Assembly (NCBI GenBank): GCA_002746975.1
Contig: NVXE01000004.1
Location: forward strand, 8,187-72,186
Length of the DNA stretch: 64,000 nt
Direction: 5' to 3'
Source of the DNA: Bacteroidota bacterium
GTDB lineage: Bacteria > Bacteroidota > Bacteroidia > Flavobacteriales_D > Sanyastnellaceae
The notes under the pieces are model-generated. The model ran no database searches and had not been told where the DNA came from. It was given only the letters and a program-made list of their open reading frames with translations. A program made the translations under genes and the position numbers. Positions 1 to 64,000 of the stretch are shown piece by piece (positions within the stretch are counted from its first letter, which is position 1; each line of letters begins with the position of its first letter).

Positions 1-999
1 ATGTCCTGTAACGTCTAAGGCGGTGAGGTCCATGCATATACGTCCGACTGTGTTTGGTCTAAAAGACGAGGAGTTATGAGAGGAAGTGACGAGGACTTCG
101 CCTACGCCGCCGCCTAAGGATCGGGGGTAGCCGTCTGCGTATCCGACGGGAATCCATGCGATGGTTCTTTCGTGAGGGGCGGAGTCTGTGAGGCCGTAGC
201 TGAGTCCTTCGCCGGGGGGGATCGTTCTAACGAGGGAGATGACGGTGCCTAAGGTGACGGCGGGGATGAGGCCCCAGTCGGTATTAGAAAGCTCCGAACC
301 GAAAAGGGCGATGCCCACTCGTACGAGGTCGTAATTTTTATCGGGGAATCGGGAGACGCCTGAAGAATTCAGGGCGTGTGTTTTAAAGCCCGAGAGATGT
401 AGGTGGCCCTTGAACGATTCGCGGAGGGTCGAACATAGGAGGTCGAAATTGTTGAACTGCTGAATCGTGTTAGGATCTTGGTCCGCAGACTCTGCCCCAG
501 CGAGGTGGGTATAGACGGTAGCGATATTGAGGTTTTCGAGCGGAATAAGTAGGCGAACGATTTCGCTAAGATCTCGGGGGTCGAAGCCGAGTCGGTGCAT
601 TCCGGAATCGAAATTGAGATGGATTTGGTCTAAAGCTTCAGGATTCTCCTCCTTCCAGCTTAAATACTTTTTTAAATGCTCAATAGAAATTATGGTCGGC
701 TCAAGCGAGTACTTGTTCAGATCGTCGAAAGTTATGGGAGCGGGGTTCATAACGATAATACGAGTCTTTACGCCCGACTTTCTCAATCTTACCCCTTCAT
801 CTACATAGGCAACAGCGAAAAACTTTACGCCCTCACGTTCTAATAACTTACTTAGAGCGGGAGCGTTAGTGCCGTACCCGAATCCCTTAACGACAGCAAT
901 TACTCCATCGGCACGAACTCTATCTCTAATGACTCTTAAGTTGTGAGCGACCTTTTCTAGGTCGAGGGTGAGGGAGGTTACGTGAAAGGTATCATCCAT
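1..999 (-). CDS. alr: Alanine racemase (3' part beyond window)
   Basis: This enzyme interconverts L- and D-alanine with pyridoxal phosphate in the cytoplasm and supplies D-alanine for peptidoglycan. The reading frame is open from the ATG at 999 to the left edge, so about 333 residues are visible and the C-terminus is missing. The N-terminal PLP-lysine motif reads AVVKGFGYG near residue 45, and the C-terminal domain signature GRICMDLTALD lies near the edge. It starts two bases after the tdk stop codon, so the two are probably co-transcribed. It is a stand-alone racemase at its N-terminus, not the MurF-Alr fusion seen in many Bacteroidota. Identification is firm; the missing end cannot be judged. 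Confidence 0.93.
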   Translation of the reverse strand, partial: MDDTFHVTSLTLDLEKVAHNLRVIRDRVRADGVIAVVKGFGYGTNAPALSKLLEREGVKFFAVAYVDEGVRLRKSGVKTRIIVMNPAPITFDDLNKYSLEPTIISIEHLKKYLSWKEENPEALDQIHLNFDSGMHRLGFDPRDLSEIVRLLIPLENLNIATVYTHLAGAESADQDPNTIQQFNNFDLLCSTLRESFKGHLHLSGFKTHALNSSGVSRFPDKNYDLVRVGIALFGSELSNTDWGLIPAVTLGTVISLVRTIPPGEGLSYGLTDSAPHERTIAWIPVGYADGYPRSLGGGVGEVLVTSSHNSSSFRPNTVGRICMDLTALDVTGH

Positions 1000-1000
1000 T

Positions 1001-1645
1001 TTATTTTGACGATTTAGACTCTTGCTCGTTTTTTGATTCTTCCTCTTGAGAGCGAAACATTACGTAGGCGTGCCTGGCGAGAGGAACGTAGCGGTCTTTT
1101 TCTCCGAGCTCGACGGTGTCCGTTCCGCCGGCGATGCGATGTGAAAAATGGGCGGCTCGCCCTGTTTCGACACAAACGGCGTGGAGTTTCGTTACTTCTT
1201 CTGCGAGAGCTAGAAGTCGAGGCATAGAACCGAACGGTTCGCCCGTGAAATCTAGATCAAGCCCCGCCACGATGACGCGGAGTCCTCGATTTGCGAGTTC
1301 GTTACAAACATCAGGAAGGTCGTCGTCGAAAAACTGCGCCTCGTCAATAGCAACTACGAGAGCGCTTCGGCCATCGACCTCTAGAGAGTTCAAAATCTCC
1401 TTACTTGTAGAAACGACTTTAGAAGGCATCGCGTTTTTATCGTGCGAAACGACTTCATTAATAGCGTACCGGGTATCGGTGGCGGGCTTAATTAGAACGG
1501 TCGGTTGATGAGCGATCATAGCCCTTCGCACCCTCCGTAAAAGCTCTTCTGTTTTCCCAGAAAACATAGGCCCGCAGACCACCTCTAACCGCCCCTCACC
1601 TATAGGCAGGGTAGTTACGTTGTGTATCGAATCAAAATTGTGCAT
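1001..1645 (-). CDS. tdk: Thymidine kinase (type II)
   Basis: It phosphorylates thymidine to dTMP in the salvage pathway. The 214-residue protein has the P-loop GPMFSGKT at residues 25-32 and the DEAQFF motif with the catalytic Glu at 102, as in bacterial/type II kinases. The lasso-domain zinc site is eroded: of the usual two CxxC pairs only Cys158 remains, with Thr161, Ala190 and Ala193 at the other places. Family relatives normally hold a structural zinc there, so this copy probably folds without it. The C-terminal 15 residues are a Glu/Ser/Lys-rich tail. It lies directly upstream of alr, and the ATG is preceded by a TACCTTGC box. Confidence 0.95.
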   Translation of the reverse strand: MHNFDSIHNVTTLPIGEGRLEVVCGPMFSGKTEELLRRVRRAMIAHQPTVLIKPATDTRYAINEVVSHDKNAMPSKVVSTSKEILNSLEVDGRSALVVAIDEAQFFDDDLPDVCNELANRGLRVIVAGLDLDFTGEPFGSMPRLLALAEEVTKLHAVCVETGRAAHFSHRIAGGTDTVELGEKDRYVPLARHAYVMFRSQEEESKNEQESKSSK

Positions 1646-1654
1646 ATCGTGAGG

Positions 1655-1662
1655 GCAAGGTA
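1655..1662 (-). promoter_or_regulatory. Putative -7 box for tdk-alr
   Basis: TACCTTGC reads on the minus strand 9 bases before the tdk ATG and resembles the Bacteroidota -7 element TAnnTTTG. It is back to back with the promoter of the divergent lipoprotein gene. The predicted leader is only about 5 bases. No clear -33 TTG was found. Confidence 0.45.
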
Positions 1663-1683
1663 CGATTAGTTATGATTAGCACG

Positions 1684-1691
1684 TAACTTGC
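1684..1691 (+). promoter_or_regulatory. Putative -7 box, leaderless type, for lipoprotein 1696
   Basis: TAACTTGC starts exactly 12 bases before the ATG at 1696. With the usual distance from a TAnnTTTG-type box to the start point, transcription would begin at or next to the ATG. It belongs to the set of ten similarly spaced boxes in this window. Confidence 0.5.
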
Positions 1692-1695
1692 TAGG

Positions 1696-2103
1696 ATGAA
1701 AAACATCCCTATTTTACTTGTACTAATTCTATCGTTTGCCTCGTGTGTAAAAACTCCTGGTGATGGAGGTAAGGCTTCGATTATAGGTAAGGTGGAGCTC
1801 ATCCGTAGAGTCCAAATCAACAATCCCGCATCTACAGTTGACACGATATCCGCACCAGATTTATCAGTGTACATCATCTATGGCGATCATATTAGTCCTG
1901 ATGATAAAGTAGACACGAACCCCGATGGTGACTTTGCTTTTGAGTGGCTTCGAACGGGCGATTACACTATATACGTTTATTCTGAGGACACAACTTCCAC
2001 CGCCGCCCCCCTACCTAAGGTAGCTTTTGAATTTGACGTAAGCATCATGGATAAATCGGATGTGATAGATATGAATACGCTTTATATTTATGATAAGAAT
2101 TAA
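1696..2103 (+). CDS. Small lipoprotein with a predicted beta-sandwich domain
   Basis: No specific family is recognised. The 135-residue product starts with a short signal peptide ending in the lipobox FASC, so it should be a lipid-anchored envelope protein. After the lipobox the chain (residues 28-130) alternates short hydrophobic strands with DGDFAFEWLRTGDY-like turns. This resembles the carboxypeptidase-regulatory-like or Cna-B-type beta-sandwiches common in Bacteroidota lipoproteins. Its 3' end overlaps the next gene by 14 bases, which argues for translational coupling to the outer-membrane protein that follows. Function is unknown; envelope localisation is the well-supported part. Confidence 0.75.
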   Translation: MKNIPILLVLILSFASCVKTPGDGGKASIIGKVELIRRVQINNPASTVDTISAPDLSVYIIYGDHISPDDKVDTNPDGDFAFEWLRTGDYTIYVYSEDTTSTAAPLPKVAFEFDVSIMDKSDVIDMNTLYIYDKN

Positions 2104-2818
2104 ACCAAATCGTTCACTTTTTATACTCCCCCTCGTTCTTTCTCTTATTTTAGGTATAGTATCTAAGACTAGTTTAGGGCAGTGGAGTGATTATGGGGTT
2201 TGGTCTAGTGTGTCATGCTCACAAAACTTATCTGACGACCTCAGCTATAGCGCGAGCGCAGCAACGAGGGTGGGGTACGACTTTACACGAGTCGAATCTG
2301 TATTTTCGAACGTCTCGATTTCGAGGAAACTCACGCCGATAGCGAAAGGCCTCAAGCTCGACGCCTCAATTCGATTAGGGATGTCAAAAACGAGCACCTA
2401 TTTATGGCAACCCATTCGCAGGCTTTCCGCTTCAATCAAATGGAAGTTCGACCTCTCCGAAAATATGACGTTCTCATCCCGAGTTCGATACCAAACAGCT
2501 TCGAAAGGCCTCCTCGCTACCCCAGCATCCCACCATTTACGCTCCGCCGCCCGCTTTAAGACTGGACTTACCTACTCTGTTTCGAAAAAACTTCGACTCG
2601 GACTCTACACCGAGTTCTTCTCTCGCCCACAGAATCTAGGTTGGTATTACAGCGACCATCGAATGAAGTTAGTAGTTAACGTGAAAACGGCAAAACGACG
2701 TTGGGCTTCGTTCGGTTACCAGGTCGAGCAGCAAAAAAATACGCCCGACCCATGGACGGAACATAGGATAATTTGCGGGTTTGACCTTGAAATGAAGCAA
2801 AGGAAAGCGGAAAAGTAA
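2090..2818 (+). CDS. DUF2490-like outer-membrane beta-barrel protein
   Basis: The 242-residue protein has a signal peptide (hydrophobic residues 10-28, probable cleavage after SLGQ). The rest is amphipathic strands with alternating aromatic residues, ending in a strand containing EHRIICGFDLEM. The pattern of a Trp-rich first strand and many strand-turn repeats fits the DUF2490 family of Bacteroidota outer-membrane proteins, whose function is unknown. The start overlaps the preceding lipoprotein by 14 bases in another frame, suggesting that the two act together at the outer membrane. Assignment to DUF2490 is by pattern only; another small porin-like family is possible. Confidence 0.65.
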   Translation: MIRIKPNRSLFILPLVLSLILGIVSKTSLGQWSDYGVWSSVSCSQNLSDDLSYSASAATRVGYDFTRVESVFSNVSISRKLTPIAKGLKLDASIRLGMSKTSTYLWQPIRRLSASIKWKFDLSENMTFSSRVRYQTASKGLLATPASHHLRSAARFKTGLTYSVSKKLRLGLYTEFFSRPQNLGWYYSDHRMKLVVNVKTAKRRWASFGYQVEQQKNTPDPWTEHRIICGFDLEMKQRKAEK

Positions 2819-2837
2819 AATTGTTCACTTAAAACGC

Positions 2838-2867
2838 TTGGTTATCCACATTGTTCGCTATCTTTGC
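2838..2867 (+). promoter_or_regulatory. Promoter of rplM-rpsI
   Basis: A TTG at 2838-2840, an 18-base spacer and TATCTTTG at 2859-2866 match the Bacteroidota consensus TTG-N19-TAnnTTTG closely. Transcription should begin near 2871, leaving about a 40-base leader before the GTG at 2911. The box lies inside the longest open frame of rplM, so an earlier start at 2851 is excluded. Confidence 0.8.
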
Positions 2868-2910
2868 ACCCCTAAATTTTGGGGAATTTCGAACGCGCAA
2901 CACATTAGCT

Positions 2911-3360
2911 GTGGATACTTTAAGTTACAAAACAATCTCCGCGAACAAGGAGAACGCCGATAAAAAATGGCTATTAGTCGATGCTGAAGGGCAGACTTTA
3001 GGTCGTATTGCCTCAGAAGTGGCTAAGCTTCTTCGCGGCAAGCACAAGCCGAATTTTACACCTCACGCTGACTGCGGAGACTACGTTGTAGTCATTAATG
3101 CAGAGAAGATTACCCTTTCGGGTAAGAAGTGGGATCAGAAGTTATACATGCGTTACACTGGTTATCCTGGTGGACAACGTACACGTACAGCTGCTGAAGT
3201 AATGGCACGTAAGCCGTTTGCGATGATGGAAGAAGCTGTTAGAGGCATGCTTCCTAAGAACACTTTAGGTCGCGCACTTTTCCGCAACATGCATGTATAT
3301 GTTGGGGCAAACCACAAGCACGAGGCTCAACAGCCTAGGACTATCACTTTCAACGATTAA
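2911..3360 (+). CDS. rplM: 50S ribosomal protein L13 (uL13)
   Basis: This is an early-assembly protein of the large ribosomal subunit. The 149-residue product begins with GTG (VDTLSYKTISANK), the N-terminus typical of Bacteroidota L13. It carries the family motifs GQTLGRIASEVAKLLRGKHK near residues 27-46 and LYMRYTGYPGG near residue 80. A longer frame from TTG at 2851 was not chosen because the promoter lies within it. rpsI follows after 8 bases, the arrangement found in nearly all bacteria. Confidence 0.97.
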   Translation: MDTLSYKTISANKENADKKWLLVDAEGQTLGRIASEVAKLLRGKHKPNFTPHADCGDYVVVINAEKITLSGKKWDQKLYMRYTGYPGGQRTRTAAEVMARKPFAMMEEAVRGMLPKNTLGRALFRNMHVYVGANHKHEAQQPRTITFND

Positions 3361-3368
3361 GCTGAAGC

Positions 3369-3755
3369 ATGGACGTTATAAACACATCAGGCCGTCGTAA
3401 GGACGCAGTAGCTCGCCTCTACCTATCTGAAGGAAAAGGTGAATTCACAATTAACAAGCGTGACTACAAAGAATACTTCCCTACAGGAACTCTTCAATAC
3501 AAGATTAACCAACCTTTCGAGTTGACTGAAACTACAGGTCAATACGATGTTAAGGTTAATGTATCTGGAGGAGGAATCACTGGACAAGCGGAAGCAGTTC
3601 GTTTGGCTATTTCTAAAGCTCTTATCGAGATTGATCCAGAGTACAAGCCTTGTTTAAAAGCTGAAGGTTTGACTACTCGTGATCCTCGTATGGTTGAGCG
3701 TAAGAAGTTTGGTCAGAAGAAAGCCCGTAAGAAAGAACAATTCTCTAAGCGTTAA
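3369..3755 (+). CDS. rpsI: 30S ribosomal protein S9 (uS9)
   Basis: S9 sits in the head of the small subunit, with its basic tail reaching the P-site tRNA. The 128-residue protein begins MDVINTSGRRKDAVARLYL and ends in the lysine/arginine-rich tail KKARKKEQFSKR with the conserved terminal SKR. Length and motifs are normal. It shares the rplM promoter. The 116-base gap after it separates the rplM-rpsI and rpsB-tsf pairs. Confidence 0.98.
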   Translation: MDVINTSGRRKDAVARLYLSEGKGEFTINKRDYKEYFPTGTLQYKINQPFELTETTGQYDVKVNVSGGGITGQAEAVRLAISKALIEIDPEYKPCLKAEGLTTRDPRMVERKKFGQKKARKKEQFSKR

Positions 3756-3871
3756 TGGCAATTGCCTTTATCGTATATATTTTTTAATAAATCGTTTAGC
3801 ATCCAAATTCTTTAGACTCGTTGAAAATCAACGGCTACTTTAGAATTGTTTAAACCAGGAAAGTAAACCCT
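3756..3871 (+). promoter_or_regulatory. rpsB leader region with small hairpin
   Basis: This AT-rich gap follows rpsI. It starts with a 10-base palindrome GGCAATTGCC just after the rpsI stop and holds a perfect hairpin CGTTGA-AAA-TCAACG at 3819-3833, 39 bases before the rpsB ATG. Many bacteria regulate rpsB-tsf through an S2-binding leader, so this hairpin is a candidate. I did not recognise a known leader family and saw no convincing -7 box. Confidence 0.4.
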
Positions 3872-4786
3872 ATGGCTCGTACAACATTTGAGCAACTGCT
3901 CGACGCCGGATCACATTTCGGCCACCTAAAGCGTAAGTGGAACCCACACATGGCGCCTTACATCTTCACTGAGAAGAAAGGAATTCACATTATTGATTTG
4001 CACAAGAGTATCGTTAAAATTGACGAGTCTGCTGCTGCAATGAAGCAAATCGCTAAAAGCGGAAAGAAAATCCTTTTTGTTTCTACTAAGAAACAAGGAA
4101 AAGATATCGTTGCTGCACATGCGAAAGCTGTCGGAATGCCATACGTAACTGAGCGTTGGTCAGGAGGTATGCTTACGAACTTCGGTACTATTCGTAAAGC
4201 GATTCGTAAGATGACCCAAATCGATAAGATGGGCGCAGATGGAACACTTGCTATTCTTTCAAAGCGTGAGCGTCTGCAGGTTAGTCGTCAACGTGAGAAA
4301 TTAGACAAAGTTTTAGGTTCTATTGTTGATATGACTCGTCTCCCAGCAGCGATTTTTATTGTTGATGTGAGAAAAGAGCACATCGCTCTTGCTGAAGCAA
4401 AAAAACTTAAAATTCCTGTATTTGCTATTGTAGATACAAATAGCGATCCTCGTGGAGTTGATTTCATCATCCCTGCTAACGATGACGCTACAAAGTCTAT
4501 CGATTTAATTACTCGTACTCTTGCTGAGGCAGTTGCTGAAGGCTTGAACGAGCGTAAAGCTGATAAGGCTGAGTCTGATGCAAAAGCACAGCTCCGTGAG
4601 GATGCAAAAGTTGCTGCGAAAGCAGAGGCTGAAGCAAAGGCAAAGGAGGAGGCTGCAGCAGCAACGACTGCTGACGACGCTGCAACTCCAGCAAAAGAAG
4701 GAGAGGAAAAGCCTAAGAGAGCTCGTAAGAAAGTTACTAAGGTTGAAGCGAAGGCTGACGCTAAGGCTGAGGAGAAGAAAGATTAA
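3872..4786 (+). CDS. rpsB: 30S ribosomal protein S2 (uS2) with long acidic/basic tail
   Basis: S2 binds late to the small subunit with S1. The 304-residue protein has the family core in residues 1-230 (FEQLLDAGSHFGHLKRKWNP at the start, RWSGGMLTNFGTIRKAI near 95, DTNSDPRGVDFIIPANDDA near 190). A low-complexity extension of about 70 residues, rich in Ala, Glu and Lys and ending AEEKKD, follows. Ordinary S2 proteins are about 230-260 residues; such tails are common in Flavobacteriia. The ATG at 3872 gives the normal N-terminus. tsf follows after 33 bases. Confidence 0.97.
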   Translation: MARTTFEQLLDAGSHFGHLKRKWNPHMAPYIFTEKKGIHIIDLHKSIVKIDESAAAMKQIAKSGKKILFVSTKKQGKDIVAAHAKAVGMPYVTERWSGGMLTNFGTIRKAIRKMTQIDKMGADGTLAILSKRERLQVSRQREKLDKVLGSIVDMTRLPAAIFIVDVRKEHIALAEAKKLKIPVFAIVDTNSDPRGVDFIIPANDDATKSIDLITRTLAEAVAEGLNERKADKAESDAKAQLREDAKVAAKAEAEAKAKEEAAAATTADDAATPAKEGEEKPKRARKKVTKVEAKADAKAEEKKD

Positions 4787-4819
4787 TTACGCATTACCCC
4801 CACTTTTACAGATAATATC

Positions 4820-5647
4820 ATGAGCATTACTGCTGCTGAAGTAAAAGCGCTTAGAACACAAACTGGCGCAGGCATGATGGATTGCAAAAAAGCTCTCCAG
4901 GAAGCCGAAGGAAATATGGAAAAAGCTGTCGAGATTCTTCGTTTGAAGGGTCAGAAAGTTGCTGCTAAGCGTAGCGACCGTGAGGCAAGCGAAGGAGTAA
5001 TTCTGTCTGGCGTTAATACTGACGGAACTACTGGAATTGTGATGTCTTTAAACTGTGAAACGGATTTCGTTGCTCAGAATGCGGACTTCATTTCTGTAGC
5101 CCAAACCCTTCTCGATCTAGCTATCTCTGATGGTTGCGAGACTAAAGAAGACTTACTAGCTAAGACCTACCCTGGTTCAGACCAAACGGTTGCCGATAAG
5201 ATTATCGAAGAAACAGGAAAAATAGGAGAAAGACTCGAAATAGGTGGTTTTTCAATCGCTAAAGGAGAGACCGTATCAGCTTACATCCACCCGGGAAATA
5301 GACTTGCTACTATAGTAGGTTTTAACGGATCTGTAGAATCTAGTATAGGTCGTGATGTCGCTATGCAAGCAGCAGCTATGGCACCTGTTGCTGTAGATGA
5401 GTCACAAATCCCAGAGGATTTGATCGCAAAAGAAAAAGAGATAGGAAAAGAATTAGCTATTCAAGAGGGTAAGCCTGCTGAGTTAGCTGAGAAAATTTCT
5501 ATGGGACGTCTTAACAAATGGTATAAAGAGGTTACTTTAGTTAACCAGCCATTCATTAAAGACAATAAGCAAACTGTTGCACAGTACGTTGCATCAACCT
5601 GCCCAGGTGCTTCAGTAGTAAGCTTTAGCCGCCTTGCTCTAGCTTAG
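4820..5647 (+). CDS. tsf: Translation elongation factor Ts
   Basis: EF-Ts is the guanine-nucleotide exchange factor that recycles EF-Tu. The 275-residue product shows the UBA-like N-terminus VKALRTQTGAGMMDCKKAL (residues 8-26), the core motif SLNCETDFVAQNADF near 75, and the C-terminal LVNQPFIKD and TVAQYV segments. Length is normal. It forms the classic rpsB-tsf unit and is closed by a strong terminator that starts 26 bases past the stop. Confidence 0.98.
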   Translation: MSITAAEVKALRTQTGAGMMDCKKALQEAEGNMEKAVEILRLKGQKVAAKRSDREASEGVILSGVNTDGTTGIVMSLNCETDFVAQNADFISVAQTLLDLAISDGCETKEDLLAKTYPGSDQTVADKIIEETGKIGERLEIGGFSIAKGETVSAYIHPGNRLATIVGFNGSVESSIGRDVAMQAAAMAPVAVDESQIPEDLIAKEKEIGKELAIQEGKPAELAEKISMGRLNKWYKEVTLVNQPFIKDNKQTVAQYVASTCPGASVVSFSRLALA

Positions 5648-5664
5648 ACGACCTGAGAATATAA

Positions 5665-6432
<768 letters not shown>

Positions 6433-6442
6433 TAAGATAGAT

Positions 6443-7006
6443 ATGCAAGAAGCAGTTGATATGGCTCTAGAAGAGGCAAAAGACCAAATGGAAAAGGCTA
6501 TGGAGCGCCTTAAAAGCGAACTTAAAAAAGTAAGAGCAGGAAAGGCACATCCTTCTATGCTCGAAAGCGTTAAAATCGATTATTACGGTACGATGACGCC
6601 TATCAGCCAGGTAGCAAACGTCAATAGTACAGATGCTCGAACGTTAGTAGTTCAACCATGGGAGAAAGGTATGCTCGAACCTATTTCGACGGGAATAATA
6701 AACTCGAATTTGGGCTTAAACCCTATGAATAATGGGGAAGTTCTGATCATCAATGTTCCACCACTGACTGAAGAAAGGCGAATTGAACTATCGAAGCGCG
6801 CAAGAAGTGAGGGCGAATCTGCTAGAGTTTCCATTCGAAATGCGAGGAAAGACGCGAATGATTTGCTTAAGTCAGCAAAAGATGAGGGCTTGAGCGAGGA
6901 TATGCTTAAAACGGGTGAGGCGAAGGTGCAAGAGTTGACGAATGCTTATACCCAAAAGGTTGAGGACACTCTTGCTGCGAAGGAGGTAGATATTATGACG
7001 ATATAA
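6443..7006 (+). CDS. frr: Ribosome recycling factor
   Basis: With EF-G it splits the post-termination ribosome. The 187-residue product has the typical long helices and the motifs LKSELKKVRAGKAHPSMLE near residues 23-41 and LTEERRIELSKRARSEGE near 112-129. Length matches the family (about 185). It is downstream of pyrH as in many bacteria and converges with dxr 15 bases later. Confidence 0.97.
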   Translation: MQEAVDMALEEAKDQMEKAMERLKSELKKVRAGKAHPSMLESVKIDYYGTMTPISQVANVNSTDARTLVVQPWEKGMLEPISTGIINSNLGLNPMNNGEVLIINVPPLTEERRIELSKRARSEGESARVSIRNARKDANDLLKSAKDEGLSEDMLKTGEAKVQELTNAYTQKVEDTLAAKEVDIMTI

Positions 7007-7021
7007 GTTAGAACTTGTTAT

Positions 7022-8182
7022 CTAGAACTCGTTAGCTAGTGCTCTGGCTTCGGCATCTGAAGCGAGGAGAGACTTTAGGTCGGGCGCAGATTGGAAGGAG
7101 ACTCGTGAGAGAGCGTGCTCTACAACGTCAGGAAGTTGAGCAAAAGCAATTTCGTCATTTAAGAATCGAGCTACAGCAATTTCGTTTGCCGCGTTGAGAA
7201 CGGCAGGTGCGTTTCCTTCTTTTGCAAGAGCGTCAAAGGCTAGTCCTAGATTTCGGAACGCCTTAAAGTCGGGTGCCTCAAAGGTTAATGATGGATAGTC
7301 TAAGAAATTGAATCTTGGAAAAGTATTTGAAAGTCGGCGAGGGTATGTGAGGGCGTATTGTATGGGTAGTTTCATGTCGGGAAGCCCCATTTGTGCTTTC
7401 ATAGAACCGTCTTCGAACTGAGCGATGCTGTGAATAATAGACTGTGGATGGACGATAATGTCTATGGCTTCGGGTTTGAGGTCGAAAAGCCATTTCGCTT
7501 CGATTACTTCAAGGCCCTTGTTCATCATCGAGGCAGAGTCGATGGTTATTTTAGCTCCCATATCCCAGTTCGGATGTTTGAGAGCTTGAGCTTTTGTTAC
7601 AGAAGCGAGCATATCCGAACTATATCCTCGAAAAGGTCCGCCAGATGCTGTAAGAATGATTTTCTCAAGGTCATTGTGGAATTCGCCAGCTAGACATTGG
7701 TAAATGGCGCTGTGCTCAGAATCTACGGGGTGAATATCTACTCCCGCTTTACGAGCTTCCGAAGTTACGAGCTCACCAGCGACGACCATGGTTTCCTTGT
7801 TCGCTAGTGCTATATGTTTTCCAGCTCGAATAGCGCTTAGGGTAGGGCGAAGTCCCGCTGCGCCTACTAAAGCAGTGAGAACCATGTCTATCCCTTCCAT
7901 CTCTACAATCTGAATCAATGATTCATCTCCAGCGTAAACTTTAATACCCTCGTCAAATAGAGCGTCGAAAACCTTATCGCGGAGAGAGGGGTCGGCAATA
8001 ACTACTGCGTTTGGCTTAAACTCTAAAGCCTGCTTTATTAATAGGTCTGCGTTGCGCCCTGCAGAAAGAACTTCTACGTGAAGGAAATCGGATTGTTCGC
8101 GAATTACATCTAAAGCTTGGGTGCCTATTGATCCTGTCGATCCGAGAATTGCAATTCCTCTTGTGGGGGTATCGGAGCTCAT
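7022..8182 (-). CDS. dxr: 1-deoxy-D-xylulose 5-phosphate reductoisomerase
   Basis: It converts DXP to MEP with NADPH, the committed step of the non-mevalonate isoprenoid pathway. The 386-residue protein has the NADPH-binding GSTGSIGTQALDVI at residues 14-27, the ALANKETMVVAGE motif near 125, the metal/substrate site VDSEHSAIYQCL near 153, and SASMMNKGLEVIEAKWLF near 216. Length is normal. It is the last gene of the minus-strand set lysS-DUF59-dxr, starting 7 bases after the DUF59 stop. Confidence 0.97.
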   Translation of the reverse strand: MSSDTPTRGIAILGSTGSIGTQALDVIREQSDFLHVEVLSAGRNADLLIKQALEFKPNAVVIADPSLRDKVFDALFDEGIKVYAGDESLIQIVEMEGIDMVLTALVGAAGLRPTLSAIRAGKHIALANKETMVVAGELVTSEARKAGVDIHPVDSEHSAIYQCLAGEFHNDLEKIILTASGGPFRGYSSDMLASVTKAQALKHPNWDMGAKITIDSASMMNKGLEVIEAKWLFDLKPEAIDIIVHPQSIIHSIAQFEDGSMKAQMGLPDMKLPIQYALTYPRRLSNTFPRFNFLDYPSLTFEAPDFKAFRNLGLAFDALAKEGNAPAVLNAANEIAVARFLNDEIAFAQLPDVVEHALSRVSFQSAPDLKSLLASDAEARALANEF

Positions 8183-8189
8183 TTATTTT

Positions 8190-8498
8190 TTATAGAAATC
8201 CGCACTCAAGCTTCGCTTCTTCACTCATCATGTCCTGTGTCCAAGGAGGGTCGAAAACGATTTCTACCTTAGCTCCTGTCACACCATCCATTGCAGAAAC
8301 CTTGTCCTCCACATCTCGAGGCATGCTTTCTGCTACAGGACAATTCGGAGAGGTAAGAGTCATATCGATGTTTACCATCCCGTCATCTGAAACCTTAACC
8401 TCGTAAATAAGTCCTAGTTCGTAGATATCTACGGGAATTTCAGGATCGAAAATAGTCTTTAGGGTTTCTATAATTTTATCTGTAGTAGGAATAGCCAT
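8190..8498 (-). CDS. DUF59/MIP18-family Fe-S assembly factor (SufT-like)
   Basis: The 102-residue single-domain protein matches the MIP18/DUF59 family, whose members help mature Fe-S proteins. Visible motifs are IFDPEIPVDIYELGLIY near residues 16-32, the conserved SPNCPVAE with Cys near position 53, and VVFDPPW-like EIVFDPPWT near 80. It lies between lysS and dxr with 12- and 7-base gaps, so it is probably co-transcribed. The suf operon and nfu elsewhere in the window give it a pathway context. Some relatives act in phenylacetate oxidation (PaaD), but no such genes are near. Confidence 0.85.
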   Translation of the reverse strand: MAIPTTDKIIETLKTIFDPEIPVDIYELGLIYEVKVSDDGMVNIDMTLTSPNCPVAESMPRDVEDKVSAMDGVTGAKVEIVFDPPWTQDMMSEEAKLECGFL

Positions 8499-8510
8499 CG
8501 TATAAATTTC

Positions 8511-10007
8511 TTAGAATTGCTCTGGACGCATTTGAGGAAAAAGGAGAACTTCTTGAATAGAGGTTTGGTTTGTAAGCATCATAACGAGCCTATCAATACC
8601 TATACCTACACCACTTGTTGGAGGCATACCATATTCGAGTGCTCGGAGGAAGTCTTGGTCGATGAACATAGCCTCGTCATCTCCACGTTCTGCTAATTCG
8701 AGTTGAGCTTCGAACCTTTCTCGCTGGTCGATAGGGTCGTTGAGCTCGGAGTACGCATTTGCCACTTCCGTTCCGTTTATCATCAACTCGAAACGTTCGG
8801 TATATCCGGGTTTATCTCGGTGTGATTTCGTGAGAGGAGACATATCTACAGGGTAGTCAGTGATGAAAGTAGGTTGAATGTAAAGGTGCTCGCACTTCTC
8901 TCCGAAAAGTTCATCGATTAGCTTTCCTTTCCCCATAGAAGAATCAGTTTCTATACCCAAACTCTTACATGCCTCCCTTAACCCGTTTTCATCAAGTGAG
9001 TCGATATCGACTTTCGTGTGTTCTAAGATAGCATCTCGCATAGTTACCCTCGCATATGGAGGAGTAAAATCAATATCTGTTTCTGCGAGATTTACAACGG
9101 TTTTCCCATGTACAGCCTTAGCCACATCACCTAATAAGTTCTCCATCGCCTCCATCATCCAGTTGTAATCCTTGTACGCAACGTACAGTTCAAGAACAGT
9201 AAACTCAGGGTTGTGCGTTCTGTCCATCCCTTCGTTTCTAAAGTTTCGTGAAAACTCGTAAACTCCCTCGAAACCTCCAACAATTAGTCGTTTTAAATAA
9301 AGCTCGTTAGCTATGCGCAAATAAAGAGGCATATCTAAGGCGTTATGGTGAGTTTCGAAAGGCCTAGCGGCCGCGCCACCAGGAATAGCTTGAAGTACAG
9401 GAGTGTCAACTTCTAGCCACCCCTCTCTATCAAAAGTCTCGCGAATAGTCCTAATAATCTTACTTCTCGCAATAAAAGTGTCCTTTACCTTATCGTTAAC
9501 ACATAAATCGACATACCTCATCCTGTAACGAAGCTCAGGGTCAGAAAAGGCATCGTGAACATTCCCGTCCTCATCTGTTTTTACGGCTGGGAGCGGACGG
9601 ATGGCCTTAGAAAGAAGAGTCAATTCGAACACTTTAACGGAAGGTTCACCAACTTTGGTCAGAAAAGTCACACCTTTAATACCTATGAAATCACCCCTGT
9701 CAAGAAGCTTCTTGAAGACAGTGTTGTACAGCGTTTTATCTTCGCCAGAACAAATCTCATCACGATTTACGTATAGCTGAAAACTACCCTCAGCGTCTTG
9801 AAGCTCAGCAAATGAAGCCTTCCCCATAATACGGCGACTCATCATTCTACCAGCCATACTTACCTCTACACCCTCTTTAAAGTTCTCTCTAAGAGAATTG
9901 CTTCTATGGGATACTTTAAATTCCTCAGCTGGATATGGGTTGATTCCCAAATCCCTCAATTGCTGTAAAGACGCTAGTCTTATTTGCTCTTGTTCACTCC
10001 TTATCAT
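8511..10007 (-). CDS. lysS: Lysyl-tRNA synthetase (class II)
   Basis: It charges tRNA-Lys. The 498-residue protein has the OB-fold anticodon-binding domain at residues 50-150 and class II motifs: motif 1 around DREGWLEVDTPVLQ, motif 2 FRNEGMDRTHNPEFT near 255 and motif 3 GVGIGIDRLVMM near 465. The start MIRSEQEQIRLASL aligns with the family N-terminus. A frame ten codons longer runs through a TATCTTTG box and is rejected. The ATG sits 12 bases after the start of that box, predicting a leaderless message. It heads the lysS-DUF59-dxr group. Confidence 0.97.
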   Translation of the reverse strand: MIRSEQEQIRLASLQQLRDLGINPYPAEEFKVSHRSNSLRENFKEGVEVSMAGRMMSRRIMGKASFAELQDAEGSFQLYVNRDEICSGEDKTLYNTVFKKLLDRGDFIGIKGVTFLTKVGEPSVKVFELTLLSKAIRPLPAVKTDEDGNVHDAFSDPELRYRMRYVDLCVNDKVKDTFIARSKIIRTIRETFDREGWLEVDTPVLQAIPGGAAARPFETHHNALDMPLYLRIANELYLKRLIVGGFEGVYEFSRNFRNEGMDRTHNPEFTVLELYVAYKDYNWMMEAMENLLGDVAKAVHGKTVVNLAETDIDFTPPYARVTMRDAILEHTKVDIDSLDENGLREACKSLGIETDSSMGKGKLIDELFGEKCEHLYIQPTFITDYPVDMSPLTKSHRDKPGYTERFELMINGTEVANAYSELNDPIDQRERFEAQLELAERGDDEAMFIDQDFLRALEYGMPPTSGVGIGIDRLVMMLTNQTSIQEVLLFPQMRPEQF

Positions 10008-10011
10008 ACCG

Positions 10012-10019
10012 CAAAGATA
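10012..10019 (-). promoter_or_regulatory. Putative leaderless promoter of lysS
   Basis: TATCTTTG on the minus strand, a full match to TAnnTTTG, begins 12 bases before the lysS ATG (TATCTTTGCGGT then ATG). The predicted start point coincides with the start codon. A TTG with a 15-base spacer is present but closer than the usual 19. Confidence 0.65.
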
Positions 10020-10112
10020 CACTTCATATCGTGGCAATTTTCTGACAATTCTATTGGGAGAATCATTAGATTCGGCGCTTATTTATTGGTAGTAATTATT
10101 AGATTTTTTTTC

Positions 10113-12134
10113 ATGAAAATTAAATTATCAGCGTCTTTAAGGTTAGTGTTTTTCGGGGCAGTAATTGCGTCTAAATTTTTGATTATCAGTTGTTCAGCCC
10201 AAACAGATACTTCTGGGATAGAAACATTAAAATTAGTAGAAATTTCAGAGGCCGTGGTAAGTTCTGGGCCGACATTGTTAAAGTTATCAGAATCTCCAAG
10301 GTCGATAAGTATTATTAATTCGAAGGAGATAATTCAAAGTGGGGCGACTTCAATCAGCGAAGTACTTGAGTACGTTTTTGGGGTAGATTTGAGGCAACGA
10401 GGTTTATTAGGCGTACAGTCGGACTTGAGTGTCAGGGGCGGTTCTTTCGAACAAACAGCTCTGGTTATCAATGGAGTTCGTATAAGCGCACCTCAAACGG
10501 GTCATCATTTAATGAATCTGGGATTTGATCCTGAAGATGTGACTAAAATAGAAGTGGTTCGGGGGGGAAGTTCTCCATTTATAGGAACGGGTGCTATGTC
10601 GGGAGCGATTCAATTTATTACCGGACCTTCGAGTACAGATGGTGCTCTTGTTTCTTTCGAGTCGGGGTCTTTTGGTTGGTTGCGAGCGAAGGCGAGGGTT
10701 GACTTCGGCTCGGATAATTTTCGGCATAGAATTTCACTTAGCCGGGCGACTACTACTGGTTACAAGGAAAACACTGATGCGAAGATGAATTTGGCTTCAT
10801 ATTATTCTGCTTGGAAAGGAGATGCTGGCTCTATTAAATACCAACTCACAATGTCTGCGAAGGCCTTCGGCGCTCAGGATTTTTATACGACGTATTATCC
10901 GACTCAGTATGAGGAAACGAGGACATTTCAATCTCAATTAAGTTGGGCGAAGAAAATAGGAGGGGTGAAGTTTTTTACTGCGGTTCACATGAGGACAAAT
11001 AAAGATAGATTCGAGCTATTTCGTGAATCGGAAGGCTATTTCGAACCTACACAAGATGGGTTTTTCGTGATGGAATTAGATACCGCCGCACTTTATGCGC
11101 CAGGAGCGAGCTGGTATCATGGTCCTAACCGACATTTAAGCCTTACGAAAGGATTTATGGGGAATATGATTTATAAGAATTCGTTAGGAGAAACGGCCTT
11201 CAGGTTTGACCTAAGAAATGAAGGAATTCAAAGTAATGTGCTGGGAAGTGATTTGACAGATTTGGATACTGTTTATACCAAATCTGCCGATAGAAATACT
11301 GCCGAACTAGCTATTTCTCATAGGCTTGAGTCGGGGAGGTTTGCAGCGACCATGATAATAGCGATTATGAGTGGAGGTTATGGGACTTACTTTTTACCAG
11401 GAACCGATTTAACTATGAAACTTACCGAAGAAGGCGATGCGATAATATTTGCTTCGGGGAATCGTTCAGTGCGACAGCCTTCGTTTACCGACATGTACTA
11501 TAACATAGGAGGAGCGCAAGGCTCCATCGACCTTTATCCAGAATGGGCAGACAATTTCGAAGCCGGAATACGGTTTTCTGTCTCGCCATCTGAAAATTTA
11601 CGACTCCGCTTAGAACAAACAGGCTTTGTTCGTCAGGGTCATAACCTTATCGATTGGGTAAGATTTGCGGGGGACGATACCACTCGAGCTACGAATCTTC
11701 GAGATGTAACGTTTGCCGGAATGGAAACGTCTCTTATTCTTTCAGATAATAAATCAAACTCAATTTCTGTTGCTTATACAGCAATGAAGGCTTCGGAATT
11801 TAGTTCTGGTTTCGAGTCAAACTACGTACTTGACTTCCTTCGACACAAGCTTGATGTAAAGGGGCATATAGTGATATATGGTGGTTTGGACCTCTCACTA
11901 AGATATACTATGCAAGACCGTGAAGGGGGTTATTACGACCCTGTTGAGGGTGCAGAAAAGGAGTTTATTCCCATGAATTTATTCAGCTCCACCTTGAGCA
12001 TAAATATTCTCGATGATAAGCTAAAAGCTCACGTTAGAGTAGATAATATTTTGGATGTTGAGCTTGTGGATATAGGAAATGTCAAGCTTCCTGGCCGCAT
12101 GCTTCGCGCAGGCCTTACCTTCGTGTTTGATTAA
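10113..12134 (+). CDS. TonB-dependent outer-membrane receptor
   Basis: It imports a siderophore, vitamin or other ligand across the outer membrane using TonB energy; the substrate cannot be read from the sequence. The 673-residue protein has a signal peptide ending near SCSAQ (residue 30). The plug domain at about 50-180 includes ARSISII-type SPRSISIINSKEII, the GGSFEQTALVINGVRIS strand and VVRGGSSPFIGTGAMSGAIQF. The following beta-barrel ends in a typical terminal strand RAGLTFVFD. No carboxypeptidase-like N-terminal extension is present, so it is the short BtuB/FepA type rather than SusC. It stands alone, with no SusD partner. ATG 10113 is chosen because the longer frame overlaps the lysS 5' end. 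Confidence 0.9.
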   Translation: MKIKLSASLRLVFFGAVIASKFLIISCSAQTDTSGIETLKLVEISEAVVSSGPTLLKLSESPRSISIINSKEIIQSGATSISEVLEYVFGVDLRQRGLLGVQSDLSVRGGSFEQTALVINGVRISAPQTGHHLMNLGFDPEDVTKIEVVRGGSSPFIGTGAMSGAIQFITGPSSTDGALVSFESGSFGWLRAKARVDFGSDNFRHRISLSRATTTGYKENTDAKMNLASYYSAWKGDAGSIKYQLTMSAKAFGAQDFYTTYYPTQYEETRTFQSQLSWAKKIGGVKFFTAVHMRTNKDRFELFRESEGYFEPTQDGFFVMELDTAALYAPGASWYHGPNRHLSLTKGFMGNMIYKNSLGETAFRFDLRNEGIQSNVLGSDLTDLDTVYTKSADRNTAELAISHRLESGRFAATMIIAIMSGGYGTYFLPGTDLTMKLTEEGDAIIFASGNRSVRQPSFTDMYYNIGGAQGSIDLYPEWADNFEAGIRFSVSPSENLRLRLEQTGFVRQGHNLIDWVRFAGDDTTRATNLRDVTFAGMETSLILSDNKSNSISVAYTAMKASEFSSGFESNYVLDFLRHKLDVKGHIVIYGGLDLSLRYTMQDREGGYYDPVEGAEKEFIPMNLFSSTLSINILDDKLKAHVRVDNILDVELVDIGNVKLPGRMLRAGLTFVFD

Positions 12135-12153
12135 CACTAAGAGAATTACAGAG

Positions 12154-13164
12154 ATGGCTGATATGAGAGACTTAATTGAGAGATTTTCCGAGCAACTTGA
12201 GGAGTCAGGAAAAGCACTGAGAGAAATGGATGCTAGCGCTTTTATGTCGTCAGCAGATGGATTTAACCCTACTGGAATATTGATTCTAGGAATGGGAGGT
12301 TCTGGGATCGGAGGAGCAATAGCATCTGGAATTCTGACTAAGACGAGTGGTATTCCTATCGTCGCTTCAGCCGATTATTCAATTCCAGGGTGGGTTTCGA
12401 AAAGTACTTTAGTAATTGCTTGTAGCTATTCGGGAAATACGGAAGAAACGATTGAAGCAGTTACTCTTGCTAAGGATAGAAAGTCTACAATTGCTGTTGT
12501 TACGTCAGGTGGGATTTTAGGAGATTTGGCTTCTAAAAACGGATGGCCATCAGTTTCTATGCCAGGCGGATTACCCCCAAGATCTCAGTTCGGAAGGAGC
12601 TTTATGGGCCTTGCTTGGGTGTTGAACAAGTACAGCGCTTTTTCTGATGAAATGTACGCTGAGCTTGAAGCAACATCGGAATCGGTGAAAGCAAACACTT
12701 CTACTATAGAGGAACAGGCCTCTGCTTTAGCGGATTTGGTAGAGGGAAAAAACATAATGCTCTACTCAGACACATCTACTTCTGCGGTTGTTACAAGATG
12801 GCGTCAACAGCTCAATGAGAACAGCAAGCTTCTAGTAAACACTCAGGCTTTTCCGGAGATGAACCACAATGAACTAGTAGGATGGGATTCGGGAAATGAC
12901 AGTTATGTCGCTGTGATAATTAGAACTCCAGAGGATCATAAGAGGTCACATTTCCGCATGGAAGTGTGTGCAGAAATTTTCAGAGAATTCGGTGCAGATG
13001 TGGTTATTATTGATGCAGACGGTTCAGACCAAATGCAGCGTCTCATGTATTTAATACAGCTCGGCGATTACCTTTCGTTATTGCTTGCAGAAAGAGCCCA
13101 AATCGATCCAGTGGACATTACTAATATCATCCGTCTGAAAGACGAACTTTCCTCGTTAAAGTAA
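12154..13164 (+). CDS. Bifunctional phosphoglucose/phosphomannose isomerase family protein
   Basis: This SIS-domain protein interconverts fructose-6-phosphate with glucose- and/or mannose-6-phosphate. The 336-residue product has GILILGMGGSGIGGAIA near residues 42-58, the sugar-phosphate loop SYSGNTEETIEA near 94-105, PPRSQFGRSF near 144-153 and MNHNELVGW near 230-238. These are signatures of the archaeal-type bifunctional PGI/PMI family also found in Bacteroidota. The start MADMRDLIERF is preferred over a longer frame that overlaps the TonB receptor. lipB follows after 13 bases. Confidence 0.88.
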   Translation: MADMRDLIERFSEQLEESGKALREMDASAFMSSADGFNPTGILILGMGGSGIGGAIASGILTKTSGIPIVASADYSIPGWVSKSTLVIACSYSGNTEETIEAVTLAKDRKSTIAVVTSGGILGDLASKNGWPSVSMPGGLPPRSQFGRSFMGLAWVLNKYSAFSDEMYAELEATSESVKANTSTIEEQASALADLVEGKNIMLYSDTSTSAVVTRWRQQLNENSKLLVNTQAFPEMNHNELVGWDSGNDSYVAVIIRTPEDHKRSHFRMEVCAEIFREFGADVVIIDADGSDQMQRLMYLIQLGDYLSLLLAERAQIDPVDITNIIRLKDELSSLK

Positions 13165-13177
13165 AAGTAGTGACCTG

Positions 13178-13894
13178 ATGAAGAAGCTTCAGTTCGAGGA
13201 CCTCGGTACGATGAGGTATAAAGCGTGTTGGGACTATCAGGAAGTCGTATTTAAGGAAGTCATTGCACGAAAAATCGACCGAAGAAATGCCGAGTCGGAA
13301 GAAGCGAAATCGTTACTCCCTCTTCCTACAAGTCGCCTTCTCTTTGTAGAACACCCCCATGTTCTAACACTCGGAAAAAGCGGAAATGCGGAGAACGTTC
13401 TAGTAAACCCAGCTCGCCTCGCAGAAATGGGGGTCGATTACTTTCCCATAAATCGCGGGGGCGACATTACATATCACGGTCCTGGCCAACTCGTTGCCTA
13501 TCCCATTCTGGACCTAGATCAATACTTCACCGATATCCATAAATACCTCCGCTTCCTCGAAGAGGGTGTAATTAGAACCTGTGAGGACTTCGGTGTCGAG
13601 GCGGGACGAATCGAAGGATTGACGGGCGTATGGGTCGATATCGAAGCGGGTTCAGCTGCTCGTAAAATTTGCGCTTTCGGAGTAAAATGTAGTCGCTGGG
13701 TTACCATGCACGGCCTCGCCTTCAACATCGACTCAGACTTAAACTTTTTCGACCTTATCGTCCCTTGCGGAATTAAAGATCGAGGGGTTACTACTCTCTC
13801 AAAAGAAGTAGGTAGAAAAATCACACTCGCAGAGGTAAAACCACTCTTAAAAAAACATTTACAAGAGCTGTTCGGGTGGGAAGAGGTAAAGTAA
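13178..13894 (+). CDS. lipB: Octanoyl-[acyl-carrier-protein]:protein N-octanoyltransferase
   Basis: It transfers octanoyl groups from ACP to lipoyl domains of 2-oxoacid dehydrogenases and the glycine cleavage H protein. The 238-residue protein has the LipB signatures RGGDITYHGPGQLVAYPI near residues 88-105, GVWV near 148 and KICAFGVKCSRWVTMHG near 161-177. The catalytic Cys lies in the IVPCGI loop near 207. Length is normal. It is 13 bases downstream of the sugar isomerase, with which it has no known functional link. Confidence 0.95.
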   Translation: MKKLQFEDLGTMRYKACWDYQEVVFKEVIARKIDRRNAESEEAKSLLPLPTSRLLFVEHPHVLTLGKSGNAENVLVNPARLAEMGVDYFPINRGGDITYHGPGQLVAYPILDLDQYFTDIHKYLRFLEEGVIRTCEDFGVEAGRIEGLTGVWVDIEAGSAARKICAFGVKCSRWVTMHGLAFNIDSDLNFFDLIVPCGIKDRGVTTLSKEVGRKITLAEVKPLLKKHLQELFGWEEVK

Positions 13895-13930
13895 CCCTCT
13901 AATAAATGAATCGAACGACCATACAATCAT

Positions 13931-13938
13931 TAATCTTG
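13931..13938 (+). promoter_or_regulatory. Putative leaderless promoter of serine hydrolase 13943
   Basis: TAATCTTG, one mismatch from TAnnTTTG, starts 12 bases before the ATG at 13943 (TAATCTTGCGTA then ATG). The spacing matches the other leaderless-type boxes in this window. No good -33 element was seen. Confidence 0.5.
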
Positions 13939-13942
13939 CGTA

Positions 13943-15097
13943 ATGAAAAGATTCCTTGCATACGTTTTAATTATCGGAGCTTCAATTGTCTCGCTTGCAA
14001 TAGTTACAGGCCACTCGTATCTATTTGACGGAATTAGACAGTCTTATTTTAGAGGGTGGCGAAACGCAAACATTGATGATTTTCAGTTTAAGGTTGACTC
14101 GAGGAGAGTAGGAGCGGACAGTCCAAAGCCCTGGCCGTTGTCGAAGGGATTTGGGAGTCGATCTCTTTCGGAGTCGGCATTAGAGCGGATGAGCGAAGAT
14201 TTAACGGCGAGCTTTTTAGTGATACATCGCGATAGTTTGTTCTTCGAAAAATACTGGAGGGGACATGATAGAGGGACGATATCGAATTCGTTCTCCATTG
14301 CAAAGTCCATTGTGGCAATTGCTGTGGGACTTGCTGTAGATGACAGTCTTATAGATATTGAGGCCCCGGTGTCTAGATACCTGCCTAGATTTAAGGACGG
14401 TTTAGGGAGTGAGCTTACAGTGGAGCACCTTCTTCAAATGCGGTCGAACATCCCTTTCGGAGAGAACTATAAAAATCCTTTCGGCTTTCAGGCTAGAGCT
14501 TATTATGGGCCAAACATCCTATCCCTTTTAAATCCATACCGTCCAGATTCTACGCCTGGAACTTTTTGGCATTATCAAGGAGGAAACACAATGTTACTAG
14601 CGGAAATCATTTCTAAAGTGCAGGACTTACCACTCGCAACACTAATCGGATCAAGGGTTTGGACACCAATGGGAGCTGTAAAAGATGCTAGGTGGGGATT
14701 AGACGGAATTGATGGAACGGAACGTTGCTTTGCTCAATTTTACGCTACCTCACGAGACTTCGCTAGATTTGGCAAGTTGTTACTAGATAGCGGGAAATAT
14801 GATGGAAATCGCATTATTTCTTCAGAATACATAGCAAAAATGCTTGCCCCTGTTTCTTCGACAACTTCGCTTGATGATATAAATCATTACGGGTATCAAA
14901 TATGGTTAGGCACTACCGATTCAGGCTATAAATTCTCCATTTTAGAGGGTTTAAGAGGCCAATGCGTGATATCTATACCATCTCTAGACCTAATAATTGT
15001 AAGAACTGGATATGCAAATTCTAGGGAAAAGAAGAGAAATATCCCGGCTGATGTGTATATTTATATCAAATCGGCATTAGATATAGTGGGATTGTAG
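13943..15097 (+). CDS. Beta-lactamase-fold serine hydrolase (class C-like)
   Basis: The 384-residue protein belongs to the beta-lactamase/penicillin-binding-protein-like hydrolases. An N-terminal hydrophobic segment (residues 4-24) anchors or exports it. The active-site tetrad SIAK lies at 118-121. The second motif, usually Tyr-x-Asn, is replaced by HYQGGN in the FWHYQGGNT stretch, so the Tyr is kept but the Asn is shifted or absent. Such proteins act as esterases, D-aminopeptidases or PBPs rather than true beta-lactamases, and the substrate is unknown. A TAATCTTG box 12 bases before the ATG supports the start and its own transcription. Confidence 0.85.
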   Translation: MKRFLAYVLIIGASIVSLAIVTGHSYLFDGIRQSYFRGWRNANIDDFQFKVDSRRVGADSPKPWPLSKGFGSRSLSESALERMSEDLTASFLVIHRDSLFFEKYWRGHDRGTISNSFSIAKSIVAIAVGLAVDDSLIDIEAPVSRYLPRFKDGLGSELTVEHLLQMRSNIPFGENYKNPFGFQARAYYGPNILSLLNPYRPDSTPGTFWHYQGGNTMLLAEIISKVQDLPLATLIGSRVWTPMGAVKDARWGLDGIDGTERCFAQFYATSRDFARFGKLLLDSGKYDGNRIISSEYIAKMLAPVSSTTSLDDINHYGYQIWLGTTDSGYKFSILEGLRGQCVISIPSLDLIIVRTGYANSREKKRNIPADVYIYIKSALDIVGL

Positions 15098-15213
15098 CTA
15101 TCAGAAACGACTTACTTATAGACGTTTACACGAATATAAACTCTAGAGTGACGTTTATGAATTGTTAATTCTCGCGAAGACTTGTGGCGGTTTCTTTCGA
15201 AGAAAAACTAATC

Positions 15214-15954
15214 ATGCGTCACAGTTTAAACGTCCTAGTTGTAGATGATGAAGCCCCTGCAAGGGAGGTCTTATGTCGTCAAATCGAAAGAAGTTGTCCT
15301 TCATTAAATGTTGTTCAAACGGCATCAAATGCCCGCGAAGCTCGAGCGTATATTAACGAGCTTGCCCCTGATGTAGTTTTTGTAGATATTCAAATGCCTA
15401 GGGAGTCTGGTCTAGAACTTATTGATGGGTACCGAGACCGAGACTTTTATGTTGTTTTTGCAACGACATATCATGAATACGCTGTAGAAGCTCTAAGGCA
15501 AAGAGCTTTTGATTATCTATTAAAACCCATTGACAGAGATGAATTAAAGGCTTGCGCACGAAGGATTCTTATGCATTTCTATCTAAAGCGTAAACCAGGA
15601 ATGGGCGCTCTTCCTCCAGCACCTAGACGGTTTGAGATAGTGACTTCTGGGAAACGACATTTCGTAAGACACGATGATATACTTCATATCGAAGCATGTG
15701 GAAGTTATGCGACTCTATTTCTATGTTCTGGGCGAAGGTTAACGATATCTAAAAACTTAAAAAAAGTTGAGGATATACTTGACGACCCTTCATTTTTTAG
15801 GGTTCACAATTCCCAAATTGTAAGACTATCCTGTATTCATTCGTGTAATTATAGAACTCACACGATAACTCTTGAATCGGGGAAAGAAATCCCCATGGCG
15901 GTTCGCAAAAGAGAGGAGCTCAGAAAGAGAATGTCAGTTTTGATAGCAAGTTGA
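15214..15954 (+). CDS. LytTR-family response regulator (orphan)
   Basis: The 246-residue protein has a receiver domain (residues 1-125) with DDEAPARE acidic residues, phospho-acceptor Asp in VVFVDIQMPRESG near 55 and the KPI lysine in YLLKPIDRDE. A LytTR DNA-binding domain (about 140-240) has HIEACGSYATLFL and FFRVHNSQIVRL. LytTR proteins bind direct repeats upstream of target genes. No histidine kinase is adjacent, unlike the usual LytS-type pairing in Bacteroidota. The ATG at 15214 gives the normal receiver N-terminus; a GTG at 15184 would add ten residues. Confidence 0.92.
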   Translation: MRHSLNVLVVDDEAPAREVLCRQIERSCPSLNVVQTASNAREARAYINELAPDVVFVDIQMPRESGLELIDGYRDRDFYVVFATTYHEYAVEALRQRAFDYLLKPIDRDELKACARRILMHFYLKRKPGMGALPPAPRRFEIVTSGKRHFVRHDDILHIEACGSYATLFLCSGRRLTISKNLKKVEDILDDPSFFRVHNSQIVRLSCIHSCNYRTHTITLESGKEIPMAVRKREELRKRMSVLIAS

Positions 15955-15956
15955 CA

Positions 15957-15986
15957 TTGGGCGCACCTCTCTTAGCGGTACTTTTG
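15957..15986 (+). promoter_or_regulatory. Leaderless-type promoter of rlmN
   Basis: TTG at 15957-15959, a 19-base spacer and TACTTTTG at 15979-15986 fit the Bacteroidota consensus TTG-N19-TAnnTTTG exactly. The box starts 12 bases before the rlmN ATG, so the transcript should begin at the start codon. This is the most complete promoter of the leaderless set. Confidence 0.75.
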
Positions 15987-15990
15987 TCCT

Positions 15991-17067
15991 ATGCTCAAAG
16001 ACATAAGAACATTAAATAGGGAAGAACTGAAAGAGGCGGTCGTTGCTTTGGGCGAGAAACCATTTAGGGCGAAACAACTTGAAGAATGGATTTGGACTAA
16101 ATCTGCAGCCTCATTCGACGACATGAAGAATCTAGGGAAATCGTTCCTAGAAAAGTTGTCAGAGAAGTATTTTATAAGGCGAATAGAGCTAAGTGAAAAG
16201 CAAATCAGCCGTGACGGAACAGTAAAGTGCGCTTTCAAAGTTGATACTATTAAACCGGGAGACCTTAACATCATTGAAGGGGTTCTAATTCCTACCAAAT
16301 CAAGGACGACAGCTTGTATTTCGTCTCAAGTGGGATGTAGCCTTGCATGTGACTTTTGTGCTACGGGAAGGTTGAAGCTTATGAAAAACCTTACTGCGGC
16401 AGAGATGTATGATCAAGTTGAAATGATTGCATCAATTTCTCAAGAAAGAGAAAGAACGAACCTTTCGAATATTGTTTATATGGGTATGGGAGAACCCCTT
16501 CTGAATTATAAAAACGTGCTTGAAAGTATAGACCGAATTTGCGGGACACCTGGGTTAGCGATGTCACCCAAGAGAATTACGGTGAGTACTGCGGGTATAG
16601 CTAAAGCGATAAAAAGATTGGGTGATGACGAAGTTCGTTTTAATCTCGCCCTTAGTTTACACGCCGCAAATGATATCAAGCGGTCTGAAATAATGGCGAT
16701 TAACGACTCTAATAATCTCGAGGCACTTGCCGAAGCTCTCCGATATTTTCACGATAAAACTGGGTCTAGAGTAACCTTTGAATATATAATTTTTCGAGAT
16801 TTTAACGATGGCATAGAAGATGCTCAGGAGCTTGCGGTTTTCTGCAAGAACGTCCCTTGTAAAATCAACATTATTGAGTATAACCCCATAGATGACGGCA
16901 GATTTCAACAGGCGGAAACAGAAAAAGTGAATGCATTCAGGGATTTCCTGGAAGAAAGAAATCTAATTGTAAACGTTAGACGATCGCGCGGGAAAGATAT
17001 AGACGCTGCGTGCGGTCAACTCGCGAATAAAAACGAGCCGGGTCGCGATTCCATAAAAAAGGCATAA
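15991..17067 (+). CDS. rlmN: 23S rRNA (adenine2503-C2)-methyltransferase
   Basis: This radical-SAM enzyme methylates A2503 of 23S rRNA and A37 of some tRNAs. The 358-residue protein has the cluster motif CSLACDFC with Cys116, Cys120 and Cys123, preceded by TACISSQVG. It also has YMGMGEPLLNY near 166-176 and the C-terminal VNVRRSRGKDIDAACGQL with the methyl-carrying Cys. Length is normal. It converges with lepA 11 bases past its end. Confidence 0.97.
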   Translation: MLKDIRTLNREELKEAVVALGEKPFRAKQLEEWIWTKSAASFDDMKNLGKSFLEKLSEKYFIRRIELSEKQISRDGTVKCAFKVDTIKPGDLNIIEGVLIPTKSRTTACISSQVGCSLACDFCATGRLKLMKNLTAAEMYDQVEMIASISQERERTNLSNIVYMGMGEPLLNYKNVLESIDRICGTPGLAMSPKRITVSTAGIAKAIKRLGDDEVRFNLALSLHAANDIKRSEIMAINDSNNLEALAEALRYFHDKTGSRVTFEYIIFRDFNDGIEDAQELAVFCKNVPCKINIIEYNPIDDGRFQQAETEKVNAFRDFLEERNLIVNVRRSRGKDIDAACGQLANKNEPGRDSIKKA

Positions 17068-17078
17068 AAGCCTAATCT

Positions 17079-18869
17079 CTAATCTAACTTTAGAATAGCG
17101 AGGAATGCTGATTGCGGGACCTCAACGGTACCAATTTGGCGCATACGTTTTTTACCTTTTTTCTGCTTTTCGAGAAGCTTTCTCTTTCGAGTGATGTCTC
17201 CTCCGTAACATTTGGCGGTAACGTCTTTACGAACGGCGCTTATCGTTTCGCGTGCGATAATTTTAGCCCCGATTGCAGCCTGTAGGGCTACCATAAATTG
17301 TTGGCGCGGGATAAGTTCCTTAAGCTTGAGACAGATACGTTTCCCGAAGTCATGTGCGTGATCTCTATGTATAAGGGCAGAGAGAGCATCTACTTGGTCT
17401 CCGTTGAGAAGAATGTCGAGTTTTACGAGGTCAGACTCTTTATATCCGTCGGGGAAGTAGTCGAAAGAAGCATAACCCCTGGAGATACTTTTGAGTTTGT
17501 CATAGAAATCAAAAACGATTTCACCGAGAGGCATACTGAAAGTTAACTCAACACGGTCCGCAGTTAGGTAAACCTGACTCACAAGCTCCCCACGTTTCTG
17601 TATGCAAAGGCTCATAACGGGGCCGATGTAATCGGATTTAGTAATGATTTGGGCTTTAATAAACGGCTCTTCAACCATTACCAAACCTTTATTTTCCGGC
17701 AAATCCGAGGGATTGTTAATGACTTGGGTGATTCCGTTAGGGAGATGGGCTATGTAGCTCACGTTAGGTACAGTAGTAATTACTGTCATGTTAAACTCTC
17801 TTTCGAGTCTTTCCTGAACGATTTCCATGTGAAGCATTCCGAGGAATCCACAACGAAAACCAAACCCTAGAGCGGCTGATGATTCGGGTTCGAATACTAA
17901 AGAGGCGTCATTAAGTTGAAGCTTTTCCATTGAAAACCTAAGCTCTTCGTAGTCCTCAGTATCGACAGGATAAAGTCCTGAGAAAACCATGGGTTTTACA
18001 TCCTCAAAGCCTGTTACGGCTTCCGTACAAGAGTTTTCCACTGTTGTTAACGTGTCTCCCACTTTAACTTCCTTAGCGTCTTTAATTCCAGAAATAATAT
18101 ATCCGACATCTCCGGCAGCAAGGGTGTTTTTAGGGATTAAATCGAGACCTAAAACTCCTATTTCGTCAGCGATATATTCTTTATCTGTAGAGAGTAGTTT
18201 TACCTTGTCTCTTCGATTAAGAGTTCCGTTATTTACTCTGAAATAAGCGATAATTCCACGAAAGCTGTTAAACACAGAATCGAAAATCATAGCTTGAAAT
18301 GGAGCGTCGATATCTCCCTTAGGAGAAGGCACTCTTTCAACAACGGCTTTCAAAATCGCTTCTACTCCTAATCCAGACTTTCCCGAAGCGGGAATGATGT
18401 CAGACTCTTCGCAACCGATAAGGTCTATGATCTGATCGCCCACAACTTCCGGGTCTGCAGAATCGAGATCCATTTTGTTGAGAACGGGAATGATTTCGAG
18501 GTCGTGCTCTAGTGCGAGATAGAGGTTAGAAATGGTTTGGGCTTCAATACCCTGAGTTGCATCCACAATCAACAAAGCTCCTTCACAAGCGGCAATGGAA
18601 CGACTCACTTCGTACGAAAAGTCAACGTGACCAGGAGTGTCAATCAGATTCAAAATGTACTGCTCACCATCTGTGTGAGTGTAAGTCATTTGAATAGCGT
18701 GACTTTTAATAGTGATACCACGCTCACGCTCAAGATCCATATCATCAAGGGTTTGTTCCTGAAGCTGGCGTTCAGTGATAGTGCCAGTTTCCTGTAGGAG
18801 TCTGTCCGCTAGAGTACTCTTCCCATGATCAATATGGGCGATAATACAGAAGTTTCTAATGCGTTTCAT
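17079..18869 (-). CDS. lepA: Elongation factor 4 (back-translocase)
   Basis: This is a membrane-associated GTPase acting on ribosomes under ionic stress or during initiation. The 596-residue protein starts [19 protein letters not shown] with the G1 motif near residues 11-18, then DTPGHVDF (G3) and NKMDLDSAD (G4). It has the LepA-specific C-terminal domain ending near [24 protein letters not shown] nine codons upstream is possible, but the family N-terminus matches the ATG at 18869. A TATTTTTG box lies 39-46 bases upstream of the ATG. Confidence 0.97.
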
Positions 18870-18907
18870 GAAAGGTTTTGTCAACGTCGAAAACACCCGA
18901 CGAAGCG

Positions 18908-18915
18908 CAAAAATA
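18908..18915 (-). promoter_or_regulatory. Putative -7 box of lepA
   Basis: TATTTTTG on the minus strand fully matches TAnnTTTG. The predicted start point is near 18903, giving a leader of about 34 bases before the ATG at 18869 and also allowing the GTG at 18896. It is divergent to the promoter region of the T9SS gene at 19001. Confidence 0.6.
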
Positions 18916-19000
18916 AGCCGTTATTCGGCGCATTCAACTTATTTGTTTTATACAGTACGCTCAAGTCGTATATTTACCCTCATTAAACGTGTGATTTACT

Positions 19001-22000
19001 ATGATTCGATTTCTGCAGAAAACATTAATTCTTTGCTTTATTTTCTTTGCTACCGATTTTAACGGACTAGCACAGAATGAAGAAGAGTATTCTACAATAC
19101 AGAGTGCTGAAAAAATTATCGACTCTTATGGAGGGATGGAGCATGCTGTTATTCACATGACTCGCGATGAGTGGGAAGTAGTTAGAGCTTGGGAAGGTTT
19201 TGATGAGGCTGCTTACCTTGAAGCATTACACAAATTCAAAGCGTCTTACGCAGAGAAGAGAGAGAAATTAAAGATTGCAAGACAATCAAAAGTTCTAGAT
19301 AACCACTGTGGTTGTTGGATTGAGCCTGATGCAACATACACCACATTAGTACCACCTCCAGGACTGGGAGGATTACAACCTGGAGAAGAGCAGTGGGCTA
19401 ACCAAGGAGGTGCAGGATGGGACGTAGATTGTTCTTCTGCTGCAATTCAACTACCAGGTTGGACTTTCGAGCTATACGGGGACGTTTATACAGAGTTCTA
19501 TATCAATTCTAAGGGTATGATTTCTTTCGGAGGAGATGTAATTGACTGGACCCCTACGAAATTTCCCGAAGCTGAGTATAACCAAATAACTGGTTACTGG
19601 CAGGATACAGATAACCGTTCTGTAGGTCAAATCATGTACAAGGTTACTCCAGACGCTGTGTATGTAAACTATGTTGAAGTAGGTTACTATAATAACCACG
19701 ATGACTTAACGAATAATTATCAGATCATAATCACCCCTAACGACGGTATTATCGGGGACGGAAATAACGCACAAGTCTGCTATTTAGACATGAACTGGGC
19801 ACACGGAGATATAGGTGGCGGTGGCGGATGTTGTGGACCAGACCCAGGAGTTACAGGAGCTGACCAAGCGTCAACAGCAGCTGTAGGGCCTCACGTTCAA
19901 TTCGGAAGGTTTAACCTTCTCGACGACACTTATAATGGACCTTACGGTATAGGCCCTGGGGGAGATGATGGAATTAACTGGCTTGATTACAAGTTCTTCG
20001 ATCTAAATACGGCGGTTTCATCTACAAACCTTCCACCTGTTCCTACTGAGAACTTGGGTTGTGATACGATTACAATTTGCTTAGGCCAAACCTATGATGT
20101 TAGCGTAAATTTCCTCGGTCCAGAGCCAGGTCAATCAGTTACTCTTGACGTTACACAAAACTTTATCGGAGGAAATACCCTTACGGGATTTAGTGTAACA
20201 AACGGCGAAACGGCTAGTATTGCTGGAGTATTTAATGGTAACGTTGCTGGAATTAACACGATAGATATTGTTGCAGTAGATGACGGAACCCCTTCGTCCT
20301 CGACTTCAGTATCTATGGTAATTCAAGTTCTAGACGTAGCTCTTCCAGAGTTAACAATTGAGGGTAACCTCGCTATTTGCGCAGGAGCGGTAACAGTAAT
20401 TACTGCTATTGGCGACTTTGATGACTTCTCTTGGAACTTGAGCAGTCAGTTCACAAATGGTAATGTAGCTAACATACCTTTTGGAGGCACGATGGTTGTA
20501 ACAGGAATTCTCGATATAGGTTGTCAGGTATCGACATCATTCTTTATAGATCAATCCCCTTACTATTTACCAGACATCTCAACTGACCCTAACCCTTTAG
20601 TGATTTGTTCTGACGATTCAGCTTATGTTCTTGTGCTTGATCCGACTGATATTTATGTCGGTTATACCTGGGAGCCTAACTGGAACGGATTAGGTGGAGA
20701 AGTGTACATGGTGGGCTCTGATTCATCAGAGGCTTGGCTAGCTCCAGGTATGTATAGATTAGAGGTAGAAGATTCGAATGGTTGTTTCGGTCAGCGTGTA
20801 TTCCAAGTTAATGGAGTAGATGCAGATATTCCCGATATGACTATTCCCCCAATGTGTACAGGTCTAGATACCGTTTCTTTTGAGGGCGGATTTGCGAGTA
20901 CTGATGAAGGTGACTTAAACATTTACCTTATCACGTCAGACAATTCAGGATGGGGAGGAAGCTTTATTAATGTTAGCGTTAACGGCGTAGTGGTTTCTAC
21001 CTTAACGTTAACAAACAGTACTTTCGACACATTTTCTGTCCCGATAGCCTTTGGAGATAATATTGAGGTTGAATATATCTCGGCAAATGTAAATAACGAT
21101 ATTAACAATTCGATTCAGATTTACAACTGTAGTAATAGCGCGAACCAAACCTTGATAGACAACGTCACTCCAGGAATACTATACTCATCCGTAGCTCTTT
21201 GTGAAACACAAGCAGCTCTAGGTCTTTGGGAAGAAACGAGTGGTCCAGGAACATCTTGGTTCGAAATAGATTCTCAGTATAACACTCTTTGGGCTCCCAC
21301 AGAGTATGGTATGTACGAGCTTTGTTTTTACGAAGAGAGCTGTAATATTCCTTACTGTTATGATGTAGAGGTAACAATTCCACCTACGATTAACCTTAAC
21401 GAGGACGTTGCATTTCTGTGCAACGGACAAGACTTGGATCTTTTCGCAGAGGTTACTGATTTGGCAGGATCAGCTACCATAAACTGGCCTTACCCAGGAA
21501 CTGACGATGTTCTGAATAACCAATACGATTATACGGAATACACAGAGGCGATAATTGTGGTATCAATAGAGAACGGATGTGGTTCAGACGAAGCTCAAGT
21601 AGAGGTGACAGCTCAATTCGAGCCGAATATTGATAGCATGTTCCTATGTGATGAAAATGACTCAATTATAATAGACCCTATTGCCGGAGATCAGAATGCG
21701 GGAATGAACTATGAGTGGACTTGGAATGGCGCCAGTATAGCGGGTGATGATGAGTTGACGGTTAATGCAACAGGATCTTACTGCGTTACAGTAACTAATG
21801 AGTGTTTCCCTAACGGTAATACTGATTGTGGTTTTGTAGATATTGTAAGCCAAATCGAAGGCGTCTTCGCAGCCGAAGCAGGTGGTGTTGTTAGCGATTG
21901 TGATGGACTGGGTATTGACGCAGGAGAAACAACAACAATTGACCTTAGCTTACCTAACGATCAATACACAGCTACATGGCCTGACGGCTCAACCGGTATG

Positions 22001-22747
22001 AGCTGGACTATACCAGAGGATCTCCAGGCGACAGACGCTCAGGGTAATCTTTTATTCGATGAAGAAGGCAACCCTATTTGGGCGTATAATGGATCACAGG
22101 TCTGTGTTGAGGTTGCTGATCCTTACGGGTGTGGTGTAACAGAACATTGTGTGTTTTTGTTTATCGGACAACAGCCTACTATTAACCCTGATGTAAATGG
22201 TATTCCTGAAGCTCAGTTAGATGATATCTTGACAATGTGTCCTGAAATTCCTTATGTGTTTGATTTGAACGCAATACAGCCAGGACCTACTTACAACGAT
22301 ATTTCTTGGAGTACTGTTTGTAATGGAGAATACATTTACTTTGGCTCAGAAGAGATTGTGACTTTAACCAGCTGGCAGTTCCCAGAGGCATGTTGGGGAC
22401 AAGTACTCACTTTGCAGGGGTCTTTAGCAAATCCTTGTGCTCCTGGTGGATTGCAATGGGAGTTAGATATTGAAGTTGATTACTGCGAAATTACTATTCC
22501 TAATGTATTTACTCCAAGGAACGCAGATACCATGAATCAGAGTTTCTATATTGAAGGATTAGAGAACTATACAGGCGTTCAAGTTAGAATTTTTGATAGA
22601 TGGGGTAACCTAGTTTACTCAAACGACAACTATACGAACATAACAGACGCTTGGTATGGTGATGACTCAGCAGATGGAACATATTGGTTCACTCTACGTT
22701 TACCAAACGGCTTTGACCATCAAGGCCCCGTTTCTATTTTCCGATAG
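19001..22747 (+). CDS. Large secreted protein with T9SS type B (gliding-type) sorting domain
   Basis: The 1248-residue product has a signal peptide ending near GLAQ (residue 24). Its first segment (residues 25-110) is helical. A beta-rich WxTF-type segment follows (about 110-340) with FELYGDVYTEFYINSKGMISFGG, which resembles nidogen-like or fibre-knob surface modules. Several Ig/PKD-like repeats follow, each with paired cysteines (about 350-1130). The last 90 residues, with IPNVFTPRNAD, VRIFDRWGNLVYS and DGTYWFTLRLPNG, are the CHU_C/type B sorting domain used by the type IX system. It should be exported to the cell surface or medium and may serve in adhesion or gliding. A TATATTTA box at 18969 suggests a short leader. 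Confidence 0.88.
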   Translation: MIRFLQKTLILCFIFFATDFNGLAQNEEEYSTIQSAEKIIDSYGGMEHAVIHMTRDEWEVVRAWEGFDEAAYLEALHKFKASYAEKREKLKIARQSKVLDNHCGCWIEPDATYTTLVPPPGLGGLQPGEEQWANQGGAGWDVDCSSAAIQLPGWTFELYGDVYTEFYINSKGMISFGGDVIDWTPTKFPEAEYNQITGYWQDTDNRSVGQIMYKVTPDAVYVNYVEVGYYNNHDDLTNNYQIIITPNDGIIGDGNNAQVCYLDMNWAHGDIGGGGGCCGPDPGVTGADQASTAAVGPHVQFGRFNLLDDTYNGPYGIGPGGDDGINWLDYKFFDLNTAVSSTNLPPVPTENLGCDTITICLGQTYDVSVNFLGPEPGQSVTLDVTQNFIGGNTLTGFSVTNGETASIAGVFNGNVAGINTIDIVAVDDGTPSSSTSVSMVIQVLDVALPELTIEGNLAICAGAVTVITAIGDFDDFSWNLSSQFTNGNVANIPFGGTMVVTGILDIGCQVSTSFFIDQSPYYLPDISTDPNPLVICSDDSAYVLVLDPTDIYVGYTWEPNWNGLGGEVYMVGSDSSEAWLAPGMYRLEVEDSNGCFGQRVFQVNGVDADIPDMTIPPMCTGLDTVSFEGGFASTDEGDLNIYLITSDNSGWGGSFINVSVNGVVVSTLTLTNSTFDTFSVPIAFGDNIEVEYISANVNNDINNSIQIYNCSNSANQTLIDNVTPGILYSSVALCETQAALGLWEETSGPGTSWFEIDSQYNTLWAPTEYGMYELCFYEESCNIPYCYDVEVTIPPTINLNEDVAFLCNGQDLDLFAEVTDLAGSATINWPYPGTDDVLNNQYDYTEYTEAIIVVSIENGCGSDEAQVEVTAQFEPNIDSMFLCDENDSIIIDPIAGDQNAGMNYEWTWNGASIAGDDELTVNATGSYCVTVTNECFPNGNTDCGFVDIVSQIEGVFAAEAGGVVSDCDGLGIDAGETTTIDLSLPNDQYTATWPDGSTGMSWTIPEDLQATDAQGNLLFDEEGNPIWAYNGSQVCVEVADPYGCGVTEHCVFLFIGQQPTINPDVNGIPEAQLDDILTMCPEIPYVFDLNAIQPGPTYNDISWSTVCNGEYIYFGSEEIVTLTSWQFPEACWGQVLTLQGSLANPCAPGGLQWELDIEVDYCEITIPNVFTPRNADTMNQSFYIEGLENYTGVQVRIFDRWGNLVYSNDNYTNITDAWYGDDSADGTYWFTLRLPNGFDHQGPVSIFR

Positions 22748-22772
22748 TTAGTTAGTGGAAAATTACTGAGAT

Positions 22773-24149
22773 TTGGCAAAAGCACGCACCCGCTATATAT
22801 GTACGGACTGCGGTACTTCTTCAGCCCAATGGGTGGGAAAGTGTCCAGGGTGTAAGGAGTGGAACACCCTAATTGAAGAGACTGTAACAGACTCTGGAAA
22901 GCGAGCTCATAGATATTCTAACACGTCATCGCAAGGAGGAGTATTAAGTCCTAAAGTAAGGCCGTTAGCTGATGTCAGTATAGAGAAAGTGGTAAGGCTT
23001 TCGTCGGGAGAAAGTGAGCTAGACAGAGTTTTAGGAGGCGGAGTAGTACCTGGTTCGTTAATTCTATTAGGAGGTGAGCCCGGGATAGGAAAATCGACAT
23101 TGATGCTTCAGGTAGCGATGATGGTAAGTGGTTCGGACTCGAAAGTCCTGTATGTAAGCGGAGAGGAAAGCCCCGAACAGGTTAGAATGAGGGCGCAGCG
23201 CATAGGTAAGGTCCCCCCCTCGCTTATGGTGTTGCCTGAAACGAGGGTGCCGTTAGTTTTAAACGCCCTTAAAGACGATCAGTTTTCGTTACTTGTCATT
23301 GATTCAGTCCAAACCCTAGATCAACCCGAAATCGATGGTGTACCCGGCTCCGTATCTCAAATTAGGGAATCTGTTGCCGCTATTACATCCTATGCGAAAT
23401 CATGTGGTTTGCCTGTATTTTTAGTAGGTCATATCACCAAAGAGGGTTCACTCGCGGGACCTAAAGTTCTAGAGCACATGGTTGATGTCGTTCTTCAGTT
23501 CGAGGGAGATCGAAATCACGCATATAGGATGCTTAGAGCAGCAAAAAATCGCTTCGGCACGACTTCTGAGCTGGGGATTTACGAAATGATGGGCGATGGG
23601 CTTCGGGCTGTAGAAAATCCGAGCGAAGTTTTACTCGGAGAGGCGGGGGATGCGTCGAGTGGGTCGGCAATATCGGTGGCTCTAGAGGGAGCACGACCAC
23701 TTTTAGTAGAAATGCAAGCTCTTGTTAGCACGGCCGTATATGGAACGCCCCAACGGTCTGGAACGGGGTTCGATCTGAGACGATTAAATATGCTTTTAGC
23801 GGTTTTAGAAAAGAGGTGTGGGTTTAAGCTCGGATCGTTCGATGTTTTCTTGAATTTAGCTGGGGGGCTTAAAATAAAAGACCCCGCAAATGACCTTGCG
23901 GTTGTGGCTGCAATTTTATCATCGAGTTTGGACTTACCTCTAGATAGAGACACTTGCTTTGCCGGAGAAGTGGGGCTTAGTGGAGAAATTAGACCCGTAG
24001 CTAGGCTCGAAGAGAGGATGTCTGAAGCGGTAAGGCTCGGGATGAAAAGGATGCTTATAAGCGGACACGGAAAAACGCCACCTATTCCTAAAGGACTGAA
24101 GCTTGTGGCAGTGAAGCGCGTTTCAGATATTCAGAGAGTGATTTTTTAA
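22773..24149 (+). CDS. radA: DNA repair protein RadA
   Basis: RadA is a RecA-like helicase that drives branch migration in recombination. The 458-residue protein opens with the zinc finger CTDCGTSSAQWVGKCPGC (Cys10, 13, 24, 27) and has Walker A GGEPGIGKST near 95-104. The RadA-specific KNRFG motif is in AAKNRFGTTSELG near 254, and a Lon-protease-like C-terminal domain starts near 290. The start is a TTG at 22773; no ATG or GTG lies near enough to keep the zinc finger, so TTG is accepted. It converges with rsmI. Confidence 0.96.
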   Translation: MAKARTRYICTDCGTSSAQWVGKCPGCKEWNTLIEETVTDSGKRAHRYSNTSSQGGVLSPKVRPLADVSIEKVVRLSSGESELDRVLGGGVVPGSLILLGGEPGIGKSTLMLQVAMMVSGSDSKVLYVSGEESPEQVRMRAQRIGKVPPSLMVLPETRVPLVLNALKDDQFSLLVIDSVQTLDQPEIDGVPGSVSQIRESVAAITSYAKSCGLPVFLVGHITKEGSLAGPKVLEHMVDVVLQFEGDRNHAYRMLRAAKNRFGTTSELGIYEMMGDGLRAVENPSEVLLGEAGDASSGSAISVALEGARPLLVEMQALVSTAVYGTPQRSGTGFDLRRLNMLLAVLEKRCGFKLGSFDVFLNLAGGLKIKDPANDLAVVAAILSSSLDLPLDRDTCFAGEVGLSGEIRPVARLEERMSEAVRLGMKRMLISGHGKTPPIPKGLKLVAVKRVSDIQRVIF

Positions 24150-24157
24150 GAAATCCT

Positions 24158-24835
24158 TTATGCGACTCCTTCAAGTACTACTACGAACTCACCCCTAGGT
24201 GCCTTTTCTTGAAAATGTATGAGTGTTTCGGAAACCGTACCTCGTATCGTTTCTTCATGTAGTTTCGAGATCTCACGACAAAGCACTATCCTTCGGTTAG
24301 AACACTCATATTTAATGAGCTCTTCGAGCAACTTAATAATTCTGTGTGGGCTTTCATAAAGGACCACTGTGCGAGATTCTTCAACGAGAGATTGTAAACG
24401 TTTTTGGCGTCCTTTCTTATGAGGTAAAAACCCCTCGAAAACGAATCTATCACAAGGCAGTCCTGAGACTACTAAAGCTGGCACGAAAGCTGTTGCCCCA
24501 GGTAAGCACATCACCTCTACTCCAGCATCTACGCAAGCACGAACAAGTAAAAATCCAGGATCCGATATCGCTGGAGTTCCAGCATCGGAGCAAAGCGCAT
24601 AGTTCATTCCAGACTTGAGCTGATCGACAATAGCATTTACGGCTCGGTGCTCGTTGTGAAGGTGGAAAGCTCGAAGAGGTCTATCTATGGAGTAATGACG
24701 TAGTAAATTCCCCGTAGTTCTAGTATCCTCGGCCAAAATAAGATCGGCTGCCTTTAATACCTCAATCGCTCTTTCGGTGATGTCTTTTAAATTTCCGATA
24801 GGAGTAGGTACGACATCTAAACGTCCGAAATTCAT
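24158..24835 (-). CDS. rsmI: 16S rRNA (cytidine1402-2'-O)-methyltransferase
   Basis: This SAM-dependent enzyme methylates the ribose of C1402 in the decoding centre. The 225-residue protein has the tetrapyrrole-methylase fold, with VVPTPIGNLKDITERA at residues 8-23, LAEDTRTTGNLLRHY near 34-48, SDAGTPAISDPGFLLVRAC near 83-101 and YESPHRI near 159. Length matches the shorter family members, which lack the C-terminal extension. Its ATG overlaps the upstream gene's stop by four bases (ATGA). Confidence 0.96.
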   Translation of the reverse strand: MNFGRLDVVPTPIGNLKDITERAIEVLKAADLILAEDTRTTGNLLRHYSIDRPLRAFHLHNEHRAVNAIVDQLKSGMNYALCSDAGTPAISDPGFLLVRACVDAGVEVMCLPGATAFVPALVVSGLPCDRFVFEGFLPHKKGRQKRLQSLVEESRTVVLYESPHRIIKLLEELIKYECSNRRIVLCREISKLHEETIRGTVSETLIHFQEKAPRGEFVVVLEGVA

Positions 24836-25422
24836 GATGCGAATCTTCTTGAAATCCTCTTTTCAAATGCCTTTATAGCGGAGTCGATTTCGGGTTTAGT
24901 ACCAGAAGTTTTTAAGCCAGAATTAAACATAGAAACGGCTTCGTTTAAACTAGAACACGCGTCAATAGAATCGAGCATATCATTGAATTTTACGTCATTG
25001 TTTGAAAACAAAGTAGAAGTAAAATTCGCTCTATCTAAGATAGTTAATCCCTCTCCAACATAAGAAAGAGGAAGCGACTGCAAGCTCTCGGCAAGTGTCT
25101 TTGCACGCACTTTTGACTTAGTTACTTCAGTGGGTTGTTCAGGAATGATTGGGTCGACTTCTGCAATCACTTCTGCAATAGAATCGATGAGATTTGTTTG
25201 GGATAAAGCATAGGCATTTATCAAACCTTCCTCCCCTCCATTTTGAATCCTATTTTCAAATGCTTTATACCTGAGAATAGTTAAGCGTTCGTGAAGCTCT
25301 CGTGACTGAGTCTGTAACAAATCTACTCCACCCTTAGAAAGATTGCCAGCTTGCAATTCCTTCACGCCTTTTTGAAGAAGTGAAACTAAATCTTCTAGTG
25401 GTATGTGCTTTTCTTCAGCCAT
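24832..25422 (-). CDS. Conserved Bacteroidota protein of unknown function
   Basis: The 196-residue protein has no assigned function. Residues 1-70 are predicted coiled-coil helices (EDLVSLLQKGVKELQAGN). A linker follows, then a C-terminal helical segment with LAESLQSLPLSYVGEGLTI and DRANFTSTLFSNNDVKFND. The latter resembles a widespread Bacteroidota motif (LADRL...IG.NDRFLF...LF.GD...YN) found in uncharacterised proteins. The start MAEEKHIPLEDL is chosen because a TATCTTTG box overlaps the nine extra upstream codons. It is translationally coupled to rsmI through ATGA. Cytoplasmic, with no signal peptide. Confidence 0.75.
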   Translation of the reverse strand: MAEEKHIPLEDLVSLLQKGVKELQAGNLSKGGVDLLQTQSRELHERLTILRYKAFENRIQNGGEEGLINAYALSQTNLIDSIAEVIAEVDPIIPEQPTEVTKSKVRAKTLAESLQSLPLSYVGEGLTILDRANFTSTLFSNNDVKFNDMLDSIDACSSLNEAVSMFNSGLKTSGTKPEIDSAIKAFEKRISRRFAS

Positions 25423-25446
25423 TTTAATCAGCGTTCTTAAGATTAT

Positions 25447-25454
25447 CAAAGATA
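25447..25454 (-). promoter_or_regulatory. Promoter -7 box of the unknown gene-rsmI pair
   Basis: TATCTTTG on the minus strand fully matches TAnnTTTG. The start point is expected near 25442, giving a 20-base leader before the ATG at 25422. It excludes the upstream in-frame start at 25449, which lies within the box. Confidence 0.65.
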
Positions 25455-25475
25455 CACATCTCTATAGGTCGATTT

Positions 25476-28019
25476 CTAAAAATCTTCATCATCGAGCTCG
25501 TCTAGACTTTTGGTTTTTTTCTTTTTTGCAGACTTCTCTTTCTTAGTGTCTTTAGAATTTCCGGAATTTCCAGAACTCTGAATTGCATCTTTAATTCTTT
25601 GAGCTTCTTCATTAAGTCCTTTTCTCCGATGAGATTTATGTGCTTCTCTATCATAGCCATACTCAGGATTTTCCAAGGTCCCGTCCATCGCTAAGAAAAA
25701 CATATTACCCAAACCATCATCTTCTATAGACCCGAATTCAACTTCTCTAAGGTCTCTCAAATCTCTAAGCGCGAACCCCAAAGTGTAATCGATATCTCCA
25801 TTAAAAGAATGAACACCCTCAACACTTACATCCATGGCTGAGGAATGAATATTTAGGTTAGGGATAGTAGTTTTAGATGAAGCAATGCTAATGGGGCTTA
25901 CGAGATGATTGAATTCAATGTCAGAGAGTCTTTTTCTTAAATCTTCGGGATCAACGAGAGGAGCTATTAATCTATGAGCTTTCAAATAATCAGCAACATC
26001 ATCAAAAACCTCTACTCCCTTCAATCTGCCGTTGTCAATGCTTACCTCAAGGTTTGTCGTAAAGGCATCAGGAATAAAGTTTCCAGATAAATCCCATCCA
26101 AGATGAATGGTCCCAGCAGCACTACCAGCACCGGATAAATGCTCAGACCGTAAAGAGCTTTGTCCAAAATTATTGAACGTAAGAAATAAATCCGGAAGAG
26201 AGATGTCGTCTAAAGAGCCGAAAAGTCCTAAAACCCACCCTGGTCCTCCTGGCCTGAGTGAGCCTTCAACTCTAGCGGTTCCCTGCAATCCTTCAGCCTT
26301 AAGGTTGATTATTTGGAGGCGAGAGGAACTGACTTTAAGCGAAGTGTTAAATGCCTTTAGGGCAAGTTCATCCCAAAACATTCTATCCGCAGAAAGTTGA
26401 AGGTCTAGGTCAGATCCGTTAGGTAGTAGTACAGCTTTTTCTGCTAGGTCACGACTTTCGTCATCGTCCCCCTCGTTATTCCACACAGACAACACAGACC
26501 CGAGAACGACACTCTCACAGCGAATTTGAATTGACCCATTCAAGCCCCCGCCTTTAATCGTTTTTCTAATTGAATTAATTGACGCATCTAACTCACCTTT
26601 ATTTCCACTCCAGTCAAATTGCAAACGATTAATTTTCAGATTGTCACGTTTATACGACCCAGCCAAATTTCTTATTGAGTATGGAGCGGCATCTAAGTCC
26701 CCGTCTAGTTTTTCAGAATAAAAGGTAGTTTCAATGTGTGAAATTTCTCCTGACGGAGACACTTGAAGCCCGCCAGTAAGGACTAATTCACCACTATTTG
26801 GCATAATTTTTATAACACCATTTTGAAAGGCGGGAAGCCAGCTTGAATATGAAGAAGAAGCGTCGATTATTACTTCACCATTAAAATATAGAGGCTTTTT
26901 TTGAATGTTTGCACAGCTGATGCTAGTACTTAAACGAAGACCGTTAGAATTTAAGTTAAGAGCTTCTACGGACAAGGCAACCACGGAATTTTCAAAGAAG
27001 TAATCAAGATTTCCTCTTGCTGTGATTCCCCCACTTTTCCTCACATTCAGCCCTGTGAGTTCAGGGGCTATTGAAAAGTTGTCTTCAGAAATAGACCAAA
27101 CCACATGAGCTTTCTTCTGAGTTATTTGAATCGCCAGGTCAGCGGAACCATCGTAATCCCATCCTTTAAAGTACTCGTCACTAATGAAAATAGATCTTAT
27201 CATTTTCACCCCTACCTGTTTCGCACTAACGTTCACCTCCCAGGTGTTGTCGCCTTCATCTATGTTGTCATAGTCCCAATTAATATTAAAGCTAGACGAA
27301 CCAGTAAAATGTACGTCGTTTATAACAGCATCATCAATGCTTAAAGTGACGTTATGGTTTTCGTCCGTTGTAAAAGAAGCATCTGCGTAACCTCCCAGAG
27401 GGTGTATCTTATTTAAAGACTCTCCATCTTCTTCCCTAAATTGAGAAAATGACACGTTTATGTCTCCGTCCTGGAAAACCCCATGACTGATTACTCCGTG
27501 GTATGACTCTCCAGAGCGTTTTATGATAACAGTTGAAACATCGCGGAGCGTGATTTTCGAGATAGACATAGTGCTCGAGCTTTCGGTACCACCTGTTTCG
27601 CTCGCTGTTTCGCTCGCGAGGATAGAAGTATTCCAAGTTCCATTTTTAAGTTCGCGAACCCGAACCTTCGCACCCTCTAGAACTATCGCATCAATTTTCG
27701 GTTCCCCGAAAAGAATATCCCAAAGCGATAAAGCAACTCCGAGGTTTTTTGCTCGAATGAGAGTGTCCGCTTTTGCGCTAGCATGACTCACAGACCCCAT
27801 TAAAACGACATCCCGAAGGTCTACTGTGACCATGGGGAATTCCGCCCAAACAGAAAGACCGACCTCACTAACGCTAAGCTTTGTAGAGAGTTTATCATTT
27901 ACACTTTCTACGGCGAACGTCTTAAACTTGTCGCCGTTCATAAGGACGAACGATGTAATGGCGCCCAAAATCAAGGCGACAGCAGCAACGACAAATATGA
28001 CGATGCGCCCACGAGACAT
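25476..28019 (-). CDS. AsmA-family protein
   Basis: The 847-residue protein has an N-terminal transmembrane anchor (residues 6-27). The AsmA-type start after it reads NDKLSTKLSVSEVGLSVWAEFPMVTVDLRDVVL (residues 42-74). A long beta-rich periplasmic region follows, and the AsmA C-terminal signature lies near 640-790. AsmA-like proteins resemble the bridge-like lipid transporters of the Vps13/TamB type and influence outer-membrane lipid balance. The tail of about 60 residues is highly charged (SAKKKKTKSLDELDDEDF). Its ATG overlaps the lipoprotein stop by one base, so it is the last gene of the ftsX-led group. Confidence 0.85.
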   Translation of the reverse strand: MSRGRIVIFVVAAVALILGAITSFVLMNGDKFKTFAVESVNDKLSTKLSVSEVGLSVWAEFPMVTVDLRDVVLMGSVSHASAKADTLIRAKNLGVALSLWDILFGEPKIDAIVLEGAKVRVRELKNGTWNTSILASETASETGGTESSSTMSISKITLRDVSTVIIKRSGESYHGVISHGVFQDGDINVSFSQFREEDGESLNKIHPLGGYADASFTTDENHNVTLSIDDAVINDVHFTGSSSFNINWDYDNIDEGDNTWEVNVSAKQVGVKMIRSIFISDEYFKGWDYDGSADLAIQITQKKAHVVWSISEDNFSIAPELTGLNVRKSGGITARGNLDYFFENSVVALSVEALNLNSNGLRLSTSISCANIQKKPLYFNGEVIIDASSSYSSWLPAFQNGVIKIMPNSGELVLTGGLQVSPSGEISHIETTFYSEKLDGDLDAAPYSIRNLAGSYKRDNLKINRLQFDWSGNKGELDASINSIRKTIKGGGLNGSIQIRCESVVLGSVLSVWNNEGDDDESRDLAEKAVLLPNGSDLDLQLSADRMFWDELALKAFNTSLKVSSSRLQIINLKAEGLQGTARVEGSLRPGGPGWVLGLFGSLDDISLPDLFLTFNNFGQSSLRSEHLSGAGSAAGTIHLGWDLSGNFIPDAFTTNLEVSIDNGRLKGVEVFDDVADYLKAHRLIAPLVDPEDLRKRLSDIEFNHLVSPISIASSKTTIPNLNIHSSAMDVSVEGVHSFNGDIDYTLGFALRDLRDLREVEFGSIEDDGLGNMFFLAMDGTLENPEYGYDREAHKSHRRKGLNEEAQRIKDAIQSSGNSGNSKDTKKEKSAKKKKTKSLDELDDEDF

Positions 28020-28570
28020 CAGCGAACGTAGTCTCCCGTATGAGTTAAACCACCCTCTTTAATAAGCTTCCGAAAAGCGGCATTATTCTCGGGGTTAAGC
28101 TTGTATTCCCTCACCTTTTCGTCATCCCCATCTTTCTTCCTTACGGTTTCAAAACTACTTCCCTCGCCAGCCTCTAAGACGGATTTCCAGATAGCGATCT
28201 TCTCATCGTTTTGGGCATTAAATTGATAAATACTCAAAATATCCTTATTCCGCTTTGCAAGAATTAAACTCCACCGATCAGAGGATTTATTCGTAGAGCT
28301 TAGAACATAGTAACCTGCAAATTTTCTAAGGACATTCTCTTTTCCCAAGACCAAAGTTTCATCGCCAAAAGAGATATATTGAGAATAGACAGTTAAATTT
28401 TCCTCAAGATCATCGCTCTGTTCAACAAAAGTCCACTCGCCCTCCCATGACTTAGGAAAATGAGTTTTATCTATTCGATTCATGGGCATCGGCTCAGGGA
28501 AAGTTACTTCCACACACCCAGATAAAAGTATTAATGCACCTAGGGAAAGAAAAAGAATAGAACGAGTCAT
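28019..28570 (-). CDS. Lipoprotein of unknown function
   Basis: The 183-residue product has a signal peptide with lipobox LSGC (Cys19), so it is a lipid-anchored envelope protein. The mature part begins with a short linker and a WEGEWTFVEQ segment typical of lipocalin-like or copper-resistance-like beta-barrels in Bacteroidota lipoproteins. It continues with beta strands and a charged C-terminus. I do not recognise a named family. It overlaps the AsmA-family gene by one base (TGATG), suggesting coupled translation and perhaps a shared envelope role. Confidence 0.75.
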   Translation of the reverse strand: MTRSILFLSLGALILLSGCVEVTFPEPMPMNRIDKTHFPKSWEGEWTFVEQSDDLEENLTVYSQYISFGDETLVLGKENVLRKFAGYYVLSSTNKSSDRWSLILAKRNKDILSIYQFNAQNDEKIAIWKSVLEAGEGSSFETVRKKDGDDEKVREYKLNPENNAAFRKLIKEGGLTHTGDYVR

Positions 28571-28586
28571 TAACTGAAGTTTTGGA

Positions 28587-29387
28587 TTAAAAAAGAAGTG
28601 CGATAAGGCCTACCACCAAGCAATAAACGGCAAACCACATCAAGTTAGTACCTTTCACTAACTTGATCATCCACTTACAAGCGGCCCAACCAGCAACAAA
28701 TGCTGCTACAACCCCTATTGAATATCCAAAAAAGGGGATATGTGAATTATTCACAACAGTTTCAGATTCCATAAGGTCTTTCATCTCTAAAAGGTTAGCA
28801 CCTATGATGGGAGGCAGTGCCATCAGGAAACTAAATTTTGCCGCTTCAGCTCTTGAGATTCCAAGTAATAATGCGGCACCGATAGTGCTTCCTGACCTAC
28901 TAATTCCAGGAAGGATAGCGAACGCTTGGGCAATTCCCACAAGAGACGCTTTCACAGGGGTAAGCTCTTTTTTTGAAGCCTTACTTTTCTGTGATATAGC
29001 TAGTATTCCAGCAGTTACGATAAGCATAGCACCGACAAATTGGGTTGATGCTAACTCTTCAATGAAGTCTTTCATAGTGAGGCCTATTATTGCAGCTGGC
29101 ACAGCACTAAGAGCGATAAGGCCTATGTATCTACGAGACGACCCCCCCTCGACGCCTTTTTTAAAAAAGCCAAGGATTAATGACGCAATGTCCTTCCGGA
29201 ATACTACAATCGTACTCAACGCTGTAGCACCATGAACTAATACGGCGAAGGTTAAGTCCTCTTCGGGTAATTCTAAAATAGAAGCCCCTAGAGTTAGATG
29301 ACCGGAACTTGAAACGGGTAAAAACTCTGTTATTCCCTGAACAAGACCTAAAATTAGATAAGATAATACCTCCCTAATAGCGCTCAT
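28587..29387 (-). CDS. uppP: Undecaprenyl-diphosphatase
   Basis: This integral membrane enzyme dephosphorylates undecaprenyl diphosphate, recycling the lipid carrier for peptidoglycan and surface polysaccharides. The 266-residue protein carries the two family signatures, GITEFLPVSSSGHLTL near residues 19-34 and LPGISRSGSTIGAALL near 158-173, and about eight membrane helices. Its start overlaps the DUF3098 stop by four bases. Relatives confer bacitracin resistance when overproduced (BacA). Confidence 0.96.
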   Translation of the reverse strand: MSAIREVLSYLILGLVQGITEFLPVSSSGHLTLGASILELPEEDLTFAVLVHGATALSTIVVFRKDIASLILGFFKKGVEGGSSRRYIGLIALSAVPAAIIGLTMKDFIEELASTQFVGAMLIVTAGILAISQKSKASKKELTPVKASLVGIAQAFAILPGISRSGSTIGAALLLGISRAEAAKFSFLMALPPIIGANLLEMKDLMESETVVNNSHIPFFGYSIGVVAAFVAGWAACKWMIKLVKGTNLMWFAVYCLVVGLIALLF

Positions 29388-29626
29388 CCCTTCTTTAAGA
29401 TGGCATATAAAATTGTTCCGTAACCGGCCAAGATTATAATAGGAGATAGCGTGATCCTTCTGAAGCTAAAAATCTCATAACTGAAGACATTCGGATCCTC
29501 CGACCCTCCTCCACTCATTACAAGATATCCAATGACCAAAAGTAAAACCCCAACACCTAACCACTTGTAATTAGAAGCAGAAAAAGCAAAATTTTCCCTA
29601 TCTGATTTCTGATTTTCTATACTCAT
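29384..29626 (-). CDS. DUF3098 small membrane protein
   Basis: The 80-residue protein has two predicted membrane helices (residues 22-41 and 58-77) separated by a short loop (SGGGSEDPNVFSYEIFSFRR). Sequence and position between ftsX and uppP match the DUF3098 family, which is largely confined to Bacteroidota and conserved in this place. Its function is not known; the neighbours suggest cell division or envelope synthesis. A TACCTTCG box 12 bases before the ATG suggests that it has its own leaderless start besides read-through from ftsX. Confidence 0.85.
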   Translation of the reverse strand: MSIENQKSDRENFAFSASNYKWLGVGVLLLVIGYLVMSGGGSEDPNVFSYEIFSFRRITLSPIIILAGYGTILYAILKKG

Positions 29627-29630
29627 ATTG

Positions 29631-29638
29631 CGAAGGTA
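29631..29638 (-). promoter_or_regulatory. Putative leaderless promoter of DUF3098-uppP
   Basis: TACCTTCG (one mismatch to TAnnTTTG) starts 12 bases before the ATG at 29626 on the minus strand, in the 14-base gap after ftsX. The spacing matches the other leaderless-type boxes. It could allow uppP to be expressed apart from ftsX. Confidence 0.45.
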
Positions 29639-29640
29639 GT

Positions 29641-30525
29641 TTAATGCAGCTTGTTTACGTCTAGGCGTAAGTAACGGTTTACAGCGAGAGCTGTTGAAAT
29701 CATACCTAGCCCCCCACCGATAGCAACAAGTCCACCAGCAAGAATGGCTAAAGAGTCATATTCAAGTAGGATGGAAGCTGTACCCAGTGGGCCTTTTAAT
29801 AAGGCCAAAGCAGTAATGACAAGCGCAAAAGCAAGCAGGCCTGAAGTTACACCAAGTATAAACCCTTGTTTTAGGAAAGGGCGACGTATAAATCCGGATC
29901 GTGCACCAACGAGTTGCATGTTTCGAATTAAAAAGCGTTTTGCGAAAACGGTAAGCCGGACAGTATTATTCATTAGGGCAAGAGCAATGAACAGGCATAT
30001 CACGGCGAGAGAAATAAGCGGTATCATCAGTTTATTTATCGTTTTTTCAATTTTTGCAAGTAATTGATCTTGCCAAACGACATCTGCTACGCCTACCACA
30101 TCTTCTATTCTTTCGACGGCTTTTCTAAGGCTTTCTGAATTACTATGGTTTGGTCTAATTCTAACATCCATAGCAGGGGGTAGAGGGACATATCCAAGAA
30201 ATTCAACAAATGATTCGCCTAAGTCTTCTTCTAGCTGTTGAGCAGCTTCTGCGGGGTCTATGTAATTTGCTTCGGCAACGGCCTCATCTGTTTCCACTAA
30301 GGCAAGTGCTGTATGAAGAGTTTCTGTATCTAAATCTCGCAGAAAATAAACTTGAATTCGAACCTCTTGTCTTAATTGTTTTTCCCAACGAGAGCCTAGG
30401 AATGAGACAACTGATATGATGCCTATTAGCACTAGCGTCAAAGTCATCCCTACAACTGTTGTAAATGTTGTGGTTGCTTGAGAAGCGGGAAGATTTTTTT
30501 TATTCGTGTGACGTTTCGAAGCCAT
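29641..30525 (-). CDS. ftsX: Cell division protein FtsX
   Basis: FtsX is the membrane subunit of the FtsEX complex, which activates peptidoglycan hydrolases at the septum. The 294-residue protein has an N-terminal helix (residues 20-43) and an extracytoplasmic domain with VRIQVYFLRDLD and YVPLPPAMDVRI (about 50-160). Three C-terminal helices follow, as in the FtsX-type permease fold. ftsE is not in this window. ATG at 30525 (MASKRHTNKK) is preferred over an upstream start that would lie in the promoter box. Confidence 0.92.
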   Translation of the reverse strand: MASKRHTNKKNLPASQATTTFTTVVGMTLTLVLIGIISVVSFLGSRWEKQLRQEVRIQVYFLRDLDTETLHTALALVETDEAVAEANYIDPAEAAQQLEEDLGESFVEFLGYVPLPPAMDVRIRPNHSNSESLRKAVERIEDVVGVADVVWQDQLLAKIEKTINKLMIPLISLAVICLFIALALMNNTVRLTVFAKRFLIRNMQLVGARSGFIRRPFLKQGFILGVTSGLLAFALVITALALLKGPLGTASILLEYDSLAILAGGLVAIGGGLGMISTALAVNRYLRLDVNKLH

Positions 30526-30529
30526 ACCC

Positions 30530-30537
30530 CAAAGATG
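30530..30537 (-). promoter_or_regulatory. Putative leaderless promoter of ftsX
   Basis: CATCTTTG (C for T at the first base of TAnnTTTG) begins 12 bases before the ftsX ATG on the minus strand. The stretch up to the ATG, CATCTTTGGGGT, is close to that of lysS, TATCTTTGCGGT. No clear -33 TTG was found. Confidence 0.55.
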
Positions 30538-30629
30538 CACACTCCCCCGTTTAGGAACTACCAGAATAAAAAAAGTATTGTTATTTAGAGTGAGTCTTAA
30601 TAATGTGTGGTTTTATACCATAAAGTAGG

Positions 30630-30637
30630 TATTTTTG
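30630..30637 (+). promoter_or_regulatory. Putative leaderless promoter of the suf operon
   Basis: TATTTTTG, a full match to TAnnTTTG, starts 12 bases before the sufA ATG (TATTTTTGCAGT then ATG). The mRNA of sufABCDS and the Crp-like gene should begin at or next to the sufA start codon. No GTAAC-type operator was seen here. Confidence 0.65.
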
Positions 30638-30641
30638 CAGT

Positions 30642-30968
30642 ATGATTACAGTTAGTGAAACAGCAAAAGAGCAAGTTATTAAGTTGCTGAGCGAAGAAGG
30701 GCGACCTGAAGGTAGTTTCGTGCGTGTGGGCGTTAAGGGAGGTGGATGTAGTGGACTTATGTACGAAATGGACTTTGATAATGAGATGAAAGATGGTGAT
30801 CAAGAATTTGAAGATAAGGGTGTAAAAATTGTGGTTGATAAGAAAAGCTTCCTCTATCTAGTAGGTACTGAATTGAGGTATAGTGGGGGATTAAATGGAA
30901 AAGGCTTTGAGTTTTACAACCCTAATGCAAATCGCACTTGCGGTTGTGGCGAAAGCTTTTCGCTTTAA
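30642..30968 (+). CDS. sufA: A-type Fe-S carrier protein SufA/IscA
   Basis: It accepts newly built Fe-S clusters from the SUF scaffold and delivers them to apoproteins. The 108-residue HesB/IscA-type protein has the three conserved cysteines: Cys36 in GGGCSGL, and Cys100 and Cys102 in TCGCGESF. It is the first gene of the suf operon, with sufB 22 bases after its stop. The ATG is directly preceded by a promoter box. Confidence 0.95.
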   Translation: MITVSETAKEQVIKLLSEEGRPEGSFVRVGVKGGGCSGLMYEMDFDNEMKDGDQEFEDKGVKIVVDKKSFLYLVGTELRYSGGLNGKGFEFYNPNANRTCGCGESFSL

Positions 30969-30990
30969 GTAATTTATTGTGTCAGAAGTC

Positions 30991-32439
30991 ATGTCCCAAA
31001 CAGAAGAAGAAAAACTCATAGGCGAAGTCACAGCGAAGAGCTATGAATTCGGGTTTACAACGGATATCGATTCCGATACAATCCCGCCTGGACTTAATGA
31101 GGGTGTAATAAGAACGATTAGCGCGAAGAAAAATGAGCCAGAATGGCTTTTAAAGTGGAGGCTAGAGGCTTTCAGGCTTTGGTCAGAAATGGAAGAACCT
31201 GAGTGGGCGCATGTTAATTACCCTAAGCTCGACTTGCAATCAATTAGCTATTACTCTGCTCCTAAGCAAAAGAAGGAAATCGCATCTTTAGATGAAGTTG
31301 ATCCAGAACTTTTGAAGACTATGGAGAAGTTAGGAATAAGCATTGAGGAGCAGAAGAGGTTGAGTGGTGTTGCGGTTGATTTCGTAATGGACAGTGTTAG
31401 TGTTGCTACTTCGTTTAAAGAAAAACTAGGCGAATTAGGGGTGATCTTTTGCTCTCTAGGAGAAGCAATCCAAGAGCACCCAGAACTTGTAAGAAAGTAC
31501 ATGGGAACTGTGGTTCCTCAGCGAGATAACTATTATGCCGCATTAAATTCGGCAGTGTTTACTGATGGGTCGTTTTGTTATATCCCTAAAGGGGTTAGAT
31601 GCCCTATGGAACTTAGTACGTATTTCAGGATAAACCAAGCTGGAACAGGACAGTTCGAGCGCACTCTTTTAATTGCGGACGAAGGAAGTTACGTTAGTTA
31701 TTTAGAGGGCTGCACTGCTCCACAACGAGATGAGAACCAATTACACGCAGCTGTTGTTGAAATCGTATCAATGGATGAGGCAGAGGTAAAGTATAGCACT
31801 GTCCAAAATTGGTATCCTGGTGATGCAAATGGTTTGGGGGGAGTATTCAATTTCGTAACGAAACGAGGGCTTTGTCATCGCGCAGCAAAAATTAGCTGGA
31901 CTCAAGTTGAGACAGGGAGTGCCGTAACTTGGAAGTACCCGAGCTGCATACTTAAGGGCGATGACAGCATAGGGGAATTCTTTAGTGTGGCCGTAACTAA
32001 CAATATGCAACAAGCGGATACAGGCACTAAGATGATTCATATCGGAAAACGAACGAGATCTACAATAATTTCTAAGGGAATTTCGTCAGGACATTCCCAA
32101 AACTCATATCGAGGTCTCGTACAAATTCATCCCGGAGCGGAGAATGCTAGGAACTTCTCGGTTTGTGACTCTTTATTAATGACTGATACCTGCGGAGCGC
32201 ATACCTTTCCATATATCGAGGTAAAGAACCCCACAGCTCAAATCGAACACGAAGCGACCACTTCTAAAATTGGCGAAGATCAGATCTTCTACTGCCAGCA
32301 ACGCGGGATTGAGGAAGAGGAGGCGATAGGGCTTATTGTAAAAGGATACGCAAAAGATGTCTTAAATAAATTACCTATGGAGTTTGCTGTTGAAGCCCAA
32401 AAGCTCCTTACTATTTCTTTAGAAGGAAGTGTTGGTTAA
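30991..32439 (+). CDS. sufB: Fe-S cluster assembly protein SufB
   Basis: SufB forms the SufBC2D scaffold on which Fe-S clusters are assembled. The 482-residue product has the family N-terminus [17 protein letters not shown], the [13 protein letters not shown] segment, and the C-terminal beta-helix with [20 protein letters not shown], containing the conserved cysteine. ATG 30991 gives the usual length; a GTG at 30979 would add four residues. It lies between sufA and sufC with an 11-base gap to the latter. Confidence 0.97.
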
Positions 32440-32450
32440 TTGAAAATATT

Positions 32451-33188
32451 ATGTTGAAGATAAAAAATTTACACGCTAAAGTTGGCGATAACGAGATTTT
32501 AAAAGGACTTAATCTCGAGGTAGGTCCTGGTGAAGTTCATGCTATTATGGGGCCTAACGGATCGGGAAAGAGTACTCTAGCCTCGGTTTTGGCTGGTCGT
32601 GAATCATACGAGGTTACCGAGGGAGAAGTAGAACTAGATGGAGTGAATCTTCTCGATTTGGACGCCACTGAAAGAGCTCGAGAAGGAGTATTCCTTGCTT
32701 TCCAGTATCCAATAGAAATCCCAGGTGTATCTAACCTCAATTTCATGAAAGCTGCTATTAACGGCAAGCGAACACATTTGGGACTAGAGCCCATTAAACC
32801 TAAAGATTTCCTTACGAAGGTTAAGGAATGCTCATCTTTAGTAGAACTAGATGGCCGTTTAAGGGATAGATCTGTAAATGAAGGGTTTTCTGGAGGAGAG
32901 AAGAAACGCAATGAAATTTTCCAAATGGCTATGCTCGACCCCAAGCTAGCAATACTAGATGAAACAGATTCAGGGCTTGATATAGATGCTCTTCGAGTTG
33001 TTTCTAAGGGAGTAAACAAGATGCGGTCTAAGGACAGAAGCTTTATAGTTATTACTCATTACCAAAGGCTTCTAGAGCACATTGTTCCAGATTTCGTTCA
33101 CGTTCTTTCAGAAGGGAAAATCGTGAAAAGTGGTGGAAAAGAACTCGCGCTAGAGCTTGAGGAGAAGGGATATGATTGGTTAAAGTAA
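32451..33188 (+). CDS. sufC: Fe-S assembly ATPase SufC
   Basis: This ABC-type ATPase powers the SufBCD scaffold. The 245-residue protein has Walker A GPNGSGKST near residues 35-43, the Q-loop AFQYP near 86, the SufC form of the signature FSGGEKKRNEIFQM near 146-159 and Walker B LAILDETDSGLD near 166-177. No membrane segments are present. Its stop overlaps the sufD ATG by one base. Confidence 0.98.
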   Translation: MLKIKNLHAKVGDNEILKGLNLEVGPGEVHAIMGPNGSGKSTLASVLAGRESYEVTEGEVELDGVNLLDLDATERAREGVFLAFQYPIEIPGVSNLNFMKAAINGKRTHLGLEPIKPKDFLTKVKECSSLVELDGRLRDRSVNEGFSGGEKKRNEIFQMAMLDPKLAILDETDSGLDIDALRVVSKGVNKMRSKDRSFIVITHYQRLLEHIVPDFVHVLSEGKIVKSGGKELALELEEKGYDWLK

Positions 33189-34447
33189 TGTCGAAGTTTA
33201 CTAATAATTTTTTGGCCCCATCTCATGGGGTAGAGCTAAGAAATGAAGCTCTCACATTGTTAAGCTCACTCCCTGTTCCGACAAGGAGAAATGAGCGGTG
33301 GAAATATTCTTCAGTTTCTAAACTCATAAACGCTTCACTTGAGACCTACAAAGGTGGCGAGGTGGGTATTGAAGGCTGGCCTAAAGAGATTAACCCTAAT
33401 CCCGTCCCCCAGCTTGAAGCGTATCGCATTGTCTTTAGAAATGGAGTTTACGAACCCACATTGAGCGAATTGCCTACTTTTAAAGGAGTAGTTTGCATGC
33501 CTCTTAGTTCTATTTCGGAGGAACAATCAAAGACACTTTTCTCCAACAAATATCATAAGACCGAATGGGTGGGAGCATTAAATGCTGCATATTATCAAGA
33601 CGGTTTTTATTTACATGTTTCGAAAAACATCAAGTTAGATAGGCCTATTATAGTACATCATCTTACTGATGGTGAAAATGTAGCAAATTTCCCTCGGCAT
33701 TTTGTAAGAATAGACGAGGGGGGAGAGGCAGAAGTAGTGGTTTGGACTACAGCATCACAGGACTCGTCAGGGATGTGCAATAGCTTGTTCGAGGCATCAA
33801 TAGCCCCAAATGCTCAATTATTTTTAGAGAAGATTACAAACGAGGAAGGTGAAATTTACAGTTTTGCACACGATTTCATCATTCAAGAGGCTGATAGCAG
33901 GTTCAAAGCTCACAACTTCACTATTAAGGGCAGTTGGGTACGCAATGAACTGTCTATAGTTTCTGCAGGTAAAGGCACTGATACGATTTTTAACGGAGCT
34001 TACTTACCGTGTGGCAACGAGCACGTAGATAATCACACTACGATGGACCACACTTACCCAGACGGCACTTCTTCGGAATTGTATCGAGGTATTATGTATG
34101 GCAAATCTACCGGCGTGTTTAATGGAAAAGTCTTCGTTAGACCTGATGCACAGAGAACGAATGCGTTTCAGCAAAACACGAATATTGTTGCAGATAGAGG
34201 AGCTTCGATTAACGCAAAGCCTGAACTCGAAATTTATGCGGATGATGTAAAATGCGCACACGGTTGTACAGTAGGACAATTCGATTTAGAGGCTCTTTTT
34301 TACCTTAAATCACGTGGTTTAGATGAAAATGCAGCACGGACTTTGCTTGTGGAAGCATTTATAGCTGATGTGCTTTCAAGCGTACCAAATGAAGCCCTGC
34401 GAAACGAAATTAAACGTTTGTATTCAGAGCGTCATCACTGGTCATGA
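33188..34447 (+). CDS. sufD: Fe-S cluster assembly protein SufD
   Basis: SufD pairs with SufB in the scaffold and is needed for iron entry. The 419-residue protein has the family core with NEALTLLSSLPVPTRRNERWKYSS near residues 17-40. Its C-terminal beta-helix has the conserved YADDVKCAHGCTVGQFD, containing the functional His, near 346-362. ATG 33188 (TAATG overlap with sufC) is preferred; an upstream GTG would add four residues. Its stop overlaps the sufS ATG (ATGA). Confidence 0.95.
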   Translation: MSKFTNNFLAPSHGVELRNEALTLLSSLPVPTRRNERWKYSSVSKLINASLETYKGGEVGIEGWPKEINPNPVPQLEAYRIVFRNGVYEPTLSELPTFKGVVCMPLSSISEEQSKTLFSNKYHKTEWVGALNAAYYQDGFYLHVSKNIKLDRPIIVHHLTDGENVANFPRHFVRIDEGGEAEVVVWTTASQDSSGMCNSLFEASIAPNAQLFLEKITNEEGEIYSFAHDFIIQEADSRFKAHNFTIKGSWVRNELSIVSAGKGTDTIFNGAYLPCGNEHVDNHTTMDHTYPDGTSSELYRGIMYGKSTGVFNGKVFVRPDAQRTNAFQQNTNIVADRGASINAKPELEIYADDVKCAHGCTVGQFDLEALFYLKSRGLDENAARTLLVEAFIADVLSSVPNEALRNEIKRLYSERHHWS

Positions 34448-35679
34448 ATGAAAACTCAAAATATGACGTTGAAGCGATTAGACGCGAGTTTCCAATTCTC
34501 GAAAGAGAAGTAAATGGATTTCCGTTAGTATATTTAGATAGTGCGGCATCTGCCCAAAAACCCGTCGCTGTAATAGAGTCTCAGCGTGAGTATTTAAGCC
34601 ACTTTCACAGCAATATCCATCGTGGGGTTCACACATTAGCGACTCAAGCGACAGAGGCATTTGAGGGCGCTAGAGAAACTATCCGGTCACACTTCAATGC
34701 TACATATACAGCTGAAATAATATTTACGTCGGGTACGACTGATGGGATAAATTTGGTCGCGGGGACTTGGGGCAGAGCAAATTTAAAACCCGACTCAATA
34801 GTCGTTTTAACTAGAATGGAGCACCATAGTAATATTGTCCCATGGCAAATATTATCCTATGAAATCGGCTTTAAAATCGAAGTGGTTGAACTGCTTACAG
34901 ACGGTTCTTTAAACATGAAAGAATTCATGGAGAAGATGGAATTATCTCCAGATTTGGTCTGTTTCACTCACGTATCTAATACATTAGGAACGATTAATGA
35001 TGTTAAAAAGCTTACTTCCTTAGCCCAAAACGCTGGAGCAATCGTTCTTATTGACGGAGCGCAAGCAGCTCCTCACATTAAGGTCGATTTGCTTGACATA
35101 GGTTGCGATTTCTATGTTGCTTCAGCCCATAAAATGTACGGTCCTACCGGTATAGGTTTCCTATATGGTCGTCTTGAATTGCTTGAGGCCATGCCTCCAT
35201 GGAGAGGAGGTGGGGAGATGATTGCAAGTGTGAGTTTTGAAGATCGCACGACATTTAATGTGCCCCCATATAAGTTTGAGGCAGGGACCCCAAATATCTC
35301 AGCAGTTATTGCCTTCGGGGCTGCCATAGATTGGATGAACAAAGTGGGAATTGAGTCGATTTCTATGCACGAGCAAGCTTTGACTCGTTACGCTCACAAT
35401 GAACTACTCAAAATCCCCGGCCTGAAAATATACGGCACGGCAAAAGAAAAAGCTGGAGTTGTAAGCTTTCTCGTCAAAGGAACACATCCCTCCGATCTAG
35501 GCACACTGCTAGACCAACTAGGCATAGCTGTTCGCACAGGACACCACTGTACAGAACCATTAATGACTAAGCTCGAAATACCAGGTACGGTTCGCGCTTC
35601 GTTCGCAGCATATACTACTTTTGCTGAAATAGATGCTTTAACAGCGGGTATAAATAGAGCCGTTAAGATGTTGAACTAA
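34444..35679 (+). CDS. sufS: Cysteine desulfurase SufS
   Basis: This PLP enzyme removes sulfur from cysteine as a persulfide and passes it to SufE and SufB. The 411-residue protein is a group II desulfurase: the PLP lysine is Lys230 in SAHKMYGP and the persulfide-carrying cysteine is Cys369 in RTGHHCTEP. Length is normal. The start overlaps sufD, and the stop overlaps the Crp-like regulator by one base, so all are on one transcript. Its partner sufE lies 6 kb downstream. Confidence 0.97.
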   Translation: MNENSKYDVEAIRREFPILEREVNGFPLVYLDSAASAQKPVAVIESQREYLSHFHSNIHRGVHTLATQATEAFEGARETIRSHFNATYTAEIIFTSGTTDGINLVAGTWGRANLKPDSIVVLTRMEHHSNIVPWQILSYEIGFKIEVVELLTDGSLNMKEFMEKMELSPDLVCFTHVSNTLGTINDVKKLTSLAQNAGAIVLIDGAQAAPHIKVDLLDIGCDFYVASAHKMYGPTGIGFLYGRLELLEAMPPWRGGGEMIASVSFEDRTTFNVPPYKFEAGTPNISAVIAFGAAIDWMNKVGIESISMHEQALTRYAHNELLKIPGLKIYGTAKEKAGVVSFLVKGTHPSDLGTLLDQLGIAVRTGHHCTEPLMTKLEIPGTVRASFAAYTTFAEIDALTAGINRAVKMLN

Positions 35680-36308
35680 TGTTAGATGTTCTACGGGAAA
35701 ATTTCGGCCATCTTTTTGAAGACGAATTGTTGGTAGAAATAAGTAGGGTAAGTAAGTACACGAAGGTTGACGCGGGTGATACCTTAATGGAATTAGGTAG
35801 TTCAGTTACCCATATGCCCCTCCTTATTGAGGGAGCGATTAAAATCTTCCGTCTTGATGATGATTATAGAGAACAAATTCTATATTTTCTAGAAAGAGGT
35901 GATACTTGCGCTCTTACTCTCAACTGTTGTGTAGGAAAAGTTCACAGCGAAATAAAAGCGGTTGCGGAAGTTGACTCCGAGTTAATTTTTGTTCCTGCCG
36001 AGTATATGGAAACGTTTTTGAAATACCATAGCTGGAGCAAATTCGTGTTCGATAGCTTTAATAACAGGCTAGTAGAGCTATTGGAAGTGATTGATTCATT
36101 GGCGTTTATGAAGCTAGACGAAAGGCTTTATAATTACCTGCGAGATAAAGTTTTGATCAATTCAAACCAACTTTTAGAGATTACCCACAGCATAATTGCC
36201 CAGGAGATGAACACCTCACGTGTAGTAATATCTAGAGTATTAAAAAAGCTTGAACTGGAAAACAAAATTAAACTTCACAGAAATAAGATTGAAGTAATAG
36301 AGATTTGA
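35679..36308 (+). CDS. Crp/Fnr-family regulator with cysteine cluster, in the suf operon
   Basis: The 209-residue protein has a cyclic-nucleotide-binding-like domain (residues 10-115), a dimerisation helix and a Crp-type helix-turn-helix (about 160-200, with IAQEMNTSRVVISRVLKKLE). The only cysteines are Cys77, Cys83 and Cys84 in DTCALTLNCC, where Crp has its cAMP phosphate-binding residues. It is therefore unlikely to bind cAMP, and a thiol, metal or sulfur signal is a better guess. Its ATG overlaps the sufS stop (TAATG). Three rhodanese genes follow, two of their transcription units preceded by GTAAC-N4-GTKAC sites that suit this family. Role in sulfur homeostasis is inferred. Confidence 0.88.
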   Translation: MLDVLRENFGHLFEDELLVEISRVSKYTKVDAGDTLMELGSSVTHMPLLIEGAIKIFRLDDDYREQILYFLERGDTCALTLNCCVGKVHSEIKAVAEVDSELIFVPAEYMETFLKYHSWSKFVFDSFNNRLVELLEVIDSLAFMKLDERLYNYLRDKVLINSNQLLEITHSIIAQEMNTSRVVISRVLKKLELENKIKLHRNKIEVIEI

Positions 36309-36312
36309 CTGT

Positions 36313-36326
36313 GTAACAAATGTGAC
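36313..36326 (+). promoter_or_regulatory. Putative Crp/Fnr-type operator before the first rhodanese
   Basis: GTAAC-AAAT-GTGAC is an imperfect dyad with the five-base half-sites and four-base spacer typical of Crp/Fnr-family sites. It lies 5 bases after the stop of the Crp-like gene. A CAACTTTG box at 36349 predicts a start near 36361, placing this dyad's centre at about -41, the position from which class II Crp/Fnr activators work. Confidence 0.55.
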
Positions 36327-36376
36327 AGTAGTAGTTGAAATTAAGTATCAACTTTGTACCTCATTAAACAGACAAA

Positions 36377-36649
36377 ATGAATATTCAAGAATTAATTAAC
36401 AACGCAACAACTACAATTGTTGACGTTCGTACCCCAAGTGAATTTATGGGAGGAAGTGTTCCTGGCTCAGTAAACATTCCACTTAACGAGGTGGTTTCTC
36501 GTATTGATGAGTTGAGACTTATGCAACCGATGGTTCTTTGTTGTGCTTCAGGAGGTCGCAGTGGCCAAGCCGTGGATTACCTATCATCTCAGGGCCTTGA
36601 CGTGGTTAATGGAGGAGGATGGAAATCGGTTAATGCACAAAAGGTTTAA
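36377..36649 (+). CDS. Single-domain rhodanese (cytoplasmic)
   Basis: Rhodaneses carry sulfane sulfur on an active-site cysteine. This 90-residue protein is a single rhodanese domain with no signal peptide. DVRTPSEF lies at residues 16-23 and the catalytic loop CASGGR at 56-61, preceded by another Cys55, giving an unusual Cys-Cys pair. The C-terminal GGGWKS matches the family. It is the first of three rhodaneses and follows a Crp-like regulator and its putative operator. Likely acceptor or donor of persulfide sulfur; the substrate is unknown. Confidence 0.9.
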   Translation: MNIQELINNATTTIVDVRTPSEFMGGSVPGSVNIPLNEVVSRIDELRLMQPMVLCCASGGRSGQAVDYLSSQGLDVVNGGGWKSVNAQKV

Positions 36650-36671
36650 ATAACACATTAATAGTATCGCA

Positions 36672-36977
36672 ATGTTAGAGATGATAGCAAAGATGTTCAA
36701 AGGAACTAATTACAAGGAGCTTATATCACAAGGAGCTGTAATCGTAGATGTTAGAACCCCTGGTGAGTTTAAGTCAGGACATATCAAAGGGTCGAAAAAC
36801 ATTCCCCTCAACACCATATCAAAGAAGGCGCTTGACATTAAAAAATGGAATAAAACAGTTGTAGTTTGTTGTGCCTCTGGAATGAGAAGTGGACAAGCAA
36901 AGAGTATCTTGAAAAATAACGGCATTGAAGCTCATAACGGAGGGGGGTGGTCCTCACTTCAGTATAAGATTAAATAG
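36672..36977 (+). CDS. Single-domain rhodanese (cytoplasmic), second copy
   Basis: The 101-residue protein is a near-sister of the preceding gene. DVRTPGEF lies at residues 26-33 and the catalytic loop CASGMR at 67-72, again with an extra Cys66 just before it. NGGGWSSL at the end repeats the pattern of the first copy. The 22-base gap and shared motifs suggest tandem duplication and co-transcription with 36377. No signal peptide is present. Confidence 0.9.
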   Translation: MLEMIAKMFKGTNYKELISQGAVIVDVRTPGEFKSGHIKGSKNIPLNTISKKALDIKKWNKTVVVCCASGMRSGQAKSILKNNGIEAHNGGGWSSLQYKIK

Positions 36978-36981
36978 TTGT

Positions 36982-36995
36982 GTAACGTTTGTTAC
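36982..36995 (+). promoter_or_regulatory. Putative Crp/Fnr-type operator before the lipoprotein rhodanese
   Basis: GTAAC-GTTT-GTTAC is a perfect inverted repeat with a four-base spacer. It shares the frame GTGTAAC...TGT.AC.GT with the site at 36313. It begins 5 bases past the stop of the second rhodanese, exactly as the first site follows the regulator gene. A TAAATTGC box at 37009 may be the matching -7 element. Confidence 0.6.
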
Positions 36996-37046
36996 TGTGT
37001 TTTAATCCTAAATTGCGTAAACTCGCATTAGATTAGAAAGAACAGG

Positions 37047-37448
37047 ATGATAAAGAAGATTAAAATGGCTATTTTAGTAGCCTTCACAGCTATTTTTAGC
37101 GCATGCACAGGCCAAACAACATCTCCAGCGAGTGTTGTAAATCTCACTCCTGCTGAGTTCAGTGAAATTATAAAAAACGGTGGAGTCATTCTTGATGTTA
37201 GAACTCCAAGCGAGGTCGCAAATGGACACATTCCTTCGGCGATAAACATTGACTATTACGGTGACAATTTCGAAACGAACGTTAGCGTCCTAGATAAAAC
37301 ATCTGAGGTATACGTTTATTGCAGAAGTGGAAAACGAAGTGCAGCAGCAGCAACAATCCTTAAAAATCAAGGCTACACGAACGTTTACAACCTCTTAGGA
37401 GGAATAAATGCTTGGAAATCCGAAGGACTACCTACGAGTAATAAATAA
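37047..37448 (+). CDS. Rhodanese-domain lipoprotein
   Basis: The 133-residue protein has a signal peptide with lipobox FSAC (Cys20), so the rhodanese domain lies outside the inner membrane. DVRTPSEV at residues 50-57 and the canonical loop CRSGKR at 92-97 show an intact sulfurtransferase site, and the end LLGGINAWKSEG is typical. Unlike the two cytoplasmic copies it has a single active-site Cys. The set therefore covers both sides of the membrane. A perfect GTAAC/GTTAC dyad precedes it. Confidence 0.9.
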   Translation: MIKKIKMAILVAFTAIFSACTGQTTSPASVVNLTPAEFSEIIKNGGVILDVRTPSEVANGHIPSAINIDYYGDNFETNVSVLDKTSEVYVYCRSGKRSAAAATILKNQGYTNVYNLLGGINAWKSEGLPTSNK

Positions 37449-37493
37449 GAATATTGTATACCCCGAACATTATTATCCCTCATACTTAAAAAA

Positions 37494-39209
37494 GTGAAAA
37501 CAATCAACACCCTAGGCCTATTAAGCCTATCCTTCCTCTTCTCTACTACTATTATAGCTCAGAATCCGCTTGTAATACCTCCAGCTCTTAGTGGAACAGA
37601 TTTCGATCTTACTATCCAGCATGGTTCTGTTGAGTTTACTCCAGGCGTTACTACATCGACTATGGGAGTTAACGGAGATATTTTAGGCCCGACTTTAATT
37701 TTCACTCAGGGAGAGACTGTAAATATAGCCGTTCATAACGAGATAGGTGATACGACAACAGTTCACTGGCACGGGATGCATATCCCAGCAGCTATGGACG
37801 GAGGCCCCCACACCCCGATTCCTCCTGGCACTACCTGGAACCCTACTTTCACAATTATGGACCACGCATCGACAATGTGGTACCACCCCCACCTTATGCA
37901 TAAAACGAATACCCACATTCAGATGGGTATCGCAGGCTTCGTAATTATCAAGGACGCTGAAGAAGCGGCTCTTAACCTTCCTCGTACATACGGTGTAGAT
38001 GATATTCCAGTAGTATTCCAAACCAAAACTATCGACGAAAACGGTCAAATAGACACCGATATGGCTCATGCGGGAATGGACACACTAGTCCTAGCTAACG
38101 GTACTCCTAATGCTTATTTCGATGCCCCAGCCCAAATGTTTCGAGTAAGAATGCTCGACGCTTCTTCGGAACGGTCATACAACATAGGCCTTAGCAATAA
38201 CGCCCCGTTCGTTGTAATCGGTTCTGACGGGGGGCTTTTAACATCGGGCACTCCACTTACACGGCTATTAATTTCTCCGGGAGAACGATACGAAATTATT
38301 ATAGATTTATCAGGATTGGAAGGAGAATCAGTTCAAATCATGAATTATGGTTCTGCAATGCCAGCAGGTGTTTACGGTAATGCTACCACCCTTGGACCTT
38401 CATCACCGGATCCTATTCCGTTTTATTACGATAACCCATTAAACGGATCAGATTTTGCTTTATTAACACTAAATGTTGGTCCACAAACGGCAAATCCGGT
38501 TTTGAGTACACCTCAAACACTTGCCGCAACGACTGACCTAGAGTATTCGTCAGTAGATTTTACACGTCAGATATTGATGTCTCCTGTTGGAGGAATGATG
38601 GGTCCACAAGGACTAACAGGCCCATTTCAATTTAATGGCAACCTATTCGATATGAACGTGGTGAATTATGAGGTTGATTTGAATAATACAGAGGTTTGGA
38701 CTATCACAAACCAAAGCGCGATATCTCACCCTTTCCATATTCACGATGTACAATTTAATATCCAAGAATATGACGGAGGTCTACCCCCTCCGCATATGCA
38801 AGGCTGGAAAGATGTAGTTCTTATTCCTCCATTTATGGGGACTGTGAAGTTCATTACTAAATTTGAAGACTTTGCCGATCCAGATGTTCCTTATATGTAC
38901 CACTGCCATATCTTAGTACATGAGGAAGGCGGAATGATGGGTCAATTCGTTGTGATAGATAGGGAAGGAGTGGGAAGCGTAATTGAGAACGAAACTTTCA
39001 GTTTATATCCTAACCCCGCGTCAGAAAATATTAGAATTGAGTTAAATAACGTAGGGAGTAATGAAATAACGATTCGTGATATTAGCGGTAGAACAGTGAT
39101 GGTGTTGAGTATAAATGGAGCATCAACGTCTTTGGACGTAAGCTCGTTTATTCCTGGAGTTTATTTTGTATCGATTGGAAACACTACAGCTCGCTTCATA
39201 AAAGATTAA
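37494..39209 (+). CDS. Secreted multicopper oxidase with T9SS type A domain
   Basis: The 571-residue protein has a signal peptide (cleavage near IIAQ, residue 23) and three cupredoxin domains. The copper ligands are all visible: HWHGMH at 91-96, WYHPHLMH near 137, HPFHIHDVQ near 413 and HCHILVHEEGGMM near 478, with a Met axial ligand as in CueO and CotA. A C-terminal sorting domain (YPNPASENI to the terminal KD) directs it to the type IX system. Relatives oxidise Cu(I), phenols, bilirubin or metals. The start is GTG at 37494. It lies beside three rhodaneses, so an oxidative metal- or sulfur-stress role is possible but unproven. Confidence 0.92.
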   Translation: MKTINTLGLLSLSFLFSTTIIAQNPLVIPPALSGTDFDLTIQHGSVEFTPGVTTSTMGVNGDILGPTLIFTQGETVNIAVHNEIGDTTTVHWHGMHIPAAMDGGPHTPIPPGTTWNPTFTIMDHASTMWYHPHLMHKTNTHIQMGIAGFVIIKDAEEAALNLPRTYGVDDIPVVFQTKTIDENGQIDTDMAHAGMDTLVLANGTPNAYFDAPAQMFRVRMLDASSERSYNIGLSNNAPFVVIGSDGGLLTSGTPLTRLLISPGERYEIIIDLSGLEGESVQIMNYGSAMPAGVYGNATTLGPSSPDPIPFYYDNPLNGSDFALLTLNVGPQTANPVLSTPQTLAATTDLEYSSVDFTRQILMSPVGGMMGPQGLTGPFQFNGNLFDMNVVNYEVDLNNTEVWTITNQSAISHPFHIHDVQFNIQEYDGGLPPPHMQGWKDVVLIPPFMGTVKFITKFEDFADPDVPYMYHCHILVHEEGGMMGQFVVIDREGVGSVIENETFSLYPNPASENIRIELNNVGSNEITIRDISGRTVMVLSINGASTSLDVSSFIPGVYFVSIGNTTARFIKD

Positions 39210-39341
39210 TCATTTACCCCTAGTATTTTGTTTTGTTAATGGTTTCGCTAAGACGAAATAAATCTGTATATTGACACAGTATTTATTTGTTAAACATTGA
39301 TTTACGACCTGCAAGCTGTAAATCATAAAATTGAAACCTAT

Positions 39342-41348
39342 ATGAAATCAATGCTATTTACAACGGGGCTTCTCGTCCTTTCGTTTGCCTCGTTTGGCCA
39401 ATGCGAAGAAGGGGAATCATCAGTATCTTTTGAAATTACTACTGATAACTGGGGATATGAAGTTTATTGGGAACTTACTCCTGCTGGCGAATCATGTGGA
39501 GGACCTGAGACGTTAGCATGGGGAGGAAACTCTTCTGTTGGGTGCAACGCATCTAACGCGGGTGGTGGTTATGGTAACAACACTACGATTAATGAGGGTC
39601 CTTGGTGCCTAACGAGTGGTGAAACATACACGATTCTTTCCCGTGACTCATACGGAGATGGAGGGGCTGGATTTACTGTAAATGTGGAGACTTTTCCTAT
39701 GTTTGAATTCCATGCTTCTTCTAACAGTGAAACGTTCTTTTTCGAAGTAAATACACCGCCTGAGCTAGATGGGGAACTGCATGAAATCACAACACCTTCT
39801 ACAGTTTACATGGGTGCTGTTTCTATTTCTGGAGAGGTAAAAAACCTCGGCTCGACTACAATTGAATCTATGAATGTAAACTACTCGATAGATGGAGTAA
39901 CTATGGGTTCAACAAATATGTCAGGGCTTAACATTGCCCCATTTACATTAATGGAATATTCACACCCTGTGAATTGGTATCCTCCTGCTGAAGGTAGTTA
40001 CGAGCTGGAGCTATGGATAACGAATATTAACGATAACTGGTTCGATTCGGTGCCTTCAAACGACATGGCGTCAAAGACTGTAAATGTTATCTCGTCCATT
40101 CCAGATATTACTCCTTCGTATTATTCTAATGGAAACACCTTTTCTTATATCGAAATAGTCAATAGTTCGGATCAGGTATTTTCTCCTATGGATATCGATT
40201 TCCAACTGAATGGAGATCTCTGGGTAATAAATTTAGGGACTGAAAATTCTGGTGGTTCTACCGTGAGGGTTACTAATCCAGGCTCTTCAGGCCAAACCGA
40301 CCTTTGGCAACAAGACGGAAATGCTTGGCATTTCATGTCTCTACCTTCTGGAATAGCAATGGGTAACGGAGACTCTTTCGCAATTTCCCCATCAGTATTT
40401 GATGCTAATCACGGTAATGGAGAGCCCTTTACTGGGCCGAGTCTTTGGTCGACTGACCCCGATGTTTACGCTCAACCTTCTGGGGGAAATGGAAGTCATT
40501 TAGACATGCTTCACGAGAGTCCACTATCTTTAGGAATAGCCTTTGAAAGTGGGAATTCGTACTGGGTTTATGATTCATTTAATAATGATATAGCCAAATA
40601 TAACTTCTCCACAGACCACGGACCAGGAAACTCAGACCATGGAGATGGAGAGATTACGAGATACCAAGGAATGGGATTAGATGCGATAAATTCAGGTATA
40701 GCTTGTCACCTTGAATTTGATTCTGAACGCCGTTGGTTATACTTTGTGGATGGAGGAAACCAAAGAATTTTGCGATTAGATGTTACTACGGGATATATAG
40801 GAGGTAATCCTAACTGGGGCCCACACGAGGGTTTGGCTCTTTATAAAAAAGTCGAAGGATTTACTTGGGAAGAAGTAGTTGTTTCGGGACTTGTAGAGCC
40901 AGCAGGGATTGATGTTGTGGGAAACAGCATGGTAGTTACTGACCACAGTAATGGAGACGTTGTTTTTTACGACATCAGCAGCATGCCGGCTGTTGAAGTA
41001 GGGAGGTTAGAGACAGGAGAGCCAGGAATTATGGGAGTTGTTTTGGGACCTCAAGGAAGACTGTGGTACTGCAATAAAGACCTAAATAAGGTTGTGTTAG
41101 TGGAGCCGAGTAATGTTGTGATGTCAGTAGATGCAGTTACAAATCAAATAGAGCCTTTAGTTGTATATCCTAACCCGGCACATGATGTTATTACAGTTGA
41201 GGGGAATGTGGGGACGATTGTGGTTTTTGACATTAACGGGAAGGAAGTAATAAGAGATTTCGGATCGAGAATTAACGTAAGCGGACTAAGTAAAGGGACT
41301 TACTTTATTGAAGCGGGGTTGAGAAAAGTGGCTTTCATAAAAGAATAG
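39342..41348 (+). CDS. Secreted T9SS protein with CARDB-like and beta-propeller segments
   Basis: The 668-residue protein has a signal peptide ending ASFGQ (residue 20). Residues 21-130 form a Cys-containing beta domain with a DSYGDGGAGF motif. A CARDB/Ig-like stretch (GEVKNLGSTTIESMNVNYSI) lies near 165-245. Residues about 290-590 have NHL/SMP-30-like propeller features, such as LEFDSERRWLYFVDGGNQRI and GPQGRLWYCNKDLN. The last 75 residues, from VYPNPAHD, are a type A sorting domain. It is a cell-surface or released protein of unknown ligand. The ATG at 39342 precedes a proper signal peptide; a 15-codon longer frame does not. A perfect terminator follows. Confidence 0.85.
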   Translation: MKSMLFTTGLLVLSFASFGQCEEGESSVSFEITTDNWGYEVYWELTPAGESCGGPETLAWGGNSSVGCNASNAGGGYGNNTTINEGPWCLTSGETYTILSRDSYGDGGAGFTVNVETFPMFEFHASSNSETFFFEVNTPPELDGELHEITTPSTVYMGAVSISGEVKNLGSTTIESMNVNYSIDGVTMGSTNMSGLNIAPFTLMEYSHPVNWYPPAEGSYELELWITNINDNWFDSVPSNDMASKTVNVISSIPDITPSYYSNGNTFSYIEIVNSSDQVFSPMDIDFQLNGDLWVINLGTENSGGSTVRVTNPGSSGQTDLWQQDGNAWHFMSLPSGIAMGNGDSFAISPSVFDANHGNGEPFTGPSLWSTDPDVYAQPSGGNGSHLDMLHESPLSLGIAFESGNSYWVYDSFNNDIAKYNFSTDHGPGNSDHGDGEITRYQGMGLDAINSGIACHLEFDSERRWLYFVDGGNQRILRLDVTTGYIGGNPNWGPHEGLALYKKVEGFTWEEVVVSGLVEPAGIDVVGNSMVVTDHSNGDVVFYDISSMPAVEVGRLETGEPGIMGVVLGPQGRLWYCNKDLNKVVLVEPSNVVMSVDAVTNQIEPLVVYPNPAHDVITVEGNVGTIVVFDINGKEVIRDFGSRINVSGLSKGTYFIEAGLRKVAFIKE

Positions 41349-41371
41349 GAGAATCTAAGACTTTATCAGTG

Positions 41372-41411
41372 GGGAGATGTAATGGCATTAGGCTATTACA
41401 TCTCCCTTTTT
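41372..41411 (+). terminator. Rho-independent terminator after the T9SS gene
   Basis: A perfect 12-base-pair stem GGGAGATGTAAT / ATTACATCTCCC with an 11-base loop is followed by TTTTT. It closes the transcript of the gene at 39342. Only 5 bases separate it from the sufE -7 box, so the terminator occupies the -33 region of the sufE promoter and rules out an earlier sufE start at 41369. Confidence 0.93.
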
Positions 41412-41416
41412 ATAAA

Positions 41417-41424
41417 TACCTTTG
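41417..41424 (+). promoter_or_regulatory. Leaderless-type promoter of sufE
   Basis: TACCTTTG, a full match to TAnnTTTG, begins 12 bases before the sufE ATG (TACCTTTGCGTT then ATG). The region where a -33 element should be is taken up by the terminator stem and T-run. Confidence 0.65.
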
Positions 41425-41428
41425 CGTT

Positions 41429-41863
41429 ATGGGAAACACGAAATTGTTAGAGAAGCGGCAAGAAGAAGTAGTGGAGGAATTTTCGATGTTCGGGGATTGG
41501 ATGGAGAAATACGAACATATTATTGAAATAGGTAAGGAGTTGTTGCCTATGGATGAGAAGGATAAGGTTGAAGAAAATTTGATAAAAGGATGCCAAAGCA
41601 GGGTTTGGCTTACAGCAAAACTAAACTCACAAGGTGAAGTGATTTTCTCAGCAGATAGCGACGCAATAATCACCAAGGGCATGGTTGCTTTGATGGTGAG
41701 GGTGCTGAGTGGTGCGACGCCTACAGAAATAGCCCAGGTGAAGCTACATTTCTTAGATGAAATAGGGTTTCATCAGCACCTAAGTCCAACCCGCTCAAAT
41801 GGGCTTGCCTCTATGGTAAAGCAAATGAAAATGTATGGATTAGTGTATTCTTCGCGTTCTTAG
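41429..41863 (+). CDS. sufE: Sulfur acceptor protein SufE
   Basis: SufE takes the persulfide sulfur from SufS and hands it to the SufBCD scaffold. The 144-residue protein has the active-site cysteine Cys55 in LIKGCQSRVWL and the conserved C-terminal GLASMVKQMK region. It is separated from the suf operon by about 5 kb of rhodanese and secreted-protein genes and has its own promoter. A flippase gene follows after 8 bases and is probably co-transcribed despite having no obvious link. Confidence 0.95.
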   Translation: MGNTKLLEKRQEEVVEEFSMFGDWMEKYEHIIEIGKELLPMDEKDKVEENLIKGCQSRVWLTAKLNSQGEVIFSADSDAIITKGMVALMVRVLSGATPTEIAQVKLHFLDEIGFHQHLSPTRSNGLASMVKQMKMYGLVYSSRS

Positions 41864-41871
41864 TGAAATAG

Positions 41872-43203
41872 ATGCGAACTTTTTTATCTAATTTGAACCC
41901 GGATTTCAAGAAGCTTCTAACCGGAAGTGGACTTGTGATGATGTTTAAAGTAGCTGGGGCTGGGGCTGGATATGTGTTCGCGTATTTGATAACGACGAAT
42001 TATGGAGCGGAAACGTTTGGTATTTTCGAGTTAAGCCTGACGGCATTAACCATTGCCAGTTTATTTGCTAGACTAGGATTGGGGGGTGCTCTTGTGAGGT
42101 TTATCCCTGAGTTTATTGAGAAGAGAGATGCTCATTTATTACGGAAAGTATATAGACTATCTCTACTTCTTGCACTTCCATTTTCTATAGTTTTGAGCAT
42201 TTTGCTCTATTTGTACTCGTATGAATTGGCTATGCAATTTGGAAATAAAGGCCTTGCTTTGCCATTTAGAATTACGGCGTACTTTATTCCTTTTGCAACA
42301 TGGTTTCAGTTAAATGCTGAAGCATTTCGAGGTATGAAAAAGATGGCTGGTTATAGCATCTTGCAAAGAGGGACAGTAGTTTTAATAGCCATTGCAGCCT
42401 TTTTTATCCTGAGAGAACAGGGGTTTGGTGTTGATGAATCGAAGACATTACCCATAGTTTCTTTCGGAGTTGGAGTAGTGATTTTAGGAGTGATAGGTGG
42501 CATCACGACCCCTAGAGCGATTTCAAGAATTGTCGTCCCTAAGGCAAAAGCTATTTCTCAAGAAATTTCGATTAAACCATTGTTAAAAGTGGCATTCCCT
42601 ATGCTCATAAGCACATCGATGTTTATGATAATGAACTGGACTGATACACTCATGATAGGGTATTATCTGGATGAATCGGAAGTAGGTATTTACAGGCTTG
42701 CTTTTAAAGTTGCCACCCTAATCACCTTTGCTCAATTTGCAATAAACAGCATTGCTGCGCCCATGTTTAGCTCCTTTAAAGCGAAAAACGATCTCAAGGG
42801 GCTTCGAAAAATAACTCGTAATATAGGGTACATGAACCTTGCTATAAGTGCTCCGATATTCATAGCAATTCTGATATTTCCGAATTTCGTTCTTGACTTT
42901 TTCGGAGAGGAATTTACAGCTGGCGTAGCTCCCCTAGTCATTCTTTCTATAGGTCAAATCATAAATGCTCTTTGCGGTCCAGTGATGTACCTGCTTAATA
43001 TGACTGGCAAGGAGAAGCAAGCTCGCAATATTATCATCGTTGCCTCAATAATTAATGTAATCCTAAACGTTTATCTCATTCCAATGTATGGGTTAATGGG
43101 TGCAGCGATAGCAACAGGGGTGAGCACTGTGGTTTGGAATATAATGGCTGTACTGAGAATAAAAAAGGAGTATGGATTTATTTCAATACCTCATCCGTTT
43201 TAG
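41872..43203 (+). CDS. Polysaccharide flippase-type membrane protein (Wzx/MATE-like)
   Basis: The 443-residue protein has about 12-14 hydrophobic helices and the look of the polysaccharide-biosynthesis/oligosaccharide-flippase family of the MOP superfamily. It has an early GSGLVMMFKVAGAGAGYVFAY helix, a YGAETFGIFELSLT turn and a mid-protein MNWTDTLMIGYYL segment typical of these transporters. It should move lipid-linked sugars across the inner membrane for surface glycan synthesis. A sulfotransferase follows, suggesting sulfated surface polysaccharide. No glycosyltransferases are adjacent. Confidence 0.85.
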   Translation: MRTFLSNLNPDFKKLLTGSGLVMMFKVAGAGAGYVFAYLITTNYGAETFGIFELSLTALTIASLFARLGLGGALVRFIPEFIEKRDAHLLRKVYRLSLLLALPFSIVLSILLYLYSYELAMQFGNKGLALPFRITAYFIPFATWFQLNAEAFRGMKKMAGYSILQRGTVVLIAIAAFFILREQGFGVDESKTLPIVSFGVGVVILGVIGGITTPRAISRIVVPKAKAISQEISIKPLLKVAFPMLISTSMFMIMNWTDTLMIGYYLDESEVGIYRLAFKVATLITFAQFAINSIAAPMFSSFKAKNDLKGLRKITRNIGYMNLAISAPIFIAILIFPNFVLDFFGEEFTAGVAPLVILSIGQIINALCGPVMYLLNMTGKEKQARNIIIVASIINVILNVYLIPMYGLMGAAIATGVSTVVWNIMAVLRIKKEYGFISIPHPF

Positions 43204-43211
43204 GGGTAATT

Positions 43212-44177
43212 ATGAAGGAAATGATAGAGAAAGATAAACTTAATTTTTTCGTTATAGGAGCCGCCAAAGCTGGTACTACGACTGTTTTCGAACGCTTAAA
43301 TGCTCGAGAAGATGTTTACCTCAGCCCCCTCAAGGAACCTAATTACTACTCTTCGGATATCGACACTTCGAAATTTTCGCCCGAGTTTAAGGCGAATACT
43401 CGCCTCGATCTTTCTGAGTACTTCTCCACGTCACCACTTCAGACACTCCAAATCGGTTTCGTTCGGGATTCTCGCGAGTATGCGTCATTGTTCGAGCCCG
43501 CCCCAAGTTCGGCAATACTTTTAGGTGAGTGTAGCACGTCGTATTTATGGTCTTCCGCTGCGCCATCACTATTGAAAGCTGACCACCCTTCTGCTCAAAT
43601 CCTCATAATGCTACGCAACCCAATCGATAGACTATTTTCACATTATATGATGGCGCGTAAGTACGGCTTCACCAAGCTACCCCTGCGTGAAGCTGTTGAG
43701 AAAGACCTCACTCATCCTAGTCCGGGATGGGGAGCTAGCGAACTTTTCGTTGAGTTGGGAATGTATTCTGAACAGATAAATCGATGGAAGGCCCAATTCC
43801 CCGACTCGTCCATTAAAATCATGCTTACAGAAGACCTTAGGTCTCCCGAAAAGTGGAACGAACTTATCGATTGGCTGGGGCTTCCTAAGGACTCAGAAAC
43901 CAACACTTCTCTCAAATCCAAAAGCGATGCAAATACTGCCGGGCTTGCTAAATTTGAAGGTCTTAATAGATTTCTTACTTCTAGAGGTTTAAAACATAAA
44001 CTAGGAAATCTCATTCCTAAAGGCTTAAAACGCAGATTAGTTAATTGGTATTATAGCTCAGAGAACCTCCCAAAAATTTCTGTAGAGGAAAGGAAATACT
44101 TGATGAGCCTTTACTCAGAGGAGATAGAGAAATTGCGAAAAGATTTTGGTCTAAAAGTGGAGCACTGGAAGAAGTAG
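43212..44177 (+). CDS. PAPS-dependent sulfotransferase
   Basis: The 321-residue protein has the 5'-phosphosulfate loop IGAAKAGTTTVFERL near residues 15-29 and the 3'-phosphate-binding segment LRNPIDRLFSHYMMA near 137-151. It ends with a family-like EERKYLMSLYSEEIEKLRKDFG. It transfers sulfate from PAPS to a sugar or other hydroxyl and resembles heparan-sulfate-type sulfotransferases found in bacteria. The pairing with the flippase 8 bases upstream suggests sulfation of a surface glycan. ATG 43212 is used; a longer frame overlaps the flippase 3' end. Confidence 0.85.
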   Translation: MKEMIEKDKLNFFVIGAAKAGTTTVFERLNAREDVYLSPLKEPNYYSSDIDTSKFSPEFKANTRLDLSEYFSTSPLQTLQIGFVRDSREYASLFEPAPSSAILLGECSTSYLWSSAAPSLLKADHPSAQILIMLRNPIDRLFSHYMMARKYGFTKLPLREAVEKDLTHPSPGWGASELFVELGMYSEQINRWKAQFPDSSIKIMLTEDLRSPEKWNELIDWLGLPKDSETNTSLKSKSDANTAGLAKFEGLNRFLTSRGLKHKLGNLIPKGLKRRLVNWYYSSENLPKISVEERKYLMSLYSEEIEKLRKDFGLKVEHWKK

Positions 44178-44190
44178 AAGTAGAATTTGA

Positions 44191-45441
44191 TTAATTCGTA
44201 CTCAACTCAATTGACTTTGCCGCAGCCTCCAACCGCCTCACCTCAGCGGCGAAAGCATCCATGGCATTGCTTCTAACGGGTGTAGAAGGGGGAAACTTTT
44301 CCTGCCTATGGTCTACCTGCTCTCCATTTTTCCAAAACCGGAAACAAACGTGTGGACCTGTTGCAAGCCCTGTACTCCCCACGAGCCCTATTACTTCTCC
44401 TTGTCTCACCCGGTCTCCTACAGAACATTTACGCTTACTCATATGTAGATACTGGGTTTCGTAAGTGTTGTTGTGGCGAATCTTCACATAATTCCCATTG
44501 TTTTTCGTGTAAGCGGATTTAATAACGACACCATCTCCCACTGCGAGAATTGGTGTCCCGGTTTTTGCCGCGTAATCTGTTCCTAGATGAGGCTTAATTC
44601 GCTTCAAAACGGGGTGAAATCGCTTCTTATTAAAGGAGCTAGAGATTCGAGAAAATTCTACGGGTGATTTTAAAAACGCCTTCCTCAAAGAAGCTCCCTG
44701 AGGGTCAAAATAATCCGCGCCATCTCCCTGATCGAAACGATAAGCAAGAAGGTCAGTTCCGTGATGATTGAAGCTACACGAAAGAATAGTAGGCATACCT
44801 ACTTCGTTACCGTTGACGCGCTTGCGAGAATAATAAACATCAAATTTATCACCTTTTTGAACATGTGTAAAATCAATAGTCCAAGCGTAGACCCCTGCCA
44901 TAGCTACTGCTAAGTTAGTAGGTGCTCCTACTTCTTCGAGGTCCAAATATAAAGATCTAGAGATCTCCCCCTTGACATGAGAATACACAGTATCAACAGG
45001 GTATGATCCCAAACGAGCTCCAAGAGTGTCGCCAAGAGAAAAGACCACATAGTCAATGGAGTTGCGCTCATAGATTAACCAAGCTGGGGTAGATAAGGAA
45101 TCTCGCCGAGTGGCGACCCACCATCGTTTCCCAGCTCTCATATCTCGCACCTCATAAGTATTCCTACTATTAGCAGCCAGAGTTGCAATTTTTCCGGCTC
45201 CCACTTTATATGGATCTAGAAGATGAGATAGCGATTGTCCATTTTTTATTACACCCGAATCGACAACGAGGCTATCCCAATAAAGCCCGAAACGTACTAT
45301 CGGCAACGGGTCATCTATTTTCGAGAACGCACCAGATGTTCTACTCCCTTTCGAACTAGGAATAGCATCCCCACATCCAAATAAAATTATCGATACCACA
45401 CAAACCACGAAAAAGCTTAAACTCGCGAATCCTCCCTTCAT
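44191..45441 (-). CDS. M23-family peptidoglycan endopeptidase lipoprotein
   Basis: The 416-residue protein is a lipoprotein (lipobox LFGC, Cys23) with an N-terminal linker and a LytM/M23 domain at about 275-380. Zinc and catalytic residues visible are His285 and Asp289 in HLGTD, and His333 in YLHMS. The final HxH motif reads GPHVCF, so the third zinc ligand His is replaced by Cys366. Cysteine can bind zinc, and similar GPHVCFRFW sequences are, to my memory, frequent in Bacteroidota homologues, so activity is not excluded. It should cut or bind peptidoglycan cross-bridges. It follows the tryptophan dioxygenase by 10 bases on the same strand. Confidence 0.88.
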   Translation of the reverse strand: MKGGFASLSFFVVCVVSIILFGCGDAIPSSKGSRTSGAFSKIDDPLPIVRFGLYWDSLVVDSGVIKNGQSLSHLLDPYKVGAGKIATLAANSRNTYEVRDMRAGKRWWVATRRDSLSTPAWLIYERNSIDYVVFSLGDTLGARLGSYPVDTVYSHVKGEISRSLYLDLEEVGAPTNLAVAMAGVYAWTIDFTHVQKGDKFDVYYSRKRVNGNEVGMPTILSCSFNHHGTDLLAYRFDQGDGADYFDPQGASLRKAFLKSPVEFSRISSSFNKKRFHPVLKRIKPHLGTDYAAKTGTPILAVGDGVVIKSAYTKNNGNYVKIRHNNTYETQYLHMSKRKCSVGDRVRQGEVIGLVGSTGLATGPHVCFRFWKNGEQVDHRQEKFPPSTPVRSNAMDAFAAEVRRLEAAAKSIELSTN

Positions 45442-45451
45442 TTACGTACAG

Positions 45452-46447
45452 TTATTTAACTCCGAAAATCTCCCTTTTAACCCATCCTTTACCCCAATCC
45501 TCAAGCTCTTGCTCGCTCCACAGCTCGGGGAAGAAAATGCGCTTTTGGAAGCGAGGAGGTAAGTACTTCTGCCAGTTCGTACCACCAGAGGCTGCTATAT
45601 CTTCTGGATCACGTTGTAGATACCTGACGGCAGATTTGTAGTGTACAAGCGTCCAGTTAATATTTACGTTAACATCAAGCCAACGCATTGCCTGCTTGAG
45701 TTCTTCTTTTATATCTGATTGATCATCAGAAAACACGAGATTTGCAGCTGCAGACCTTACGTTAGAAGTGTAAGATTGGCGAGCAAGTTCTAGAAGCTCT
45801 TCATCGTACTTTTTCTCAAACTGTTTAAGAGTTAAAGTTTTAAGCCCACTTTTTAGTTCAGACGCCCCTTCTCGCCAATATAAATGGTTGAACACTTGAG
45901 GAATATCATCTAATGTGTAGTTACTAAAAACTTCTCTGTGATTTTTATGGGCAACACGATCTAACGAAGTGCAACAAATTTCAATCTTTCGATACTGAGC
46001 ACTTTGAAACCCACTAGCAGGGAGAAGGGACATCCTGAACTTCAAGAATTCACCATGATCCATACCGTCAACCATAATATCGAAACTGTTTGTAAGAGCC
46101 TCGAAATATCTATTTATCCTACGTATTCGCTCCAGAAGTAGCTCTGGAGTAATATTAGAATTTGCTATAGCCTCAGAAATACGATCAAATTCATGAAGTG
46201 ATAGCTTGAAATATAGCTCAGTAATCTGATGATATATTATGAAAACCTTTTCGTCGGGATATGGCGTTATAGGCTGTTGAAGGCTTAAAAGAGTATCGAG
46301 ATTTATATAGTCCCAATAGGTCAAAAAATCTGCATATAGCAAGCCGTCTAAGTAGGATGATAAATCCTGCCCCATAGCGGAATACTTTTTCTGTAGAGCC
46401 TCGAGTTTCTCTAAAATCTCTGGCGTAAAATTGTTAGTTGTATGCAT
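45452..46447 (-). CDS. kynA: Tryptophan 2,3-dioxygenase
   Basis: This heme enzyme opens the indole ring of tryptophan to N-formylkynurenine, the first step of the kynurenine pathway. The 331-residue protein has LTYWDYINLDTLLSLQQP near residues 42-59 and the signature IYHQITELYFKLSLHE near 70-85. The distal His lies in the first motif region and the heme-ligand His region near DVNVNINWTLVHYKSA. The start MHTTNNFTPEI gives the usual N-terminus; an upstream ATG at 46468 adds seven residues. It is downstream of a RidA-family deaminase, which fits tryptophan breakdown. Confidence 0.93.
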   Translation of the reverse strand: MHTTNNFTPEILEKLEALQKKYSAMGQDLSSYLDGLLYADFLTYWDYINLDTLLSLQQPITPYPDEKVFIIYHQITELYFKLSLHEFDRISEAIANSNITPELLLERIRRINRYFEALTNSFDIMVDGMDHGEFLKFRMSLLPASGFQSAQYRKIEICCTSLDRVAHKNHREVFSNYTLDDIPQVFNHLYWREGASELKSGLKTLTLKQFEKKYDEELLELARQSYTSNVRSAAANLVFSDDQSDIKEELKQAMRWLDVNVNINWTLVHYKSAVRYLQRDPEDIAASGGTNWQKYLPPRFQKRIFFPELWSEQELEDWGKGWVKREIFGVK

Positions 46448-46495
46448 GAGCGTAAGTTCGGAATTCACTATTAATTAATGGCAAAAACAGGCTAC

Positions 46496-46933
46496 TTATT
46501 GTACAGTTGCTGTACATTTTAATTCGATTGCTATAGGAGTAGGAAGGCAATTTATCTCAACAGTCGTTCTGCAGGGGCGATTTTCGCCGAGGTGAGCAAA
46601 ATAGTCAGCATAAACTCTATTGAAAGTTTCGAAGTCTCGAGACATGTTAACTAGAAAAACGGTAATGTCTACAAGCTCCTCCCATGAACTCCCACTAGCT
46701 TCTAAAATAGATTTTACATTTGCAAAAACTGCGTGAACCTGTTTTTCAAAATCGAATTTTAACACCTTTCCCTCAGGTGATATCTCAAGTCCAGGGACAA
46801 CAAGATCCTTATCCCCAGAACCGGCAACTCTAGGTCCTACTCCACTTAGAAATAATAAATTCCCTACGCGTCTTGCATGAGGGTAAGAACCGACCGGCTT
46901 CGGTGCAGAAGATGTTGAAATGCTCTCATTCAT
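46496..46933 (-). CDS. RidA-family protein, likely 2-aminomuconate deaminase
   Basis: RidA proteins hydrolyse enamine/imine intermediates. This 145-residue member has APKPVGSYPHARRVGNLLFLSG near residues 10-31, FLSGVGPR, and RTTVEINCLPTPIAIELKC near the end with the conserved Arg and the active-site Glu/Cys region. The YPHARRVG...GVGPR pattern is that of 2-aminomuconate deaminases, which act late in the kynurenine/aminophenol pathways. Location next to tryptophan 2,3-dioxygenase supports that. The other pathway enzymes are not in the window. Its ATG is 12 bases from a TACCTTAG box, and the gap to pepP is only 25 bases. Confidence 0.85.
   Translation of the reverse strand: MNESISTSSAPKPVGSYPHARRVGNLLFLSGVGPRVAGSGDKDLVVPGLEISPEGKVLKFDFEKQVHAVFANVKSILEASGSSWEELVDITVFLVNMSRDFETFNRVYADYFAHLGENRPCRTTVEINCLPTPIAIELKCTATVQ
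46500..46516. repeat. Perfect inverted repeat at the end of the RidA gene
   Basis: TGTACAG-TTG-CTGTACA is a perfect 7+3+7 dyad covering the last codons of the RidA gene, about 50 bases upstream of the kynA start. It could be an operator or an RNA hairpin between the two genes. No run of T follows on the minus strand, so it is not a typical terminator. Confidence 0.5.
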
Positions 46934-46958
46934 AGGACTAAGGTAGTACCTTGCGGCT
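46934..46958. promoter_or_regulatory. Back-to-back leaderless promoters of RidA and pepP
   Basis: The whole 25-base gap between the two divergent start codons consists of two -7 boxes and their 12-base approach to each ATG. They are TACCTTAG (minus, 46945-46938) and TACCTTGC (plus, 46947-46954). The boxes form the near-centre palindrome AAGGTA-G-TACCTT. Any -33 elements would have to lie inside the opposite gene, and two polymerases could not occupy the site at once. Confidence 0.6.
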
Positions 46959-48248
46959 ATGCGTTACGAAAAATTACCCTCTGCGTTATACACACGCAAT
47001 AGACAAGCACTAGCTGAACGGTTGGAATCGAAAGGATTAGCTCTGATTTTCTCTAATGATATTTATCCTACAAGTGCTGATGGTACACTTCCATTTAAGC
47101 AAGCAACAGATATATTCTATTTATGCGGAGTAGATCAAGAAGAAACTATTTTACTTCTTTTCCCGCAAGCTCATTCGGAGATGGATAGGGAGATTTTGTT
47201 TACTATTGAGACGAGTGAAGAGCTTGCGATTTGGCATGGAGCAAAACTCACGAAAGAGGAGGCTAGGCAGCAAACGGGGATAAAGAATGTTCAGTGGCTT
47301 GACGCTTTCGATAGCACACTGCACAGACTTATGGCTGAAGCAGAGGTTTTATATCTTAACGACAACCCTCATACTAGAGCGAGTACGCCAGTCGAAACTC
47401 GAGAAATGAGAGAAAACACAAGAATTAGATCGGCATACCCTAACCACAGGGTAGCTCGAACGGCTCCAGATCTTTATTCTCTTAGAGCGATAAAGCAAGA
47501 GCAGGAAATAATCCAAATGCAAAGGGCTTGTGATATAACAAAGGCAGGACTTGACAGAGTACTTTCTTTCGTTAAGCCAGGTGTTACAGAATTCGAAATT
47601 GAAGCGGAGTTTATGCATGAATTCCTACGTCGCGGGTCTCGTGGATTTGCATATACACCGATAATAGGATCAGGACCTAACGCTTGCGTACTTCATTATA
47701 TCGAAAACGATAAAGAGTGCAAGGCGGGGGATGTGATTTTGATGGACGTGGGAGCAGAATACGGCAACTACGCTGCCGATATGACACGTTGCATACCAGT
47801 AAGTGGAAGGTTCACCGATAGGCAACGAGCAGTCTACAATTCTGTATACTCTGTGATGCAAGATGCAATGAAGTTGCTTCGTCCAGGAGTGAGTTTGCAT
47901 GATTATCACAGAGAAGTGGGAGAGCTGATGACACGCCAACTTATAGATCTCAAACTAATTGACAAGCACGATGTTGAAAAGCAATCAGCAGCCTCGCCAG
48001 CCTACAAAAAATACTTTATGCACGGAACCTCACACTTTATAGGTCTTGACGTGCACGATGTTGGCCATTGGCATAAGGATATCGAAGCAGGTAATGTCTT
48101 CACTTGTGAACCTGGAATATATATTCCTGAGGAGGGACTTGGAATTCGCTTAGAAAACGACATTTTAATCACGAACGAGGGCTTTGTGGACTTAATGGCT
48201 CACATCCCTTTAGAGGCAGAAGCCATTGAGGAAGGGATGAATAATTAG
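46959..48248 (+). CDS. pepP: Xaa-Pro aminopeptidase (aminopeptidase P)
   Basis: This dimanganese M24B peptidase removes N-terminal residues preceding proline. The 429-residue protein has the N-terminal domain with NDIYPTSADGTLPFKQATD near residues 30-48. The metal ligands are visible in DVGAEYGNYAADMTRC near 262-277, HGTSHFIGLDVHDVG near 355-369, and the EPGIYIPEEGLGIRLEND region near 386-404. Length is normal. It is divergent from RidA with a 25-base gap. Confidence 0.95.
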   Translation: MRYEKLPSALYTRNRQALAERLESKGLALIFSNDIYPTSADGTLPFKQATDIFYLCGVDQEETILLLFPQAHSEMDREILFTIETSEELAIWHGAKLTKEEARQQTGIKNVQWLDAFDSTLHRLMAEAEVLYLNDNPHTRASTPVETREMRENTRIRSAYPNHRVARTAPDLYSLRAIKQEQEIIQMQRACDITKAGLDRVLSFVKPGVTEFEIEAEFMHEFLRRGSRGFAYTPIIGSGPNACVLHYIENDKECKAGDVILMDVGAEYGNYAADMTRCIPVSGRFTDRQRAVYNSVYSVMQDAMKLLRPGVSLHDYHREVGELMTRQLIDLKLIDKHDVEKQSAASPAYKKYFMHGTSHFIGLDVHDVGHWHKDIEAGNVFTCEPGIYIPEEGLGIRLENDILITNEGFVDLMAHIPLEAEAIEEGMNN

Positions 48249-48315
48249 AGTTTAAATGATCCATTAGATTTTTCGGCCAGTTTTCTTAACTTGTAAACCA
48301 AACAAGAGAAGAAAC

Positions 48316-49938
48316 ATGAAACTGAACTTTAGCGCCTTATTTGCAATTTCAATACTATTTCTTTCAATAGGAGTAAAGCAAGCAAACGCTCAATTTACTG
48401 GCTATACAGTAGAGTTAGACACAGTATTTTTCGGTGCGAACACACCTACTCCTGAAGATAACTTAGACCCCGAGGGGCTACTTGAATTTTATGGAACTTA
48501 TAGGGTTTATGCGAATTTCACGAATCAAAACGACGTTTTAAGCGCTATTTATGCTGATGTAGGAGCTTTAGGTACGCCATCGATGTTTATTTCTGCACCT
48601 TGTGGATGCCATAATCCCGTTTCATCTTCTATGGCTATGGACGCTTCTAATTCGTCATTGTTTTGGTCTAATTTCCCCGACTGGGAGTACGACACTTATT
48701 GGACAATAGGAATGGAAAGTGCTGATGATTCAGGGGGGACACTACCCTCAACAATAGGCCTGTCTAACGGATCGGGGATTTGCTCTGCAAGCACGGATAA
48801 CGGCTCTGTTTTTATTGCAGGAACACCATCAAATACTATCGCTGGAGCTGATTTAAGGGTTTTGGTAGCTCAAGTAACTACATGTGGGGATTGGTCTCTT
48901 CAGGCCTGCATACAGACCTTCGTGGCTGGAGACCAAACAGATATGCAACAATCCTGTCCTAATCTTCTCGAAGTAATACACCTTTATAATAATGGAGAAT
49001 GTGTAAACGATACTGATGGAGACGGAATTTGTGATGAGCTGGAGATAGCAGGTTGTCTAGAAGAAGGAGCATGTAATTTCGAACCCGATGCTACTGACGA
49101 CAGTATGAATTGCGATTACTCGTGCTTCGGGTGTACCGATTTTATTGCGTGTAACTTTGCAGAGCTCGCTACGATAGATGACGATTCGTGCGAATATCTA
49201 TCATGTGCAGGCTGCACAATTGAATATGCTTGCAACTTCGATTTCGAAGCCACTCTCGATGACAATTCGTGCATATTGCCGGGCGACCCTTGCGACGATG
49301 GCGACCCATATTCAATAAATGACTTCATACAAGATAACGATTGTAGTTGTCTAGGCTATGGATGTGACGATCCAGATGCCTGTAACTACTCACCTAACGC
49401 AATTACTGACCCTTCAGTATGTAATTACATCAGCCTTTACTCAATAACGGGAGAAGTAGAACCATCGGCAAACATGCTTTTATCGTATTCTTACCCTAAT
49501 ACTACGGGTAGTACATACGACTGGGTAACGACTAGTGGCGATGTTACAGATGGGGAAGGGACGTCTAACGTATCAGTTGCTTGGTGGGGCTCAGGTACTG
49601 GAACCATTTGTGTTACAGAGACGAATATGGGCGGATGTTCGGGGGATCAAGTATGTCTATCGGTAGACATAACCCCTGTTTCGGTTTCAGAAATTGAAAA
49701 TTCAGGTATATATATATTTCCTACACCTGCATCCACGGAGTTGTATATAAATATTTCGGAGTGGTCATCTAAAGAGGCTAGTATCATACTTCGTGATGCT
49801 TCGGGACGGTCAATATTAAACACTAAAGGGTTAAATAATACAACTCTAGATGTGAGCTCTCTACCACGCGGTTCCTACCTACTTCAAATAGCAGTTGATG
49901 GTATGAATACTGTGTATAAGCATGTAATACTGAACTAA
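48316..49938 (+). CDS. Secreted T9SS type A protein with Cys-rich repeats
   Basis: The 540-residue protein has a signal peptide (cleavage near ANAQ, residue 26) and an N-terminal beta domain (about 27-225). Four Cys-rich repeats of about 38 residues follow (225-375), recognisable by GCTD..ACNF..A..DD.SC. They are common in Bacteroidota secreted proteins and probably bind calcium. A PKD-like domain (about 380-450) precedes a type A sorting domain from IFPTPASTEL to the terminal VILN. It opens a run of four genes on the plus strand (48316-53959) with 9-13-base gaps, including DUF1800 and DUF1501. Function unknown. Confidence 0.88.
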   Translation: MKLNFSALFAISILFLSIGVKQANAQFTGYTVELDTVFFGANTPTPEDNLDPEGLLEFYGTYRVYANFTNQNDVLSAIYADVGALGTPSMFISAPCGCHNPVSSSMAMDASNSSLFWSNFPDWEYDTYWTIGMESADDSGGTLPSTIGLSNGSGICSASTDNGSVFIAGTPSNTIAGADLRVLVAQVTTCGDWSLQACIQTFVAGDQTDMQQSCPNLLEVIHLYNNGECVNDTDGDGICDELEIAGCLEEGACNFEPDATDDSMNCDYSCFGCTDFIACNFAELATIDDDSCEYLSCAGCTIEYACNFDFEATLDDNSCILPGDPCDDGDPYSINDFIQDNDCSCLGYGCDDPDACNYSPNAITDPSVCNYISLYSITGEVEPSANMLLSYSYPNTTGSTYDWVTTSGDVTDGEGTSNVSVAWWGSGTGTICVTETNMGGCSGDQVCLSVDITPVSVSEIENSGIYIFPTPASTELYINISEWSSKEASIILRDASGRSILNTKGLNNTTLDVSSLPRGSYLLQIAVDGMNTVYKHVILN

Positions 49939-49951
49939 TCGGATAATAAAT

Positions 49952-51811
49952 ATGAGAAGTATCTTCATTTTCACGGGTTGTATTTTTCTTTTCAATTCGA
50001 ATTTTTCAGCCCAAACCACTCCTCACACGGACTATATCGGTACTGGCCACATGACTGGCGTAACGATAACTACTAGTGGTACTGGATTACTTGGAGAGGG
50101 GGTGAATACTTTGAATGGTTCGGGGATGGACATACAACTTCGAAACGCCTCGAGATTTTTAGGGCAAGCAACTACGGGGGTGAATTTTGAAGAGATTGAA
50201 TCTCTGTCTGAACAAGGGTTTGAGAACTGGATAGACGAGCAACTTCTTATGCCCGAGATGAGTTATATTGATACTACTAGAATGGTTTGGGACCATTTCG
50301 TACAAGCATATTATGATCAGTGGGGAGAAATAGTGATTAACGGAAATGAAGACGTTTACCCTGAAAGTTTTTATTGGCGTATGGCCTGGTGGAATAACGC
50401 GATGCATGGAGAAGACCTTCTGAGGCAGAAGATGGCTTTGGCATTGAGTGAGATTTTAATTGCTTCTGAGGCTTCGGATTTACAATTTGATGCATTTGGT
50501 ATGGCATCTTATTACGATGTGCTTTATTCGAACGCATTAGGGAATTTCCGCGATTTGCTTGAGGAGGTGACATATCATCCGGCTATGGGATATTACCTGA
50601 GCTACATAAATAACTCCCCTACAATCGAAGAGGAAAACATTCATCCCGATGAGAATTATGCTAGGGAGATTATGCAGTTATTTACTATAGGACTTTACGA
50701 GCTCGAAATAGATGGAACGATAATAACCGACTCAGAGGGCGTCCCTGTTCCGACTTACGATAATAGTGATATTGGCGAACTAGCGAGGGTGTTTACCGGC
50801 CTAGGACCGGCTCAATATTGGGCGCCTTGGGTTGACTATTCAGAGGAAATCGTTGAATGGGGGGTTTGGTATAACACAGTGCCCTACATAAATTCCACAA
50901 TGCCTATGGTTATGTTCAATTCGTGGCACGAGGTGGGGGTGAAACACCTATTAAATGGAGCTGCTACCATGGAGGGCGCAACAGGAGAGCAAGACATCAC
51001 TATGGCGCTGGATAACCTATTTTACCATCAAAACACAGCACCTTTTATTAGCAGATTATTGATTCAAAGGCTTGTAAAATCAAACCCTACTCCAGAGTAC
51101 ATTCAAAGAGTAGCTGAAGTTTTTGTTAATAATGGTGAGGGAGTTAAGGGAGATTTGTCAGCTGTTGCGAAGGCGATTTTACTCGATCCGGAAGCTAGAG
51201 ATTGTGAGTGGATTAGTGATGAAAATAGCGGGAAGATGCGTGAGCCGATGATTCGATATATTCAATTGTTGAAAGCGTTTGATGCTTCTAATGAATCGGG
51301 CAAGATGTGGAGCGTGGGCTGGATTACTAATGAGTTAGGCCAAAACCCAATGGCGTCTCCCTCTGTATTTAACTTCTTTCTACCTTCATATGCTCCATCT
51401 GGGCCTGTTATGGATGCCGGTTTAGTTGCACCGGAGTTTGAACTATTAAATTCAGCGATTGCTATAAAGTATATAAACCTAATTTCTGATATGTTCTTCG
51501 GAGATATTTTTATGGAAACACTCACATTAGCAAATCCAGAAGATGTAGGGTATCCTTGGTGGGATGTAGGTTTTGACGATTCACCAGACCACGTAAGTTT
51601 GGATTTCAGTGACGAGCTTTCTCTAGCTTCCACCGACTTACCGGCTATGCTAGATAGATTGAACATTCTTCTTGCTGGAGGGACGCTCTCATCTGAAACT
51701 ATTGATACTATAATAAGCACCGTTGACTACTCGTTTCTAGAGCCTGGGGAGAAGCTAAAGCTAGCTACGTATTTGCTACTGATATCTCCTGATTATATAA
51801 TCCAAAAGTGA
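49952..51811 (+). CDS. DUF1800 family protein
   Basis: The 619-residue protein has a signal peptide (cleavage near FSAQ, residue 23). The DUF1800 hallmarks are ASRFLGQATTGVNFEEIE near residues 65-82, LLRQKMALALSEILIAS near 158-174 and NYARE-IMQLFTIGLYELE near 233-250. It lacks a sorting domain. DUF1800 genes are regularly paired with DUF1501 genes in many phyla, but neither has a known reaction. Here the pair is translationally close: the DUF1501 ATG is 5 bases after this stop. An envelope location is likely. Confidence 0.88.
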   Translation: MRSIFIFTGCIFLFNSNFSAQTTPHTDYIGTGHMTGVTITTSGTGLLGEGVNTLNGSGMDIQLRNASRFLGQATTGVNFEEIESLSEQGFENWIDEQLLMPEMSYIDTTRMVWDHFVQAYYDQWGEIVINGNEDVYPESFYWRMAWWNNAMHGEDLLRQKMALALSEILIASEASDLQFDAFGMASYYDVLYSNALGNFRDLLEEVTYHPAMGYYLSYINNSPTIEEENIHPDENYAREIMQLFTIGLYELEIDGTIITDSEGVPVPTYDNSDIGELARVFTGLGPAQYWAPWVDYSEEIVEWGVWYNTVPYINSTMPMVMFNSWHEVGVKHLLNGAATMEGATGEQDITMALDNLFYHQNTAPFISRLLIQRLVKSNPTPEYIQRVAEVFVNNGEGVKGDLSAVAKAILLDPEARDCEWISDENSGKMREPMIRYIQLLKAFDASNESGKMWSVGWITNELGQNPMASPSVFNFFLPSYAPSGPVMDAGLVAPEFELLNSAIAIKYINLISDMFFGDIFMETLTLANPEDVGYPWWDVGFDDSPDHVSLDFSDELSLASTDLPAMLDRLNILLAGGTLSSETIDTIISTVDYSFLEPGEKLKLATYLLLISPDYIIQK

Positions 51812-51816
51812 TCCCT

Positions 51817-53208
51817 ATGTCGAAGAAAAGAAAAATTTCAAGAAGGAAATTCATTGCGAATACAGGGTGTGCAGCAATGGGGTCAACAGCGTTTCTATCG
51901 TCATTTACCACTTTGGGAATGATGAACTCTCTAGTGGCTCCACCTCCTCCAGACGATTACAGAGCGCTAGTGTGTATCCTTCTTGCTGGAGGAAATGATT
52001 CGTACAATATGGTAGTACCTACCACGTCAGAGCCTTATAATGTTTATGCGAATACACGTTCTAATTTGGCCCTGCCTTCGGGTAGTTTACTCCCCTTGAA
52101 CTACACTGACTCAGCGGGAATTAACTACGGGCTTAACCCCGCTATGCCGGAGGTAGCGAACATGTTTAATTCTGGTCGAGCGGCCGTGATTGCAAACGTA
52201 GGAACCCTTATCGAACCTGTTACGAAAGCTCAAATTTTAGCAGGCACCGCACCACTTCCACTTGGACTAATGTCTCATGCTGATCAGTCAAGGCATTGGC
52301 AAACGTCAATACCACAAACCCGTTCTGCAAAAGGATGGGGAGGGAAGGTGGCTGATATTTTGGCCTCAGGGAATACGAATCAAGATATGTCTATGAATCT
52401 TTCTCTTGCAGGAACGAATCTATGGCAATCGGGTAATATTGTAGATGAATTTGCAATAACTTCTCAGGGAAGCGTCGGAATAAATATCCTGGGTGATACG
52501 GACCCGTTTGCTGTACTGGTCGGTAATGGAATTACTAGTATTTTGGATCAACAATACTCTGATATTTTAAAGCAAACTTATGCGAATAAGGTGAATTCAT
52601 CCCAAAACCAACACGATGTATTCACTGCTGCGCTTGACACCTTATCGCCTCTATCTACTCAGTTTGCTAACACTCAAATTTCGGAACAATTAAACATGGT
52701 AGCGAAGAGTATTGCAGTTTCTGGAGGATTAGGGATGGAGAGACAGACCTATTATATCCAACTATCGGGATTTGACAATCATGGGGAGGTCCTAAATAAT
52801 CAAGGGGCGCAACTTTCTTTACTTAGCGCGGCTATAGGGTCGTTCTATGAGGCAATGGACGAACTGGGGATTGCAGAAAAAGTTACGACGTTTACAATTT
52901 CTGACTTCGCTCGAACCCTGACCTCTAATGGAAGTGGCTCTGACCATGCATGGGGAGGTAACGCTCTAGTTTTCGGTGGCGCCGTTAATGGAGGACAGAT
53001 CTATGGCCAGTACCCTTCTCTCGATCTAGGCGGAGTTCTCGAAGTGGGCAACGGAGTTCTTATTCCAGAAATTTCGACAGATCAATATTTCGCTGAGCTC
53101 GCACTTTGGCTAGGCGTACTGCCTTCATCGCTCCCAGATATTTTCCCGAACGTAGAAAATTTCTACACCCCAGGAACCGGAAATCCCGTAGGATTCATGA
53201 ATATTTAA
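51817..53208 (+). CDS. DUF1501 family protein with Tat signal
   Basis: The 463-residue protein starts with a twin-arginine signal (KISRRKFIANTG) and a hydrophobic stretch, so it is probably exported folded. DUF1501 belongs to the alkaline-phosphatase/sulfatase-like fold. The hallmark ILLAGGNDSYNMVVP lies near 51-65 and a SDFARTLTSNGSGSDHAWGGN segment near 361-381, where metal-binding Asp and His residues are expected. ATG 51817 is used; a GTG at 51808 would add three residues. It forms a module with the DUF1800 gene upstream and the T9SS protein downstream. Confidence 0.88.
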   Translation: MSKKRKISRRKFIANTGCAAMGSTAFLSSFTTLGMMNSLVAPPPPDDYRALVCILLAGGNDSYNMVVPTTSEPYNVYANTRSNLALPSGSLLPLNYTDSAGINYGLNPAMPEVANMFNSGRAAVIANVGTLIEPVTKAQILAGTAPLPLGLMSHADQSRHWQTSIPQTRSAKGWGGKVADILASGNTNQDMSMNLSLAGTNLWQSGNIVDEFAITSQGSVGINILGDTDPFAVLVGNGITSILDQQYSDILKQTYANKVNSSQNQHDVFTAALDTLSPLSTQFANTQISEQLNMVAKSIAVSGGLGMERQTYYIQLSGFDNHGEVLNNQGAQLSLLSAAIGSFYEAMDELGIAEKVTTFTISDFARTLTSNGSGSDHAWGGNALVFGGAVNGGQIYGQYPSLDLGGVLEVGNGVLIPEISTDQYFAELALWLGVLPSSLPDIFPNVENFYTPGTGNPVGFMNI

Positions 53209-53218
53209 TCTCCTCGAC

Positions 53219-53959
53219 ATGAAAAAATTACAAAATTTACTCTTATCGGGACTAGTTCTTTTCGCGATTCCTTTTTCATCTTTTGCACAACAATGTGAAG
53301 GGGCGCATTCGTCATCCCAAGATGATTCTTGGCTTTCTTGTGTCGAAACAGAAAACCCTAACCCAGACAGATCGGAAGGTCACTGGATTCTTTATGATTT
53401 CGGGAATTATTATGAATTAAACGAGTCTCATTTTTGGAATTATAACGTTTTTGGCGAAACAGATAGAGGGGTTGCAAACATGGTAGTCGATTGGTCTGTT
53501 GATGGGGTGACATGGAATTGGTGGGGTGACATAAACCTAGAAGAAGCTTCAGGCACAGACACCTACTTCGGAGAGCCAGGCCCAAATTTTGGGGGCTTAG
53601 TTGTAAGATATTTACTACTATCTATTACTTCGAATCACGGAGGGAATTGCTATGGTTTTTCAGAACTTAAACTTGACGTAAACCCAGGTGTTGTGGATAT
53701 AGAAGAAGTTTCAGTAGCGACATTTGAGTTTGGAATTCACCCAAACCCTGCAAAAGATCAAACTACTATTCAAATCGAAGACTTTAACGGTTCAACCGTA
53801 AATTTATATAATCCCGTGGGACAAATAGTAGCTACTTATCATCCATCTAATGTAACGACGAAATTAGACATTAAGACCCTCGCTTCAGGATCTTATATGG
53901 TCGAAGTAATCGATGCTTCTGGAGTAAAGGCGGCAAAACGACTGAATGTAATTCAGTAA
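53219..53959 (+). CDS. Secreted F5/8 type C-like protein with T9SS type A domain
   Basis: The 246-residue protein has a signal peptide ending SSFAQ (residue 24). A compact domain (about 25-158) with GHWILYDFGNYYELNESHFWN, VDWSVDGVTWNWWGD and a C-terminal CYGFSELKLDV has the layout of discoidin/F5/8 type C carbohydrate-binding modules. A type A sorting domain follows (IHPNPAKDQ to the end). It probably binds a glycan at the cell surface. It is the last gene of the 48316-53959 run, 10 bases after DUF1501. Confidence 0.82.
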   Translation: MKKLQNLLLSGLVLFAIPFSSFAQQCEGAHSSSQDDSWLSCVETENPNPDRSEGHWILYDFGNYYELNESHFWNYNVFGETDRGVANMVVDWSVDGVTWNWWGDINLEEASGTDTYFGEPGPNFGGLVVRYLLLSITSNHGGNCYGFSELKLDVNPGVVDIEEVSVATFEFGIHPNPAKDQTTIQIEDFNGSTVNLYNPVGQIVATYHPSNVTTKLDIKTLASGSYMVEVIDASGVKAAKRLNVIQ

Positions 53960-53977
53960 TACCAAAGTGTCTATAAA

Positions 53978-56173
53978 TCAAACACAGACTTGACCAAACT
54001 CAGAAAGTATTGAAAGCAAGTCACTTACATTCACAAATCCGTCCCCTGTAACATCTGCGATACAATTAGAAGTACACCCAAATTCAGCAAGTACATCTAA
54101 TAAATCCCCTACGTTTACTACACCGTCTCCGTTTACATCGTTAGTACAAAAACACGTAATAGGTGCTGTGAATAAGGTATTAAAACTAGCGCTACATGTT
54201 GCGTTATCAGAGAAACTGACATCTAAATTTACAGGCAATCCGTTGGATAAGAGGTTTTGTAATGTGAGTGTTACTTGAGCGATTCCGTCGAAAGAAAGTA
54301 AAGGATAAAGGAGAGCGAGGTTGAAGTTTTGTCCATTTAGATTTATAGTGCCTGTTACTGGAGCATTTAATAAAACTAGGTCAACATCCTGTGTGTATAA
54401 ATTTAACGGTGCGGTACATCCAGAGGAAGCTCCAGATGTTGCTGATACTACGGTACATTCATAAGGTGTATAAAGCCATTCATTTAAGCCAAACCCTCCA
54501 ATTCCATTATATGTAAAAGGAGGTTCCCCCAAGATAAATGTATTATTAGTCCAAACATTATCTACAGAGGCGCTGAGTTCAAGTGAATGATTAGCGCTGC
54601 CCCATTGTAGATAGTCGATAATTTGGCTTACAGGATTAACAATGGCTAACTCCCCTTTGCTAACTACGTTAAATTCAGGGGTCCATTCAGGCCAAACTAA
54701 AGATACAGTATCCCCAGAATTCACCACACTTCCTATAGGGAGTAGCGTCCCTAAATCAGTGCTTAGATTTTCAGAATAAAAAGAGAATCCGTCTAGGACT
54801 GCTCCACAATTACCAGTATTTCTAATAGAAATAGTTTTAGTTATAGGGTTAACTTCTACAAGTCTTAGGTCTAGGCAACATGGGTCTATAGCTGTATATG
54901 CAGCTGGGAAAGTTGAGATACAATCGGGTTGACTTGTAAAGTATACCTCTACATCTACAGGTAGCCCATCAGCTGGTTGGTTAACCAAAGTAATCGTCTG
55001 AGGACTAGTTCCTATCGCATGAGAAGTTCCATTAACTACAATAACCCCTGTAGTAGGGTTGTTTTCATATGTAACGATTACTTGTTGTGTGTAAGTACTA
55101 TTAATTGGATTACAAGGTAATTGTAATCCTGAAACAGCCGAAAGAATTCCACAAGTAACGATTTGGGTATCCCACCCCATATCTGCGAACATTCCTTTAA
55201 CAACAGGACCTGGATCGTGAATGGCTTCAGCAGTTCCTAGAAAAGGGGTCATTAGTGAATTTTCAGAGCCAGACAGGTATGAACTTTCTCGGAGGTGAGA
55301 AAAACTAGACCCGGTATTCCAATTTGTAGGAGCGTAAAGCCTAGGTCTCCCTATAGTAGAGCCTGCACCGCCTTCTACGCCATTCCAGAAAAGCCCATCG
55401 CTCTGTAGTGCATCACCTAAAGAAACAGTGCCGCTATTATAACTGAGTATGCTAGTACCGTCAGTAGTTTCTACGAATACGTCGTAAATTAAAGGAATAC
55501 CGCTTAGCCCTATAAAGCCAGAGGTGCCATTATGTGATGCACTACCTATAAATCCTAGACCATGCCCCACTTCATGGAGAGCAACAGTAACGAAATCATA
55601 TTTAGATGAGGGTGTGTTACCGTCTAGGCCGTAATACCAATTAATAACATCTCCAAACGTAATTGCAATATCAGGTTGACCAGGTGAAAGGTCGCTAACT
55701 GAAAGGGAATTCGCTAAAGCACCTGCGTAGAGTCGGTTACTTAACGGAGCCCCGCTAAAATTAGAATGGACCGTCTCAGGCCCTGCCTGTGCGAGAACAC
55801 CTGCTCCTAGGCTCCCCCAGTTTGCTTGAACCCAAATCGTTATTTGGCTATTTAGAAGTTGCCCCCATATATCCAGGGCGTACTCTAGAGCAGGTCTAGC
55901 TTCTAAAGGAAATCCCTGAGAGTAGCTTACAACTATCGTCGCAGCCCTGTCTGCACCAGGAGTAAACCACTGTGGCGGGTCAACTTTAGTAAATTCATCC
56001 CGACCTGTTCCTTTTAACCCTGGGTTGCTCAAATTACAATCCCCAGAAAGTGTATGTTCAGTAATCTTTGCTTGAAGTGAAGGTGGACCAAAAGAGGTTT
56101 GGCCTAGAACATTCACGGTATTCAATCCTATGAAAGTAAGTAGGAAAAGAACATATGTAGTCTGTTTAATCAT
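53978..56173 (-). CDS. Secreted zincin-type metalloprotease with dockerin-like C-terminus
   Basis: The 731-residue protein has a signal peptide (cleavage near VLGQ, residue 25) and an N-terminal protease-like domain (about 60-350) with HEVGHGLGF starting at His200. The HExxH zinc motif is present, but the residue where metzincins have the third His is Gly210, so the class is uncertain. Two beta domains follow, including a lamin-tail-like stretch with DGFSFYSENLSTDLGTLL. The final 55 residues hold two EF-hand-like repeats, DVNGDGVVNVGDLLDVL and DVTGDGFVNVSDLLSIL, in a dockerin type I arrangement. No T9SS domain is present. Confidence 0.82.
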   Translation of the reverse strand: MIKQTTYVLFLLTFIGLNTVNVLGQTSFGPPSLQAKITEHTLSGDCNLSNPGLKGTGRDEFTKVDPPQWFTPGADRAATIVVSYSQGFPLEARPALEYALDIWGQLLNSQITIWVQANWGSLGAGVLAQAGPETVHSNFSGAPLSNRLYAGALANSLSVSDLSPGQPDIAITFGDVINWYYGLDGNTPSSKYDFVTVALHEVGHGLGFIGSASHNGTSGFIGLSGIPLIYDVFVETTDGTSILSYNSGTVSLGDALQSDGLFWNGVEGGAGSTIGRPRLYAPTNWNTGSSFSHLRESSYLSGSENSLMTPFLGTAEAIHDPGPVVKGMFADMGWDTQIVTCGILSAVSGLQLPCNPINSTYTQQVIVTYENNPTTGVIVVNGTSHAIGTSPQTITLVNQPADGLPVDVEVYFTSQPDCISTFPAAYTAIDPCCLDLRLVEVNPITKTISIRNTGNCGAVLDGFSFYSENLSTDLGTLLPIGSVVNSGDTVSLVWPEWTPEFNVVSKGELAIVNPVSQIIDYLQWGSANHSLELSASVDNVWTNNTFILGEPPFTYNGIGGFGLNEWLYTPYECTVVSATSGASSGCTAPLNLYTQDVDLVLLNAPVTGTINLNGQNFNLALLYPLLSFDGIAQVTLTLQNLLSNGLPVNLDVSFSDNATCSASFNTLFTAPITCFCTNDVNGDGVVNVGDLLDVLAEFGCTSNCIADVTGDGFVNVSDLLSILSEFGQVCV

Positions 56174-56252
56174 ATCGTATTCATAGAGTGCAACTATTAA
56201 GATACGATGAAAAGTTTATAGATGTTTCATCGAAGCGATAATTATGTGTTGC

Positions 56253-56897
56253 CTATGACATTGCAACGACTTCCTTTACTTCAGAGAGCTTTGATATTAG
56301 TAGAGTTTCGATGCCGCCTTTAAGTGTTTCTGTAGATGATGGACACCCTGCACAAGCTCCTTTTAGCTGAACATAAACCACTCCTTCTTTGAACCCCACG
56401 AAATGTATTGCTCCTCCGTCCTGCTCAACAGCCGGTCTTACGAATTCATTTAGTAGCCCTACAATAGCCTCGTCGTATTCAGAAACAGAAATATCGTTCG
56501 CTGTGATAAACTCTGCGGGATCTAAGATTGATTTATTATCTGTATTACCACTCTCATCATAATTGCTCAAAAGTGCAACCTTATCATCTTCTACAGCGTG
56601 CTCATTTTCTTCAAGCCACTCTCGGATATATTCACGAAGTTGCATTACTATCATCTCCCAACCTAGTGACTCGTCCTTAGTCACAGAAACGATAGTTCCA
56701 CTAATAAAGACAGCTGAAACGAAAGGGAAATGAAATAATTCAGTTGCTAGTGGAGAACAAACCTTAGCTTCTTCGGCGCTCATAAACTCTAGTTGATGAA
56801 GCCCTGAAACGAGATCTCTATCGACGACAAATTTCATTACTGAAGGGTTTGGAGTCATTTCTGCGTAAACGGCAGTTGGGATTTTCTTCTTTTCCAT
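56253..56897 (-). CDS. nfu: Nfu/NifU-type Fe-S carrier
   Basis: It transfers Fe-S clusters to target proteins. The 214-residue protein has an N-terminal Nfu_N domain (residues 8-95, with TPNPSVMKFVVDR and LFHFPFVSAVFISG). A C-terminal NifU domain (about 143-214) has RPAVEQDGGAIHFVGF and the cluster-binding CAGC, Cys182 and Cys185. The architecture matches eukaryotic NFU1 and alphaproteobacterial relatives. With sufABCDS, sufE and the DUF59 gene it makes four separate Fe-S biogenesis loci in this window. A TAACTTGC box lies about 20-30 bases upstream of the ATG. Confidence 0.93.
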   Translation of the reverse strand: MEKKKIPTAVYAEMTPNPSVMKFVVDRDLVSGLHQLEFMSAEEAKVCSPLATELFHFPFVSAVFISGTIVSVTKDESLGWEMIVMQLREYIREWLEENEHAVEDDKVALLSNYDESGNTDNKSILDPAEFITANDISVSEYDEAIVGLLNEFVRPAVEQDGGAIHFVGFKEGVVYVQLKGACAGCPSSTETLKGGIETLLISKLSEVKEVVAMS

Positions 56898-56977
56898 TAC
56901 TTAATGAGTTGAATGCGCAAGTTACCTCCGAAAATGACTTATGATTCCCTTTGAGGTGTTAACTTCGACCCTCAGAC

Positions 56978-59900
56978 ATGCAACAAATGCGAAATTTTAT
57001 ATTCCTGCTCAGCGCAACTTTCTTTTCGATTACAATTTCAGCACAAACACCTGCTGTTCCGTCCTCAACATTCCCGGTAAATGGTACTATCGACAAGCAT
57101 ATCGTTAAAACGGTTCTCGAACATGCTACGATTCACGTTGATGCAAACACGGTGCTTGAAGATGCAACTTTGGTTCTTTTTAGAGGCCAAATAGAGGCTA
57201 TTAACCCCCTTTCGATATCTGGGCCTGCCGTTAGGCTTGACCTTTCAGGATATCATCTATACCCCTCATTCGTCGATTTACACTCCTCATACGGGCTTCC
57301 AAAAGTCAAGCCCGGAGAGTGGTCGAGAACCCCGCAGTATGAGTCGAACGTGAAAGGAGCGTACGGATGGAATCAAGCGATACGGCCTGAAATAGATGCG
57401 GCTCAAAAATTCGTTCCCAATGCGAAATCAGCGAAGTTACTGCGCGAAGCTGGGTTCGGTGCTGTCCTAACTCACGTGCCAGACGGTATCGTTAGAGGAA
57501 CAGGTGCTTTAGTCATGCCTGTCGACGATGCTCGCCAGGCCGTTTTACGCCCCTTAGCGACGTCACATTTCAGCTTTCGCAAAGGCTCGTCGAGACAGAG
57601 TTACCCGAGTTCATTAATGGGAGCAACAGCTCTACTACGCCAGACTTTTTACGATGCGGTTTGGTATGAATCTGCATCTAAATTAGACCTCGCAGGAGGA
57701 ACGAATTTGAGCCTTGAGGCCTACAATTCTAACTTAAAACTTCCTGCGATATTCAGTGCCGGAAGCTGGAAGGATATACTTCGAGCCGAAGTTGTGGCGG
57801 ACGAATTAAACCTCGATTACATTCTTCTAGGCGGGGGAGATGGGTATAAAAGGGCGGATGCAATTAAGGCAGAGGGGTCTACATTAATCGTCCCCGTAAA
57901 TTTTCCTGAACCTTATGATTTAAGCGACCCTTACCTCGCACGTTTTATATCTCTTGCGGAACTTAAACATTGGGAACTTGCACCAAGTAATGCCTTCATT
58001 TTGAATGATGCAGGAGTACCGTTTTGTTTTACTTCGCAAGGTTTAAAAAGCCCTCTAGAATTCCTTCCAGCTGTAAGAAAAGCCGTGGAACGAGGTTTGC
58101 CAGAATCTGTGGCTCTTGCAGCCATGACATCTATCCCGGCAGACCTGATAGGGGCATCGAACTTATTAGGCTCAATTAAAGTAGGGTTAAAAGCAAATGT
58201 TTTAGTGACTGACGGTCCTATTTTTGAAGAAGAAACAAAGTTAATCGAACACTGGGTGAGCGGTACGCCTACCATTATTTTCGATCGCGATGCAGTAAAT
58301 ATTTCGGGAGAATATAATATCTCGATAGGAGGAGGGCTAGACGGAGGAGAGTCTTCAGATAAACTTAGACATATAAAAGTTACTGGAGCTCCTGGAAAGG
58401 TCGGCACAGATAAGGGGTGGACGGCAACTCATATTGTCGATGATACTACAAGCCATAAAGTATCCATTTCTTTGGATAATAGAACTATAGTTTTGGGATT
58501 CGAAACAGACGAGGGTCCGTTAAGGCTGACAGGAAATGTCTGGATGGATAGCCGGATTTGGGAAGGTGCCGCATTGTCTTCTGAAGGGAAGTGGGTTTCA
58601 TGGAGCGCGGTAAAGTCGGAGGATAAGTCTGAAGACAAGACGGAGGATAAGTCGGAGCTTGCTGCTATGTCGGACTCTAGTGCTTCAAAGTCAGAGAATA
58701 CACTTGGGCAAGTTTTTTACCCCTTCACAGCTTATGGTTCTCCAGAGACGAACTCGACTTTAGACCAAACAAAAAAAGCGGTGGTGATTCGAGGGGCTGT
58801 GGTTTGGACTTGTGAAGACGAAGGGATATTAGAGGAGGCAGACGTGCTATTGTACGACGGGAAAATTTTAGGAGTGGGAGCGAGGCTGAACGTAGCGGAA
58901 TTACTTGGCTCGGATATCGAGGTGGAAGAAATTAACGGACGAGGAATGCACGTTACGCCTGGAATAATTGACGAACACTCGCATATCGCGATTGAGCGAG
59001 GGGTGAACGAGTCTACGCAAGCGAGTAGTGCCGAGGTTTGGATAGGTCACTCTTTAAATAGCGAGGACGTAAATATTTATAGGCAACTAGCAGGAGGGGT
59101 GACGTGTGCTCAGCTTTTACATGGTTCGGCGAACCCTATCGGAGGGCAAAGCGCAATTATAAAGTTTCGTTGGGGATCACTTCCTACAGAACTTCTTTAT
59201 GAATCCGCAACTCCATTTATCAAGTTCGCCCTTGGAGAGAACGTAAAACAAAGTAATTGGGGAGATGCACAGAAGGTACGATTCCCTCAATCGAGGATGG
59301 GGGTTGAGCAAGTTTATTACGACCATTTTATTCGCGCTCGTGAATATGGCGAGTCTTTAATAAAATATCGTCACGACCTCTCAAAGACAAGTCGTCGAAC
59401 TCTTCGAGCAGGCCTAGGCCCTATCGCCCCACGCCGAGATATAGAACTCGAAACTCTACTTCAAATCCTTAACGAAGAACGCTTCGTGACTTGCCATAGT
59501 TATAGGCAAGATGAAATAAATATGCTTATGCACGTTGCCGACTCGATGAATTTCCGACTCAATACATTTACGCACATACTCGAAGGATATAAGGTCGCCG
59601 ATAAAATGAAGAAGCACGGTGCTGGCGGATCTTCGTTTAGTGATTGGTGGGCTTATAAGTACGAAGTAAAAGATGCAATTCCGTACAACGGAGCTATCCT
59701 ATACGACATGGGTATTACGACAGCTTTTAATAGCGACGATGCAGAAATGGCGCGTCGCCTTAACCAAGAAGCAGCAAAAGCGGTCAAGTACGGAAGCGTC
59801 CCAGAAGAGGAAGCCTTAAAATTCGTCACACTCAACCCCGCAAAACTTCTCCATATAGATCACCTTACGGGGTCTATTAAAGTGGGGAAGGATGCAGATA

Positions 59901-60160
59901 TCGTGGTTTGGGATGACAACCCACTAAGCATGAACGCTAGAGCCGTAAGAACCTACGTAGAAGGCGAATGCTTGTTCAGCCTGGAGCGGGACGAAGAGTT
60001 GCGGGAATTAATTAAAATCGAGCGCGCCCGACTCACAGAAAAAATGATAGCCGCAAGTTCTGGGAGTGGAGCAGGGTCTAGCAAGAAAGCTCTTCGCATA
60101 CCCTCCGAAGTATTCCGGACCCACTATCACTGTGACACTGTAACCGAGGAAAACAACTAA
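56978..60160 (+). CDS. Secreted double amidohydrolase, first half degenerate
   Basis: The 1060-residue exported protein (signal peptide to ISAQ, residue 23) holds two amidohydrolase-like domains. The first (about 45-450) has the urease-superfamily frame, but its entry motif reads VDLHSSYG, lacking the second His of HxH. The linker (about 545-570) is a Ser-Glu-Asp-Lys repeat (KSEDKSEDKTEDKSE). The second domain (about 600-1030) has IDEHSHIA, TFTHILEGYK and FNSDDAE, so its metal site looks intact. The likely reaction is hydrolysis of a C-N bond, with substrate unknown. It is followed 3 bases later by another amidohydrolase-like gene. Confidence 0.85.
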   Translation: MQQMRNFIFLLSATFFSITISAQTPAVPSSTFPVNGTIDKHIVKTVLEHATIHVDANTVLEDATLVLFRGQIEAINPLSISGPAVRLDLSGYHLYPSFVDLHSSYGLPKVKPGEWSRTPQYESNVKGAYGWNQAIRPEIDAAQKFVPNAKSAKLLREAGFGAVLTHVPDGIVRGTGALVMPVDDARQAVLRPLATSHFSFRKGSSRQSYPSSLMGATALLRQTFYDAVWYESASKLDLAGGTNLSLEAYNSNLKLPAIFSAGSWKDILRAEVVADELNLDYILLGGGDGYKRADAIKAEGSTLIVPVNFPEPYDLSDPYLARFISLAELKHWELAPSNAFILNDAGVPFCFTSQGLKSPLEFLPAVRKAVERGLPESVALAAMTSIPADLIGASNLLGSIKVGLKANVLVTDGPIFEEETKLIEHWVSGTPTIIFDRDAVNISGEYNISIGGGLDGGESSDKLRHIKVTGAPGKVGTDKGWTATHIVDDTTSHKVSISLDNRTIVLGFETDEGPLRLTGNVWMDSRIWEGAALSSEGKWVSWSAVKSEDKSEDKTEDKSELAAMSDSSASKSENTLGQVFYPFTAYGSPETNSTLDQTKKAVVIRGAVVWTCEDEGILEEADVLLYDGKILGVGARLNVAELLGSDIEVEEINGRGMHVTPGIIDEHSHIAIERGVNESTQASSAEVWIGHSLNSEDVNIYRQLAGGVTCAQLLHGSANPIGGQSAIIKFRWGSLPTELLYESATPFIKFALGENVKQSNWGDAQKVRFPQSRMGVEQVYYDHFIRAREYGESLIKYRHDLSKTSRRTLRAGLGPIAPRRDIELETLLQILNEERFVTCHSYRQDEINMLMHVADSMNFRLNTFTHILEGYKVADKMKKHGAGGSSFSDWWAYKYEVKDAIPYNGAILYDMGITTAFNSDDAEMARRLNQEAAKAVKYGSVPEEEALKFVTLNPAKLLHIDHLTGSIKVGKDADIVVWDDNPLSMNARAVRTYVEGECLFSLERDEELRELIKIERARLTEKMIAASSGSGAGSSKKALRIPSEVFRTHYHCDTVTEENN

Positions 60161-60163
60161 AAA

Positions 60164-61483
60164 ATGAGATTTTTACTATCTTCTATACTAGCTTTCGTAA
60201 TATCCTTTTCTACGTTAGCACAGCAAACACCCGCTCCTCCACAATCCCGCTCCAAACTTATCCTTGGAGGTACCGCCCATCTCGGAACGGGAGACGCTAT
60301 TGAGGATGCGGCTATAGGATTCAGAAATGGAAAAATCGACTTCGTGGGGCATTCTTTCCAGGCAGATAAAAGCAAGTACGACGATATTATAGACGCAACG
60401 GGTCATGAAATATATCCTGGCTTTATAGTCACCAACTCCACTCTGGGCCTTCAAGAAATTGGAGCCGTTCGCGCCACTCAGGATCAGTACGAGGTGGGCA
60501 CTTTCCGTCCTAATGTTAGGGCGATTATTGCATTTAATACAGATTCAGAAATAACTCCAACTGTTCGTTCAAATGGAGTTTTATTAGGCCAGATTACGCC
60601 TAGAGGGGGTGTAATTTCAGGCGCTTCCGGAATAGTACATTTCGATGGCTGGAATTGGGAAGACGCTGCGATTAAGATGGTAGATGGGATTCACTTGAAT
60701 TGGCCTTCGACACATCATAAGCACTGGGTAGATGGGAAGGCCGATATTAGAAAGCGCAAAACATACGAACAGCAAAAACACGAAATTGAACGTTACTTTT
60801 CGGAAGCTCAAGCATACGCACTTGCCTATCCTTCAGTTTCAAGCTCTACTTCTGTAATGGATGTCAAGCACGAAGCTATGCGAGGTCTATTCAACGGATC
60901 TCTTGCGTTGTATGTTCATGCACGCGACGTTAGAGCGATCACGGAAGCGGTCCACTTCAAACGCGAAATGGGAATACAACGCCTCGTTATAGTAGGCGGA
61001 TACGATGCTTATCTCGTAGGCGATATTCTACGTGAAAATAACGTCAGCGTACTTCTCAAGAGTGTTCACAGCCTACCCCGATTCGCCGAAGACGACATCG
61101 ACCTCCCATATCGCCTCCCAAAACTTCTATCCGATGAAGGAGTAGTATTTGCGCTCCAGGTCGATGACGGTATGTCAGAGATGAATTCTCGTAACCTACC
61201 ATTCTATGCTGGCACCGCTCGTAAGTACGGCCTCACCGAAGAGCAGGCGATAATGTCGCTCACCCGTAACCCAGCTAGAATCCTCGGTATAGACGACTTT
61301 TGTGGAACCATTGAAAATGGCAAGGACGCTACGTTATTTATCTCGTCTGGAGATGCCCTAGACGTTCGCACTAACGCCCTTACGCACGCCTTCATTCAAG
61401 GACGATCCATAGACCTAGATAATCGTCAACGAGAGCTATACCGGAAGTTCCAAACCAAATACGGCAACGAGTTACTCGACTAA
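60164..61483 (+). CDS. Secreted amidohydrolase-like protein, metal motif missing
   Basis: The 439-residue protein has a signal peptide (cleavage near LAQ, residue 23) and the amidohydrolase beginning IDATGHEIYPGFIVTNSTLGL. The HxH that should follow PGFI is absent. The C-terminal amidohydrolase signature is intact (YGLTEEQAIMSLTRNPARILGI near 350-371, then IENGKDATLFI). It is co-transcribed with the 1060-residue gene and may be its non-catalytic partner, with the two encoding a pair often seen adjacent in Bacteroidota. Function unknown. Confidence 0.82.
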   Translation: MRFLLSSILAFVISFSTLAQQTPAPPQSRSKLILGGTAHLGTGDAIEDAAIGFRNGKIDFVGHSFQADKSKYDDIIDATGHEIYPGFIVTNSTLGLQEIGAVRATQDQYEVGTFRPNVRAIIAFNTDSEITPTVRSNGVLLGQITPRGGVISGASGIVHFDGWNWEDAAIKMVDGIHLNWPSTHHKHWVDGKADIRKRKTYEQQKHEIERYFSEAQAYALAYPSVSSSTSVMDVKHEAMRGLFNGSLALYVHARDVRAITEAVHFKREMGIQRLVIVGGYDAYLVGDILRENNVSVLLKSVHSLPRFAEDDIDLPYRLPKLLSDEGVVFALQVDDGMSEMNSRNLPFYAGTARKYGLTEEQAIMSLTRNPARILGIDDFCGTIENGKDATLFISSGDALDVRTNALTHAFIQGRSIDLDNRQRELYRKFQTKYGNELLD

Positions 61484-61522
61484 CCCCTCCCATCGATCAT
61501 CGAGCGAAGCGAGGTAATCCCC

Positions 61523-61538
61523 CACAAGTATACTTGTG
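61523..61538. repeat. Perfect 16-base palindrome in the island's left flank
   Basis: CACAAGTATACTTGTG reads the same on both strands. It lies 40 bases after the amidohydrolase stop, in the otherwise featureless 249-base gap before the Fic gene. A second dyad, GACACT...AGTGTC, spans 61538-61560. Either may be a weak terminator, a protein site or a trace of integration. Confidence 0.5.
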
Positions 61539-61646
61539 ACACTCGAATGTGAAAAGTGTCCATTACTCTTAGAGTTTTATCCTCAACTTTGACTAGCTAC
61601 TTATATTTAATAGCGATATATCACCTGTTAATCAGCATGGTAGTCT

Positions 61647-61654
61647 TATATTTG
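61647..61654 (+). promoter_or_regulatory. Promoter -7 box of the Fic gene
   Basis: TATATTTG is a full match to TAnnTTTG. The predicted start point, about 12 bases on, falls at 61659, the first base of the core of the first 24-base repeat. The -33 region is weak (CCTG at 61624). The transcript would therefore have a leader of about 74 bases made up of the three repeats. Confidence 0.65.
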
Positions 61655-61726
61655 CTCTAAAAGATAATATACGCACGTCATCAAAAGATAATATGAGCAC
61701 GGCTCTAAAAAATAATATACCCACAT
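61655..61726 (+). repeat. Three tandem 24-base repeats in the Fic leader
   Basis: Three units of exactly 24 bases run without gaps (61655-61678, 61679-61702, 61703-61726). Each contains a core AAAARATAATATNNSCAC at 61659, 61683 and 61707. Units 1 and 3 also share the lead CTCT. They end 6 bases before the ATG. The strict period, about two and a quarter helical turns, and the position across the predicted start site suggest a cooperative operator, possibly for the gene's own N-terminal winged helix. Confidence 0.8.
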
Positions 61727-61732
61727 GTAATC

Positions 61733-63280
61733 ATGGCAACACCTGGAGAAAAATTAGCAGCATCATTAGAAAAGCTACAAGAGCTTCAAGATAAGGATGT
61801 AGTGGGGATAAAGGCTGATGACTTATCTAGAGTACACAGGGAAAGGTTAATTACAAATGGATTTATACGTGAAGTAATTAGAGGTTGGTACATATCTGCT
61901 CCTCATGATGAAAAGCAAGGAGACAGTACTTCTTGGTATACTTCTTATTGGAAATTTTGCTCAAGGTACTTAGAGGATAGGTATGGAGAAGATTACAATG
62001 TGTCAGTTGAACAATCCTTATTAATTCATGCAGGGAATAATGCAGTACCACATCAATTAATTATTCGATCGTCAAAAGGAAATAACAGGCCTGTACAACT
62101 ACTCTTCAATACATCAATATTTGTAATGAAGTCTCCAGTTCAAAATGAATCGAATATTGAAATTAAAGAAAATGTTAGAGTAGTAAAACTAGCTGCCTCA
62201 ATTATACATTGTCACCCATCAATGTATAGGTCAAATGCTACAGATGTTAGGGCGTCCTTAATGCTAATTAAGGATGCTTCAGAACTATTAGAGATTTTGT
62301 TAGAGGGAGGACACTCTACAATTGCAGGTCGATTAATTGGAGCATATAGAAATTTGGGACAAGAAAAAATAGCTTCAGGTATTTATAAAACTATGAAGTC
62401 AGCAGGATATGATGTTAGAGAAACAGATCCTTTTGAAGAAGAAACTCCAATTCTATTAAATAGTAGGGAGCCTTCTCCTTATGTAAACAGAATTAGGTTA
62501 ATGTGGCATGAAATGCGAAAAGAGGTAATAGAAGCCTTTCCTGAAGCACCAAAATCAGACATTAACGTTGGTTCTTATATGACAGACATAGAAGAATTGT
62601 ACCTCACAGATGCATATCATTCATTATCTATTGAAAAATATATAGTATCCCCAGAATTAATTGAGCGTGTTAGGTCAGGTTCTTGGGATGCAAAAGAAAA
62701 TGAAGCAGATAGAAAACAAAAAGACGCAATGGCAGCTAGAGGGTACTGGCAAGCATTTATTGTAGTGAAATCGAGTATTAAACAAATATTATCAGGAGAA
62801 AATGCCGGAACTGTAGTTGATAGAGAACTTGGAGATTGGTATAGAGAATTATTTGCTCCTAGTGTAAGTGCAGGTTTGATAAAGCCATCTGATTTGGCTG
62901 GTTATAGAAATGCTCAGGTTTATATAGGTCATTCTAAACATACACCAATTAATAAAGATGGAGTAAGAGATGTAATGCCATTACTCTTTGAGCTTTTACG
63001 GGAAGAAAAGGAGGCTAGTGTTAGAGCGGTACTAGGACATTTTGTGTTTGTCTACACACATCCGTATATGGATGGAAATGGTAGAATTGCTAGATTCTTA
63101 ATGAATGCTATGTTAGCCTCTGGAGGCTACCCTTGGACTGTAATTCCTTTGGAACAACGAGATAATTATATGGAAGCACTTGAATCTGCAAGTGTAGAAC
63201 AAGACATCAGTAAATTTGCAAAATTCTTAGCTTGGCTTGTGACTGAAGGATTAAAAGGTAAGCCTGTAGCAAAATTATAG
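61733..63280 (+). CDS. Fic-domain protein with winged-helix-like N-terminus
   Basis: Fic enzymes usually transfer AMP from ATP to a hydroxyl of a target protein. The 515-residue protein has the complete catalytic motif HPYMDGNGRIAR at 443-454. Before it, at 297-301, SLSIE fits the inhibitory (S/T)xxxE pattern of self-restrained class II Fic proteins, though Lys302 replaces the usual Gly/Asn. The N-terminal 115 residues look like a winged-helix domain of the AbiEi antitoxin type (GFIREVIRGWYIS). The gene is visibly more AT-rich than its neighbours and is flanked by a repeat array and a transposase scar, so horizontal transfer is likely. No separate antitoxin gene is present. Confidence 0.9.
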   Translation: MATPGEKLAASLEKLQELQDKDVVGIKADDLSRVHRERLITNGFIREVIRGWYISAPHDEKQGDSTSWYTSYWKFCSRYLEDRYGEDYNVSVEQSLLIHAGNNAVPHQLIIRSSKGNNRPVQLLFNTSIFVMKSPVQNESNIEIKENVRVVKLAASIIHCHPSMYRSNATDVRASLMLIKDASELLEILLEGGHSTIAGRLIGAYRNLGQEKIASGIYKTMKSAGYDVRETDPFEEETPILLNSREPSPYVNRIRLMWHEMRKEVIEAFPEAPKSDINVGSYMTDIEELYLTDAYHSLSIEKYIVSPELIERVRSGSWDAKENEADRKQKDAMAARGYWQAFIVVKSSIKQILSGENAGTVVDRELGDWYRELFAPSVSAGLIKPSDLAGYRNAQVYIGHSKHTPINKDGVRDVMPLLFELLREEKEASVRAVLGHFVFVYTHPYMDGNGRIARFLMNAMLASGGYPWTVIPLEQRDNYMEALESASVEQDISKFAKFLAWLVTEGLKGKPVAKL

Positions 63281-63355
63281 CGTGTTATTGTATAATACTT
63301 ATCCTCCACATAAGTCGTCAGCATAAGTTGGACGTCCCCCCATATTTAGAACATC

Positions 63356-63427
63356 CTAAAGTAGAATTTCGGCGGTTATTAATTGCTGATTGAACACTTC
63401 ATCGGGAGTTAAATCATTAAGGAAGGT
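63356..63427 (-). pseudogene. Transposase C-terminal remnant
   Basis: On the minus strand a 23-codon open stretch ends in TAG and encodes FLNDLTPDEVFNQQLITAE followed by ILL. The LTPDEVFNQ pattern is typical of the C-terminus of IS3/IS30-type transposases with an rve domain. A TGA stands just upstream of it, and the trpS gene begins 6 bases on, so only this scrap remains. It marks the right border of the accessory island. The rest of the 152-base gap (63281-63432) holds nothing I can identify. Confidence 0.55.
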
Positions 63428-63432
63428 TCAGT

Positions 63433-64000
63433 TTAGTAGCCGATTTTTGAACGGACTCGTGATAGGACGTCTGAAGCGACAACTCGAGCGCGGGCGGAGC
63501 CCTGCGCGAGGGCGAAATCGATCTCTTCTCGATTCGCCATTAGCTCGTTAAAGCGCGAGCGTTCGGAGGCGTAACCGTCCACGATAGCTTCGAGAAGAGC
63601 TTTCTTTGCGTGGCCCCAACCATATCCTCCTGCTCGTAGCGCGTTCGCCATTTCTAGGGCGTCATTTTCGGAAGAGACGAGCTTGAAAAGGTTGTAAACA
63701 ACAGATGAGTTGGGATTTTTAGGGTCTTCAAGGGGTGTTGCATCGGTGATTATTTCCTTATTGATCACCTTTTTAAGCGTCTTAGGATCGTCGAAGATAT
63801 TGATGGTATTGCCCTGTGACTTAGACATCTTTCCTCCATTAGTTCCAGGAACGTACATAGTGGATTCTCGTGTTAATACCTCTGGAAGGACGAAGGTTTC
63901 TCCAAACTTATGATTGAACCTGGAGGCGACATCGCGGGTCATTTCTAGATGTTGCATTTGGTCTTTACCTACGGGAACCTTCTCTGCATCGTAAAGTAAA
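63433..64000 (-). CDS. trpS: Tryptophanyl-tRNA synthetase (5' part beyond window)
   Basis: It charges tRNA-Trp. The gene runs off the right edge; 189 C-terminal residues are visible, from LLYDAEKVPVGKDQMQHLE to the stop at 63433. The KMSKSQGN catalytic loop lies in NGGKMSKSQGNTI, and the C-terminal helical domain ends SRVRSKIGY. The ATG at 63957 is internal and not the start, because the frame stays open and homologous upstream. Identification is firm. Confidence 0.96.
   Translation of the reverse strand, partial: LLYDAEKVPVGKDQMQHLEMTRDVASRFNHKFGETFVLPEVLTRESTMYVPGTNGGKMSKSQGNTINIFDDPKTLKKVINKEIITDATPLEDPKNPNSSVVYNLFKLVSSENDALEMANALRAGGYGWGHAKKALLEAIVDGYASERSRFNELMANREEIDFALAQGSARARVVASDVLSRVRSKIGY

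Follow-up and report, generated by a model that had tools for sequence, protein, structure and literature searches.

In E. coli, bidirectional promoters are built from overlapping −10 elements, and common distances between their start sites are 10, 18 and 23 bp (PMC12825309). The promoters of F. johnsoniae carry a −7 box, TAHHTTTG, with its T at −12 and its G at −5 from the start site, G being almost absent at −10 and −9 and the −33 motif weak (PMC6847099). Leaderless genes, lastly, were found in one of 37 Bacteroidetes/Chlorobi genomes, at 2.4% (PMC3160421).

Here we analyse a divergent gene pair, ridA and pepP, within a 64,000-nucleotide stretch of a Bacteroidota genome (“the window”). The arrangement of the pair would be a new variant form of bidirectional promoter. 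Judged from sequence comparison, the gap between the genes very probably holds two complete core promoters that are independent of each other, of the housekeeping type of Bacteroidota, standing back to back and both leaderless.

The ridA/pepP gap and its two −7 boxes

The two genes diverge from start codons at 46933 (minus strand, ridA) and 46959 (plus strand, pepP; Table 1). The preliminary description had taken both starts to agree with their protein families, and both are sound: on either side there are no in-frame starts between the upstream stop and the ATG, the PepP residues M1-R2-Y3 are invariant in an alignment of 11 proteins with identity down to 61%, and the alignment of the ridA orthologues of the genus begins at residue 1. 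The matches of the Rid-family protein include 2-aminomuconate deaminase 6izh, and a tryptophan 2,3-dioxygenase-like gene, whose score is under the model's curated cut-off, adjoins the Rid-family gene downstream (both within window positions 45452–46933). Because of this match and this neighbour a role in the kynurenine pathway is possible, and the product may be a kynurenine-pathway Rid protein paired with the dioxygenase-like gene.

Table 1. Features of the ridA/pepP locus, in window coordinates
Feature	Position	Strand	Remarks
Intergenic gap, both core promoters	46934..46958	.	25 bp, AGGACTAAGGTAGTACCTTGCGGCT; equal length in 10 same-genus genomes
ridA −7 box TACCTTAG	46938..46945	−	T at −12 from ATG
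pepP −7 box TACCTTGC	46947..46954	+	T at −12 from ATG; SM5 type TAnnTTGY fits too
Palindrome AAGGTA-G-TACCTT	46940..46952	.	Perfect in 5/10 same-genus 25-bp gaps
Predicted start site of ridA mRNA (A of ATG)	46933	−	From T−12 spacing in F. johnsoniae (PMC6847099)
Predicted start site of pepP mRNA (A of ATG)	46959	+	From T−12 spacing in F. johnsoniae (PMC6847099)
ridA-family gene	46496..46933	−	145 aa, PF01042; possibly 2-aminomuconate deaminase
pepP, M24 Xaa-Pro aminopeptidase	46959..48248	+	429 aa
pepP 5′ codons, synonymous sites nearly invariant in genus	46959..47003	+	Possible upstream contacts of ridA promoter

On each strand a TACCTTNN element opens 12 bases ahead of its own ATG, a geometry that the preliminary description had reported and that is read directly from the coordinates. 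The two boxes do not overlap and are separated by the single base 46946. By their letters both fit the Bacteroidota sigma-A −7 box (T−12 A−11 .. T−8 T−7. G−5), and both have the features of members of that class: the ridA box agrees with a TAHHTTTG-type box except at −6, and the pepP box agrees in TA and TT but not in the final TG, where it has GC. Orthologous ridA and pepP boxes end variously in TTCG, TTAG, TTTG or TTGC. The same profile emerges from 47 genes with a −12 box at positions outside the selection, with G in none of the 47 at −9 and in 64% at −5, and T in 47% at −6. A standard sigma-70 scan gave no match at the gap. A −33 element TTTG was found neither for pepP nor across the 47-gene set; this element is weak in F. 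johnsoniae as well (PMC6847099). The missing −33 element of pepP and the GC at the end of its box speak against the promoter reading.

With the T of each box at −12 from the ATG, the spacing known from F. johnsoniae places the predicted start at the A of the ATG, and therefore both mRNAs should be leaderless. Transcription would begin at this A or 1–2 nt off it on either strand, so that, as the preliminary description held, there is no room for leaders; the predicted starts are 26 bp apart. The promoter box some 12 bases ahead of the start codon that marks leaderless genes is found at both genes and at their orthologues. Against the leaderless reading counts that most transcripts of the related flavobacteria examined to date have leaders. 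Each promoter would amount to just about a −7 box of the TAHHTTNG type beginning 12 bases ahead of the start codon, and any contacts upstream of it fall in the opposite gene, again in line with the preliminary description.

The pepP box could also be read as SM5 type, and the two genes might then depend on different sigma factors, ridA on sigma-A and pepP on the SM5 factor, with the pair switching between conditions. Indeed, in all 12 same-genus genomes read, the pepP box is TACCTTGC or TAACTTGC, with G at −6 and a pyrimidine at −5, and in F. psychrophilum the functions under SM5 promoters include amino-acid scavenging (PMC9723704), to which a peptidase would be suited. In other genera, however, pepP shows TACCTTCG, TATCTTCG or TATCTTAG and ridA can carry TAACTTGC; the box types thus swap between the genes across genera and are interchangeable. 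As TTGY is moreover present in only 5 of the 33 sampled −12 boxes, we regard separate sigma factors as unlikely.

Abutting boxes are unlikely to be occupied together, and for steric reasons RNA polymerase would bind the gap in a single orientation at any time. This could make the gap a regulatory switch, in which polymerase bound one way silences the other gene, and the preliminary description had gone as far as to see mutually exclusive firing implied. In E. coli, a bidirectional promoter that is strongly activated on one side can indeed be repressed on the opposite side, but five such promoters showed zero competition at basal activity, even though they exclude binding of two polymerases at once (PMC12825309). 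Single occupancy thus does not entail mutually exclusive expression, because the E. coli promoters do without basal competition, and at ordinary initiation rates ridA and pepP need not interfere. Given also that the spacing of the boxes varies between genera, a switch is decidedly improbable. We know of no functional reason for an opposition of ridA and pepP.

Conservation of boxes, gap and palindrome

The pair is found with a 25-bp gap in ten same-genus genomes and with a 34-bp gap in two more. In other genera the gap measures 34, 52 or 58 bp, with 48 bp in L086 and 45 bp in L090/G073. At every linked gap (25, 34, 45, 48, 52 and 58 bp) a box stands at −12 of both ATGs, and this presence in every closely linked relative supports the back-to-back promoters proposed earlier. 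A variable gap with unrelated sequence in relatives had been named beforehand as evidence to the contrary; the length does vary outside the genus (34–58 bp) and is mostly constant within it, but the boxes are kept. Where the genes have come apart, the pepP gene of L016, L017 and L020 retains its −12 box with ridA not found nearby or 831 bp distant, and the ridA gene of L020 likewise retains its own. The boxes thus keep the distance to their own ATG while the gap varies or the genes are unlinked, which argues that the two promoters are independent.

Across the ten genomes with the 25-bp gap, variation is confined to columns −1 to −4 and −6 on the ridA side and −10 and −4 on the pepP side, whereas the TA and TT cores do not vary (P about 0.04 by column counting, relatedness ignored). 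In more distant relatives (e.g. L021, L023 and L024) the pepP box lies 23–26 bases upstream, as it would if the transcript carried a short leader. This displacement also bears on the idea that the −12 motif is a translation signal inside a longer leader and no promoter at all, which would account for its fixed position relative to the start codon; against it stand the displacement and the full −7 box profile, including the absence of G at −9, and we consider it very improbable.

The palindrome, presented in the preliminary description as a feature of the gap, did not hold up as one. It is imperfect in 5 of the 10 same-genus 25-bp gaps, with TAACTT on the pepP side, and absent at the longer gaps. 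Since it is perfect in only half of the ten, the palindrome itself is not maintained, and it is best read as a by-product of the two boxes. That it serves as an operator for a regulator common to both genes, with the promoters elsewhere, is hardly credible and was rejected: the inverted repeat is perfect, 6-1-6 and centred in the gap, but its half-sites differ in half of the ten same-genus genomes, stand at least nine further bases apart elsewhere with their own-ATG distances kept, and recur as identical single copies at −12 in front of many unrelated genes. Another near-copy of the palindrome, at 28642–28654, was ruled out as a related element by its position inside a coding gene (ORF 28587–29387).

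In the ten same-genus genomes the first ~15 codons of pepP (46959–47003) are near-invariant at synonymous sites, compared with ~11% invariant third positions in the remaining gene. Possible causes are upstream contacts of the ridA promoter and, if the pepP mRNA is leaderless, constraint on its 5′ end. The conservation of 5′ codons is on average higher in genes with a −12 box than in those without (0.61 versus 0.48, from only 8 genes); some genes without the box outrank pepP, and the ridA side shows little conservation. Two further genes whose longest ATG lacks a −12 box, 17082–18869 (minus strand) and 3872–4786 (plus strand), have first-14-codon identities of 0.92 and 0.93 versus 0.44 and 0.50 among the same-genus genomes.

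−12 boxes and close divergent pairs in the genome and the family

The frequency of such boxes was determined in a 464-kb sample of the same genome (327 ORFs), complemented by pattern counts over the whole genome (2.39 Mb, 14 contigs). In the sample, TANNTT is found at −12 in 33 of the 327 ORFs versus 3.8 per other position (Poisson P about 5e-20), and TANNTTNG in 21 ORFs versus 1.3 elsewhere. The pattern TANNTTNG-N4-ATG occurs 198 times in the whole genome versus 86 times in the reversed control, and 9867 versus 5109 times in the genomes sampled from the family. For the rest of the order, all families combined, the figures are 6248 versus 5675, family f9 and some individual genomes being partly enriched. 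In f9, the genus g29 (G044, G094 and G098) has both −12 boxes and paired boxes in excess, a habit that may have arisen there independently.

The paired pattern CAT-N6-AANNTA-N(0-30)-TANNTT-N6-ATG was found at 12 places in this genome versus none in the reversed control. About nine of these places are divergent gene pairs with gaps of 24–50 bp, and at three (L056, L058 and L059) at least one of the two flanks carries no real gene. The divergent pairs include nrnA-like/DUF6702-like (24 bp), def/ribBA (31 bp), ahcY/phosphopantetheinyl transferase (37 bp) and holA-like/restriction-type protein (50 bp), the names having been assigned by inspecting translations and not by family search. Boxes can be packed even more closely. 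At pyrE/NUDIX hydrolase the gap is 22 bp and the boxes share their central TA (G000:C10:49869–49896, L184:1570–1597; seven same-genus genomes), and boxes sharing TA across a 22-bp gap also occur in genus g3, at the nrnA-like pair, and in G005, at a yaaA-like/secreted-protein pair. The ridA/pepP gap had been called about the minimum possible, a claim contradicted by the 24-bp and the 22-bp shared-TA pairs of the same genome. In G016, era and tgt (C49, L187:1627–1657) are separated by a 25-bp gap with TACCTTTG on both strands, the same geometry with different genes.

Across the family, the paired motif occurs 252 times versus 12 in the control in seven genera, although some of the g1 counts are one orthologous pair repeated, and 36 versus 17 times in the remainder. 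Genus g29 of another family shows 16 versus 4, and the remaining genomes of the order 65 versus 72, close to chance. On these counts the ridA/pepP design is real but ordinary for its clade, recurring and conserved. Its 25-bp spacing and its palindrome would arise since such boxes pack closely, and the family packs many divergent genes in this way.

We lean towards the view that the family, whose members are Flavobacteriales-like, has shifted a sizeable share of its genes to leaderless promoters that are nearly −7 boxes only. Hence divergent conserved genes (ridA/pepP, pyrE/NUDIX, nrnA-like/DUF6702-like, era/tgt, def/ribBA and others) would stand in gaps of 22–54 bp with their boxes abutting or shared, and the choice of direction by the polymerase may couple some of the pairs. 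Few leaderless mRNAs have been reported in Bacteroidota, whereas a −12 box precedes about 10% of the genes sampled here. Translation in Bacteroidota proceeds largely without Shine-Dalgarno sequences, and a clade rich in predicted leaderless genes that are marked by the −12 box would be a good test of how ribosomes start without a leader. The abutting and shared-box pairs, in turn, are natural test cases for interference between opposed promoters.

Comparison with described promoters

A non-exhaustive literature search returned no description of leaderless bidirectional promoters or of abundant leaderless genes in this group. Like the bidirectional promoters of prokaryotes (Warman, Grainger; PMC12825309), the ridA/pepP gap combines divergent starts from a short stretch, an opposing symmetry of boxes and, as predicted here, binding of a single polymerase. 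It differs from them in that its boxes abut, its starts would be 26 bp apart, its boxes are of the Bacteroidota −7 type and its mRNAs are predicted to be leaderless. In the promoters of Warman and Grainger the starts flank or lie within a shared −10 element; ridA/pepP has no such shared element, whereas the pyrE/NUDIX pair shares TA. The 22-bp class of the same genome would put the starts 23 bp apart, a common spacing in E. coli.

With the sigma-A promoters of F. johnsoniae and F. psychrophilum the locus has in common the −7 box, the avoidance of G at −9 and a −33 element that is weak or missing (PMC6847099, PMC9723704). In contrast to what is predicted for this clade, those species are mostly leadered, with leaders of more than 10 nt at 87% and 5.5% leaderless (PMC6847099, PMC9723704). 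The leaderless genes of Actinobacteria and Deinococcus-Thermus resemble ridA and pepP in having a promoter box ~12 bp before the start codon, but their box is TANNNT (PMC3160421).
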